Shown: one piece after another, positions 1 through 40,237 of the stretch
Layout: each line of letters starts with the position of its first letter
Numbering within the stretch: the first letter of the stretch is position 1
Origin: an uncultured Candidatus Altimarinota bacterium
GTDB lineage: Bacteria > Patescibacteriota > Gracilibacteria > BD1-5 > UBA6164
Direction: 5' to 3'
NCBI GenBank assembly: GCA_938015455.1
Contig: CALLPL010000025.1
Coordinates: 1 to 40,237, forward strand
DNA: 40,237 nt
Made by a program: the position numbers and the translations under genes
Notes under the pieces: model-generated
Told to the model about the DNA's origin: nothing
The model's database searches: none
The model's input: only the letters and a program-made list of their open reading frames with translations

Positions 1-1127
1 TATTGATCAAAGTCTATATAATCATCCTCTAGCATTCTTCCAAGTATGAAATCTTTTCGTCCTGTTTGGTACTCTATTGTTTCTCTGACTCATTTTATCT
101 TTATTCCATTTAAGAGAGTAAGGAGTTCAGAGTAATCTATAACACTACATCCATCAGCATCAACTGTGATATTTGATTTTGAAAAATCCTTATTGAGTCC
201 ACAAAGCAGAGACTCGGAATCAGAAAAACGTTGAAGTTGTAGGCTCTCTATGTACGCTGACATTTTTTTCACTAGTCCAACATGTTCGTTATCTTCTAGC
301 AGAGCATTTGTTGTAAGTTGAATTTGATTTTCATTGTCTTCATTTGGATATACATATGGATATCCAACAAGCCTATCAAAATTATTGTATGGAGAGTAAT
401 AACTTGGTCATTTAGGGAGAGATGCAAGCATTGATGATTCTAGTATAGAAAGATCTTTAGAGCTTTTCGCAAAAAATGTTCTTGCAGCTTGTTCTATACC
501 AAATGCGTTTGATCAAAATGATATTTTATTCAAATAGAGTTCGAGTATCTTTTCTTTCGAGAGATTGTTTGTGAGCTTATAGGCCAGATACATTTCCTTG
601 ATTTTTCTCTCTGCTGTTCGTTCATTCGTGATGATCATGTTTCTGATGAGCTGCTGCGTGAGAGTTGAAGTCCCCTCTATTTTGTCAGATTTTCAGCTAG
701 CTCTATAGAGTACAGCCCTAGTAAGACCAATGAGATCTACTCATGGATTCTCAAAAAATCTTTTATCCTCTCAAGCAACAATTGCATTTACCATATTTTG
801 GTTAATATTTTCGTAGTCCTGATAGGTACGTTTTTCTTCAAAAACTTTATAAAGTTCACTTCCATTCCTATCATAGATGATGGATGCTTCGGCAATTTCT
901 AATTTCTCAAGTTCATTAATAGATGGAAGAGGTTCTATATATTTTTTGTAGAGTATAAGTATTCCGATACAAGCAAGTACGAAACAGAATAATAAAAACC
1001 ATCCAAAAAACTTTAAGAGTCCTCACTTTCGCCTCTTTTTTGCAACCTTTACTGCAGGAGTCTTTTTAAAGACTCGTTTTTTATATGTTTTCGGAGTTTC
1101 ACTGACTCTTCGCTTTTCAAATGCCAT
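1..1127 (-). CDS. Penicillin-binding protein 1A-type transglycosylase, N-terminal part (partial)
   Basis: Peptidoglycan glycosyltransferase (GT51) of class A PBPs, which polymerises lipid II at the outer face of the membrane. The start is the ATG at 1127; the frame runs off the left edge, so about 375 residues are visible. A basic N-terminus (KKRRK) is followed by one membrane segment at about residues 39-60, then GT51 signatures: EDKRFFENPGVD near residue 120, with the catalytic Glu, and EGTSTLTQQLIRN near 150. The last visible part, GRKDFILGRMLEDDYI, is typical of the linker to the transpeptidase domain, which lies outside the window. Several conserved glycines are TGA codons. It follows the LCP ligase gene by 9 bp, so the two wall genes are probably cotranscribed. 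Confidence 0.93.
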
Positions 1128-1136
1128 ACGACTGTA

Positions 1137-2642
1137 TTAAAAACTAGGGGGATTTTCCTCAGGTTGAGGAATTGTGTCTATCAGGGTTCACGAGGAAATC
1201 TCCTCATCCTCAATACTATCTACTAAAACTATTTCTATATGAGTACCACTTCCACTGAAGAGTGGAAAATCAGTCCTTTCTGAATCTATATCAAGAGCTT
1301 TTTCAATAATTGAGAGACTCGTGTCATTATCTTGAATACCATTATAATACAAAATTGATTTTTCAAACTTTTTTTCTGTGAGATTTGATAGAAGGATATT
1401 ATTTTCCTGAATAAGGCCATAAGGTTTGAGTATATTTGAGTATTCACTTGCAAGGCCAGGAACTCAGCTTGCATTATAAAGAGCTATATTTTTTGGAGTT
1501 GAGAAGATTTCTGGTGTATCAAATACGAGCTGAGAAAAATCCTGGATCTCGTTATAAACATTCAGGTCATAGTAGGTTGCTCCATTTGGGATAATGACAC
1601 TTTTTCCTTCAAAGTATTGCCTGAGAGGAGTATAGAGAAAGCCTCATGTTCCGCAATCAGCTTCTTCATAAAAACAGCTATCATTGAGATTGAAACTCAG
1701 AGTTTGAGTATTTTCCCAAGACTTGAGATCGAGAGCAACTTGTATAATTTCTTTTAGAGACATATCTGTTTCTATGTACTGAGATATTATCTCATAGAGT
1801 TCAATGATTTTCTTTCTGTCTTTAAAATACCCAAGTTCTGAGACTTTTTGCTTGAGAGAGGATATAATTTCTTGCTGCCTGAGAGATCTATCAAAGTCGC
1901 TGGTTGAATACCTACTTCTTGCATACATGAGTGCTACCTCACCATCAAGCGTCCATGTTCATTTTTTGAGAATAAAGCTTTTATAGCCAAGATTTCCATC
2001 GGGGTAATTGTTATCAACAAAGTTTTTTTCAAGCGTAACATCCACTCATCATAATACATTAACTATTTCAATAAAACCTTGAAAATCGAGATTTACATAA
2101 TAATCAACATTTTTTCCTGTAATCTCTGTGATTTTCCCCATGAGTTCATTCATGGCTGCTTTTTTTCATCTTTGTAGTCCATGAAAATATACTTCATTAA
2201 TTTTTCCTTCATCATCTGTTCCTGGATATTCTACATAGAGATCTCTAGGAATTGAGAGCATAGAAATAGTTTGTTTTTCATTATTGAGTCCCATGAGTAT
2301 AAGCGTATCGGTAAGGTCTGGAGCATCATGACTCCCTCATCACTTTCCAGTGAGGAGTATATAGCTTATATCAGTATTTACTTTTTCTTCACCAATTATA
2401 TCTTGAGTCATATCTAGAGGAGATCACGAGGAGTTTGCGAAGTCAAATACACGGAAATTTAGATTATTCATAGCTCAAACAACAAAAACTCACATCAAAA
2501 ATATTCCCAGTACTCCTATTCATCAAAGAAGGAAAGGGGTTTTATAGGTTTTATGGCTTTGTGGAACGATTTTTTTCTTTTTGAAAAACACGTATTGTAC
2601 ATTAAAAAAATGAGCGTCATAACTATATAGAAAACTCAGCAT
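1137..2642 (-). CDS. LytR-CpsA-Psr (LCP) family protein with LytR C-terminal domain
   Basis: 501 residues. LCP proteins transfer undecaprenyl-linked glycopolymers to peptidoglycan outside the membrane. Seen: a short cytoplasmic basic stretch (FFKKKKIV), one membrane segment near residues 34-55, then the LCP domain with DAPDLTDTLILMGLN, SIPRDLYVEYPG and the distal VALMYARSRYSTSDFDRSLRQQ, where the conserved Asp and Arg residues of the family are present. The C-terminus (NASGVPGLASEYSNIL to THIEIVLVD) matches the LytR_C domain. The ATG at 2642 was chosen as the first in-frame ATG; a GTG 16 codons further in is possible. The stop is TAA. It lies immediately upstream of the PBP gene, divergent from sodB. 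Confidence 0.92.
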
Positions 2643-2729
2643 TTATCAAAAATATATTTATAATTCTTAACTTCTTCTTACAATAGAAAAATATCCTGTT
2701 TTAATGTATAACTCCTAACTCTAAAAAAT

Positions 2730-3314
2730 ATGAAACACGAACTTGTATCGCTCCCGTATGCTAAGAATACTCTAGAGCCAATTATGTCAGAAGAAACGCT
2801 CAGTTTTCACTATGATAAACATCATCTTGCATACGTAAATAAACTGAATGAATTACAAACTTGAACAGAATTTGAAAATATGAATCTCGAGGAAATAATA
2901 AAAAATTCTTCAGGAGGAATATTTAACAATGCAGCTCAAATCTGGAACCACAATCTCTTCTGGAATAGTTTTTGCCAGCCCTCTCTTAATTCTCTCCCAG
3001 GGGGAGAGACAAAGCTACATAAACTTATAGAAACAAGTTTTGGAAGTCTTGAAAATTTGAAAGAAAAATTCAAGGCAGAATCTCTCGGAAGATTTGGATC
3101 AGGATGGGTGTGGCTCGTACAAAAGTGAGAGACTCTCGAAATCTACTCAACTCCAAATGCTGAAAACCCCCTTACCGAAGGAGGAACAGCACTCCTTGGC
3201 TGTGATGTTTGGGAGCATTCATACTACATAGACTACCGAAATGACCGAGGAGCCTTCATCGATAATTTCTGGAAGATTGTTGATTGGGATAAAGTTGCTG
3301 AGAGGCTGCGATAA
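2730..3314 (+). CDS. sodB: Superoxide dismutase, iron type
   Basis: 194 residues, the usual length for Fe/Mn-SOD, which converts superoxide to hydrogen peroxide and oxygen. The metal ligands can be placed at His27 (FHYDKHH), His74 ([11 protein letters not shown]), Asp159 and His163 ([15 protein letters not shown]). Gln70 in the AAQ-WNH motif is the position used by iron-type enzymes, so iron is inferred. Two TGA codons (residue 44 and the one after VWLVQK) must be Gly to give a continuous protein; this is one of the clearest proofs of the code here. The segment [10 protein letters not shown] between the second ligand helix and the next helix is slightly longer than usual and is a palindromic repeat at DNA level. 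The gene stops one base before the convergent gene's stop. Confidence 0.97.
2989..3010 (+). repeat. Short palindromic repeat inside sodB
   Basis: A short inverted repeat (ctctccc/gggagag) preceded by cctctcttaat, read in frame as [10 protein letters not shown]. The same phrase occurs in ileS as PHLNSSPQGE, encoded by a longer copy of the same DNA repeat. This is probably a truncated copy of the palindromic element also present at 17046-17128, 31021-31099 and 33083-33188. Confidence 0.6.
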
Positions 3315-3935
3315 TTAAATTCAGAGTTCTATGAGAGGATCATTATGATATAATCGTTTTCTTTCTAATCAATCTATACCAGCTTTAACTAGAGCTCATT
3401 CTCAAACCATTCAAGATCGAGCTTCTCCTGAGTTTCTTTCAATATAGGTAATAAAGGGTAAATTTGTACTTGTAGCCACTAATTTATCGATTTTAGGCCA
3501 TATACTTTTAAGAAAATTTCCTGTAGCTGTGGATAGCTCATTTAAGGGTAATTCCATATCTAGTATAGTTTCACTAGGAATAAAAGTATTTTCATTAAAA
3601 GTCCTCATTCAGTTTATGATTGCAATGTCTCACATAGATTCCGTATCGGAATCAGCAATTACAAGCTCTCCTCCCATAAATAATTTCTCCTCAGGTTTTT
3701 GAGGGTTGGGATTTAATTTAAAGGCCTCAAATTCAAGTCAAACTTCTCCATAGCTTCTTTTCATTAGCCAAAATATTTCAGATGCAGTAGTTAAGGTTGC
3801 CTCAGAAACATTATCTCCTATATCTCAGATTCTTCATGGTATAGTTCACTGAATACATAAACTTTGATATGAATCAACAAAAGGTCTTTTTTTAACATCA
3901 GACATATCAGAAATTTCTTGAAATCGCATAGTCAT
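3315..3935 (-). CDS. Hypothetical protein, 206 aa
   Basis: Not recognised. It begins MTMRFQEISDMSDVKKRPF (a second ATG lies two codons in) and is read through seven or more TGA codons as Gly. It has no signal peptide and no membrane segment. Its middle holds an alternating strand-like stretch (EVGLEFEAFKLNPNP, then KLFMGGELVIADSDTESMGDIAIINGM); the C-terminal third (ITYIERNSGEARSGMVGEGALVKAGIDWLERKRLYHND) has the look of a compact alpha/beta enzyme end. A distant GNAT-like fold is conceivable but I see no diagnostic motif. It converges on sodB with no bases between the stops, and is divergent from the Bat operon across 145 bp. Confidence 0.75.
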
Positions 3936-4080
3936 AAATAAATTACTTATCAAATACTAATTACATTAAAAGCATTTATACCTTTTAGTCAAACTTTTAT
4001 CCCTTTCTTGCTTTGTTCTTACTTTTAAAAAGTATATTTTTTTATACAATTAGGATCTAAATTTATTTGATAAAAGAGAG

Positions 4081-5028
4081 ATGGAGCTTATGAAGGAATT
4101 TGCTGAGAAAATGAAGGAACTTCAAGAGGAGGTTGGGAAGATAATTGTGGGACAGGATGATCTGAAGCGTGATATCATGGTAGCGCTCTTTGCTGGAGGA
4201 CATATCTTGCTTGAGGGAGCTCCAGGGCTTGCGAAGACTCGGACGGTGAGTACGTTTTCAGATGCTCTTGGGCTGAAGTTTCAGAGAATTCAGTTTACTC
4301 CGGACTTATTGCCGAGTGACCTGATTGGAGCGAAAATATATGATCCTGAGGCAAAACAGTTTGAGGTGAAAAAGGGGCCTGTTTTTGCAAACTTTGTCCT
4401 CGCAGATGAGATTAATAGGGCTCCAAGCAAGGTCCAATCAGCTCTGCTAGAGGCTATGGAAGAAAGGCAGGTGACTATTGGAGAGGAGACCTTTCCACTG
4501 GACGCTCCGTTTATGGTTCTTGCAACACAGAATCCTCTTGAACAAGAAGGAACATTTCATCTGCCAGAAGCGCAGCTTGATAGGTTTCTCCTCAAAACTA
4601 TTGTTGAATACCCAACTACGAGCGAAGAGCGAGAAATACTTACAGGATCTCTGCAGCGCGAAATAACAAAAATCTCAAAAATCTTAACAAAAAAAGAAAT
4701 ACTGTGAGTTCAAAAGCTCATAGATGAGGTTGAGGTTTCTGATCCAGTATATGACTATATTTGTCGTATTATTGCTGCGAGTAGAGATACAAAACGCTAT
4801 ACAGAGATAGTTTATGGAGCATCTCCGAGAGCTTCTCTATCGCTTCTTCGAACAAGTAAAGTCTTGGCTGCACTTGAATGAAGAGATTTTGTTCTGCCTG
4901 AGGATATTAAATCTATGGCTCATGGAGTACTTCGTCATAGGATAATTTTGAGTTACGAAGCTCTAGCCGAAGATACTCGAACAGATGACGTGATAGAGAA
5001 AATCTTAGAGGATACGAGAATAGACTAA
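4081..5028 (+). CDS. MoxR-family AAA+ ATPase
   Basis: 315 residues, first gene of a Bat-like operon. MoxR ATPases are chaperone-like AAA+ proteins that act with von Willebrand A (VWA) proteins. Seen: Walker A GAPGLAKT at residues 46-53, Walker B VLADEINRAPSK at about 107-118, and the sensor/arginine-finger region TQNPLEQEGTFHLPEAQLDRFLLK at about 152-176, all standard for the family. TGA codons late in the gene (after KKEIL and in AALEG) read as Gly. The ATG at 4081 sits behind a purine-rich stretch (aaaagagag); no competing upstream ATG is seen. The DUF58 gene follows after 15 bp. Confidence 0.96.
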
Positions 5029-5043
5029 TTTCAAATCCTAGAT

Positions 5044-5868
5044 ATGCAAAAGACTCAAAAACGTCTCCAGATCAAAACTAAAAAACTTATGAATTCACTC
5101 TTCGTAGGAAATTTTAAATCTGCCTTTCATGGCCGGGGAATTGAGTTTCAAGACTTTCGTGAATATTCTCCAGAGGATGACGCAAAATATATAGATTGGG
5201 TTATCTCAGGAAGAGAAGGAAAGACTATTATGCGACGATACCGTGAAGACAAAGAGGGGACTATCATGTGTATATTTGATGATAGAGTGTCCCTGAGATT
5301 TCGCTCAGGAATTAAATATGAGCTTGCCAATGAACTGCTAATGCTCATTGGTCAGGCAAGTCTCATGAGCTGAGAAAACTTTGGCTGATATCATCTTAGC
5401 CGTGAGTGACATGAATATATTGCCCCAAAAAAATCGCAAATTTCACTGCAGAAATTTTTGATTAGTAAGAATCCCCAAGAATATAACTGAACTCTTTCAC
5501 TCGATTTCTTTCTCAAGAATCCCCTAAAGAGAAGTATTGTGTTTATTGTGAGTGATAGTCTAGAGCTTGATGAAAAGAGTTTTCGTATTGCTGCATTAAA
5601 ACACGATCTTGTTTATTTGCATATATCTGATGGCTTTGAGAATACTTTGGATGGTTCATGAGTAGAAACGCTCAGAGGAAGGTGATCGATATTTTGAATA
5701 AATCTCGATAATACAAAGAAAAAAGAACTCTATAGAGTAAAAAGAAAGCAAAAACTTGACGCTTTTGCCCGAAAGGTACGATCTCTTGGATGAGAAGTGG
5801 CATTTATCGATAATACAAAGTCAGTTTTTTCAGTACTCCTCTCTCTGATGAAACGACGAGAAAAATAA
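5044..5868 (+). CDS. DUF58 domain protein of the Bat operon
   Basis: 274 residues. DUF58 proteins almost always sit between MoxR and VWA genes and are thought to be part of the same complex; the biochemical role is unknown. The family block is clear: GRGIEFQDFREYSPEDDAKYIDW followed by REGKTIMRRYREDKEGT (about residues 35-80). The C-terminal half resembles a VWA fold (FIVSDSLELDEKSF). Without reading TGA as Gly the protein would stop at residue 109. The next gene starts 20 bp downstream. Confidence 0.93.
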
Positions 5869-5888
5869 TTTTTTAATATAAACTCTCA

Positions 5889-6815
5889 ATGTTCCTAAAA
5901 TATATTGTGGCCCTTGTATGTCTTATTCCTAGCTTTACTTTTGCAAATGATCAGGTTCAGGTATCACTGAGCTCTGAAAATGTGAATCCCTGACAAACTA
6001 TAGTAGTTGAAATACTTTTTGATCCCGGGGTTTCAAGCTGAGAGATAGAGCTATCTATTCCTGGAATAGAAAAATTCCAGGTCTTTTCACAATCACAGCA
6101 GCAGAGAGTTCAGGCTATAAATGGTGAGACTCAGACTCAATTTATGTATCAACTACAAATTGCAGCTGAGGAAGAGGGAAGCTTTATTATTGGTCCAGTG
6201 GTCGTTGATCTCTGAGATTTTGAACTTATCGATGACGAGAGTTTTACTATTCAGGTAGGCAAACCCAATCCTCCACTTAATTCAAATGCTCTGCAAAAGA
6301 CTCCAGAAATAACAGAAACACCAGAACCTAAGGCTCAAGAGATAGTCCCAAAGCCAGAGATCAAGCCTCTGAGATGATATACTCCTCCAACGCTCCTATT
6401 AATTATTGGATTTATAATATTCCTTATAACTTTTTATTGGCTTTTACGGAAATATTTCTTCCCATATAAAGATCCAGTGCAAAGGGAAATCCCAAAGCAT
6501 ATCCTTGACGCAAAAAGAAAATTTGAGCTGTATTTTCAGAAGTTAGAGCATGTACATGAGGAATTATCAGCGCAAGAGTTTTCTCGCAAACTACAATTGG
6601 GAATTCGAAAGATTATGAGTCTACAATGAGTACAAGTAGCGCAGACAGGGACGCTCAGAGAGTTTAAAAAGTTAAAAGATTTCCAGGAACATGAATTATC
6701 ATGAGTATTTGCTGAGAGTTATGAATACGAATTTTCTTCTCAAGATTTGGCTTCGAGTAAAAGAAAAGAATATCTAGAGCAAGTAATAAAATATGTAAGA
6801 AATATATGAGAATAG
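5889..6815 (+). CDS. BatD-like membrane protein
   Basis: 308 residues. The N-terminal signal peptide (FLKYIVALVCLIPSFTFA) is followed by a beta-rich extracytoplasmic part (VQVSLSSENVNPGQTIVVEI, FQVFSQSQQQRVQAI) of the BatD/'oxygen tolerance' type, a Pro/Glu-rich linker, one membrane segment at about residues 166-187, and a helical cytoplasmic tail. It is shorter than classical BatD (often above 500 residues), so the match rests on topology and on its position between DUF58 and VWA genes. The final codons overlap the next gene by 10 bp (6806-6815), which suggests translational coupling. Confidence 0.82.
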
Positions 6816-7801
6816 ATGGATTTATATTCCCTGAAATATTACTGATTTGCGCGATTCTTATTTTTATATGCGCAGTACTATTTTTTGTATATCGTCCGAA
6901 AGAGAATTTTTGAGACCTAGAGCTTATACGAGAGATATATGGGTATCAGAGCTGGTGGTATAGATGATATGTTTTTTTGCTACTCATATCTACAATTGGT
7001 TTTGCTTTACTACTTGCTGAACCCTATGAGTCACTCAAGAAGGAAAAGATCAAAAAGAATGGTATAGATATAGAGATTGTCTTTGATTTGAGTTATTCTA
7101 TGATTGCAAAGGATTTAAAACCGAACCGACTTGAGGTGGCGAAAAGTGTGTTTGTTGACTTTGTTTCTCAGTTAAAAACTGATAGAGTGTGACTCATTCT
7201 TTTTGCCTGAAAACCCTTTCAATCGGTCCCTTTGAGCTATGATTACGATTTCCTTAAGAGTTTTATTACTGAGATAGATATGGAAACAATAGATCAATGA
7301 AGATGATGACTTCAAGGAACAGCTATAGGTGATGGACTTGTACTAGCAAGTGATGTTCTCCTGCGTGATACTACTGATCGAGAAAAAGTAATTATCCTCA
7401 TAACTGATGGAGAAGCGAATGTTTGAGTAAAACCTGAAGTCGCACTGAAACTCTTAAAAGATAAGGGAATAAAGACATATACAATATGAGTTGGTAAAGA
7501 TAAGCAGAGCAGTATTGATGTAGTGAATCCTCTAGGCTTTGGGCAGAGAATTCTCGTATGATGACTGGATGAAAAAATACTTAAAAAAATAGCAAAAGAA
7601 ACAGGGGGGAAATATTTTCGAGCTGACTCTCCTGAGGCATTTAAAAATATTGTAAGCACTATTGCGAAACTTGAAAAGAAGCCACTTGAAACGGAACTTT
7701 ATAGTTTTCAGCAAGAGGCGAGTAAAGAAATTATACTTATAATGTTTTTTGTACTGAGTCTTGTTTCATGAGTATATTTTGTTAAAAAAATTAGATTTTA
7801 A
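6806..7801 (+). CDS. BatA-like VWA domain membrane protein
   Basis: 331 residues. Two N-terminal membrane segments (about residues 8-29 and 54-72), a VWA domain from about residue 88, and a C-terminal membrane anchor (IILIMFFVLSLVSGVYFV). The metal-ion-dependent adhesion site is intact: DLSYS near residue 93, the Thr of GTAIGDG near 172, and ITDGE near 199. VWA proteins of this operon bind partners through the metal site and are presumed substrates of the MoxR ATPase. The ATG at 6806 overlaps the BatD-like stop codon; the frame continues without a stop other than TGA. Confidence 0.94.
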
Positions 7802-7804
7802 ACT

Positions 7805-8626
7805 ATGAGATACTTACAACTACAGATTTTGCAAAATATAGTACTTATAATATCTCTGCTTTGTTTTGCGTGTTATGGTTTTTTGTATTTTTCTTGAGAT
7901 CGAGATAATGACTTCCCAGAAGGTGGAACAAATATAGCCTTTATACTTGATGTATCACAAAGTATGCTTGTAAGAGATATGGGAGATATGACGAGGCTTG
8001 ATTGGGCTAAGAATGAAATAGTAGAACTGCTCTCAAGACATAGATGAGCAGAGTTTGCACTCAGTGTCTTTGCAGGAGAGTCTGTTCGGGTGCTGCCATT
8101 TACGGGGGACGTTTGAGTATTCCAGACCTTTCTAGGCTGACTCTCGAGTGATAATCTCTCTGTTCAAGGAACTCAGATTAATCTAGCCCTAGAGGATGCT
8201 CTTTTAAGCTTTGGTACTGATAGGACAGGAACTCTTGTGATCCTTACAGATGGTGACGAAGATGATATTAATATAGATTCGACAGTATTAAAAGCTCTTA
8301 AAGATCAATCTCTTGATATAAAGATAGTATGAATTTGAACAGAATCAGGTTGAAATATCGTTGAGGGTATCGACCCCTTTGGGAGAATTGTTTATAAAGT
8401 ATATGAAGGAGAACGCGTTGTTGCTAGGCTTAACGAAATTTGACTAAAGAGTCTCGCAAAAGACCTTTGAGGACAGTATTACGATGCAGGAGAAGATATA
8501 GGTATTAGCTTTGGTTGAAATAAAATGCAAGAGAGTTATACGCCTGAAAAAAAGTTCCTTTGGCTTGCATTATTGTCATGGATTTGTTTTATTATTTGTA
8601 GTATTTATCCTTTATATAAAACATAA
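7805..8626 (+). CDS. BatB-like VWA domain membrane protein
   Basis: 273 residues, starting 3 bp after the BatA-like gene. N-terminal membrane segment (about 10-29), VWA domain with the metal site LDVSQSM near residue 47 and ILTDGDEDD near 143, and a C-terminal membrane segment (FLWLALLSWICFIICSIYPLY). Many conserved VWA glycines are TGA. A second VWA protein next to BatA is the normal Bat arrangement. The next gene starts 3 bp after the stop. Confidence 0.92.
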
Positions 8627-8629
8627 ACT

Positions 8630-9361
8630 ATGAGAAAAAGAGTTTATATATTTATTTTTTGTTTTCCTTTACTTGTTTTGGGATACATCTTTTTTCAGTG
8701 ATATATTTGGTACCAATTTTATGAGCAAAGACAGTTATATAATGAAGAAAGATATGAAGAGATTCTCTCTGCTCTCGATAACGAAAGACTCTTAATAGAC
8801 CCCGCGTATTTGCATAATTTGGGGAATACGAACTATGAGCTTTTTGACCCAGCAGAGAAGAATATTGAGGTTCTACTTGAGTCACTTAAGTATTATAGTT
8901 GAGCGCTCCTCAACTCTGATCACCCTGATACTCAGTTTAATTATGACGTAGTAATGAAACTTTTAAATGAGACACTTTCATCCTGAGGTGGTAGTGAACA
9001 GGAAGAGAAAACTCAAGATGAGGGTACTCAACAAGAGAAAGAAATAGAGACTCCACAAGAAGAATCTGAGGAAGAGTCAGATACATGAGAAAGTCCAGAC
9101 ACACAAAAGAAACAGGAATCAGAACAAGATCTTCAGATAAATAAGCGAGACGAAGAATATAAATTAGATGAAGGTCAAAATATATGAGAACTCAGTCCAA
9201 GAGAGCAGCGTGAAATTGATGAAACGATAGAAGAGCTAAAGCAGGAACAAAAAGTAAATCAACAGTTTTTTAAAAAGCAGCCTCAAGAGGGAAGGTTTAA
9301 TAATGCTTTCGATATGCTTTTTGAAGAGGATATTAATAGAGGCTGAGAAAAAGACTGGTAG
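8630..9361 (+). CDS. BatC-like protein with N-terminal anchor and acidic tail
   Basis: 243 residues, last gene of the Bat-like operon. One N-terminal membrane segment (RVYIFIFCFPLLVLGYIFF), then a TPR-like helical stretch (YLHNLGNTNYELFDPAEKN, YYSGALLNSDHPDTQFNYDVVMKLL), a long Glu/Gln-rich segment (about residues 125-190) and a conserved-looking C-terminus (FNNAFDMLFEEDINRGGEKDW). TPR proteins in this place are called BatC or BatE in other bacteria; helical composition and position support that, but the TPRs are degenerate. The stop is TAG. Confidence 0.75.
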
Positions 9362-9421
9362 AATAAGACTCTTTTATAAAACTTAAAAAACAAAGGGCTA
9401 ATACCCTCTGTTGTAAATGCG

Positions 9422-9450
9422 AGTAGTAGGTTTTAATCTACTACTTTATT
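9422..9450. terminator. Bidirectional terminator between Bat operon and ybaB
   Basis: Perfect 8 bp stem agtagtag/ctactact (9422-9429 with 9438-9445), 8 nt loop, followed by a short T-rich stretch. It lies between two convergent genes. Confidence 0.6.
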
Positions 9451-9464
9451 TGTATAGTATAAAA

Positions 9465-9809
9465 TTATTTTGTCATACCAGGAAGTCCTCCTGCTCCTCC
9501 CATCATATCCCCAAGTCCCATACCTTGCATTACTCCTTGCATTTTATCTCCTGCTACTTCTTGGGCTTTTTTCATTCCCTTGTTTACAGCTTCCATTATT
9601 GCTGATTCTAGAGCAGCTTTTTGTGATCCTGAGAGACCAGGAATAAGAGTATCTGCTTCAAATTCAGCCTTTTCAACTTTCATCTCACCGTTTACGGTGA
9701 TAACAAGACCATCCACCTCTGCTTCGATGAGAGTATTTTCAAGTTCTTTTTTTACTTTCATTGCTTCTTGTTGGAGCTTCATGAGCTCTCCTGCTTTACT
9801 AAAATCCAT
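9465..9809 (-). CDS. YbaB/EbfC family nucleoid-associated protein
   Basis: 114 residues, normal size for this DNA-binding dimer. It has the helical N-terminus (LMKLQQEAMKVKKELENTLIE), the central strands with GLVITVNGEMKVEKAEF, and the C-terminal helix (LESAIMEAVNKGMKKAQEVAGDKM) followed by a Met/Gly-rich tail (MQGMGLGDMMGGAGGLPGM). The family commonly sits next to dnaX/recR; here it stands alone, divergent from the acidic protein gene across 136 bp. No TGA codon is used for Gly in this gene. Confidence 0.95.
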   Translation of the reverse strand: MDFSKAGELMKLQQEAMKVKKELENTLIEAEVDGLVITVNGEMKVEKAEFEADTLIPGLSGSQKAALESAIMEAVNKGMKKAQEVAGDKMQGVMQGMGLGDMMGGAGGLPGMTK

Positions 9810-9945
9810 TATCTTATTTTTATTAAATATAGTAGCAAGATTATAGGTCGCAATTCTATTTTTTCAAGAAAAATATGTATTTTCTTGCAGAGGGGTGAAA
9901 TATATGGTATCCTAAAGATATATTATTATTTATAAATATTATTTT

Positions 9946-10758
9946 ATGGCAGCACCAGCAACACAAGATGATGATCTACTCATCATTGCAGACGACAGTT
10001 CTGATAGTGACAGTGGAGATATTGATTTTTCTTTCGATTTTGGAGACGAAAATAAAGATGAAGAAGTAAATCAGAAAGCAGAAACTGAAACAGCAACTAT
10101 TACTCAGACAGAAGAATGAACTTCTCTAGATCAAGAGGTGTCAATTGTTGCTGAACCTGATAGTGAGTCTTCTATCCTAGAAACAGAAGAAGTATCTAGT
10201 CTCATAGAAGTTTCTGAAGCTCCAAGCGAGGAGGTAGTTTCTCAGGAAGAGGTTTCTACTGAAGCTAAAACATCAGAAGAAGTTCTTGATTTCGGTTTAG
10301 ATCTTACTTCTGATGAAGTAAGTGAAACTCCAGAAGTAGAAGAAGTAAGCGTAGAGGAAACAAATACAAAAGAAGAAATTTCTTTTGATCTTGGAATTTC
10401 GGATGAGACTACTGGAGATATCCAAGAAGAAGTAAGCGTAGAAGAAACAGGTACTGCTACTGGTGGATGATCTACATGAGACGATAGCTCTATGAACGAT
10501 ATTCTTTCAGCGACTATTGCAAAACTTACTGCAAGAAAAGCAAGTATCGCTTCTCAAAAAGAAGAAAAACTCAAACATGAAGATGAGATTAAAGCTCAAA
10601 TAACAGCACTTCAAGACGAACATGCTGGAATCGAACAAGAGCTTACTGGTCTTGATAGTGAATCTAACAAGATTACGGCAAACATCGATGAACTTGAGGG
10701 CATGAAAATGGATCCAGTGAAAGAACACAACGCAAAGCGAGTAGCAAAGAAGAAATAA
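9946..10758 (+). CDS. Acidic, low-complexity protein with C-terminal coiled coil
   Basis: 270 residues, no recognised family. The first two thirds are Asp/Glu/Ser/Thr-rich and probably disordered, with an FDFGDE/DFGLDL/FDLGIS motif recurring three times (near residues 31, 120 and 146) and a duplicated EEVSVEET segment. After a Gly-rich hinge (GTATGGGSTGDDSS, partly TGA-coded) comes a coiled coil of about 75 residues (ILSATIAKLTARKASIASQKEEKL onward) and a basic end (AKRVAKKK). The repeated acidic motif could be a docking peptide. The frame is joined through three TGA codons. A strong terminator follows. Confidence 0.85.
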
Positions 10759-10774
10759 TATATTAAAGATAAAT

Positions 10775-10805
10775 AAAAGACTCTCTAGTTAATAGAGAGT
10801 CTTTT
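10775..10805. terminator. Bidirectional rho-independent terminator
   Basis: A 12 bp perfect stem (aaaagactctct/agagagtctttt) with a 7 nt loop. The T-rich arm serves the plus-strand gene and the A-rich arm gives a U-run for the minus-strand gene. The stop codon of the minus-strand gene overlaps the last two bases. Confidence 0.85.
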
Positions 10806-12867
10806 ATTTTGTTCTCTTTCTCTTACGTTTTTCTCTTCTGTTAGGGCTTCTTACGTTTCACCTACTGTTAGACTCTTTTTTTCATCTGAGCTGCCTTTTT
10901 TGATGCTCATAATGTAAGTTTTTTATCCTTGAAAACGAAAGGAGAGTGATCCTTCATACAAGTGCCCCAGAGCAAGTTACTGTGATCTCAATTTCATCTT
11001 TCGCATGTATATATGCTCAAGTCATACGCATAGTATTGGAGTGTAAGCCACCAGTAAAGATTTTATTAAAATTCTTTTGATCACCATTTATTGTAATAGT
11101 GTTAATTCTTTCAACAGCATCTGAGTATGCTTTCAGCTTATCGCTGAGAACGTCGTGCTGTTCAGATAGAATGTTCTCATCTTCAGCTGGGATATATTCT
11201 CTATAGTAATTTTTTATTTCTCAAAGCTCTGCCCTTGAAAGTTGTACTTCTAATAGAACGAATACTCAAGGCACCTCAGAAATAGGTAGTGTTATATCTC
11301 ACAGTTCAGTAGAACTAGAGGAGATGCTTGTTTCTCACTTTTTTTGTGCTTCTCTGAGTTTCTCCTGATATTTATATATACTATTTTTCTTTGTATTGGC
11401 TATCCGAGATCCAACACTTCATGAGAAGAGTTGATATCCTATCCTTAAGTCCTCACCACTAAACATAAAATCGGTTTTAGCTACTAAGTCTAAAAAACGA
11501 TGACCTTTAACATATTCTCATGAATTTCTTCTTCATTTTCTTGATTCTAAAAGATCAACGAACAAAAACTCTAATAGCTTAGGTCCTCTAAGTTTGTCTG
11601 TTGTAGTCACGATGTGCTCTGTTCCATCGAAATTTAATACAGATTCGAGTGTTTGAAATGATTCTCTTCATATAGTTGAATCAATAAAATCTGTTATTTC
11701 CATGACTATATCACGAGCGTCATCTCATACTTCATGGAGTATTGCTCCCCAGTTTCTTCTCTTCATTGCAATATTTGAGATATTACTAGCGTCTCATCAA
11801 ATAAACTTTGATTTTTGTAGTATTTTCATTTTAGCACGAACTTGTGATATAATTCTCCATATTTGTACCTTTTTTATTTCTGCTACAATATGCTGAATTT
11901 CACTTGTGAGTTTTCTTTCAAGAGCCTTGTTCTTCTTTGACTTTCTACTTTTCGGTGAATCAAGTCTTTGTATCATTTCATCAACGGTCCTTTGTTCTTT
12001 CGGTCAGTATACTAAAGAACTATCAGTAAGAATAGACGTAAGCATGTTCTTTACCTTGAGAGCTTCTTTGATAAGATTTCGTGATTTTCAATGACTTACA
12101 CCGATAGTATGGAGATACTTTATAGCCCCGTCCTCTCGCCTATTCTTTAGGAAGAATTCTTCTAGTAGTACGTTGTTATCATTTCTTGCACTTCGTGAGT
12201 CTTTTTGTCTCACAGAGTGATTGAGGATTTTTCAGAAATCACTATTAGCAATAAAAACAGTTATACTTTTGCTTCATTGGTCTTTTTTTTCTTTATGGAT
12301 TGATCAAATTCTTTTTTGCCAAGTCTTGGCTTTTCCCTGAATAATTTTATCAGCAGCTCCAAATTTATACATCTGATACCATAAATTTCTTATATCTATA
12401 TCATCTGCTTCTAAAGATTGTAGGAACTCTTGAGAGAGATGCATTCCTAATAACTTACATTTTTTTTGCTGTGACAGGAATAGACGTAATGCTAACCAAT
12501 GAACATTACTTCCATGAAAAAATTGGTCAGCTTCTTCTCAAATAGCTTCATGTAATTCTTGTTTGAGAGTAACGATAATATCTCCGCGGTTTCACCGAGA
12601 TATAGGCTTTATCTCAATATTCATATCAGCGGACTTTTCTGTTGAGTATCATTGTGATTTTAAAAAGCTAGAAAGAGATATTGCAGTCTTGTTTCATGCA
12701 AAGTAAATCTTAACTTCACTAGCATCGTATTCTGAAAGTAAGCGGGGAATTATGTATTTGAGGTTAGTGTCTTTTTCAACAAAGTCAGTGTTCACAAAAA
12801 GATAATCTCAAACATCAAGTATTTCAGGAGCCTCGGGGGTACTATTTGGTAGACTATTGAAAAGCAT
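10804..12867 (-). CDS. Large hypothetical protein, 687 aa
   Basis: Not recognised. A single frame of 687 codons is open once TGA is Gly (about 30 TGA codons); under the standard code it is shredded into short pieces. No signal peptide or membrane segment. The N-terminal 100 residues look like an alpha/beta domain (YLFVNTDFVEKDTNL, KIYFAGNKTAISLSSFL). The middle is helical and Lys/Arg-rich (SPKSRKSKKNKALERKLTSEIQ), a central part holds WGAILHEVGDDARDIV, and the C-terminus ends in a strongly basic tail (NRREKRKRKRTK). The basic regions suggest nucleic-acid binding; this is inference only. It is flanked by terminators on both sides, so it is probably transcribed alone. Confidence 0.8.
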
Positions 12868-12877
12868 GAAAAATATT

Positions 12878-12914
12878 AAAACACTATATTTGCTAAATAT
12901 AAATATAGTGTTTT
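12878..12914 (-). terminator. Terminator between the HAD-like gene and the 687-aa gene
   Basis: A perfect 14 bp stem (aaaacactatattt/aaatatagtgtttt) with a 9 nt loop, 42 bp after the HAD-like stop and 10 bp before the 687-aa start. Confidence 0.65.
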
Positions 12915-12955
12915 AATACGTAATAGCAATAAAAATAGATTATATGCTCAATCTA

Positions 12956-13564
12956 TTATATCTCTTCAATCTTTTTATATCCATTATTTCCATCCATCTC
13001 TACCTGCATAACGGTAAGTGTGCATCAAAAGATTCATTCAATGAGTTCTTTGTATTCCAAGAAAAATCGTGGTTTATCATCATATACTACTATTTCAGTA
13101 GGAATATATTTAATCTGATACAGTATGTATTGGATTGTTGAGAGAATCTTATCTTTTTCTTCTTTATGGACTACAAGTGGGATATGAGAGATTCATAGTG
13201 CATCAAGCTTGGCTTTTTGAATATCTTCAAATCCTGTTGTGAGGAAGACTGAGTTATTTGGACTCAAGAGACTTATAATATCTTTAGGAGCCTGTTTTCA
13301 TTGGTAGTATTTTGCTATGATGTAGGGAATACCAAGCTGAAATTTAATAAGCCTGTTTATTGCTTCTTCAGGATTTTCCTTTAGGAGAGGTTCATTTTGC
13401 TTAAGCTCGTTTCGACAAAATATGGTTTCATCTAGACCGCTCACAATAAATTTTCCATCTATCTTTGGAAGTCTCGCAACCTCCTCAAGAAAACGACGCG
13501 TAAAAAACTCATTATGTGTGAGTTCTCCCATTAAGTCTTCGAGTCTGTCGATGTATACGGCCAT
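12956..13564 (-). CDS. HAD-like protein lacking the nucleophile (paralogue A)
   Basis: 202 residues, the same length as the intact paralogue at 14543-15151 and alignable along its whole length (for example KYIPTEIVVYDDKPRFFLEYKELIE against KYIPSEIIVYEDRPQYFVEYRDFLE, and both end in GYKKIE-I). HAD phosphatases use the first Asp of a DxD motif as nucleophile. Here the motif is FIVSGLDET (residues 39-47): the first Asp is Gly43, encoded by an ordinary GGT. The second acidic position and the C-terminal DD motif remain. It is probably inactive as a phosphatase, or acts as a binding or regulatory partner. The DDKP/EDRP motif recalls the HAD group linked to RNA repair (HAD_SAK), with low certainty. 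Confidence 0.75.
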
Positions 13565-13576
13565 AAATAGAGAGGT

Positions 13577-13655
13577 TTAAATTTCTTCTATTTTATTATA
13601 TCCTATATTTTCTCTGAATTCAAGAAAGAGCTTTGGTTTTTTGTACTTCTTGTAT
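13577..13655 (-). pseudogene. Remnant of a third HAD-like paralogue (3' end only)
   Basis: The intergenic stretch reads, in one minus-strand frame, YKKYKKPKLFLEFRENIGYNKIEEI then TAA. This matches the C-terminal ends of both neighbouring HAD-like paralogues (DDKPRFFLEYKE and GYKKIEEI). There is a deletion between the two matching parts and no 5' portion is visible. The match is short, so chance is not excluded. Confidence 0.45.
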
Positions 13656-13682
13656 GAGGAATGTGAAATATAGTTTTAGGTC

Positions 13683-14309
13683 TTACCTGCTCCTGCTTTG
13701 TTTCAAGAAGCTAAGAGGATTGAGGTATTCAAGTCTACTTTTAATTATAAACTTTGCTTCCATGCCAGGTTTGACTTGGTATAGTCACTCTATATCAGCG
13801 AAGAGCCTTTCTAACCAATCTATTCCAAAGCCTATGATAAAGTTATCTTCTATATCGATAATAGTTTTTAGCTTATCTCAAAGAGTTTCTCGCGCTTTCG
13901 CGCTTACATCAGTACTTGGTTTATTAAAAAGTGCGAGAATTTCTACTACAGCACCTTCACTCTCGAAAAATCGTACAAGTCTCATAAGAGTGTTACCTGT
14001 ATCTATCATGTCCTCTACTATTAGTACTTTAACTCAATCTTTAAGATTCATTGTATCTCGTAGTTTTGTTTTTAATTCTTCAGGAATGTCATCTCAACTA
14101 GATTGCATGTTAGCTCCATAACTCGAAACAGGCTCTCTGATTATCCTCTCTTCGGGAATATCAAGCGTACTAGTGGCTATATTTGCGAATTTTTCAGCTG
14201 AATACATGGCAACAAAAACCTCTCCATCATTTCCTAAGCGTTCTTTGAGTCTTTCTCAATGTTCTTTTAGATAGGAATCTATTTTACTCAGGATATTTTC
14301 TTCAGACAT
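13683..14309 (-). CDS. Hypoxanthine/xanthine-type phosphoribosyltransferase
   Basis: 208 residues from the ATG at 14309. Type I phosphoribosyltransferase: the PRPP-binding loop VLIVEDMIDTGNT lies near residues 96-108, with the two acidic residues and the TG, and FIIGFGIDWLERL corresponds to the conserved 'vGyGlDy' segment of purine phosphoribosyltransferases, where the Asp contacts the base. Function inferred: purine salvage from hypoxanthine/guanine, useful to a reduced, host-dependent cell. The N-terminus (MSEENILSKIDSYLKEHGERL) may be incomplete: the frame stays open for 59 codons upstream with protein-like content but no ATG. It lies between the two HAD-like paralogues. Confidence 0.82.
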
Positions 14310-14486
14310 TACTAATTGGAGATATCACCCATCGACCAACTCTGCGACCTTTTCAGCACAATTGTTGAGAATTCTACTTATAGCTCAGCCTAGTGACTCT
14401 CGAGATCATTCAGTGGACGCTTGTATATTTATATCTGGCAGAGTATCTTTGTAAGAAATAATGAAATAACTATAGAATATAATATT
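14310..14486 (-). other. Open in-frame extension upstream of the phosphoribosyltransferase start
   Basis: From the in-frame TAA at 14487-14489 down to the ATG at 14309 the frame is open and reads like protein (ASTEGSRESLGGAISRI, NNCAEKVAELVDGG, with TGA at plausible Gly positions). No ATG or GTG is present; a TTG occurs late (at VAE-L-VDGG). Either translation starts at a rare codon, or an ancestral longer N-terminus lost its start. Confidence 0.4.
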
Positions 14487-14542
14487 TTATAGTCAAATAA
14501 TTTCTAATAGAGTCAGTAACGAGTTAAACTTTTAAAAGATTT

Positions 14543-15151
14543 TTAAATGGCTTCTATCTTCTTATATCCATCATTTCCATTCATTTCAACAAACATGATA
14601 GTTATTTTGCATCAAAGTATTGATTCAAGAAAATCTCTATACTCTACGAAGTATTGAGGTCTATCTTCATATACTATTATTTCACTCGGAATATACTTGA
14701 GTTCAAAGAGTACGTAGCGAATAGTTTCGAGGATCTTTTCTTTTCCCTCATAGACTACTACAAGAGGAAACATATCAAAATTACCGGCCTTAGCCTTCAT
14801 TTGAGCATATTCTGGGACTCAAGCTGTGAGAACTAGATTTTCCTCATTTCACTTCATAATATCGATTATATCCTGAGGAGCATTCTGATTTACATAAAAC
14901 CTCTCTATGATATCATGAATACCAAAGTGATTAATTACTACATCGTTTCCTGCCTGAGCTCTATTCTTTTTTAAGAGAGGTTCATCTATAGCTAAACGAT
15001 CTCTTGATAAGAGTGTATCATCTATGTCACATATGATAAACTTTGTATCTCGCTTCTCGAGTTTTTTAACCTCAGTCAAGTAGAAATCCACGAAACCGAC
15101 TCTATTAGTAAGTCAGGATATTTTTTCTTTTAATTGGGTTGTTGTATTCAT
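14543..15151 (-). CDS. HAD-like phosphatase (paralogue B, intact)
   Basis: 202 residues from the ATG at 15151. HAD-superfamily motif I is intact: FIICDIDDTLLSR, with Asp42 as nucleophile and Asp44 as acid/base. The C-terminal EIIVYEDRPQYFVEY supplies the acidic motif IV. The EDRP form recalls HAD enzymes associated with RNA repair; the substrate is unknown. The sister protein at 12956-13564 has lost the nucleophile. The upstream genes are small membrane proteins in the same orientation (30 bp gap). Confidence 0.82.
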
Positions 15152-15181
15152 AGCAGTTATGTTTTTGAAAATTATTAAAAG

Positions 15182-15574
15182 TTAAACACTTACTCAGCTC
15201 AAAGCTAGTATATATAAAAGAAAAACAGTGAAAAAAGTTCCAAGGAAAGATACTGTAAGTAGTACTAGTTCATTTTTATTATAATTTGTTTTGCAATGAC
15301 GTGTATATAAAAGTCCTGCTGATAAAAATGATATAAATACTGGTCAAATCATGAATGGTAGTATTGGGATCTTATAGTTAACTATAGTAAAGAAGATAAA
15401 GCAAACAACAAACGTTCCAAAGAAGAAAATGTAGCCAGGCCAGTTATATTCTCAGTGAGAAAAGATATTTCTAAGTGCTTTTAAAATCAAAAAAGTTATA
15501 ACATAAGGAATGATCCACAAGCTATAAAACACAGCCATTTTAACTATTATATATGTTTCAACTATTTCAGACAT
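15182..15574 (-). CDS. Small four-helix membrane protein, 130 aa
   Basis: No family recognised. Four hydrophobic segments are visible: MAVFYSLWIIPYVITFLIL, YIFFFGTFVVCFIFFTIV, IPILPFMIGPVFISFLSAG and LVLLTVSFLGTFFTVFLLYILAL, with short polar loops. Two of the membrane glycines are TGA. It lies 24 bp after another small membrane protein of similar size and topology, with no clear sequence identity between them, and 30 bp before HAD-like paralogue B. Confidence 0.75.
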
Positions 15575-15598
15575 ATTCTATTTCTTAAGAATTATTCT

Positions 15599-15985
15599 TT
15601 ACAAGCTAGCTCAACCTAATATTGCTCAGCATAAAATTAATATAAGTGTCAGGATAACGGATATAGATAAAAAACAACGTATGTCTTTTTTTATATTATC
15701 TTGGTGTATTTTCTCAGAATAGTTCTTGAAAATAATTGAAGACCCAACTACTGATATAAAATAAAATACAATGAATCATATGAAAGTTCATATCTCAAAT
15801 AGGAGATGCCATTGTATCATTATAGAAATAAGAACAGAAATAAATAGAACCATATGTCACATGTGAAGTGGGTCAAACTTCTCTTTTTTAAATAGATTGG
15901 ATCAAAATTTTAACAATAAAAACGGAGTGAAATAAATACAAGTTATTATAAAAGATATAGAAAATGTAAGTGGATTTAGAAACAT
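15599..15985 (-). CDS. Small four-helix membrane protein, 128 aa
   Basis: No family recognised. Hydrophobic segments: PLTFSISFIITCIYFTPFLLL, HMVLFISVLISIMIQWHLLF, TFIGFIVFYFISVVGSSIIF and CFLSISVILTLILILCGAILG. A His-rich loop (FDPLHMGHMV) separates the first two. It starts 5 bp after the ileS stop codon, so the two are probably cotranscribed. Confidence 0.75.
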
Positions 15986-15990
15986 ATTTT

Positions 15991-18900
15991 TTATTTCTTA
16001 AGAATTATTTTTGCTATCGTTTCTCAGAGCTCTATTTCTTTCTCTACATCTCAAGATGAGAGAGAACTATCAAGAGTAGAGAGCGTCTCAGAGGCTATAT
16101 CATAGCTTGCGAGGATCGCTTCTAGGTTCTCTACTATGATATTCACGCTTATTCTATCGTCAACCTGATATCAGGCCTCTTTACGAGCCTCCTGTATATG
16201 CCTAACGATGTCTCGCGCTTGTCCCTCGACCTCAAGCTCTGGAGTGATCTCAAGATTCATCGCGATAACCATACCAAATCCTGACTCTATATTGTCTGAT
16301 TCTCCTTCAGTCACATAGGCAAACTCAAACTCTCATTCCTCGAGCCAAACTTCACTTCCGTCATCAAGTGTTATAAATACCCCAGCGCTTGCGTCTTGTT
16401 CTTCAAAGTTTCACTGCTTTGCTGCTTTCATAATGTCCTTAACTTGTTTTCCAAATTTTGGCCCGATGAGACGACCATTTGGCTTACAGATCTTTTGTGC
16501 TATAGAGCTAGAATCTACTTCGAGAACCTCCTTGATATTGAGTTCTTCTTTGATGATGTCTTTGTAATACTCACTCAGGTGTTCTCAGGTAGAAATACTT
16601 TGAAGTGGTTGCCTGACTCTGATTTTTTGAGCTGTTCTAAGCGATAAACCAAGATTAATAACTTTTTGGCAGAGATCCATAGAGCTATTGAGCTCTGTGT
16701 CTATGAGCGAACTGTCTGCTTTTGGAAAGTCTGTGAGATGCACAGACTCATTTCCTGTGAGATTTTTATAAATTTCCTCCGTTACAAATGGCATAAATGG
16801 AGCAACGACTTGTGAAAGCATTACAAGGACCTCGTAGAGCGTTTCGTATGCCTGCATCTTATCTCCATCATTCTCTGATTTCCAGAAACGTTTTCTTGAT
16901 CTTCTAATGTACCAGTTTGTCAGATTATCCATGAACCTGACGATAGGACGAGTTGCATCTGTGACTTCATAGTTCTCCATTCATTTTTCTACTTCTGCAA
17001 TGAGGGTGTGAGTTTCTGAGATGATCCATACATCGAGAGGATTTGACCTCACCCTAACCCTCTCCTTAGAGGAGAAGGGACTAGCTGCAGTTTCATCCTC
17101 TCCTTGAGGAGAGGAATTGAGGTGAGGTTTTTGGAAACCATCAATATTTGCGTAAGTGGTAAAGAAAGAGTAAGTATTCCAGAGAGGGAGAATAACTTTT
17201 TTAATCACCTCTACAATTCCTTCTTCTTTGAAATCCATGTTTCCACCGGTAAGTAGGGGAGAGTTGGCCATGTAGAATCTAATAGCATCAGCTCCATATT
17301 TCTGAATTGTTCCTCGTGGATCAGGATAGTTTCCATATGATTTACTCATCTTGCGTCCATCTGATCCATTTACGATTCCCGTAGTTATGACATTGGTAAA
17401 TGCTCTCTTATCAAAGAGTGCGACTCCTACCACATGCATGACATAAAACCATGCTCTCACTTGTCCGATATACTCGACAATAAAGTCAGCAGGATATGAA
17501 CTCTCCATTGGAGCTTTATTTTCAAAGGGGTAGTGCATCTGCGCATATGGCATAGACCCTGAATCCATCCACACGTCGAGTACTTCTGGGAGTCTCTGCA
17601 TTGGTTCTCAATGTTTGATTGTTCCTATAAGTACAGATATATTTCACTCGAGTGAGTGGTCTCATGTTTCTCTCTCAATAAAAGTAGCTCAGAATTTTTC
17701 TGCGAATTCTCTTCCTTTTTCAAAAGGAGTTGTCTGGTCATCTTTTGCATGGATAGCTATACACTCATCTACAAGCTTTGTGAGATTAAAAGTATCTAAA
17801 CTCTTGTGAATAGCTGCTATATTCGGTCTTTGTCCGTCCTGGGTACTTGCACTACTTCCAGGGGCCTTCATTACTAACCTCTTAAGTTTTATATTATTTT
17901 CTATAATATACTTTGTAGTCATTAAGCATCATAGCGAGCTTGCATATACAGCATCATACTCAGAAAAATCTATAGTATCGAATGTCTCTTTCCAAGATTC
18001 ATAGCTGGGGTCCTTTTGAATATTGAATTGAAGCAGTTCAAGTTCCATTCATTGCTGTTTAAAGTCCTCTTTGAGTTTTATCCATTTTTCTCATGTTATA
18101 TTACTCTCATGTCCATGTACTCAGAGAACTTTTTTTGCTACGAAAGACTTTTCACTAGAGATAAAGATATCATCAATAAATGGTCTGTGTAAATTAAGCT
18201 CTTTTCACTCAAACTCTCAGCTAGTAAAATAGTATTTTCCTTCTTTTTCTTCTAATTGACCGAACGGTTTATTTCATTCAAAAATTTCTTTTTTACTGGC
18301 AAGTACTCTGAGCTCATCATTTGAGTTTTTCCAGATAGGCATAGGAGTTCCCCAATAACGGGTTCGGCTGATACACCAATCAGGAGCTGACTCAACTGAT
18401 TTGAGGAATTGCCCGTGTTTCAGATGATTTGGTTGCCAGTTGATTCCTTCGTTTTCAGCTATGAGCTTATCCTTCATATCCTGGATATTCACGAACCATG
18501 AGTCTTGAGCCTTATAGATGAGCGGAGTTCATGAGCGAGGACACATCGCAACTCGGTGATTAATAGATTCTTTCTTGAAGAGTCTTCCCATCTCTTTGAG
18601 TTTTTCTGAGATTACATCATTTGCTTCTATATAATGCATTCCCTCATAATCAGAGATTTCTTCTGTGTATTTCCCAGCATTATCCAGAGCAGCTGATATA
18701 TGAACTCCTACTTTCTGTGCCAGTTGAAAATCGACGTCCCCAAACTCAGGAGCTTGATGCCCAATACCTGTACCGTCAGTATCAGTGATAAAGTCTGCAT
18801 CGAGAATTTTATGATTCTTCTCTGGATCAACCGTTCATTGATAGTACTTGAAAGGAGCCTCATAGCTGAGTCCAATAAGATCAGATCCCATAAAACTTTC

Positions 18901-19740
18901 CACTATCTCATATTCACGGCCCTTGAATACTGTTTCTACTCTCGCAGTTGCGAGGATATAATAATCTCACTCAGAAGAGACTCGGCTATAGGCAAGTTTT
19001 GAATTAAGAGCCATACTCATATGAGCAGGAATAGTCCACGGGGTAGTCGTCCAAGCGAGGATGAAATCTCCAGTTTTTACATGCGTATGATCCTGGGTGA
19101 GTGGAAACATCACTGTAACTGCTGGATCAGAAACGGTTTCGTATGAGTCGTCCATCGCGACCTCAAAGTTTGAGATAGGAGTAGAGAGTTTCCAAGAGTA
19201 GAGCGAGACTCTTTGACCTTTATATACCATACCCTTATCCCACATAGACTTAAACACCCACATAACAGACTCCATATAATCCTGATCCATCGTCTTATAT
19301 GCATTCTCCATATCTACCCAACGACCAATATGATCGATATACCAGTCCCACTCAGCAGATGTTTCCTGAGTATATTTATAACATTCCTCGATAAAGGTCT
19401 TGATACCAATCTTTTCGATATCTTTGCTCGATTCGAGTCCTAGTTTTTTCTGAACCTTTTCCTCAATTGGCAGGCCATGACAATCCCAACCCCAAACACG
19501 TTCACAACGTTTTCCTTGCATCGTATGATACCTAGGAACAATATCCTTAATTATACTCGAGAGCAGGGAACCATAGTGAGGAGTCCCCGTAATAAACGGA
19601 GGACCATCATAAAACCTATACGGATTCTCCGCAGGTCTCTGCTCAATAGACTTCTTAAAGGTATCATTCTCCTTCCAGAATGCTACGATCTTTGCCTCCA
19701 TCTCTGGAAAGCTCTGTTTTGGGTTTACTTTTGGGAACAT
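15991..19740 (-). CDS. ileS: Isoleucyl-tRNA synthetase with an inserted alpha/beta-hydrolase domain
   Basis: 1249 residues, clearly longer than the usual 1040-1100 of type 2 (eukaryote-like) IleRS. It charges tRNA-Ile in the cytoplasm. Seen: ATP motif I as HYGS (residues 55-58; family form HYGH), the WTTTPWT(I/L)P editing-domain entry near 240, the WYWGTPMPIW-type segment RTRYWGTPMPIW near 445, RLPEVLDVWMDSGSMPYAQ from about 716, and KMSKS at 797-801. Between LHRPFIDDIF and RLPEVLDVW, where a zinc-binding knob normally lies, there is a domain of about 180 residues resembling an RBBP9/YdeN-type serine hydrolase (separate entry), and no CxxC pairs. A palindromic repeat is translated at about residues 871-898. 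The frame is continuous from the ATG at 19740 to TAA with many TGA codons. Confidence 0.96.
17046..17128 (-). repeat. Palindromic repeat inserted in frame in ileS
   Basis: Two hairpins (cctctcctcaaggagagg and cttctcctctaaggagag type) joined by a short core containing tgaaactgcagc, with outer inverted ends acctcac/gtgaggt. It is translated in frame as a Ser/Gly/Glu/Arg-rich loop (PHLNSSPQGEDETAASPF, then SSKERVRVRSN) between two helices of the catalytic-to-anticodon-domain junction. The same layout is seen at 33083-33188 (intergenic) and, with variation, at 31021-31099 (in the AAA ATPase). Confidence 0.85.
17603..18147 (-). other. Serine alpha/beta-hydrolase domain embedded in IleRS
   Basis: About 182 residues (roughly 532-713 of IleRS). 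It begins VAKKVLGVHGHESNITGEKW, resembling the first strand and oxyanion loop of RBBP9/YdeN-like hydrolases, continues with YDAVYASSLGCLMTTKYI, where Ser602 is at the nucleophile position of the family GHSLGG motif (here ASSLGC), then ECIAIHAKDDQTTPFEKG with the Asp667/Asp668 pair, and ATFIERETGDHSLEG with His695. The order strand-Ser-Asp-His and the spacing fit a complete catalytic triad. Whether it is active, and on what, cannot be told from sequence. Confidence 0.8.
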
Positions 19741-19752
19741 AGGGTAGTGGGG

Positions 19753-20448
19753 TTAGTTTTTAAAGCACTTGTAAAAGTTGCGTATAAACATTGGATTTTT
19801 ATCGAAGCACTCATAAATATTGGTTTCACTGGTAATTTGTTCTATGTTTTCGGTTGGAGCAGTGATATTAGTTTTCCTTTTCATTAATCAAGTATCGATA
19901 TTTATGGTAGTAGTAGAATTCGCTCATCATCAGTCACCTGAGAAATATGAATATATAGTGAAAGTATTTTTTTTCTCAAACGCAGTTTTTATAGGGAAGT
20001 CACTCTGGAATAATAATTTTTTATAGTCATTATTTCAAATGAAAATAAAACAGTCATATGCATCATTGTCTCTATGTCTAATACTTGCGCAATTTTCAAC
20101 TTCTTTTATATTATTAACTTGTGAAGAGTTGTAAGAATTTGTATATACATAAATATTCTTTTCTGAATTATCGGGGTTTAGATATTCATGAACAAGTTTC
20201 ATTTCTTGAAAGTTTAGGTGTTTATAAAACTCAAGCTCATGTACTTCATTCTTTAACTCTGTATTTTCTTTTTCTAATTTATTTACGTGAGCGCTCAATT
20301 GACTGATTTGTGATTCTCCAAAATCCTCAGCCCTATTGAGTTTTTCAATATATTCCTTCTCTAATTCTTCAATTTCAACTACCTGTTCACTATTATTACA
20401 AGAAGCTATAATTAGTAAGATACTACATAATAGTAATATTTTTTTCAT
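19753..20448 (-). CDS. Lipoprotein of unknown function, 231 aa
   Basis: N-terminal lipoprotein signal (MKKILLLCSILLIIASC; Cys17 is the likely lipidated residue), so it is an exported, membrane-anchored protein. A coiled-coil stretch follows (VEIEELEKEYIEKLNRAEDF, LSAHVNKLEKENTELKNEVHELE). The gene does not end at the TGA at 20035: with TGA as Gly it continues for 94 residues (FIFIGNNDYKKLLFQSDFP, YSYFSGDGGGANSTTTINID) to TAA, 12 bp before ileS. This removes an apparent intergenic region and makes cotranscription with ileS likely. No family recognised. Confidence 0.85.
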
Positions 20449-20540
20449 TTTTGATATGTATTATTAAAATTATTTAAGGAAGTGACTTTCCTATGAATCG
20501 AAAAATAAGTATTTAGTTTTGTGTCGTTTCGGACATAGGT

Positions 20541-21857
20541 CTATGAAAATAAGCTTTTAAAAAATAGTAGGATACTTTGAAAAAATCATATTTTTTCTCG
20601 GCTGTCAGTATTATTTTGATTCTTGGTTTCTTTTTTAACTCCAGGATTACTATCCATTTGCTGTTCTACAAGAAAGCTCTCCTTATCTTTGATTCATACA
20701 AATAAAAATCTCTTTCCATCATTAGAGTAAGTTGGATTAGCATAGCTATCATATCAACTTAATTCCTTTCCATCTTTTACTATGATATCTACTCAATCCT
20801 TTTTTGCTAAGAAGGCAAAACTATCAGTAGTAGGGGAGTATGTTGGAAAACCAACACTATCATAAGATTTGATTTCTACTCAGTTTTCTACAAGAATATT
20901 GCTTCTTCATTCCTCCCTTGCGATATAAGATATTTTTGATCAATCATAAGAATAGACCATCTGGCTAATATCAGAATATAATTTTCATGCAATTCAGTCC
21001 TTTACGACAAACATCTTATTATTTTCTACTCATATATAAGAGAAACTTTTTGAATCAGGCGAATACAGTAATTCTCCAACAAATCTGTATTCTTTTCACT
21101 TTACTCAATCTTTTACGACAAACATTTTATCATTTTCTACTCATACATAAGAGAAGCTTTTTGAATCAGGCGAATACAGTAATTCTCCAATAAGTCTGCT
21201 GTATTCTTTTCACTTTACTCAATCTTTTACGATAAACGTTTTATCATTTTCTACTCATACATAAGAGAAGCTTTTTGAATCAGGCGAATACACAGGAGAA
21301 TGAGCTTGAGTATAACTAGATATTTCTTCTCAGTTTTTGACTATAGAAGATATTCTCTCTCTTGGTGTAATAACCGTCTCTCATTGATATACTATATCGT
21401 TTCCATCTGGAGAATACATGAGAGACCAGATATGGTCATACTCCTTTCCTTTTCTTCAGTTATGTACAGTAAAGGATTTATCATTTTTCTGAGCATGAAA
21501 CATAAAGTCTCAATTCACAGAAAATATAGGTGAATACACATGGCTAAAACCTGTAATCTCATCACCATCTTTTACAAGAATATTCTTTCACTCTTTCGTA
21601 GCTATAAATGCTAAAGATTTTCCATCAGGTGAGTAGCTCACATGTTTTCGGAGTATAGTATCATATACTTTACTTTCGATTCAATCCTTTACCATTACTG
21701 ATTTACCATTTTTTCATGCGTAAAAACTCGTACTAAGTCCATCAGGAGACTGATGTATGTCATGTATAGAAGAAAAAGGAGCTGATACATTTTCGGTTTC
21801 AGCACTCACTACATTAAGGCTCAATATTATGCTAAGAATTATGGCTATATTTTTCAT
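20541..21857 (-). CDS. Exported beta-propeller protein with PD40/TolB-like repeats
   Basis: 438 residues. Signal peptide MKNIAIILSIILSLNVVSA, then about eight to ten repeats of roughly 37-45 residues with the recurrent phrase YSPDGKSLAFIA or YSPDSKSFSYVG and ILVKDG / FVVKDGVKGKEY, the pattern of WD40-like PD40 propeller blades in TolB-type proteins. The protein probably folds as a propeller outside the membrane and binds a partner. Three consecutive blades are nearly identical at DNA level. The C-terminus is hydrophobic (IGFFQSILLFFKSLFS), perhaps a membrane tail. It lies between a membrane protein gene and the lipoprotein gene, all on one strand. Confidence 0.88.
21046..21295 (-). repeat. 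Three near-identical tandem blades in the propeller gene
   Basis: A unit of 111-114 bp (37-38 codons) recurs, marked by caggcgaatac at 21056, 21167 and 21281 on the plus strand. Copies differ at only a few positions, including TGA codons conserved as Gly. They indicate recent duplication of single blades, with variable linkers between them (YSRLIGELL, YRFVGELL). Confidence 0.85.
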
Positions 21858-21860
21858 GCT

Positions 21861-21905
21861 TTAAATGGTTGTATTATTTCTATTCTCAAAAAACTCTTTT
21901 GGTCT
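21861..21905 (-). pseudogene. Remnant of a YciI-like gene 3' end
   Basis: Reads RPKEFFENRNNTTI then TAA, matching the C-terminus RPKEFFENRNK of the YciI-like protein at 22614-22946; the DNA is about 90% identical over 28 bp. It sits just upstream of the propeller gene and suggests that a duplication breakpoint passed here. Confidence 0.5.
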
Positions 21906-21984
21906 AGTTTTGTGTTGTTTCGGACAATGACCACTCAGTTTTTACTAGGAAACTCTTATATTGTAAACTTTATTTCCTTAGTCT

Positions 21985-22605
21985 TTAGGGTAAGACTTTC
22001 TTTCTTTCTTGTACTATTCCTCCTGATAAAACCTTGTCTCATGATTCATCAACCTCATCTGGAAAAGGTTCTAATGCAATATTAGTTGATACCTGAAGAA
22101 TCTGTCTTGCCATAGAAATTGTAAGTACCAGGCCAGATAAAAATAATAGTCCTATAGTCGCATATTGAAAACTTAAGAAGGGAAGTATCATGTACATGAT
22201 TTCTGATTTCACCTTAATGAGTCAAAAATCAAAGAGGTATATGGAAAGTCATATAAGCAATATACCGTACAGCAGTAATAAGGAATTCGCGAGGATATTG
22301 ATATATTTGCTATACTCAGACATTTCTTTTCTATAAGACGTACTCAAAAGATTGTACAACTTTATTCAAACAAGAGCAGCTCCAAATATTTGGATGAGTA
22401 ATAATGGTATGAGGAATAATCATTGAAACATGAGGAAGAAAACCCATATTCAAACAATAATAATAGCAATTATTCACATCCCTGGAATACCTCAGCCTGT
22501 ATGAGAGCTAGTTTCAGCTACAAATGTTCCTACTGCAAGAAATACTAGTATAGCTGGCAGGTAGGTTAAAAGTAGCAGAAGGAGTATGGAAAATATTTTC
22601 TTCAT
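21985..22605 (-). CDS. Membrane protein, 206 aa
   Basis: No family recognised. Four to five hydrophobic stretches are visible: IFSILLLLLLTYLPAILVFLAV, IIAIIIVGIWVFFLMFQG with LFLIPLLLIQIFGAALVG, ILANSLLLLYGILLIGLSIYLF and ATIGLLFLSGLVLTISMA, and a polar C-terminus (EPFPDEVDESGDKVLSGG). It starts 8 bp after the YciI-like stop, so it belongs to the same transcription unit, and is followed by 127 bp holding a YciI remnant. Confidence 0.78.
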
Positions 22606-22613
22606 AGATAATC

Positions 22614-22946
22614 TTATTTGTTTCTATTCTCAAAAAATTCTTTAGGTCTATTGAACTGCCATGGATCTCGGGTATTGCACTTGTGGATCTGGATATCTTT
22701 CCAGACTCAGCCTGTTACGTAGGGCTCTTTTTCTAAATAAGCATTTAATTCGTCTTCATTTGCAAAGTCGTAAATGAGAATAGATCACTTCATAGCTCCG
22801 TCATCATCCCAGATAGCAGCCCCATACCACAGATTTCCAGACTGAAGGAGTTCTTCTCATAGGGCAATATGTGCGTCGCGAACGGCGAGTCTTCTAGTTA
22901 AGGCTTCACTATCTGTTCCATCGAGTCATATAACTGTAAATTGCAT
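22614..22946 (-). CDS. YciI-like protein
   Basis: 110 residues. YCII-related domain, a ferredoxin-like fold found in small, mostly uncharacterised enzymes. Seen: MQFTVIGLDGTDSEALTRR, the family pattern RRLAVRDAHIALGEELLQSGNLWYGAAIWDDDG with the conserved His, GSILIYDFANEDELNAYLEKEPYVTGGVW with the typical 'DPY...G..' ending, and a C-terminal extension (CNTRDPWQFNRPKEFFENRNK). Glycines of GLDG, GEE and TGG are partly TGA. It lies 10 bp after the NADAR gene. Confidence 0.88.
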
Positions 22947-22956
22947 GGTCTTTTTA

Positions 22957-23385
22957 TTAAATATATTCTTCTCGTATCTCTTCCCACATCTTTCACATAA
23001 TGTTTTCTCCCTTTCCATCATGTCAGATTCACCAGAGGGAATCTTCTGGAATATCTTTGAGGATATTCATGTTTCGAGATTTCTTGAGGGTTTCTTGTAC
23101 TTCTGTGTGCTGCTCTGCTTTTGCCTGCATGAGTTGCTTCATTATATCAAAGTTATTCTTGCTCCAGTCTTCGTATTGATATTTTTTTAATGTTTGTGAG
23201 ATATCTCGCGCTTGTTTTGGACTTGTTGCTGCGAGAATCATATCTTGGTGTTTCTTCTGTGGATAACGAAGGGTATGGTATGCATGCTCCAGAGTAGGGT
23301 AGAGTACTCAGCCCCATTCTAGTATATGTGCAGAGTAGGGATTGAGAGGGTAATACTCAGGATCATAAAATCTTACAATTTCCAT
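22957..23385 (-). CDS. NADAR family N-glycosidase (YbiA-like)
   Basis: 142 residues, normal family length. Known NADAR/YbiA proteins cleave N-glycosidic bonds in riboflavin intermediates, and some members remove ADP-ribose from guanine. Diagnostic parts: LYPTLEHAYHTLRYP near residues 27-45 (Glu and His of the active site) and DSLWGIGHDGKGENIMGKMWEEIRE at the C-terminus, which appears only when three TGA codons are read as Gly. It lies 2 bp after the 2H phosphoesterase gene and 10 bp before the YciI-like gene. Confidence 0.93.
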
Positions 23386-23387
23386 AA

Positions 23388-23984
23388 TTATCAGAGTTTC
23401 TTAGAATACAGTATCTCTCTTACAGAACCATAGTTTCACATATGTCAGATAACGAGGGTATCAAATATAGTTTCAGCAGGGAGGCTTATTTGGTCTATGT
23501 GGTCTTGGATATCAGTTTTTCACAGGGTGATATGTAGATCAGGCTTGTCTTTGAAATGTGCCTCATCCCAGAGTGGGAGCTGGTTTTTTTCGAAGAAGTT
23601 GTCTATTGCGTAGCTAGAGTGATCTCTCTTATCATTCTCAAACTGCTTTGTTATCCCACAAATAGTTTCTTGTAGTGCTTTGAGCTCAGGTGTTTTTTCT
23701 GTGTATATGCCAGTCCAACAATCAGTAGCGGATGTTTGCTTTGCATAATACTCGAGGACTTTTACTGAGAGTTTAGATATATTCAATACATCTATAGCTT
23801 CTTGTATTTTCTTGAACTTCTCTGCGCTGACATATTTTATAGCAAGAGTTGCGTGGGGAATAAATGCCCGAGAGTTTTCGTTGTACTTTGAATTTGTATC
23901 AAGTTTATTGAGTTTTAAACAGGTATCATACAATGCTTTTGATGGTATGAGACATATGTTGAGTGCGTATATTTTTTCTTTCAT
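23388..23984 (-). CDS. 2H phosphoesterase (2'-5' RNA ligase-like)
   Basis: 198 residues. The 2H superfamily is defined by two HxT/S motifs; both are here: IPHATLAI near residue 44 and DLHITLG near 152, about 110 residues apart as usual. Such enzymes open 2',3'- or 1'',2''-cyclic phosphates or 2'-5' linkages in RNA and nucleotides. The TGA after HITL is Gly, and the protein continues through VIGHMGNYGSVREILYSKKLG to TAA. It lies in a tight operon: Nudix gene 14 bp upstream, NADAR gene 2 bp downstream. Confidence 0.85.
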
Positions 23985-23998
23985 AATTTCTATTTAAC

Positions 23999-24430
23999 CT
24001 ACATAATTATTTCAGAAAGCTGAACTCAGTTCTCAATGTTCTTAATAACATCTTTGTTATAAAAAGTTATATCAGGATGATTAATAGAAAAGAAATCTAA
24101 TTCGGAGCATTTATCAGCTTCAAGATTCCTAATACTTCAACTATAGTTTTGGATTTCAAAGAATATATCGAAGTAGACCCTGCCTCATTTTTGTATTCTA
24201 TGCAAGACATGAGCGAGCTTTACGTCATCTTGAGTAAAATCAATATTAATCTCTTCTTTCATCTCTCTTTTAAGGGCCTCATAATATGTTTCTTCTCATT
24301 CTATATGTCCACTAGGAAACTGAAGTACCCCATCATTAAATCAACTATTTGCGCGTCTTTGAAACAGTATCTTTCACGAAACGTCTCTTAGGATTCCATA
24401 TACTGCAGAAAAATGTTCAGCTTGCCTCAT
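23999..24430 (-). CDS. Nudix hydrolase
   Basis: 143 residues. The Nudix box is complete apart from its last glycine: Gly41, then Glu47, Arg55-Glu56, Glu59-Glu60 (GHIEGEETYYEALKREMKEE followed by INI), so a divalent metal can be bound and a nucleoside diphosphate linked to another moiety X can be hydrolysed. The start FSAVYGILRDVSGKILFQRRA is the typical first sheet. Substrate unknown; the neighbouring NADAR and 2H genes make an ADP-ribose or nucleotide by-product plausible. The gene lies 2 bp after the degenerate Nudix gene. Confidence 0.92.
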
Positions 24431-24432
24431 AA

Positions 24433-24879
24433 TTATTGTTCTAAAAAATATTTACTTGCTATGAGAACATTTTCAGAGGAGAGCATATCTTGTTTTCATA
24501 GCTCTTCTATCTCACTTAGACTCTTCCACTCAGCCTCTCAGATATTATTTTCATCCTCAAGTTTTGCTTTGTAGTGGAAGAGAACTATTTCTTCAGTAAC
24601 TCCGTCTCGTTTTATCTCTCAGGAAATACAGAGTGGTTCTTTGTCACTGAGAGAAATATTTTTATGACCAAGAACTTCAGTTGCTTTATTTACAGCAGTT
24701 TCTCTGAGAGAGCTGCTATCATCAAGTCTCCCTCAGATAAACTGGTATTTTCCAGTAGAACTGGAAATATGAACAAGAATCTTCCCCTCAGGGCTTATAA
24801 TAACAGGTCATGAACAAAGGGTGATCTGAGAGTCTTGTCCACCGAGATTTTTACTGGGGAGTGAAAATATTTCTGCCAT
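24433..24879 (-). CDS. Nudix-fold protein with degenerate active site
   Basis: 148 residues. The first sheet (PVIISPEGKILVHISSSTGKYQFIGGRLDD) and total size match Nudix proteins, but the box has lost its metal ligands: the first Glu is Ser56, Arg-Glu is Asn64-Lys65 and Glu-Glu is Glu68-Val69 (ETAVNKATEVLG). It is probably not a standard hydrolase; a sensor or regulator role is possible, as for other degenerate Nudix domains. A VTEEIVLFHYKAKLEDENNIGEAEW segment follows, typical of the Nudix C-terminal part. It sits between the lipoprotein gene and the active Nudix gene, with 2 bp on each side. Confidence 0.75.
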
Positions 24880-24881
24880 AA

Positions 24882-25268
24882 TTATTTTTTAAGCTCTATT
24901 AACGCAAGATCCATCTGTTGCTCGTCAGTATAGTTTGCATAACTTTGCTCTGTGGCAGTGTCAAAGAGACTAAACACCTCCGCAGTTTCTAGACCTACAA
25001 TTTGAGTTATTTTCACTTTGAGGAAACAGTTTTTATCAGTCTCTGCGCTTCCTAGGAATTCAAGAGCAACATCAGGATTTTCGTTTGCCTCTAGAAGTTT
25101 TAATTTTGCTGCCTCAGAGCTAGATTCACAATCTTCAGCTTTCTCTACTATTGGTGATTCCTGTACAGTCTGAGACTTAGATGTGTCAGTTGCTTTTGGA
25201 GCTGAAGAGTTTCCTCCACAACTCACAAGAAGAAAACAAAGAGCGAGAATACTTATAATACTTTTCAT
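24882..25268 (-). CDS. Small lipoprotein, 128 aa
   Basis: Lipoprotein signal MKSIISILALCFLLVSC with the Cys at residue 17, followed by GGNSSAPK and a Ser/Thr-rich linker. The rest (CESSSEAAKLKLLEANENPDVALEFL to LDLALIELKK-like end) looks like a small helical domain. No family recognised. First gene of the operon leading to the Nudix, 2H, NADAR and YciI genes. It ends in a true TAA and uses no TGA codon. Confidence 0.8.
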   Translation of the reverse strand: MKSIISILALCFLLVSCGGNSSAPKATDTSKSQTVQESPIVEKAEDCESSSEAAKLKLLEANENPDVALEFLGSAETDKNCFLKVKITQIVGLETAEVFSLFDTATEQSYANYTDEQQMDLALIELKK

Positions 25269-25370
25269 AAGATAAAATTAATTAATAAACATTTTGCGTC
25301 TCAAGTCACTATGTTCCTTGGAGACGTAACTTTCCTTCCGATTCGTAAACTCATCGCAAGAGAAACTTAA

Positions 25371-25461
25371 TGGAGGAAGGGACGGGATTCGAACCCGCGG
25401 TACGCGCGAAGCGCACACACGCTTTCCAAGCGTGCGCTTTCAACCACTCAGCCACCCTTCC
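25371..25461 (-). tRNA. tRNA-Ser (GGA)
   Basis: 91 nt including an encoded CCA end. Acceptor stem ggaaggg/cccttcc, discriminator T, anticodon loop TTGGAAA in a 5 bp stem (cacgc/gcgtg) giving anticodon GGA for UCC/UCU, a long variable arm with a TTCG loop as expected for serine, and a T-arm with the usual GGTTCGAATCC. The 5' end lies a few bases after a T-run that ends a hairpin-rich tract. Confidence 0.96.
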
Positions 25462-25464
25462 AAA

Positions 25465-25524
25465 TAAAAAAAGCACACATAGCCACAGTTCTCTACTATT
25501 TAGAGAAATACAGGTATATATGCT
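25465..25524 (-). terminator. Long hairpin with U-run just upstream of tRNA-Ser
   Basis: Minus strand: agcatatatacc pairs with ggctatgtgtgct (with G-U pairs and a bulge), an inner ttctct/agagaa stem, then seven T. It has the form of a rho-independent terminator, yet it lies directly before the tRNA. It may end a separate short transcript, or be part of the tRNA leader. Confidence 0.5.
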
Positions 25525-25535
25525 TTTGGTTCTGC

Positions 25536-25735
25536 CCCCTACTTTCCCCCAAAGGGAGAAAGGACGAGCTGCAGAAAGGTACCACCGAAAGCTGTAGAAC
25601 GAAGATATTCGTTCACTACTCTATTTATTTTGATGACGAAGTATTACGACTCCGAGAGGTTCTAATATCCCTGTATGGTCTCCCCATAATAGGGGGAGAT
25701 CCCACAAAGTGGGAGAGGGGGTTCTTCCTCTAGCT
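25536..25735. repeat. Mosaic of palindromic repeats upstream of tRNA-Ser
   Basis: Four hairpins: a nested one at 25536-25580 (ttctgc...gcagaa around ctttctccc/gggggaaag), gaacgaa/ttcgttc at 25597-25614, ctcccc/ggggag at 25680-25697 and cccac/gtggg at about 25700-25713. Similar short G/C-rich palindromes are widespread mobile repeats in bacteria. No convincing gene lies in 25462-25801: the only open frame of note is discussed under rejected items. The tract may be transcribed from the promoter at 25772-25798. Confidence 0.6.
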
Positions 25736-25771
25736 TCCTCGTTGATAGCGAGGCATTGTGCTGATAAGAGT

Positions 25772-25798
25772 ATTATACGGGATTTAGTACAGATGCAA
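25772..25798 (-). promoter_or_regulatory. Probable sigma70-type promoter toward the hairpin tract and tRNA-Ser
   Basis: Minus strand: TTGCAT, 15 nt, TATAAT. The -10 box is perfect; the spacer is two bases short of the optimum. A transcript from here would run about 300 nt to the hairpin and T-run at 25465-25524. Confidence 0.45.
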
Positions 25799-25801
25799 GA
25801 T

Positions 25802-26440
25802 TTAGTCGAAAAATATTTTACGTGTACCAATAGTTATGAAGTTTTTTGCATGAATTTTTGAGGCATAGAGTTTTTTGAGAGACTTTTTAGAAGAAAATTT
25901 ATTCACGAGTATCGCATAAACTCAAATAAGAGGGAAGAATGAACACATGGTGAAGGTCATAAAAAATGACTTTAAAAAATCTTCTCCTCAGGCATATGCT
26001 ATAAGCGCTAAGACTGTAGATATTATATTTATAACTCAGAAGCATATACTCAATACACGGAAGATATTTTTTGATGCATGTTCTTGATAATCTTGAGTTA
26101 TATTCTTTATTGGCCCATAGTTATGATGATTGAGAAAATGAGGATCATATTTATAGGATTTCCACTTAGTGTTTAACTGCTGATATTTTTTTCTATTCAT
26201 ATATCACACTTGACTCAGTTTTATGTTTTTTCATGATAAGTGCCATGAGCTTGTTATGGCTAGAAACATGATTCATATAGCACTATACTGTACGGCTAAA
26301 GAAGCATCAATTATATAAAAAGAAATAGTAAGAGTTATTATCCATGTTAGGAATATTCATGCTAAAAAAAGTAAACATATAGCTGAGTTATATATTTTTT
26401 TACGGCTTTTCTGAATATGTTTTCGTACTCGTGTTTTCAT
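25802..26440 (-). CDS. MKTRVR-family membrane protein, copy 1
   Basis: 212 residues. Start MKTRVRKHIQKSRKKI, shared with the three genes upstream. Two pairs of membrane segments (AICLLFLAGIFLTWIITLTISF with LAVQYSAIGIMFLAITSSW, and VLSICFGVINIISTVLALIAY with MTFTMCSFFPLIGVYAIL) flank a polar loop containing HFLNHHNYGPIKN. The loop motif LNxHN-Y recurs in the other copies. Positive-inside residues put both ends and the central loop in the cytoplasm. No known family recognised. Last gene of a six-gene unit. Confidence 0.8.
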
Positions 26441-26442
26441 AA

Positions 26443-27078
26443 CTAGTCGTAGATATAAAGGGTATAGGGTAAAGCCTTTAAAACCCTATCGGTATTTTTG
26501 TTTTTATTTCTTATGTTTTTATAGAGGGCAACATGATTGTATTTTAGATCTATCTTTTTTGATACATAGCTAGATCGTATTTTTAAAAGAAAAATGAAGT
26601 GTGTAATTGTGATTGTTGTAAGTATCACGAAAAACGGAATTTTTACTCAAAGAAAATTTATACTAAAGATATAACTAAAAAAGAGAGTAAGTATATATGA
26701 TATTATTAAGATAAAGGATAATGTTGTTCTTTGGGCTCTTATTTTCCATAGTAAATTTCTTGTAACTTGTTTTTGAATTGATTTTGTATCAATATAATAG
26801 TTAGAATGTATAAGATTTTGAGTATCCATGTACTTATCTTTTTCTAACTTCTTTAAAGTATCATCGATATGAGTCAGATGGAATAACTCTCTAAAATATT
26901 TAAAGTAAAGAAATGTTGTTCAAAATATGAGAGCCCCTAAAAGCATAATATTACTGAAGATGAACTGTGATATTACATAAAAAATTCAGATGAACACTAA
27001 AACTGATATTATTTTCCATCAATTTTTATTTCTTATTGCGTCTATCGAATCAGAATATGTTCGTACTCGTGTTTTCAT
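26443..27078 (-). CDS. MKTRVR-family membrane protein, copy 2
   Basis: 211 residues, starting MKTRVRTYSDSIDAIRNK. Membrane pairs: IISVLVFIGIFYVISQFIF with NIMLLGALIFGTTFLYF, and LSFILIISYILTLFFSYIFS with IPFFVILTTITITHFIFLL. The central cytoplasmic loop carries NLIHSNYYIDTKSIQKQ, the divergent form of the family LNxHNY motif. It ends in TAG 2 bp before copy 1. The copies share overall plan and the N-terminus, but are strongly diverged elsewhere, so the duplications are old. Confidence 0.8.
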
Positions 27079-27081
27079 AAT

Positions 27082-27750
27082 CTAGTAGAAAGTAAAAGTA
27101 TCTTTATTCTGAATCTTTTTACTTTCTTTTTGATAAAAGAATATCTTGGTATGTATTTTTTTAAATAACAGCTGACAGTCCTCCTGAGTTATTTTAGTTT
27201 TGTGATAATTTCGAATTTCATCTAAGGTTTTACAAACTAAAGAGTATGTTATTATGCTTATAAGAAAAAGGAGAGTAGATCAAAAGAGCAGCTCGTTTGA
27301 AATAAATATTCATCATAAAAATACTACCCCCATAAATAATCCTACGAAATAAACACATAGATATTGTACTATTTTTAATATATAGTTATGTCGTAACTCC
27401 CAATTTAGATACTTTAGTCATTGTCTTTGTGCGTCTAGATTATTAAAGAACTTATTGTGATGATTAAGATTCTCTAGATTTATTTCAGAGTAAGACCTTC
27501 ATTTTCTAAACGTATATAAAAGAGCATATTTTTTATAGTAGACAATTACGAAAGGCATGATAATTAATACTCATATAAAAATGAATTTATACCGTGATAA
27601 AAGTACTACTCATATAAGAGTGGCAAGAATGGGCGCAAATAATAGAAATAAGAAGAAATAAGATACAGTAAATATTACAGACTCTGCTCAAGTTTTTACC
27701 TGTCTTTTCGCCTTTCTTTCAGCAGGATATGTTCGTACTCGTGTTTTCAT
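27082..27750 (-). CDS. MKTRVR-family membrane protein, copy 3
   Basis: 222 residues, starting MKTRVRTYPAERKAKRQ. Membrane pairs: VSYFFLFLLFAPILATLIGVVLL with FIFIGVLIIMPFVIVYY, and IVQYLCVYFVGLFMGVVFLGG with LLFGSTLLFLISIITYSLV. The loop motif is NLENLNHHNKFFNNLDAQRQGLKYL. It ends KDTFTFY with TAG, 3 bp before copy 2. A C-terminal tail of about 50 residues (CKTLDEIRNYHKTKITQEDC onward) is soluble and Lys-rich. Confidence 0.8.
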
Positions 27751-27753
27751 AGT

Positions 27754-28395
27754 TTAGTAGAAAAATAACTCATCTTTGATCCTTGTGAAGTTTTCCGGAT
27801 ATAGCTTGAGAGTATATATTTTTTCTTTATTTTGTTCTTTCATTCAAGATTTTTTCCACAAGTGTTTTATGAAGAGAAGCATTCAGAATATGACAAAAGA
27901 CCACCAAAAACCTTTCCAGAAAGCCATATTGATAAAGTACATAATTCATCAACAGAAAATTGATAAGCATAACAAAAAACACGCACTTTCCCAAAAAAGT
28001 TTAGTCCTTTGTTTTTGTTTCCAGAGACTATAACTATCTTTAATTATCCCACTCTCGAAGTAATTATGTTGATTTAAGAGATTTATATTATTGATTTTAT
28101 GTTTTTGCACTTTTGTAAGATAGAGGTCTTTATTTTTTATCTCTTTTATGGTGAATCAATGTATTTTGTTGAAGTATAAAAACATAGTTCAAAGAACAAT
28201 GAATACTACAAGCATGTATTTGTTAAGGTCGCTTAGATTGGACATATGAGACATTATTTCTGCAAATAAAGCCAGTCAGAATACAATAAGTCCAACTACT
28301 AGTATAGTATATAATCAGCTGCCTAATACTTGGTAAGATACATCCTGTTCCAAGGGATTACTCTTTTTGGAATATGTCCGTACTCGTGTTTTCAT
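27754..28395 (-). CDS. MKTRVR-family membrane protein, copy 4
   Basis: 213 residues, starting MKTRVRTYSKKSNPLEQDV. Membrane pairs: YTILVVGLIVFGLALFAEIM with YMLVVFIVLGTMFLYF, and ACFLLCLSIFCGGIMYFINMAF with FWWSFVIFGMLLFIKHLW. The loop motif is INNINLLNQHNYFESGIIKD. The end IKDELFFY resembles copy 3's TFTFY. It lies 3 bp from both neighbours (copy 3 and the 266-residue protein), which indicates one transcript. Confidence 0.8.
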
Positions 28396-28398
28396 AAG

Positions 28399-29199
28399 TT
28401 AGATTTTCCTGCCTGAAATAATATGCATGAAGTGCTCAAAACTTGCTTTATAGACGGGCAAGACTTCTTCAAGAGAGACCTTATTAATTCTCAGTCGTTC
28501 CTGAGAGAGCGAGATATGAGCGTTACTAATATTGGACTTTTGAAAGCTCTGAACTTCTTTGAGTTGCTCTTGTGTACTCTTGAGTGATTTATGGATTGCA
28601 AAGACGTTATAGACCAGGAAGAGGAGACTTCGGTAGACCTCTGGGTATTTATTTTTAATTTCACTTGGGAGATATTGTTTCTTGCATCTTTCTGCAAAGT
28701 CTTGCAGCTCTCATTTGAGATTTCTCTTTGAGTATAACTCTGAGAGGGAATTGATATCTATAAAGTCGTGACGAAGGAAGTAGGTTTTTTCGTTATTTTT
28801 TGTTACTTCGAGATCATTATGAAACTCTATAAGCATATTTTTTTCCTCAAACTCATCAAAACACTCAAAGATGTTTGAGAGAAGAAATATCATTTTCTTT
28901 TTCTTTTCAGCAGAACGAATATATTTTCGCTCGATATATATTTCTGAAAAAAATGATGGAAGATAATACAGCTTATACGAATACTTCATCCGTTGAAAGA
29001 GATATATTTCTCAAATTCATTCAAGTTTAATGATGAGCGTTTCATACTCTCCAAGTATTTTCTTTTTTTGAGAGTACTCGATTCATTCTTCTTTGAGATA
29101 ACTATGAATTCTTTTCATAACAGAACTAAGACTCTCTTTGTATTTTGGTGAGAGTCTTTGTAAGAGCGTAAAATAATATAAACTCGCTATATTTATCAT
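28399..29199 (-). CDS. Hypothetical helical protein, 266 aa
   Basis: No family recognised. Soluble, mostly helical, Lys/Glu-rich: MINIASLYYFTLLQRLSPKYK, ILGEYETLIIKLEGIGEIYLFQRM, YIRSAEKKKKMIFLLSNIFECF, EFHNDLEVTKNNEKTYFLRHD and a coiled-coil-like region (HKSLKSTQEQLKEVQSFQKS). The start overlaps the previous stop by 7 bp (ATG inside CTATGATAA), a sign of translational coupling with the 237-residue protein. Four TGA codons read as Gly. The four membrane paralogues follow directly. Confidence 0.78.
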
Positions 29200-29906
29200 A
29201 GATCTCTTGGGTCAATATATGCGAGCTCTCAGGTGAGGGAAGACTCCCACACATCGATATAACTTCCATAAACGTATTCTACCTCAAGAATAAACTTATC
29301 GCTCTTAAAGGCTTTTGGAAGTTCTTGGTCTTCGTCTTGCATTTTTTGCTCCTCAAAATATCCACGTTTTGGAGAAGAAGTATTTGCATGAAAATAAAGA
29401 CGATAGTAAGATTTCTCAGAAACATTATAGAGGAGTTTAAAAAATGCATACAATTCAACCTTCGATTCAGATTGCTTCTCAAGTGTTTTTTGATCGAGTA
29501 TAAGTTTATGGTGTTTTCAGGATTTTTTATAATAGACGACTACTTCTAACTTAGTATTATAAATAAGGCTTACTTCATCAGGGTAGAATCTATATTTTTC
29601 CCTATACTTGAGGGAAATAATTTCTACAAAGTTTTTTTCCTGACCATCAAAACTTCCTCTACTCCCAATTCATATAACAATTTCATTCGTCTCAAGAAAT
29701 ATTTCAGTATTATGAAACCTTTCTGATTCTAGAGGAAAGAAATACGATCCACGTACTCATTCACTCTCATGGAAATACAGATTTTCTCTACGAAACACAT
29801 GAGAATAAGGACCGAACCGAGAATTCGAGAAATTTACATGAAACTCACCAGTGGTTTCTCCTGTATTTGGAGTAACTATTTCAGGAATTACTTTTCAAAG
29901 CACCAT
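29193..29906 (-). CDS. Hypothetical beta-rich protein, 237 aa
   Basis: No family recognised. No signal peptide; the body is rich in aromatic, strand-forming stretches (GEFHVNFSNSRFGPYSHVF, LETNEIVIGIGSRGSFDG, KLEVVVYYKKSGKHHKLIL, YYRLYFHANTSSPKRGYF, FILEVEYVYGSYIDVWESSL). It starts only 5 bp after the T-run of a terminator-like hairpin, so its leader is unusual. First gene of the six-gene unit ending in the four membrane paralogues; probably a cytoplasmic partner of those proteins. Confidence 0.78.
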
Positions 29907-29911
29907 AAAAC

Positions 29912-29954
29912 AAAAAAATATATGCTAAATTACTTATTATTCTAGCATATATTT
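29912..29954 (-). terminator. Terminator or attenuator between the AAA ATPase and the 237-aa gene
   Basis: A 12 bp perfect stem (aaatatatgcta/tagcatatattt) with a 15 nt loop, followed on the minus strand by a T-run. It lies 17 bp after the AAA stop codon and only 5 bp before the next ATG. Confidence 0.7.
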
Positions 29955-29970
29955 GAAGAAAATGCACATA

Positions 29971-31314
29971 TTAACTCAATGTTTCTTCCCACTTATCAAA
30001 GACGGACATATCAATCATCTTGAGAGAAGATACAGTATCAGTAATAGCAAGCTCGAGGAGAGCTTGGGTTATCTCGTGTTTTTCGATTCCTTTGGTGATT
30101 TCTGAGAGATCTCCATCGTGGTCTTGTATTTTTTTTGCTATATCGAGGATGTTTCATGACGCGTCACGAGAGGCTTCTTCGACAATTGCTTCTATATCAG
30201 AGGCAACGTATCAATCGGTAAACTCTGCGAGTTTTTTGTAGTTGAGCTTTGCGTGAGGTCGGCCTTGCCTCTCTATGAATATTTCAAAGAGTTCAGCGCG
30301 AGCATCAAAATCTGGTGGTCAGATATAGTATTTTTTATCGAGACGACCAGATCTGAGAATAGCAGAGTCGAGATGATCAGGACGGTTGGTAGCAGCGATC
30401 ACTATAAGGTTTGGAGCGTCTTCAAGCGCGTTAAACTCTTGGAGAAACTGTGAGACTTCTTCGGCTTTATTTGCATCGACCCTATCGCTACGTTTTGATA
30501 CAAGGGAATCAATTTCATCGAGGAAGAGGATTATAGGACCAGCTTCACTAGCTTTTTTTGCTCAGGCAAAAAACTCTCTGATATTTTTCGATGTTTCGTG
30601 GAGATAGCTTGAGCCAAATTCTCCTACAGATTTTGTGATCATTCCAGCCCCGAGTTCCTGAGCCAGTTTCTTGGTCATAAAGGTCTTTCCGGTACCAGGA
30701 GGACCATAAAAAAGCATTCCTGTTGGTATCCCTACCTGGAATTTTTCATAACTCTTGTAGAGCTCTACGAGCATTTTTTCTTTTTTTTCTTCGTCTGTAT
30801 CTATTTCAGATTCAGGAAAGTTTTCGTATTTATCTTTGAGGTCACGAACAAGAAAGAGAAACTGAAGAGGTCTAATAAATCAGTCAGTGAGTTCCTGTTT
30901 AAGCTTTGCCATCCCAGCTACTCACTTGAATCCCCAAGTTTTAGGGTTCTTCATCTCAAAGTACTCTGGCTCTACAACGAGTTTTCTTGGTTCTTCATCT
31001 CCCGCGTTTTTAGTAGACTTACCTCCCTCAATTCCCTCCTTATTAAGGAGAGAAGAAGCAGCTCACCCCTCTCCTTGATAAGGAGAGGTTGGGAGAGGTC
31101 TCAGAGACTCTCATGTTGCTATCGCTTCTGGAGTTGCAAAGGTGGTCTGAAATGCTTTGGTGATATCTCCAGCCTTTGCAACCGATTGTTCCATATCTTT
31201 GAGCGCTTTCCCAAAGTCTCATTTCCAATCCTTTTGGAGAACATTTTGGAAGTCAGGAGAACTCGTAACAGACTCAAAGAATTTATCGAATCATGTGGGG
31301 TCTTTTTTTGTCAT
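29971..31314 (-). CDS. Classical AAA ATPase, 447 aa
   Basis: One AAA module of the FtsH/proteasomal/Cdc48 type. Walker A GPPGTGKT at residues 204-211, Walker B IILFLDEID near 258-266, and the second region of homology AATNRPDHLDSAILRSGRLD near 302-321 with both arginines, so it should be an active hexameric ATPase. No membrane segment and no zinc-protease motif, so it is not FtsH itself. The N-terminal 100 residues are helical (FDKFFESVTSSPDFQNVLQKD) and contain an in-frame palindromic repeat at about residues 72-98. Downstream of TelA and coiled-coil membrane genes; it may remodel that complex. Confidence 0.94.
31021..31099 (-). repeat. Palindromic repeat inserted in frame in the AAA ATPase
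   Basis: Two hairpins (ctctccttatcaaggagag and ctccttaataaggag) around a core containing gagctgcttc, with outer ends acctc/gaggt. It is translated as RPLPTSPYQGEGGAASSLLN followed by KEGIEGGK. It lies in the linker between the N-terminal helices and the AAA module. The phase is the same as in ileS and sodB (SP-QGE, AAS). Confidence 0.85.
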
Positions 31315-31325
31315 GGTCTTTACTA

Positions 31326-31850
31326 CTAGGAATTATTCTTCATATACTCTTCGAGCTTTTGTTTCTTTACTTTGAGGCTTTCGAGAGTGGAACTAATATT
31401 GTTTTGCTCAGATGTAAGAGTTTGGTTTTCTCAGAATACTCACTTTTCATGATTTCCTACCCATGAGAGAATGTCTTCTTGGTAGCTACGTAGAAGTCAT
31501 AAAAAGAAAGTCTTCTCATGAGAGAGAATTTCCTCTTGTGTATGGCTATGAGCTATTAGCTCTGATAAAAGCTTAGAATATATTTCTATAAGAGCACTAA
31601 TTTTATAAAGACCATGTTTTATAAAATCGGTTGACTCAGGATCAATTTTTTTACTGTCGATATCGTTATGCAAATGACGATATTCAAGCAGGAGCTCCTC
31701 TTTTGCGTCAGCATACTGCAGAAATACTTTTTTAAAGCTTCTCGGAAAAATAGAGAAAAATATACTTTTTATATGACTTGGTTTATAAGTGTCAGCGAGT
31801 CTGTGGGTTCTCTCGAGCTCTTCTTGTAATGTATCAAGTACGTGGAGCAT
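31326..31850 (-). CDS. Hypothetical coiled-coil protein, 174 aa
   Basis: Helical throughout, no membrane segment: LHVLDTLQEELERTHRLADTY, SIFFSIFPRSFKKVFLQYADAKEELL, LYKISALIEIYSKLLSELIAHSH, and a C-terminal coiled coil (LTSEQNNISSTLESLKVKKQKLEEYM). The middle part, a helix ending in FPRSFKKVFLQYADAKEEL, faintly resembles XpaC-type partners of TelA, but I cannot establish this by eye. It starts 1 bp after the upstream gene's stop and ends 11 bp before the AAA start. Confidence 0.78.
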
Positions 31851-31851
31851 A

Positions 31852-33063
31852 TTATGATTGTAACTTTTGTAAAGACTCCTCGAGCATTGGGATAAATTGA
31901 GTGGTATCTCTGATCTGCATCTCTACTCTTTGCAGAGAAAGCTCGAGAGCAGATTGGTGCTCAACTCGAGAGGTGTCACTGATTTCTTGTTCTAGTTCAC
32001 TTCGGGAATTTTTTAGTAGGAGTAAGTTATTTTCTAACAGTTCTTTAATTTGCTCGAGTGGTTTTGAGATCTGCTTTTTTATCCATCCGTTATATACATC
32101 AAAGGAAAACATTTCTTTGTATTTAGACTGTGTAATAGTATTTCTCAGTTCAAGAACTGATAGTGTAGCGCTTTGAGCTAGAGTATTTATGTTTTTAATT
32201 CATCAATTGATTTCTAAAAGTAGTCCATCTTTCCACTCATTTTTTTGAGCTTCAGAGAGGAAATGCGTGAGAGACTTTTTTTCCGCTTTAATATCCTCAG
32301 AGGCTATATCAAGTTTTCAAAAGAGATCATTAATTTTGAGGACAGTATTTCCTTTCCATATAAGAAATTTTGTATTGATCCAAGTAATAATCTTTCCAAA
32401 AAACCAAAGAAATAATACTCATATGAAATACACAACAGACATTATCCCAACATAGAGAGTATAGAGTCATATAAGCACAAGAACAATTCTCGCGTCATCT
32501 CATCATCCTATCCTTCAAAATCTATTACTTCAAGAAAAAATTTTCTCATATCCTCAAAAGAGTTGCGTCATAACCTCTTTTCCGAGTTTTTGTTTGCTTC
32601 CAGAGAGACGAGACTCTTCAAAGAGTCACTCTTCAAAGGTCTCTCAGACCTGTGAAATTTCTGGATGAAGTTTTGATATTTCTGAGAGTTTCTGTATTTT
32701 TCATCCAAGAGATATTGAGCTATCTGTGAGCACAACAAATGCTGATTTTGAGAGGAGGGAAGATCGTCTTATAGAAAGAAAACCAAGATATAAAAACATT
32801 AGAAATACTCACAGAAAAACTATCCCAAAAAATAAATAGGGAGTAATAAGACCAAAAACTATAGATATGACAGCAAGAGGAAGTCATATTTTTTTTATAA
32901 CCCGTAGAAAATCCCTCTCGACAGAAAGCTTTACTTCCTCAGGAGAGATCCACTTATAGAGATGAAAGCCGCGATCAGAAATATCCTCTTGTACTTTCTT
33001 TGGAAAATTAAGTACCTGAGGAGTAATATCTGCTTCAGATGATTTACGTGTTCTGGTGAACAT
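31852..33063 (-). CDS. Membrane protein with C-terminal coiled coils, 403 aa
   Basis: No family recognised. An N-terminal soluble part (to about residue 70, including FHLYKWISPEEVKLSVERDFL) precedes a pair of membrane segments (IGLPLAVISIVFGLITPYLF, FLGVFLMFLYLGFLSI). A Gly/Ser-rich loop with several TGA codons (FGGYEKIFSGSNRFGRIGGD) leads to a second pair (LIGLYTLYVGIMSVVYFIWVLFLWFF). The rest is coiled coil (EQIKELLENNLLLLKNSRSE, ELSLQRVEMQIRDTTQFIPM). It lies between a TelA-family protein and a coiled-coil protein, so a membrane-anchored complex with these and the AAA ATPase is a reasonable guess. Confidence 0.8.
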
Positions 33064-33082
33064 AGAAGAGTGTTTTTACATT

Positions 33083-33188
33083 CTTACATAAAACCTCACT
33101 CTTGTATTCTCTCTCCTTAAGGAGAGAGAGGCTGCAAATGTAGTTTCATTTCTCCTTGAGGAGAAAATTGTATGAGGTTTTGTGTAAG
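33083..33188. repeat. Full intergenic copy of the palindromic repeat
   Basis: Outer inverted ends of 16 bp (cttacataaaacctca/tgaggttttgtgtaag, one mismatch) enclose two smaller hairpins (ctctctccttaaggagagag; tttctccttgaggagaaa) and the core gcaaatgtagtttcat. It corresponds to the copy inside ileS and lies between telA and the 403-residue gene. Confidence 0.85.
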
Positions 33189-33229
33189 AGAAAGAAAAAA
33201 AGAATCTAGAGAAATATAAAAAGGAGTCT

Positions 33230-34342
33230 CTATTTATTCATTTCTTGCGCGAATTCTTCGTGAGATTTTGCTGAAAGAACTTTTACATTTTCGAGGTTTT
33301 CTTTTGCCTCAGCAAATACAGCTTTTTCAGCTTCTGCTTCTATTCGTACTTGCTCTCTAAAACTCTCAATCTGGTCAAAGTGATTCTTGAGCTTTGTAAC
33401 ATTTTCTACAAATACTGACGCTGAAAGTACTGGCTTACTTGCGAGTTCTTCTGATCTTTTAGAACTATCAATAGCTTTATCAGTAAGGTCTGATGACATC
33501 TTGTCAATTGTTTCTCCCATAGTGTTAAGAGCTGTCATACTTGCGTCAAGCGCTTTTTGAGAGCTTGTTTCTATGATGGCAGTTGAGAGAAGCGTTTTAA
33601 ATATTGGTCTACTTGAACTCATGGCAAGTGAGAGCTTGCTCGCACTATCAAGTCTCATAAGAAGTCTCTTACGAGCCATCTCAAGATTCCCAATAAGTAC
33701 TACGAGGTTTGATACAAAATATTCTACATTACGTAGGAACATTGCGTATTTCATCTTTTCATCTTCGTTTTCTACACTTTCTGCTTTTTCTCTAAATTCA
33801 TCGAGTTTTACTTGAAGAAAGTCCTTATATGCAACAACCTTTCAAAGATTCTCTTCTATTCCCTCTAGGAAGTCTTTTTGAAGGTCTATAGAGGTATTCA
33901 GAGAGTTTCATGAGATATCAAAACCAGAAAATATAGCTTCGATTTTCCCCTCCATTGATTTGATATTGAACTTTGCCTCATCCCATTTCGCGTCCATAGT
34001 CTTTGCGAGAATAGAGATCAGTGGGAGAGATTTTGCAATCTTCATAACCACCCCATCATTATCAATGATCCCATCATACACTGACTGAACATCTTTATTC
34101 ATCTCAGCGAGTTCGTCAGAAACCCTCATAATTGGGTCAGCGTTGATAACCTTTGCAGTCTCAGAGATTATAGAGTCTATTGGAGCCGTGATCTTTTCCC
34201 CCAGTCTTCTAAAGTCACTCGCTTCCTGAAAAGTCTCCTCAACCTCCCGTTGATCTGCCTCTGAGAGTTCTATAGTCTGAGCGTCAGAAACCAATAGTTC
34301 TGCCTCAGCCTGAGCATCGTCCGTACGTACTTGTGTTGCCAT
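33230..34342 (-). CDS. TelA-like protein (toxic anion resistance family)
   Basis: 370 residues. TelA/YceH proteins are helical cytoplasmic proteins first linked to tellurite resistance; their mechanism is unknown. Seen: an acidic N-terminus (ADQREVEETFQEASDF), long helices with the family pattern LRNVEYFVSNLVVLIGNLEMARKRLL, and the conserved C-terminal part ASKLSLAMSSSRPIFKTLLSTAIIE followed by QKALDASMTALNTMGETIDKMS. The N- and C-terminal halves join through two TGA codons near residue 145. It heads the downstream membrane/AAA genes, with 166 bp and a palindromic repeat between. Confidence 0.83.
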
Positions 34343-34424
34343 ATCTTGTTAATTTATGAAAATAATACCAAAAAAGTATATTAGAAAAACTCAGAAATTC
34401 AACGCTATATTTAATATTTTAGAC

Positions 34425-34456
34425 AAAAAAAGTACCTCGCCCAAGTTGGGTGAGGT
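34425..34456 (-). terminator. Rho-independent terminator after the 103-aa exported protein gene
   Basis: Minus strand: acctcaccca/tgggcgaggt-type stem of 10 bp with one G-U pair and a 3 nt loop, followed by a run of seven T. GC-rich stem, unlike the AT-rich stems of the other terminators in the window. Confidence 0.85.
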
Positions 34457-34532
34457 AATCGCACGAAAGGTTGGGTCCCCCGACTTTTCCCTTTCAGTAG
34501 AGTCAATAGTTGAGTCTACTTATTCTGCTGAG

Positions 34533-34844
34533 TTAGTGACATACAGCTTCTCCATCAGTTTTTATGAATGGTCTTTTTAGATGGCCGCACCATACGGTAA
34601 AGGCTTTTGTCTGGAGGTAAACTACCTCCAGCCCAACCTTGCAAACCCAGTTTCCTGGCTCGCAAGATTGCTCAGCAAGTAGGATTCTATAGATCCTGTT
34701 GATGTAGACGATTTCGTTTGACTCCCAGTCAACGAAATCGGTCTCCGTAAAGACCAAATTTTTCCGCGGTTCAGCCGAAGCTGGAGCAATCAAGAGAAAA
34801 GCAGCCGAGGCTGCAGCGAGAAGTACCTGCATGAGGAATTTCAT
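34533..34844 (-). CDS. Small exported protein, GC-rich island gene 1
   Basis: 103 residues from the ATG at 34844, chosen because a signal peptide begins there (MKFLMQVLLAAASAAFLLIAPASA, cleavage after ASA) and an AAGGA site lies 11 bp upstream. The mature part (EPRKNLVFTETDFVDWESNE, then ILLAEQSCEPGNWVCKVGLE) has four Cys that could form disulfides. No family recognised. Gly is encoded by GGN only; the stop is TAA. It has its own promoter (34909-34937) and terminator. Confidence 0.8.
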   Translation of the reverse strand: MKFLMQVLLAAASAAFLLIAPASAEPRKNLVFTETDFVDWESNEIVYINRIYRILLAEQSCEPGNWVCKVGLEVVYLQTKAFTVWCGHLKRPFIKTDGEAVCH

Positions 34845-34908
34845 GTCAGGGATAGTCCTTTCGTGTTTTGCTCCCATCTTACACAAATGATAAGGGGGTA
34901 GCTTCAGT

Positions 34909-34937
34909 ATTTTAACATTAATAAATAGTATAGTCAA
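34909..34937 (-). promoter_or_regulatory. Sigma70-type promoter of island gene 1
   Basis: Minus strand: TTGACT, 17 nt, TAAAAT. The leader to the ATG at 34844 is about 60 nt. Confidence 0.75.
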
Positions 34938-34980
34938 TATTATGATTTGTTTTGAGGATTTAGAATTTTATACAAAAGAA

Positions 34981-35010
34981 GAAGGACCCGGGCGCGATGC
35001 CGGGTCCTTC
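34981..35010 (-). terminator. Terminator of island gene 2
   Basis: An 11 bp perfect GC-rich stem (gaaggacccgg/ccgggtccttc), 8 nt loop, followed on the minus strand by TTCTTTT. Confidence 0.85.
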
Positions 35011-35037
35011 GAGTAGATTGACGAGCCTCGTTAGAGA

Positions 35038-35505
35038 CTAGCGTGTCGTGACAAGCACGACAGGGGTGTTCCAGCCGTTGTATGCTGGTTGCTCGTGTTT
35101 CTTCGCATCACCGAATATAACACGAATATTTGGTGAAATCCTCGATCCTGTGCTCGGTCCGCAGCCGGTCGACGTTTCCCAGGTATGCCCTACCTCGCTA
35201 CAGTCCGCAAGATAGGCTGGGGCCACCATATTGGTAGCCGTAAGAGGCTTAGGATCGACCACGTAGGTTCTTGGTTGAACCTCCGTGTATCGCCCCGTAG
35301 GGGTCATGCCGTCGATCGGGCCGATATGAACATATTCTGGTTCTTTTTGAACCATAATCAACCGTTGCCCAGTCACCGGGGTATCGATTGCCCACAGCGT
35401 GGGTACGCTCGGTTGATAAGTAACCAAGCCTGCAGTATCAGCCGAAGCAGAGTTCATGCCGAACGCGAGAGCAGCCGAAGCTGCGAGAATAAGAAGTTTC
35501 TTCAT
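35038..35505 (-). CDS. Small exported protein, GC-rich island gene 2
   Basis: 155 residues from the ATG at 35505, preferred over an upstream in-frame ATG because a signal peptide (MKKLLILAASAALAFGMNSASA) starts here and a GAGG site lies 9 bp upstream. The mature protein starts DTAGLVTYQPSVPTLWAID and includes DCSEVGHTWETSTGCGPSTG, a two-Cys loop. No family recognised. No TGA codon in frame; the stop is TAG. GC content is clearly above that of the neighbours (roughly half G+C). Confidence 0.82.
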   Translation of the reverse strand: MKKLLILAASAALAFGMNSASADTAGLVTYQPSVPTLWAIDTPVTGQRLIMVQKEPEYVHIGPIDGMTPTGRYTEVQPRTYVVDPKPLTATNMVAPAYLADCSEVGHTWETSTGCGPSTGSRISPNIRVIFGDAKKHEQPAYNGWNTPVVLVTTR

Positions 35506-35608
35506 CGAGATATCCCTCAATCTGTTACCCATACCAACGTCAAACGTGGCATAGACATTTTCAAAATGCAACCCTCATATAACTTTCGTTATCTAGCGTT
35601 GCAATAAA

Positions 35609-35637
35609 AGAATATATTAAAATTTAAGAAATGTCAA
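35609..35637 (-). promoter_or_regulatory. Sigma70-type promoter of island gene 2
   Basis: Minus strand: TTGACA, 17 nt, TATTCT. A leader of about 100 nt precedes the ATG at 35505. Confidence 0.8.
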
Positions 35638-35680
35638 GTATTTTGGTATTATTTTTTGAAAAATGAATGAAAAAGAAAAC

Positions 35681-35703
35681 CGGCCCCCCGATGGGGAGCC
35701 GAT
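35681..35703 (-). terminator. Terminator of island gene 3
   Basis: Minus strand: cggctcccc, 3-5 nt loop, ggggggccg (one mismatch) then GTTTTCTTTTT. Confidence 0.8.
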
Positions 35704-35730
35704 TGAGTGGGGAGCGATCCCCATGGCGAA

Positions 35731-35925
35731 TTAATACTTTTTCGCCGGGGCCGGGGTGTACGATTGTACAACGACTGCCGGAGCAGGGGTGTATGTTTTC
35801 ACGACTGCCGGAGCAGGGGTGTACGTTTTCACGACTGCCGGAGTAGGATGCGCGCAGCCAGCAGCATATGCTGGGGCTGCGAAAGCTGCAATTGCAGCTG
35901 CGATAGCAAGAGATTTCATCAACAT
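35731..35925 (-). CDS. Small exported Pro/Ala repeat protein, GC-rich island gene 3
   Basis: 64 residues from the ATG at 35925 (GGAAGGA lies 8 bp upstream; an ATG two codons later is possible). Signal peptide MKSLAIAAAIAAFAAPAYAA, then a single Cys and a repeat region with PAVVKTYTPA in three near-copies (the last is PAVVVQSYTPA) ending AKKY. Probably an extended, cell-surface or periplasmic peptide. No in-frame TGA; the stop is TAA. Confidence 0.75.
   Translation of the reverse strand: MLMKSLAIAAAIAAFAAPAYAAGCAHPTPAVVKTYTPAPAVVKTYTPAPAVVVQSYTPAPAKKY
35771..35857 (-). repeat. 30 bp tandem repeat in island gene 3
   Basis: Three consecutive 30 bp units beginning acgactgccggagcagggg (35771, 35801, 35831; the last incomplete), coding for the PAVVKTYTPA repeats. 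The units are nearly identical, so the expansion is recent. Confidence 0.85.
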
Positions 35926-35992
35926 AGAGATCGTCCTTCCATAACCATACCTCATTTTACCGTCCAGGATGGACAGAGAGGTAGGTGAGTTA

Positions 35993-36020
35993 ATAATAAC
36001 ATTATTTGTTATAATGTCAA
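35993..36020 (-). promoter_or_regulatory. Sigma70-type promoter of island gene 3
   Basis: Minus strand: TTGACA, 16 nt, TATTAT. A leader of about 60 nt precedes the ATG at 35925. It lies directly after the cupin stop codon. Confidence 0.75.
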
Positions 36021-36025
36021 ATAAT

Positions 36026-36367
36026 TTATATGTTTTTCTTTAATTTTGTATATTTTTCGAATTTTTCTATGTGACAATCACTCTGAAACCACTCGAGCAT
36101 ATGGCAGTCCTCTGGGAAATAGAATATATTGGGAATTCAAGAATGAATTTTTATGATCCCTGATTTGGGACTAAGGATTTGCTTATTATCTGTCCCAGCT
36201 TCTTCGGTGATGAGTTCGCAAGATCCTGAGAGTAGCAGAGCATATTTATTTGCGTGATAGATCTTGCCTCAGCGATAGTTTCCTGCTTTGGTGAAGATAT
36301 TGTATTGAGTAATGCCAACACTTTCTATGGTATAGAGAGCTCAGGCTTCGTTTATTTTTTCTTTCAT
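36026..36367 (-). CDS. Small single-domain cupin-like protein
   Basis: 113 residues. The pattern ESVGITQYNIFTKAGNYRGGKIYHANKYALLLSGSCELI, then ILSPKSGIIKIHSGIPNIFYFPEDCHMLEW, follows a cupin barrel: first motif with GGKIYH around residue 32-37, second with GIPNIFYFPED. The usual HxH of motif 1 is reduced to one His, so metal binding is uncertain. Three TGA codons stand at conserved Gly positions. Neighbour of the GC-rich island but in host-like composition. Confidence 0.72.
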
Positions 36368-36390
36368 AAGGTAAGTATACATACAATCAC

Positions 36391-36441
36391 AAATCCTCCT
36401 ACTCTCTGTCCATAGTTTTCTCCTCCTTAATAAGGAGGAAC
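36391..36441. repeat. Left direct repeat flanking the DUF559 gene
   Basis: 51 bp, matching 36953-37003 at about 48 of 51 positions. It includes tgtccatag and the palindrome ctcctccttaataaggagga. Confidence 0.85.
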
Positions 36442-36473
36442 AAAAAGAGCTAAAGAGGTCAGAACTTTAATAA

Positions 36474-36875
36474 CTAAAGATGGGGGTTATAGTTTTCACA
36501 CGTGTCTCGTATTCTTTCACAAATTCATTCAAAACTATCGTATACCTCGTTATTAGTAAATCGTACTATTTGGCATCATAATCATTCTAATATACTGCTT
36601 CTTTCAGAATCATAGGCTTTGGCTTGACCTGAATAGTGACTTTCTCAATCGAGTTCGATTATGAGTTTATAATCAGGGATATAAAAATCTACAATAAAGT
36701 GATCAATGATTCGTTGACGATAAACTTTTATTTTTTCTCAATCTTGCTGTCACTTTGAGATAGAAAAGTCTTTTAAGAAATCAAACCAGAGTTTTTTCTC
36801 AGCCTTTGTCATATTTTTGCGCATTTGAGCAGCTCGCTCTTTGAGCTTTTTATTGTAGTCTAAAAATCTTTTCAT
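36474..36875 (-). CDS. DUF559 (Vsr-like) endonuclease-domain protein
   Basis: 133 residues. DUF559 proteins are small relatives of the very-short-patch-repair endonuclease fold. Family signature: LKERAAQMRKNMTKAEKKLW, then KVYRQRIIDHFIVDFYIPDY, KLIIELDGESHYSGQAKAYD, ERSSILEGLGCQIVRFTNNEV. The catalytic Asp-Glu (VDFYIP / IELDGESH) are present. Seven TGA codons read as Gly. The gene is bracketed by long direct repeats and further palindromes, suggesting that it travels with them. Confidence 0.93.
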
Positions 36876-36893
36876 GACTCTATTCTAAGAAAA

Positions 36894-36927
36894 AGTACCC
36901 CCTTATCAAGGGGGTTAGAACTTCAAG
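36894..36927. repeat. Palindromic repeat, first copy
   Basis: agtacccccttatcaagggggt followed by tagaacttcaag, similar to 37010-37043. Confidence 0.75.
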
Positions 36928-36952
36928 ACTTAATATTGTCCGGTATTCTGAT

Positions 36953-37003
36953 AAATCCTCCTACTTTTTGTCCATAGTCTTCTCCTCCTTAATAAGGAGG
37001 AAC
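36953..37003. repeat. Right direct repeat flanking the DUF559 gene
   Basis: Near-identical to 36391-36441, in the same orientation. Together with the palindromes at 36894 and 37010 it fills the interval 36876-37067 between the DUF559 gene and the DUF2339 gene; nothing else is seen there. Confidence 0.85.
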
Positions 37004-37009
37004 TAAAAA

Positions 37010-37043
37010 AGTACCCCCTTATGAAGGGGGTCAAGATTTCAAG
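37010..37043. repeat. Palindromic repeat, second copy
   Basis: agtacccccttatgaagggg plus tcaagatttcaag; on the minus strand it lies just after the DUF2339 stop codon and may also act as its terminator. Confidence 0.7.
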
Positions 37044-37067
37044 AATGCGTTTGGGGGATTTTTGTAA

Positions 37068-40000
37068 CTATTTTTTTTCAATAAATTCTATTTCTCAGCC
37101 GTGTTTTACAAATGCTGCGACTACCTCTTTGAGTTTTTTGAATTGCGACTCTGGGAGATCACTTTTGTACTCTTTTAATACGGAACTTTGTATGTCACTC
37201 AGTTCTCCTGCTACAAAGGTTTTCTTTCAGAGACTGGTCTCTATGATTTTTGCTATTTTTATGAGATTCACGGCTCTAATGGTAAAAGTCTTGTCTACTC
37301 CAGAGATCTTCATACGAACGGCAGAGTATTCACTCACGTCAGTTTTTTCAATATCTTGCATAACTCATGAGGCTGGTTTTTGGCTTACAATTACCTTTTC
37401 TTGCTCTGGCATATCAGGATTTATTTTTGCTATTTCAGTATCAAATATATCCTTTCAAAAGAGATTACTTGGTGCAAATTCTGCATTAAGGTTATTTCAA
37501 TATTTACGGGTATACATAGTAGAGAGGACTATCATGAGTATCCCAACGACAATAAGCGCAACTACCCTGGATATTGTGTCATCTACACTCATCCATATAT
37601 CATAGAGGAAGACCTTTCCTGCAGTGAGAGTTATGAGGTAGAGTCCAATAGTCCGCAAGTAGAGAATATCCCTGGAGATACCGTAGCCAAGAAGCACAAA
37701 AGAAAGAATTCCCCAGTAGAGGGTTATAGCAAAAGTAACATCAAATATATGGTACACGTATGAACTTGAGAGAACAAATATATAAGCCATGAAGGCCGTA
37801 AGAAGACCTCTATTTTCTATGTCTGAGTTTTTGATATAATCATGTATGAGAGGGAGGGTAAAGAGTCCAGCAATGACTGTAGAAATAACAAGATTCATAG
37901 ATTCTCTTCCTATACTATCTAGGAACATGGATAGATGAAGAAAGAGTCAAAAACAGTATACCAGGAAATATACCTTTTGCAGTCCAGATGAATACAGAGA
38001 GTGGTAGAGTATTCATAAAACGGAGATAATTCATGAAAAGTAGAGAAGTGAATACCAATTCCCTGAGATGTTAAGTATTTCATGTCATATGATAACTACC
38101 GTAGTCATACCAATAACATGAAAGAGATTATGTGCTCCATAATATTCACTAGGAAGTTTACTTTCTTTTTGTGAGTCTTCTTCACCAAATAGTAGAAAGA
38201 GGTTATAGATTAATGAAATAGTAATAATAAGTAGCGCAACGAGCATTCAGTAATCTTCTCCAACTCTTGCTCCGAGAAATGGTATAAGTCTCGCTATACC
38301 AATAATGAAGAGTACGAGAGCTGCGAGTCCAACTTTTGCAGATCAGGTTTTTTGAGCAAGAAAGAAGAAAACACTTGCTTCAAGCAGCCAGATGATCGAA
38401 ATAATTTCTTTGTGTTCTGCAAAGACAAAAGCTATAGCAAGAGAAAAAAGCGATACTCAAATAGCAGAGATAGTATAAAAAGTGTTTTGATGTTTTTCGT
38501 CGTTCTTTAAGTTTTCTATTCCTATTCTCTGAACTATGAGGAATGCTAAAAGACAGTAAATAATAGCAAGAAAGAAAAACGCGAAACCTTGGGATGTACC
38601 AGGGAAATATATATTCCCAAATTCGTAGAACATAAAGGTGAGAAATATAGCTCAAGACACGAGTCATGAAATAATGTTTCAAAGATTTCAGGCAAGGAGC
38701 TGTTTACTCTTTGTAAGAACCACCCCAATATTACATAGAGCAAATACTCAGATGATTCAAGCAGATATCATGAGTGTGTCTTCCTTAAGGCCATTTGTTA
38801 AAATAGCAGGAGTGAGTGTGAGTACTGTTCAGAGAGTTCCAATACTAAATAGATGAGTTCAATTGTTCATATTGAGGTAACATAGAATCATGAGTCCAAT
38901 ACTTGAAGCTCACATAATAGCGAGTTGCGCGGATGAAAGCGAGGCTATTCAGAGAAAACCCATAACTCCAATAAGAAAGAATGTCCCACCAATAAGTACT
39001 TCTCATAAATTTTGATATTTCTTTTCAAAGACCGTACTTACATATAAGCTCATAGCACCAAGAACATTAATACTGAGCAGTTTTGTAATCCATCATTCAG
39101 CGCTACTTGATGGAGCATTTATGAATATAAGTGCCGCAAAAACAAAACTCAAGGGAAAGAGTAACTCGTCCTTTTTTACATAAGCCATATACATAGCCCC
39201 CATAGTTACAATCATGGTATACCCCAGGAGCGTGTAGGGCTCATTTGAAGACGACCCGAGTAGAAGAGGGTTAAGATATGCAAATATAAAGGCAAATATG
39301 AGTAGTGGTCGAGAGTTATACACGAGCGCTGTTACTACAGCAAATACCGTATTAAGAATAAGGAAGATGAAGGTCATGGTCACTGATAAGAGTGTTGCGT
39401 CTGTCGATATGTCACTTCAAAGTATGTGTCTTCCAGAAAGAATAACTAGGTAGTTTATGAGAATAGCAGTTCCCATAACGATACGTGACTCAGCCTCGTA
39501 TCACTTTTTATCCATCCATACTCAAGCTCCATAACATGAGAACCCAATTGCAAGTCAAACACACATCTTTGCTACTGGGCTTATAACTGAGTATATAAGA
39601 CTTAGCAGGAAGAGAACTCAGAGAAAAACAAGAATTCCTCAGAGTTTCGCGAGGAGATTCTCAGAGAAAAATCTCTCGATGGCACTTGGCTCACGAGGTT
39701 TAGATATATACTCATCTTGATCGCTCACGGCAACACTTTGATAAACCTTCGTTTTTGTAAAATCTTGATTTTCTTCTAACTCTGTAAAGTCTGGGAAGAC
39801 GTGTGTATTTTCTTGAATATCTTGTTTTGTGTCTCAGACACTAACTTTTTCCTGTTGAATATCTTGAGTTATATGAGAAGTTTCTTTATGAATGTTTTGT
39901 TTTTGATATTCTCAGAGAGATCTTTTGAGGTATTCCTCCGGAAAGACCATATGTTTTAATAAAACAGTTAGGAGTAGTGATATGATAAGAGTTACTCAAC

Positions 40001-40085
40001 CATAATACCCGATTATAACTCCGACAGCAGAAAAACTGAGGAGAAAAGATAGTATCCACGTTATTCGTGTAAGAAGATTTAGCAT
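37068..40085 (-). CDS. DUF2339 multi-pass membrane protein, 1005 aa
   Basis: Family known only as large polytopic membrane proteins of unknown function. Seen: an N-terminal membrane segment (ITWILSFLLSFSAVGVIIGYYG), an acidic/polar linker of about 90 residues, the family signature SENLLAKLGGILVFLGVLFLL near residue 139, then more than twenty hydrophobic helices to about residue 860, and a soluble C-terminal domain (SGVDKTFTIRAVNLIKIAKI, SSVLKEYKSDLPESQFKKLKEV). The frame is continuous from the ATG at 40085 to TAG with dozens of TGA codons, many in membrane helices. The gene upstream ends 22 bp before the start. Confidence 0.9.
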
Positions 40086-40107
40086 AAGAAAGAATGATTA
40101 AGAAGTA

Positions 40108-40237
40108 TTATTTTTGTATCTTTCGAGCAACACTATAAATTCACCCCAGAAACATAAGTATCACAAGTATCATAAGGAGTATAAAAATCTCTTTATTAGA
40201 TTCTAAAAATCTATCGTCATCCTCATCACAAACATCA
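40108..40237 (-). CDS. Membrane-anchored protein, C-terminal fragment (cut by window edge)
   Basis: Only the last 42 residues are in the window: DVCDEDDDRFLESNKEIF, then a membrane segment (ILLMILVILMFLGGIYSVA) and RKIQK before TAA. Acidic residues before and basic residues after the helix suggest a C-terminal tail anchor with the tip in the cytoplasm. Family cannot be told. Confidence 0.65.

Follow-up and report, generated by a model that had tools for sequence, protein, structure and literature searches.

The isoleucyl-tRNA synthetase (IleRS) encoded in the window (the whole stretch of 40,237 nucleotides of DNA that was analysed) harbors an intact serine hydrolase domain of the RBBP9/YdeN family, as judged from its sequence and its predicted structure. 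The domain is read here as an autonomous, catalytically intact lodger that is exchanged laterally between ileS genes and belongs to a wider set of enzymes lodged in large proteins. A probability of about 0.7 is assigned to this reading.

The ileS gene occupies positions 15991..19740 on the reverse strand, as do all features within it, and encodes a protein of 1249 amino acids (assigned with genetic code 25, NCBIfam and Pfam). Under code 25 the reading frame is uninterrupted, with 21 in-frame TGA codons read as glycine, which agrees with the claim of the earlier note that the IleRS frame continues on both sides of the insert to a total of 1249 residues. The whole protein exceeds the equivalog cut-off of the NCBIfam ileS model (823.9 versus 621.4 bits) and contains the Pfam domains tRNA-synt_1, Anticodon_1 and DUF5915, the last of which lies at the C-terminus, the arrangement of type 2 IleRS (88.4 bits, cut-off 27). 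A second ileS was not found in the window genome, where the gene is single copy. The closest solved structure is 8c8u, the Priestia-type IleRS2 of Priestia megaterium. The KMSKS motif is intact (residues 797-801; 17338..17352) and the motifs of the CP1 editing domain are present. The ‘HIGH’ motif reads HYGS (residues 55-58; 19567..19578), as it does in nearly all members of the window’s host clade, one HYGN and one HYGT excepted. HYGH is the form in the other clade. The HYGS form may change ATP binding or inhibitor sensitivity.

The hydrolase domain spans approximately residues 536-711 (17608..18135) and was delimited by Pfam, a PDB profile search, AlphaFold2 and a fold search. Its upstream junction (residues 517-535, LHRPFIDDIFISSEKSFVA; 18136..18192) is marked by HxxxxDxI..K, a pattern shared by insert-bearing and insert-free copies, and host sequence reaches to about residue 529. 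Downstream, the host resumes at residues 712-724 (EPMQRLPEVLDVW; 17569..17607) with (G)xPLxRIPEVLD, conserved in all insert-bearing copies. All motifs named by the earlier note are in place, beginning at residues 517 (LHRPFIDDIF), 538 (VLGVHGHESN), 600 (ASSLGC), 665 (AKDDQTTPF), 693 (GDHSLEG) and 712 (EPMQRLPEVLDVW). The putative catalytic triad consists of Ser602 in the ASSLG nucleophile elbow (codon 17935..17937), Asp668 (17737..17739) and His695 (17656..17658), which align to Ser75, Asp138 and His165 of RBBP9. All three residues are invariant in the alignment of the 11 IleRS copies of the domain.

The proposal that a full serine alpha/beta-hydrolase sits inside IleRS was borne out by each approach. 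Searched alone, the insert scores above the cut-off of Pfam Ser_hydrolase (PF06821; 29.7 versus 22 bits), and a PDB profile search retrieves YdeN (1uxo) with an E-value of 7e-15. An AlphaFold2 model of the insert, built on the alignment of the 11 IleRS copies, reaches a pLDDT of 86 and a pTM of 0.85. The top structural match of this model by Foldseek and VIA-align is again 1uxo (Z 21.3, 2.5 A over 173 residues), followed by human RBBP9 (2qs9; VIA-align Z 19.5), with the remaining hydrolase structures at Z 16.4 or below. A model of 1060 residues comprising IleRS and the domain has a pLDDT of 49 on a shallow alignment, so the placement of the domain on the host surface is presumed.

The insert occupies the position at which type 2 IleRS carries a zinc-binding knob, and the knob cysteines are absent from the window protein, as the earlier note pointed out. 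That note considered the domain a possible structural replacement for the knob. However, the cysteines are equally missing from all 30 insert-free relatives, in which the segment is a short linker (e.g., RPYIDDIMWKEGDITYTRLPEVLD) and whose host proteins are up to 84% identical. The missing cysteines are therefore unconnected to the insert. A stand-in for the zinc knob is refuted for these lineages by their insert-free members and has next to no chance of being correct.

Ten of 77 genomes of the window’s order (the window counted) carry this hydrolase domain at this position of IleRS, with 11 domains altogether. A search of other Gracilibacteria, which the earlier note had proposed, thus yielded nine further genomes, all of them Gracilibacteria: McBI.71, STE_112, STD2_250, DOLJORAL78, DOLZORAL124, W9, STE_160, RB_MAG_00017 and LH_M95. 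Both junctions are common to all IleRS copies of the domain. Most of the compared genomes are draft metagenome assemblies, and the window itself is a single draft metagenome contig, a setting in which a separate hydrolase gene could be joined to ileS by error. Such a mis-assembly is excluded because the insert and both of its junctions recur in nine other genomes; the window gene also forms one unbroken frame, and the probability of an artefact is practically nil. The insert is absent from the window’s own genus, among relatives whose ileS is readable across the site, and in a sample of 287 genomes from the phylum lodged hydrolases were not seen outside the class Gracilibacteria.

The 11 IleRS copies and eight free-standing hydrolase genes of the same lineage form one clade (support 100/99), in which the free-standing genes are nested among the lodged copies. 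Hydrolases lodged in leucyl-tRNA synthetase (LeuRS) fall mainly into a separate clade. On a quick IleRS tree built from host sequences without the inserts, the presence of the insert demands nine changes, seven of them forced by well-supported branches, and shuffled presence labels give a mean of 9.1 changes. Insert presence has no phylogenetic signal on this tree. Part of the patchiness could be explained by one old gain followed by many losses.

The insert-bearing pair G035 and G356 is the most informative on lateral movement. Between their inserts 10.5 of 89.5 silent sites differ (dS 0.128), as against 248 of 614 in the hosts (dS 0.579), a silent divergence about 4.5 times lower in the insert (Fisher p 1.5e-8). 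The island of high identity coincides with the insert, and the host IleRS of G356 is sister to that of the insert-free genome G010. Taken together, these observations indicate that the insert was shared later than its host genes. Limited evidence, mainly from this one genome pair, thus supports a hydrolase domain that moves laterally between ileS genes. No flanking repeats that could be insertion scars are found at the insert junctions. In the same pair dN/dS is 0.23 in the insert and 0.23 in the host, which shows purifying selection on the insert. Because the triad is kept and dN/dS is low in this pair, the lodged hydrolase is probably catalytically active.

The hydrolase is not the only lodger in these synthetases. 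The IleRSs of the window’s order have five insertion sites, A to E, with other lodged domains identified by Pfam and other host proteins by NCBIfam. Site A (217-226) takes a Nudix domain, site B (496-513) a histidine phosphatase, site C the RBBP9/YdeN-like hydrolase, site D (741-779) a GNAT, histidine phosphatase or DUF559 domain, and site E (about 891) a histidine phosphatase. The IleRS of LH_M95, at 1925 residues, holds one Nudix domain, two histidine phosphatases and two hydrolases in tandem, and another genome (G018) has a GNAT domain inside its IleRS. Across the class, the lodged set comprises Nudix, histidine phosphatase, 2H-like, GNAT, Ham1 and hydrolase domains in IleRS, valyl-tRNA synthetase (ValRS) and LeuRS, with histidine phosphatases in both IleRS and ValRS. 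Elsewhere in the phylum, the sampled genomes have a single histidine phosphatase, at site B of IleRS. Relatives of the hydrolase are lodged in LeuRS (eight genomes), UvrC, UvrB and SecA; seven of the eight LeuRS copies share a site immediately ahead of the CP1 editing domain.

The LeuRS of the window genome (1097 amino acids; G000:C6, L209:519-3812, reverse strand) contains a Ham1/ITPase domain at about residues 812-1020, between the anticodon-binding and C-terminal domains. Unlike the patchy hydrolase, this domain has matches throughout the window’s genus, as well as in G008 and G014. At site E, the window ileS carries an in-frame palindromic element (residues 866-900, HLNSSPQGEDETAASPFSSKERVRVR; 17041..17145) where relatives carry a histidine phosphatase. 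The element is strongly self-complementary, with a minimum free energy of -42.5 kcal/mol over 105 nt, and a similar stretch is found at G000:C6:23657-23731 and in LeuRS.

Several further arrangements were observed in individual genomes. The IleRS of G044 (L068:6000-11234, reverse strand; 1745 amino acids) has a DUF559 nuclease-like domain with repeat-like flanks at site D, which may connect palindromic elements with insertions. At L163:864-5255 and L149, the LeuRS of G403 contains three copies of a domain of about 110 amino acids, one of them within the lodged hydrolase itself, and the LeuRS of G402 contains one similar domain. The IleRS of G362 (L168:1-3327, reverse strand) has a 2H-phosphoesterase-like domain (HATI...HITF) beside a histidine phosphatase. 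In G367 (L162:1175-4435; L150), UvrB carries a histidine phosphatase and a hydrolase, and UvrC carries a hydrolase. Free-standing relatives of Ham1 adjoin free-standing relatives of the hydrolase in G016:C73 and G021:C33.

A selfish or neutral lodger could be kept simply because its clean deletion from an essential gene is difficult, its activity being irrelevant to the cell. Presence without phylogenetic signal, lateral movement and the variety of unrelated domain families that share these sites, including one site that also accepts palindromic elements, are compatible with this scenario. However, the triad is intact in all 11 IleRS copies, dN/dS in the insert equals that of the essential host, and the lodgers are nearly all small enzymes, not random sequence. 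A purely selfish or neutral lodger is therefore considered very unlikely.

The family to which the domain belongs offers some guidance on its substrate. RBBP9 has aminopeptidase activity towards hydrophobic and chiefly aromatic residues. It traps Leu/Ile, Met, Phe, Tyr and Trp, and is considered to hydrolyse bonds of the amide, ester or thioester type that these residues form (PMC8866121). Its Glu108 holds the alpha-amine, the basis of the aminopeptidase activity. Another alpha/beta hydrolase, BPHL, has homocysteine thiolactonase activity (PMC4198189). The leading candidate substrate of the lodged hydrolase, held with low confidence, is a small molecule in which a hydrophobic amino acid forms an ester or amide, or a damaged metabolite of similar kind. 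In a gapped loop alignment that leaves the assignment unsure, the equivalent of Glu108 is apparently Asn in the window’s subclade and apparently Glu in some IleRS copies and most LeuRS copies. An amino-acid ester may thus not be the substrate in the window’s subclade.

An extra editing or deacylase activity was one of the roles suggested by the earlier note. The same family properties would fit a role in quality control in cis, in which the hydrolase clears wrong amino acids from tRNAIle or removes an editing by-product such as homocysteine thiolactone. RBBP9 acts on hydrophobic amino-acid derivatives (PMC8866121) and BPHL on homocysteine thiolactone (PMC4198189), hydrolases of the family have lodged independently in LeuRS, chiefly next to its editing domain, and in G362 a free hydrolase of the same clade lies directly upstream of ileS, beside two Nudix genes. 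A tRNA-specific role, or one tied to isoleucylation, is nevertheless weakened by the range of hosts, which include the DNA-repair proteins UvrB and UvrC and the secretion protein SecA in addition to LeuRS, by the presence of CP1 editing motifs in the host, and by the lack of the domain in most close relatives. The amine-binding Glu also seems to be Asn in the window, as far as the loop alignment can be trusted. Overall, quality control in cis appears unlikely.

The preferred reading, an autonomous and laterally exchanged lodger, can be outlined as follows. The hydrolase lodges in-frame in an IleRS linker, after the CP1/knob region and ahead of the second half of the catalytic domain. Translated in one frame with IleRS, it most likely works in the mature protein as a separate enzyme tethered to its host, with the domain presumably active and host aminoacylation presumably retained. 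The module, which also occurs as a free gene, would pass from one ileS gene to another among related bacteria; recombination within the conserved ileS sequence on either side is the simplest route. It is one of a set of small enzymes (Nudix, histidine phosphatase, Ham1/ITPase, GNAT, 2H-like and hydrolase) that Gracilibacteria carry inside IleRS, ValRS and LeuRS and inside a few more large housekeeping proteins. A broader proposal is held tentatively, at somewhat less than even odds: small complete enzyme genes may have a mobile lifestyle, spreading laterally by in-frame insertion at fixed permissive sites of essential and conserved proteins, above all the branched-chain aminoacyl-tRNA synthetases. 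Left unspliced, they would gain constant expression and protection from deletion.

In these bacteria, which have small genomes, whole metabolic enzymes appear to be gained and lost at fixed positions within an essential synthetase, with as many as five in one protein. If true, genes would persist and be transferred in an unusual way, spreading inside essential proteins. The lodged enzymes make it testable whether the synthetases of these lineages double as house-cleaning stations. For protein engineering, the lodger sites would also amount to a naturally occurring list of places where insertions are tolerated. Annotation calls for caution, as lodger-bearing proteins can be named after either part.

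Extra domains in aminoacyl-tRNA synthetases are known and are usually stable lineage appendages. Open-access full texts yielded no account of lodgers that are laterally mobile and catalytically intact and that occupy fixed positions within IleRS, an absence that carries little weight because it covers open-access texts only. Known systems resemble the window IleRS in part. Members of the RBBP9/YdeN family (PF06821) share the fold of the insert, its length of about 180 amino acids and its Ser-Asp-His triad, but the members compared are free-standing, whereas the insert is embedded in IleRS and its Glu108 equivalent is apparently Asn. Type 2 IleRS (Priestia megaterium IleRS2, 8c8u) shares the core, DUF5915 and KMSKS with the window protein, which differs in lacking the knob cysteines, in having HYGS instead of HxGH, and in carrying a 176-residue enzyme at the knob position. 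An IleRS with an N-acetyltransferase (NCBIfam NF040702, ileS_w_GNAT) likewise has an extra enzyme domain, but a different one, and the window IleRS scores 265.3 bits against a cut-off of 1999, below the threshold of that family. In Mycoplasma penetrans, an aminotransferase has been added to methionyl-tRNA synthetase; this appendage sits at the N-terminus, unlike a laterally mobile insertion within the chain, and is described as capable of providing the amino acid substrate (PMC7694997). Inteins also reside in conserved essential proteins, spread laterally and have a patchy distribution. An intein was considered for the insert and rejected, as its Pfam scan gives hydrolase families only and no Hint or splicing domain. 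The lodger instead has a hydrolase fold whose active site is intact, and it appears to remain in the protein.
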